A stretch of 6,430 bases of DNA, from contig JAILZY010000141.1 in the NCBI GenBank assembly GCA_023512255.1, positions 1-6,430 of the forward strand, read 5' to 3'. Under the pieces are notes generated by a model, which was given only the letters and a program-made list of their open reading frames with translations, made no database searches and had not been told where the DNA came from. Source of the DNA: a bacterium. GTDB taxonomy: Bacteria > SZUA-182 > DTGQ01. The first letter of the stretch is position 1; every line of letters starts with the position of its first letter. The translations under genes and the position numbers were made by a program. Below are positions 1-6,430 of the stretch, piece after piece.

Positions 1-198
1 CTATTGTCTTTTACCTCAATACCCTTCCCCTGCAGCTTATCTACTTCTCCTAATTTTAAATATGGGGAACATCTGAACTCCAGTTATAAGACCATCGACT
101 AGAAAACTTTTGCCCACTTGTGTTAAGCACTTAGCGAAAAAGACCAATTTAAATTAAGGTGGGAAATACAGGCAAAAGGAGCCTCTCTTTTAGCAGGC
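1..198. other. Non-coding flank downstream of the kinase gene
   Basis: No convincing gene is visible. Plus frame 1 is open from the window edge to a TAG at 100-102 (33 codons), but its composition is not distinctive, so it may be chance or the end of a gene outside the window. This stretch lies beyond the stop codon of the minus-strand kinase. No GC-rich hairpin with a T-run is present in that direction. The nearest candidate is the palindrome AATTTAAATT (146-155), followed on the minus strand by a short T-run (141-137), which is too weak to call a terminator. Confidence 0.5.
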
Positions 199-1503
199 TT
201 AGTGGGAATTAGATTTCTCCGTCTTCATTACCTGATCCAAAACCCTGGTTAAATCTTCAAGATTATACGGCTTAGTTATCGCGGCACTAAAGCCATATCG
301 CTGGTACTCAGAGATGAGCTGGCCATTGAGATAACCACTTGACACAATCGCTTTAACTTCTGGATCTATTTCAAGCAGTTTCTGAACAGCTTCCTTTCCT
401 CCCATTCCGTTCAAGACGACCAAATCCAGAATAACCGCATCGAAAGGCTGTCCCGAGATCCTAGCCTTTTGGTAGAGGTTGATCGCTTCTAGGCCATCTT
501 TGGCTAGCTCAACCTCATACTGAAGGTGCCTCAGCATCCGCTCAGCTACGGCTCTGATATTGGGCTTATCATCCATAAACAGAATTCTACCTCGTCTGTG
601 GCGGAGATGCTCATAGCCAAAAGCAAGGGGCTTTTCGCCCCTCAGCTTCTCTTCGGCTGTGGTTTGTTCCGCCAGAGCGGTTTCTTCTGTGGCTTCCTCT
701 ATTGAGGCAGGAAGGTAAATATAGAAAGTACTTCCAGCTCCCACTCTCGATTCCACTTCTATAACCCCCCCGTGGTTTTTGACAATATAGTTGGTTATTG
801 TCAGCCCTAGGCCAAATCCCTCCTGCTTAGTGGTAAAATATGGCTCGAATATCCGATGAAGATGCTCTTGCGGTATCCCAACTCCATGATCTTTAAATGA
901 CAATCTTATGTACCTGCCTACACTGGTTTTTTGGCAATCATCCCTGTCCAGAGCGGTGGCATCTTTTGGTGAGACTTTTTTCTTGGCCTTGATCATTACA
1001 TTTTCGGCCCGCACCTCGATCAGCCCGCCTTCAGGCATAGCTTGACTAGCATTGATCATCAAATTGCTGATTACCTGGCCTATCTGCCCTTCATCTATTC
1101 TGACTGGCCACAAATCATCTTGAATGAATAGCTCGCATTTGGCCTTGCAGCCCCTCAGGGTAAAGCTGATAATATCCTTGAGCAGTTTTGGGAGTGAGGA
1201 AATCTTCCTGACCGAAGTACCACCCATAACTAGGGTGAGTAACTCCTGAGCCAGCCTTTTCGCCTGTTCAGAGGCTTGCTTCACCTCAGTTAACAAATCC
1301 TCAAGATCACTTCCAGCCTGCTGCACCTTACTTTGGATAATAGACAAAGTACCGATTATCGTGGTCAAAAGGTTATTAAAATCATGAGCAATACCACAGA
1401 CCAAAATACCGAGAGGCTCCAGTTTCTGAGCCTTTGGCAATTCCTGATCCTCCTGAGCAGTCAGCGTATTCGGGTCATGGGTGGTCTTATTCTGATTGGT
1501 CAT
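199..1503 (-). CDS. Sensorless hybrid histidine kinase with C-terminal receiver domain
   Basis: A 434-residue two-component protein that should autophosphorylate on histidine and pass the phosphate to an aspartate on its own receiver. The H-box is GIAHDFNN with His40. A HATPase domain follows: N-box around N147-N151, G1 box DHGVGIP (205-211), F-box FEPYFTTK (219-226) and G2 box GFGLGL (229-234). An Ala/Glu-rich linker (about 266-304) leads to a receiver with acidic pair D311-D312, phospho-acceptor D360, conserved Ser at 388/389 and K411 in TKPY. The receiver therefore looks active. Only about 30 residues precede the H-box region, and no PAS, HAMP or membrane segment is present, so the protein should be cytosolic and take its signal from a partner. 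The AQKLEPLG stretch resembles the linker that usually joins a PAS domain to this kinase type. In the receiver, the residue after the phospho-Asp loop that is usually proline is leucine (DLVVLNGMGG). The start is supported by an upstream GAGGG (plus coordinates 1511-1515), 7 nt from the ATG. The output partner is not in the window. Confidence 0.93.
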   Translation of the reverse strand: MTNQNKTTHDPNTLTAQEDQELPKAQKLEPLGILVCGIAHDFNNLLTTIIGTLSIIQSKVQQAGSDLEDLLTEVKQASEQAKRLAQELLTLVMGGTSVRKISSLPKLLKDIISFTLRGCKAKCELFIQDDLWPVRIDEGQIGQVISNLMINASQAMPEGGLIEVRAENVMIKAKKKVSPKDATALDRDDCQKTSVGRYIRLSFKDHGVGIPQEHLHRIFEPYFTTKQEGFGLGLTITNYIVKNHGGVIEVESRVGAGSTFYIYLPASIEEATEETALAEQTTAEEKLRGEKPLAFGYEHLRHRRGRILFMDDKPNIRAVAERMLRHLQYEVELAKDGLEAINLYQKARISGQPFDAVILDLVVLNGMGGKEAVQKLLEIDPEVKAIVSSGYLNGQLISEYQRYGFSAAITKPYNLEDLTRVLDQVMKTEKSNSH

Positions 1504-1574
1504 TTTCCTTCCCTCACTGCAAATCTAGCTAAAAAAATTAATTAATTGTTAAAATAAATTAATTTTAGTAAGAT

Positions 1575-1603
1575 ACTATATTTTAGATTTTATTATACAA
1601 CAA
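1575..1603 (-). promoter_or_regulatory. Candidate sigma-70 promoter for the histidine kinase gene
   Basis: On the minus strand, TTGTTG (plus coordinates 1598-1603) and TATAGT (1575-1580) are separated by 17 nt. This would put the transcript start about 65 nt before the kinase ATG. The -10 matches consensus at five of six positions, while the -35 is only fair. A second possible -10, a perfect TATAAT at 1592-1597 on the minus strand, lacks a good -35. Because the region is AT-rich, chance matches are likely. Confidence 0.35.
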
Positions 1604-1670
1604 TATGAAATAATAAGAAAGATGAATATTGAGACAATGATAAGCAGCTGCGGTTTTTCGGTCCAAGAGG

Positions 1671-1699
1671 TTGACTATCCAGGCCATAGGCTATAAAAT
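1671..1699 (+). promoter_or_regulatory. Candidate sigma-70 promoter for asnS and the hydrolase
   Basis: TTGACT (1671-1676) and TAAAAT (1694-1699) are separated by 17 nt, and each matches consensus at five of six positions. Transcription would begin near 1706, giving a leader of about 93 nt before asnS. An alternative is the perfect TATAAT at 1733-1738, whose upstream region has no recognisable -35. The dyad at 1674-1680/1709-1715 overlaps this promoter. Confidence 0.5.
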
Positions 1700-1790
1700 C
1701 TTTAGGCAGGATAGTTAGGAATGCTACCCAAGTATAATTAATTTTTTATTTTCAATAGGTTATATGGTATATTACCAATAACTGATACGC

Positions 1791-1794
1791 GGAG
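1791..1794 (+). promoter_or_regulatory. Ribosome binding site of asnS
   Basis: GGAG sits only 4 nt before the ATG at 1799, 10 nt before the in-frame ATG at 1805 and 13 nt before the ATG at 1808. The spacing favours 1805 slightly over 1799, so the protein could begin MMKRTRIA rather than [10 protein letters not shown]. The difference is two residues. Confidence 0.5.
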
Positions 1795-1798
1795 AAAA

Positions 1799-3205
1799 AT
1801 GGGTATGATGAAACGAACACGAATCGCACAGGTCTTGCAGATGGAGGAATACGGCCAGAGCCTGCTGATCAGGGGATGGGTCCGCACCAGACGGGATGCT
1901 AAGGGTGGATTTTCCTTTATTGAGCTCAACGATGGATCTACCATTGAGAATATCCAGATCGTAGCTGACAGCAGGCTAGAAAATTATCACAGCGAGGTTA
2001 TGAAGATCACCACCGGATGCAGCCTCGAGGTCGAGGGAGAGCTTGTTCCCTCACCCGGCAAGGGGCAAAAGAACGAGATCCGGGCCAGTAGGATTAATGT
2101 CTACGGCTGGGCTGATCCTGAGTATTATCCCTTGCAAAAGAAACGCCATTCCTTCGAATTTCTCCGCCAGATTGCCCATCTTCGCCCCCGAACTAACACC
2201 TTCGGAGCCATAGCTAGGGTACGAAGCGCTATGAGCTGGGCGATCCATAGCTTTTTTCACCAGCGCGGCTTTTACTATATCCACACACCGATCATTACCG
2301 CAAGTGACTGTGAAGGAGCAGGGGAAATGTTTCGGGTTACGACCCTAGATCTTGACCACATCCCCAGAAACCAGAACAATGGCGGGGTTGATTTCAGTCA
2401 GGATTTCTTCGGGCGGCCAACTAGTCTGACCGTAAGTGGCCAACTGGAGGCCGAGGCCTATGCCCTGGCCCTGGGAGATGTGTATACCTTCGGGCCGACT
2501 TTCCGAGCTGAAAATTCAAACACCTCGCGGCATCTGGCAGAGTTTTGGATGGTTGAGCCGGAAATGAGCTTTGCCGATCTACTCGATGATATGGATCTGG
2601 CTGAAGATTTCTTAAAAAATATCTTTAGCTCTGTTTTGGAAACGTGCAGTCAGGATATGGAATTCTTTAACTTGCGGATCGATAATACGATTATCCAGAC
2701 CTTGCAAGAGATAATCAACCACAGTTTTGAGAGAGTGTCTTACGCGGAAGCGATTGAGATTTTACAGAAATCTGGTGAGAAATTTGAATTTCCTGTAGTC
2801 TGGGGAGCAGATCTGCAATCAGAACATGAGCGTTATTTAACGGAGAAGAAGTTCAGAAGGCCGATCATTGTTTTTGACTACCCAAAGGAGATCAAGGCCT
2901 TCTATATGAGGCTCAATGATGATGAGCGGACCGTGCGGGCTATGGATGTTCTGGTGCCCAAGATTGGCGAAATTATCGGTGGAAGCCAGCGTGAGGAGAG
3001 AATCGATGTTCTGAGGCAGCGAATCGCTGAGCTTGGACTTCGAGAAGAGGACTACTGGTGGTATCTGGATCTGCGCCGCTTTGGCTCGGTTCCTCATGCT
3101 GGCTTTGGTATGGGGTTTGAGAGGGCTGTTCAGTTTGTAACTGGCATGGCCAATATCAGGGACGTAATTCCATTCCCCAGAACCCCTAAGTCTGCGGAAT
3201 TTTAA
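1799..3205 (+). CDS. asnS: Asparaginyl-tRNA synthetase
   Basis: A class IIb aminoacyl-tRNA synthetase that charges tRNA-Asn with asparagine using ATP in the cytoplasm. At 468 residues it is full length for bacterial AsnRS. The N-terminal OB-fold anticodon-binding domain spans roughly 8-105 ([19 protein letters not shown] region). Class II motif 1 lies around 139-170, motif 2 at 232-250 ([19 protein letters not shown], with R236 and E238), and motif 3 contains GFGMGFER at 435-442. The [13 protein letters not shown] block and FLTVSGQL-like segment mark it as AsnRS rather than AspRS. An AsnRS means the cell can make Asn-tRNA directly. The start is one of three clustered ATGs (1799, 1805, 1808); the spacing of the upstream GGAG leaves the choice open by two or three residues. 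The hydrolase gene follows closely in the same direction, so co-transcription is likely. Confidence 0.97.
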
Positions 3206-3227
3206 AGCGTGGCTTTTAAAGCGTGGC
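3200..3227 (+). repeat. 14-bp perfect tandem duplication at the asnS stop codon
   Basis: The unit TTTTAAAGCGTGGC occurs twice head to tail (3200-3213 and 3214-3227), followed by a further TT. The first copy includes the last sense codon and the TAA stop of asnS (3203-3205). Because the period is not a multiple of three, the second TAA (3217-3219) is in another frame. It looks like a small slippage duplication that lengthens the gap to the hydrolase gene. Confidence 0.9.
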
Positions 3228-3232
3228 TTGCT

Positions 3233-3238
3233 GGAAGG
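3233..3238 (+). promoter_or_regulatory. Ribosome binding site that decides the hydrolase start
   Basis: GGAAGG lies 7 nt before the ATG at 3246, a good spacing. The in-frame TTG at 3228 lies upstream of this site and has no purine-rich site at suitable distance, so the ATG is preferred. Confidence 0.6.
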
Positions 3239-3245
3239 CTTGGCT

Positions 3246-4151
3246 ATGGAATCGCTAGAGTTGATCAGCAGAAAAATCAACACCCTGATCAATCTATGCG
3301 GCCAGATACCCGGCGGTGATTATCTAGCCGTCTTGACTGTCAGTCTGCGCTTGCGGCTTATGGGGGTACGGCCCAAAACTATCTCCCTCTACAATATGAA
3401 ACTCCACTATCTTGAGGCTGGCAAGGGGCCACCCCTTGTTTTGCTGCACGGTCTTGGTGGAAGCTCACTTGGGTGGGCTTTAAATATCGAGCCGCTGCGA
3501 ACAAAGTTTCATGTCCTTGCCCCGGATCAGATCGGCTTTGGACGATCATCCAAACCGCTTATCTCCTACCGTATCTCACTGATGGCCGAATACCTTCTTG
3601 AATTTCTATCCACTCTCAGAATCCACAAGGTAATGCTGGTGGGAAGCTCGCTGGGAGGATGGATCGCGGCTCACCTAGCCATAAACTATCCAGAGTGGGT
3701 CGAAAAATTGGTTCTTGTGGATAGTGCAGGCTTTGCCCTGGATCAGCCTCTGTCTGTCGAAGAGCGTGAATTGCTGAATGCTCTAACCCTCACCTCAGCC
3801 AGGAAATTTGCTCGCCTGCTCTTTTTCTGTCCTGATTTTATCCAAGATTCAGGCTTAAAGATGCGGCTGAAAATGAAGCTGACCTCTCATGAGCCATATG
3901 TCATAGACCGTTTTCTGGACGCCATTGATCAAAAACAGGATATCTTAGATCATCAACTCTCCAGGATCAAAGCTCCCACCCTGATCATCTGGGGAAGAGA
4001 GGATCAAATCATTCCCGTAGATCATGCCTTGAGGTTTCAGCGGGAAATTAGCGGCTCAAAACTAGTTATCTTCGACCAGTGCGGCCATGTTCCCCAAGTT
4101 GAGAAAGCAGCCAGGTTCAATCAGGAAATCATACACTTTCTTTTAGCCTGA
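3246..4151 (+). CDS. Alpha/beta-fold hydrolase, substrate unknown
   Basis: A 301-residue serine hydrolase of the alpha/beta superfamily, resembling the esterase, lipase and C-C bond hydrolase group. The core begins near residue 47 (LYNMKLHYLEAG). The oxyanion motif HGLGG is at 68-72, followed by the DQIGFGRS strand-turn (94-101). The nucleophile elbow GSSLGG gives Ser135. The acid is most likely D253 in WGREDQIIP, and the base is H281 in CGHVPQ. The triad is intact, so the enzyme should be active. A lid region lies between about 165 and 240. The first 45 residues form an extension with no clear signal peptide; the LAVLTVSLRLRL stretch could be amphipathic and membrane-associated. The gene begins 40 nt after the asnS stop and is probably read from the asnS promoter. 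Substrate cannot be assigned from sequence alone. A longer version from TTG 3228 (307 residues) is possible but less supported. Confidence 0.88.
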   Translation: MESLELISRKINTLINLCGQIPGGDYLAVLTVSLRLRLMGVRPKTISLYNMKLHYLEAGKGPPLVLLHGLGGSSLGWALNIEPLRTKFHVLAPDQIGFGRSSKPLISYRISLMAEYLLEFLSTLRIHKVMLVGSSLGGWIAAHLAINYPEWVEKLVLVDSAGFALDQPLSVEERELLNALTLTSARKFARLLFFCPDFIQDSGLKMRLKMKLTSHEPYVIDRFLDAIDQKQDILDHQLSRIKAPTLIIWGREDQIIPVDHALRFQREISGSKLVIFDQCGHVPQVEKAARFNQEIIHFLLA

Positions 4152-4210
4152 TTTTGGAAGGAACCCTTATTTTTGGAAGGGACCCTTATTCAATAAGGGT
4201 TCTTTCCAAA
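4152..4210 (+). repeat. Hairpin 1: duplicated left arm sharing one right arm
   Basis: Immediately after the hydrolase stop, a 19-bp unit is repeated in tandem (4152-4170 and 4171-4189) with one mismatch (A4162 versus G4181). The second copy folds with 4194-4210 into a 17-bp stem (4172-4188) with loop TTCAA and two G-U pairs. The first copy could pair with the same right arm with only one G-U pair, so the two left arms compete. The G-U pairs would be A-C mismatches in the opposite strand's RNA, which hints that the structure matters in the plus-strand transcript. No T-run follows, so a classical terminator is not evident, though mRNA 3'-end stabilisation is plausible. Confidence 0.85.
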
Positions 4211-4217
4211 CCATCCT

Positions 4218-4253
4218 CCTAAAACTTTAATATTAAGATATTAAAGTTTTAGG
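4218..4253. repeat. Hairpin 2: perfect 16-bp inverted repeat
   Basis: CCTAAAACTTTAATAT (4218-4233) pairs perfectly with 4238-4253 around the 4-nt loop TAAG. The stem is AT-rich and symmetric, so it folds equally well from either strand. It sits between hairpins 1 and 3 with only a few bases between them. Confidence 0.9.
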
Positions 4254-4259
4254 AAAAGG

Positions 4260-4303
4260 GTTTAAGGGGAAAACCCTTTTTCAAAAGGGTTTTCCCCTTA
4301 AAC
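4260..4303. repeat. Hairpin 3: perfect 21-bp inverted repeat
   Basis: The arms 4260-4280 and 4283-4303 are perfect reverse complements separated by only TC, giving a near-continuous palindrome with the core ACCCTTTTTCAAAAGGGT. The segment AAAAGGG at 4254-4260 can also pair with CCCTTTT at 4274-4280, so an alternative smaller hairpin exists. The element is flanked by the 7-bp direct repeat TAGGAAA (4250-4256 and 4304-4310). It is not followed by a T-run. It may be part of the end of the asnS-hydrolase transcript or a short palindromic repeat unit. Confidence 0.9.
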
Positions 4304-4347
4304 TAGGAAACATCTGCACTTTCATTTGCACTCTTTTCCCTTGAGGG

Positions 4348-4376
4348 TTTACAATATAAATATCTATGAATATAAT
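4348..4376 (+). promoter_or_regulatory. Strong candidate sigma-70 promoter for the cytochrome gene
   Basis: TTTACA (4348-4353) and TATAAT (4371-4376) are separated by exactly 17 nt, matching consensus at 11 of 12 positions. Transcription should start near 4383, leaving about 240 nt before the cytochrome ATG. It is the best promoter match seen in the window. Confidence 0.65.
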
Positions 4377-4463
4377 TGCGCATATTATTCTTTTTATCCT
4401 TGTCGGTATGAGGTGATGTCTTATGTAAATATTATATAATGTATAATGTTAATGTAAGCTATG

Positions 4464-4483
4464 ATAATCTGGCCATAGATTAT
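4464..4483 (+). repeat. 7-bp dyad in the cytochrome leader
   Basis: ATAATCT (4464-4470) and AGATTAT (4477-4483) are perfect inverted repeats around GGCCAT. A competing stem can form between CTATG just upstream and CATAG inside the loop and right arm. It is followed by a T-rich run (ATTTTATTATTACT). It could be an operator half-site pair or a weak attenuator stem. The AT-rich context makes chance possible. Confidence 0.5.
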
Positions 4484-4602
4484 ATTTTATTATTACTCTA
4501 TTACTTTCCAACGATAATTTTTTCCGTTTGACCAACTCGCACTCCAGTCGATATTCTCATCGCGATCAGAAAGAAAATCCTACTCTACAATTAAAAATAT
4601 CA

Positions 4603-4619
4603 GGGAGGCTTGAAGGAGG
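4603..4619 (+). promoter_or_regulatory. Double Shine-Dalgarno in front of the cytochrome start
   Basis: Two strong sites lie in tandem: GGGAGG (4603-4608) and AAGGAGG (4613-4619). The second is only 2 nt from the ATG at 4622, which is short, and the first is 13 nt from it, which is long. The in-frame TTG at 4610 is only 1 nt from the first site. ATG 4622 is preferred because a clean signal peptide follows it. Confidence 0.5.
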
Positions 4620-4621
4620 TT

Positions 4622-6166
4622 ATGAGGGCAAAAAATCTATTATTTTTAACTGCTTGTTTAGTTTGTTCCTTTTTACTCTGTCCCCCGGCTGAAGGAGGCT
4701 TCGTTTGCCTTGATTCATCATGTGTAGGCTGTCATGTTCTGCCTACCAGCGCCATAAACGTGGCTCTGACTCATCCCAATGTGCTGGTTGGCTGCATTAG
4801 GTGCCATTCTCCAGAGTGCTTGCCTGGTCTGCATAAAGATGGCATCCGGCAGCTTGATCCGCTCTACTACAATTATACAGGCACGGCGGCTAATATAGGC
4901 TGCAATGTCTGTCATGGAGCTCCTCCCCAGGCTCTGTGTGCTGGAATCGGCAGCACGGTCATGGATCACTGCCTTGATCCGGCAGGCTGTAACCCTGAGA
5001 TTTTCAACTGCATAGCTTGTCATCCCAATTTCAATGGTCTGCCTAACCATATTTATCCTAAGATTCTTGGTGTGCCGCTTTTCTCCACTGTGGCCAGCGT
5101 AGGAAAATGCATGGCCTGTCATGGTCTGTCCCTACTCGTTGGCAGGAGTGGAGCTCATACCACTCACTTTTTTAGTAAGGTCATTGCTCCGGCTACTACA
5201 GCCAGTACAGTGCTCAGTATTGATTGCGCGGTTTGCCATCCTAACCTAGCCGCTAATCTGGGGGCAGACCATTTGGTCTGCATCCACGGAACCTCAAATG
5301 CCTGGCTTCCGGGCAAAGTGCCAGTGGTGTTCAACACTCTATTGGCTCCAATCGGAGATGGAGATTTTTACTCCCTTGGTCTGGTAGGGGGAACTGGAAC
5401 CTGCGTAGTCTACTGCCACAGCAACGGACAGACTCCTCCGACCACCCTCTTGACTGCTCCTTTAGGCTATCCTGGCTCTAATCTGCCCATCCCCTGGAAT
5501 GTGCCTTTCCCGATCGATCCGCTAATCCTTGACTGCGGCTGCTGCCATGCCTTTCCTCCTCTGACCCATTCGGCCTCAAAAACCGGCTGCAACAATTGCC
5601 ATCCCACGCCTGTACTTGGGGCTGCACCGACAAACACATACCACATAAATGGCGTTCCGGATCTGTGGCGGCTCATTCTGTCGGCTAGTCCGGCTGTTCC
5701 GCTCATTCTTCCTTCCCCGGGCTCTGTTTCAAGCAATGATCTGATCCTGGGCTCTGCTCTAGGTGTTGATAAATTCCTTGGGCTTCCAGAAAGTGGCCTT
5801 GGCGCTCTCTTTGGCTCAGGCACTGGGCTTTTGACTGCTCTGGGAATGTCCTCTACGGTTAGCTATAATCCGATCATGAGCGCACCCTTGAGCGTGGCTA
5901 GTGGCAGTCTTCCCTTGACTGACTACCTCATCTCCTCGCCAACCGGCCTTCCCTTATCGCCGCCCACATCTTCTTTGGCCGCCTGGTCAAGCTTTGGCTA
6001 TAGCCCTCAAATCTCCGGCTGGAGATCAATCGGGCTTGTCAGTCCCTGGAATGGGGCTGCATCTTGGCTGCTTTGGCCTGGCTCTGGGTTAATGGCTTCG
6101 GGAGGCACTCTGGTCAATCCTTTCCTTTCCCCTTTTGGCAGGGCAGGATTTCCCTTTTACTGGTAG
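4622..6166 (+). CDS. Secreted multiheme c-type cytochrome with heme-free C-terminal tail
   Basis: A 514-residue protein, probably exported by Sec and heme-loaded outside the cytoplasm, with a likely role in periplasmic or extracellular electron transfer. A signal peptide is visible: Arg/Lys at 2-4, hydrophobic core 5-20, likely cleavage near PPAEG (21-25). Eight CXXCH motifs begin at residues 34, 58, 94, 130, 163, 202, 305 and 323. A ninth, atypical CX3CH (CVVYCH) is at 261-266. Ten other histidines (51, 71, 116, 143, 179, 182, 217, 222, 316, 341) lie between or after motifs, enough for bis-His ligation of nine hemes. Motifs two to six are 33-39 residues apart, suggesting a repeated heme module. 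The 261-316 stretch (YCHSNG, Trp, CGCCH, FPP, His) resembles the Geobacter CxxxxCH...CXXCH domain family but has one residue fewer in the first motif. Extra cysteines at 29, 66, 106, 117, 123 and 220 might form disulfides. After residue 341 there is no Cys or His: the remaining 173 residues are rich in Ser, Gly, Leu and Pro, nearly uncharged, and end in Phe-Tyr-Trp. LTAC (9-12) resembles a lipobox but lies too early in the hydrophobic stretch. A start at TTG 4610 would add four residues. Confidence 0.88.
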   Translation: MRAKNLLFLTACLVCSFLLCPPAEGGFVCLDSSCVGCHVLPTSAINVALTHPNVLVGCIRCHSPECLPGLHKDGIRQLDPLYYNYTGTAANIGCNVCHGAPPQALCAGIGSTVMDHCLDPAGCNPEIFNCIACHPNFNGLPNHIYPKILGVPLFSTVASVGKCMACHGLSLLVGRSGAHTTHFFSKVIAPATTASTVLSIDCAVCHPNLAANLGADHLVCIHGTSNAWLPGKVPVVFNTLLAPIGDGDFYSLGLVGGTGTCVVYCHSNGQTPPTTLLTAPLGYPGSNLPIPWNVPFPIDPLILDCGCCHAFPPLTHSASKTGCNNCHPTPVLGAAPTNTYHINGVPDLWRLILSASPAVPLILPSPGSVSSNDLILGSALGVDKFLGLPESGLGALFGSGTGLLTALGMSSTVSYNPIMSAPLSVASGSLPLTDYLISSPTGLPLSPPTSSLAAWSSFGYSPQISGWRSIGLVSPWNGAASWLLWPGSGLMASGGTLVNPFLSPFGRAGFPFYW

Positions 6167-6207
6167 AAGATAAAAGTTTTTGAGGCTTTTGAGAGAAAAG
6201 TAGCTTT

Positions 6208-6241
6208 CCGGGCAGGGTTATGCGATAAGAATCCTGCCCGG
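6208..6241 (+). terminator. Probable intrinsic terminator of the cytochrome gene
   Basis: CCGGGCAGGGTT (6208-6219) pairs with AATCCTGCCCGG (6230-6241) over 12 bp with one G-U pair and a 10-nt loop. It lies 41 nt after the stop codon and is followed by TATTATTAATTT. The stem is strong and GC-rich; the T-tract is interrupted, so termination may be imperfect. Confidence 0.75.
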
Positions 6242-6430
6242 TATTATTAATTTCCCCACTGTCTAGCCAATAAATACCAATACCAAACGCCCGGCAAGAG
6301 GCTCCACAAAGTTCTAAAAACCAGCTTTTGTATTTATCTTATTTTTGAAATTGCTGCCAGATGTTCCCCATGTTGAAAAAATAATGTTGAAAATATAAAG
6401 GGGAGGAGAGAAAATAAAGAGAGAAGAAAG
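6242..6430. other. Non-coding 3' flank
   Basis: No gene is visible. The stretch is AT-rich and turns strongly purine-rich in the last 40 bases. The 10-bp sequence ATGTTGAAAA occurs twice (6370-6379 and 6384-6393). A GGGGAGGA at about 6400-6407 looks like a ribosome binding site but has no start codon at a usable distance before the window ends. CAGATGTTCCCCAT at 6358-6371 is the reverse complement of 62-75. Confidence 0.5.

Follow-up and report, generated by a model that had tools for sequence, protein, structure and literature searches.

The window, a 6,430-base stretch of DNA that makes up the whole of contig G000:C170 in a 3.83-Mb genome of 172 contigs, carries the gene for a nonaheme c-type cytochrome that is, judged by sequence, in part known and in part unassigned: hemes 7 to 9 correspond to a triheme unit of the Pfam family PF09698, and hemes 1 to 6 and a long heme-free tail belong to no assigned family. 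We propose that the product may be a secreted, nine-heme, bis-His electron-transfer cytochrome of the cell surface or extracellular matrix, a reading for which we consider the balance to be even.

A nonaheme cytochrome gene and its relatives

The gene (positions 4622 to 6166, plus strand) encodes 514 amino acids and is identified from its translation, its orthologues in three other genomes and a low dN/dS. Comparison with the same-genus orthologue gives a dN/dS of 0.034 for the heme region and 0.195 for the tail, and values this low indicate that the reading frame is real. The ATG at 4622 is common to the closest orthologue; an in-frame TTG at 4610 is a possible alternative start. By eye, in this sequence and its orthologues, residues 1 to 26 (4622 to 4699, plus strand) form a predicted Sec signal peptide of the signal-peptidase-I-like type, without a lipobox, and an alignment of the five family members, also read by eye, shows AXA-like signal-peptide ends in the relatives.

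The four strong relatives, from three other genomes, all fall within one taxonomic family. The same-genus orthologue in genome G001 is 83% identical, G002 holds two tandem copies (62 and 58%) and G003 a single copy (64%). Searches with the single sequence (60 genomes) and with a family profile (386 genomes) recovered no relatives in other genomes, in a set whose members G000 to G008 belong to the same class and whose next nearest genomes have only the domain in common with them. Across GTDB contigs, relatives were found only in G002 and G003, which are the metagenome-assembled genomes CSMAG_150 and CSMAG_2299. CSMAG names denote a cold-seep sediment catalogue (PMC10491686), and the host is likely an uncultured bacterium of seafloor sediment. 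No paralogues of the nonaheme cytochrome were detected among the examined multiheme loci (phmmer) or in the whole genome. The architecture formed by hemes 1 to 6 and the tail thus far appears in only one small bacterial family.

Upstream of the cytochrome gene lie asnS, for asparagine-tRNA ligase (1799 to 3205, plus strand), and a gene for an alpha/beta hydrolase (3228 to 4151, plus strand), an order that all four genomes share; G002 has an additional gene, for a tetraheme cytochrome, between the hydrolase and the tandem nonaheme genes. The cytochrome gene may be transcribed alone, because a promoter-like site of its own (4348 to 4376, plus strand; sigma-70-like, TTTACA-17-TATAAT, a match to the consensus at 11 of 12 positions) stands behind a series of inverted repeats at 4153 to 4303. 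The contig ends 264 bases past the gene, and an Rfam search of the window returned no matches.

One of these repeats is a dispersed element. The palindrome at 4260 to 4303, around AAGGGGAAAACCCTTTT, has a 17-base core that occurs 102 times in the genome (50 forward, 52 reverse), and the reversed control of this core does not occur at all; the palindrome is a dispersed palindromic repeat. Further inverted repeats adjoin it at 4153 to 4210 and 4208 to 4263. Elsewhere in the window, the minus strand at 199 to 1503 encodes a hybrid histidine kinase with HisKA, HATPase_c and receiver domains, for which Pfam identified no sensor domain.

Heme motifs, ligation and the PF09698 unit

Eight CXXCH motifs and one CX3CH motif, as had been counted in an earlier note made from the DNA letters, lie on the plus strand and are invariant in the five members. 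They are CVGCH (residues 34 to 38, positions 4721 to 4735), CIRCH (58 to 62, 4793 to 4807), CNVCH (94 to 98, 4901 to 4915), CIACH (130 to 134, 5009 to 5023), CMACH (163 to 167, 5108 to 5122), CAVCH (202 to 206, 5225 to 5239), the CX3CH motif CVVYCH (261 to 266, 5402 to 5419), CGCCH (305 to 309, 5534 to 5548) and CNNCH (323 to 327, 5588 to 5602). Shuffled versions of the protein contain on average 0.055 CXXCH motifs and at most 2 (20,000 shuffles), against the 8 present here. The regular recurrence claimed for motifs two to six was likewise found, with spacings of 36, 36, 33 and 39 residues.

The placement of the non-motif histidines also agrees with that note: there are ten, at residues 51, 71, 116, 143, 179, 182, 217, 222, 316 and 341, and the interval from 261 to 305 contains none. 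All but H222, which is variable, are invariant in the alignment of five sequences, two of which are paralogues from one genome. Invariance of at least nine of the ten has a probability of about 0.009, set against an invariance of 0.49 for non-motif positions across the heme region. Most motifs are followed by one histidine, with heme 7 as the exception and a spare histidine in the pair 179/182. Because nine motifs are matched by nine invariant non-motif histidines, every heme could be ligated by two histidines, and bis-His ligation of all nine is probable on this sequence evidence. Nine ligands for nine hemes would leave no open catalytic site, which argues for an electron carrier and not a catalyst. 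Four further cysteines (106, 117, 123 and 220) are invariant in the five members, and C29 and C66 are jointly absent from one G002 copy, a single event that hints at disulfides.

The last three hemes have a recognizable family. Pfam PF09698 (GSu_C4xC__C2xCH) matches residues 260 to 309 at 23.9 bits, above the curated cut-off of 21.7, over the whole profile (1 to 36 of 36), and all five members match it at E up to 1. In other genomes the units follow the consensus CX3-4CH...W...CXXCH-x-x-PP-x-x-H...CXXCH...H-D/N-G, several of them with CX3CH. When 27 such units from other genomes were combined into a model, it aligned at full length (1 to 76) with residues 261 to 344 (28.2 bits, i-E 2.9e-9), whereas the best single unit in control cytochromes reached at most 17.3 bits. 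Together, Pfam and the unit model mark residues 261 to 344 (5402 to 5653, plus strand) as a Geobacter-type triheme unit that comprises hemes 7 to 9, PPLTH316 and H341-ING. Hemes 7 to 9 and their two histidines share the complete unit with PF09698 proteins, including the CX3CH variant; CX3CH has also been reported as an atypical heme motif in ImcH homologues (PMC6295460). PF09698 proteins differ in being large, multi-unit extracytoplasmic cytochromes, whereas the present protein has one unit, six preceding hemes and a low-complexity tail.

The earlier note had proposed a profile search and could name no family for the protein. This no longer holds for hemes 7 to 9, where the PF09698 match lies above the cut-off but is confined to residues 260 to 309 and does not extend over the full length; it still stands for hemes 1 to 6 and the tail, which gave no such match. 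We considered whether hemes 1 to 6 are diverged PF09698 units and rejected this, since their segments scored 3 to 11 bits, and those of a relative at most 14.7, a level that control cytochromes also reached. An internal repeat of four diheme segments, sought by profile comparison, was not convincing either, as it yielded short, weak matches centred on CXXCH. Searches of NCBIfam with the cytochrome, and of the PDB with the single sequence and the family profile (E up to 10), returned no matches. The nearest other families are Cytochrome_C7 (PF14522; 20.2 bits, curated cut-off 24.8) and Cytochrom_c3_2 (PF14537; 13.6 bits, cut-off 25), both below threshold and both of far fewer hemes; weak matches to these c7/c3 families occur in all five members and cover hemes 3 to 6 in the studied protein.

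A charge-poor heme domain and a fast-evolving tail

The heme region is unusually poor in charge and rich in hydrophobic residues. In the studied protein 7.1% of its residues are charged and its GRAVY is +0.35, and across the five members the ranges are 6.9 to 8.1% and +0.31 to +0.38. Thirty other multiheme open reading frames of the same genome have a median of 21.7% charged residues (minimum 9.3%) and a median GRAVY of -0.64 (maximum -0.21). That low charge is unique to the nonaheme family was rejected in part: the giant PF09698 proteins of G184, a Geobacter-like genome, are similarly charge-poor (mostly 7 to 13%) but less hydrophobic (GRAVY about -0.2 to +0.07). Because of these giants, low charge appears to go with PF09698-type proteins, with which the nonaheme cytochrome shares it.

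The heme-free tail (residues 351 to 514; 5672 to 6163, plus strand) is of low complexity, rich in Ser, Leu, Gly and Pro, 4.8% charged and without a Pfam match in the studied protein. In the five members it is 164 to 250 residues long, 2.2 to 6.0% charged and 11 to 20% aromatic. Its dN/dS corresponds to evolution about 6 times faster than that of the heme domain, and 15 of its 164 positions are invariant, whereas the heme region has 172 such positions among 324. The tail is a real, fast-changing segment that is still under selection. Another protein of this genome (G000:C100:6569-8152, 527 amino acids) has the reverse order, a low-complexity aromatic N-terminal part followed by a C-terminal domain with eight CXXCH motifs that is 9.3% charged.

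Where the cytochrome may act

In the mechanism that we propose, hemes 1 to 6, as three diheme units, and hemes 7 to 9, as the PF09698 triheme unit, would form a close chain, and electrons would run along it through the hydrophobic, charge-poor heme domain. The charge-poor surface could help the protein to associate with its own copies, with the outer membrane or with further extracellular proteins, and the tail, which evolves fast, may act as a sticky segment for anchoring or assembly. Heme chain, surface location and tail role are all deduced; an AlphaFold2 model of the heme domain from a four-sequence alignment has a pLDDT of 25.1.

The location that we favor draws on the signal peptide, as read by eye, on composition and on genome context. 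The genome holds at least 32 other multiheme open reading frames (two or more CXXCH, up to 28 hemes each), a lower bound that is based on stretches around Pfam hits. This richness in multiheme clusters makes extracellular electron transfer likely for the organism. Giant multiheme clusters at G000:C10:7661-26337 and G000:C120:9100-19073 contain proteins with 25, 16, 28, 26 and 21 motifs, next to genes that by eye resemble PPIC-type isomerases, beta-barrels and beta-propellers, and are candidate extracellular electron transfer operons of the lineage. Beside the cytochrome gene itself, neither porin nor secretion-system genes nor genes for further extracellular cytochromes were found on its own contig, in G001 or in G003, and we count this against a surface location. 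The earlier note had suggested an extracellular or outer-surface electron conduit; the nine invariant histidines, the secretion-type N-terminus and the many further multiheme proteins of the genome support an all-bis-His conduit that is exported.

The signal peptide indicates export only, so that a periplasmic protein would so far look alike. As a periplasmic carrier or store, the cytochrome would pass electrons between inner- and outer-membrane cytochromes, which fits a signal peptide with neither lipobox nor membrane anchor and the weak Cytochrome_C7 and Cytochrom_c3_2 matches of the five members, families that include periplasmic carriers. PpcA and cytochrome c3, however, are small, soluble, charged periplasmic carriers, and neither the charge-poor heme domain nor a hydrophobic, rapidly evolving tail of 164 to 250 residues resembles them. 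We regard this location, one of the two main rival readings, as unlikely.

An OmcZ-like filament former, whose heme domain would polymerize into a conductive wire once the tail is removed or displaced, is in our view unlikely. In the OmcZ precursor, the N-terminal heme domain contains eight His pairs and an atypical heme-1 motif, and the heme-free C-terminal part is cut off by the protease OzpA before polymerization (PMC9473688, PMC12307469); the combination of a heme domain with a long heme-free tail, which had matched no family in the earlier note, is therefore not unique. The likeness in layout extends to the signal peptide, an N-terminal heme domain of about 30 kDa with bis-His hemes throughout, one distal histidine per heme and one atypical motif, and a hydrophobic heme domain would favor self-association. 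Yet the OmcZ nanowire of Geobacter sulfurreducens is octaheme, against nine motifs here, and its atypical motif is a 14-residue loop at heme 1, whereas here heme 1 has CXXCH and the atypical CX3CH is at heme 7. The OmcZ tail is Ig-like, unlike the low-complexity tail described above, and no OzpA-like protease was seen by eye among the neighbors in G001 or G002. At E up to 10 the nonaheme cytochrome has no similarity to OmcZ, OmcS and OmcE or to any other chain of solved structure, though filament families are quick to diverge; with no match to OmcZ, for which a solved structure is published (8D9M), it is by sequence not an OmcZ member. The OmcS and OmcE filaments have bis-His hemes, as the present protein probably does, but carry six and four hemes and no comparable heme-free tail; they typically ligate hemes across subunits, and nine histidines for nine hemes would fit ligation both within and between subunits.

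A further possibility, which we hold to be improbable, is that the cytochrome is the electron carrier of an order-specific hydrophobic extracellular material, its tail co-assembling with Gly-Leu-Tyr repeat proteins into a conductive, silk-like matrix or filament. In these secreted proteins, which appear by sequence to be silk- or adhesive-like, repeats of the form GGLYGGLYGG precede a conserved segment of 48 residues, SPFGLQNMYYPVETGTGLTYQVPFLQIAPLLGIAGLYNSLFPNLFNP. They are encoded at G000:C157:40260-40973, G001:C6:98170-98898, G002:C11:13809-14603 and about 20 more places in G000 to G004, and have no Pfam matches. Of 193 genomes searched, four (G000, G001, G002 and G004) contain 5 to 6 copies each of the 48-residue segment, and the others contain none. 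In three genomes, one member apiece has a single CXXCH at its end, and the gene for this heme-bearing member in G002 is separated from the tandem nonaheme genes by 180 bases. A gene for a Tyr-Ser-Gly-Pro repeat protein (GSYGYSPYGASYGSYGYSPYG...), whose start resembles a signal peptide, lies directly upstream of position 40260 on G000:C157 (L077:1-506, minus strand), divergent from the single-heme Gly-Leu-Tyr gene, and likewise on G001:C6.

Multiheme cytochromes often serve as enzymes or as parts of them, but a reductase or oxidase subunit with an active-site heme is highly improbable here: one invariant distal histidine is available per heme, and next to the gene, in four genomes, no enzyme subunit was seen other than asnS and the alpha/beta hydrolase, which are unrelated.

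The cytochrome that we favor as a secreted electron-transfer protein is probably part of the host's extracellular electron passage. It adds a lineage-restricted multiheme architecture, in which six unassigned hemes are followed by a triheme unit that is known and by a hydrophobic tail that evolves fast; the host family is uncultured and rich in multiheme proteins. The hydrophobicity makes assembly a testable property. Should the protein prove extracellular, it would represent one more independent way of carrying electrons beyond the cell.
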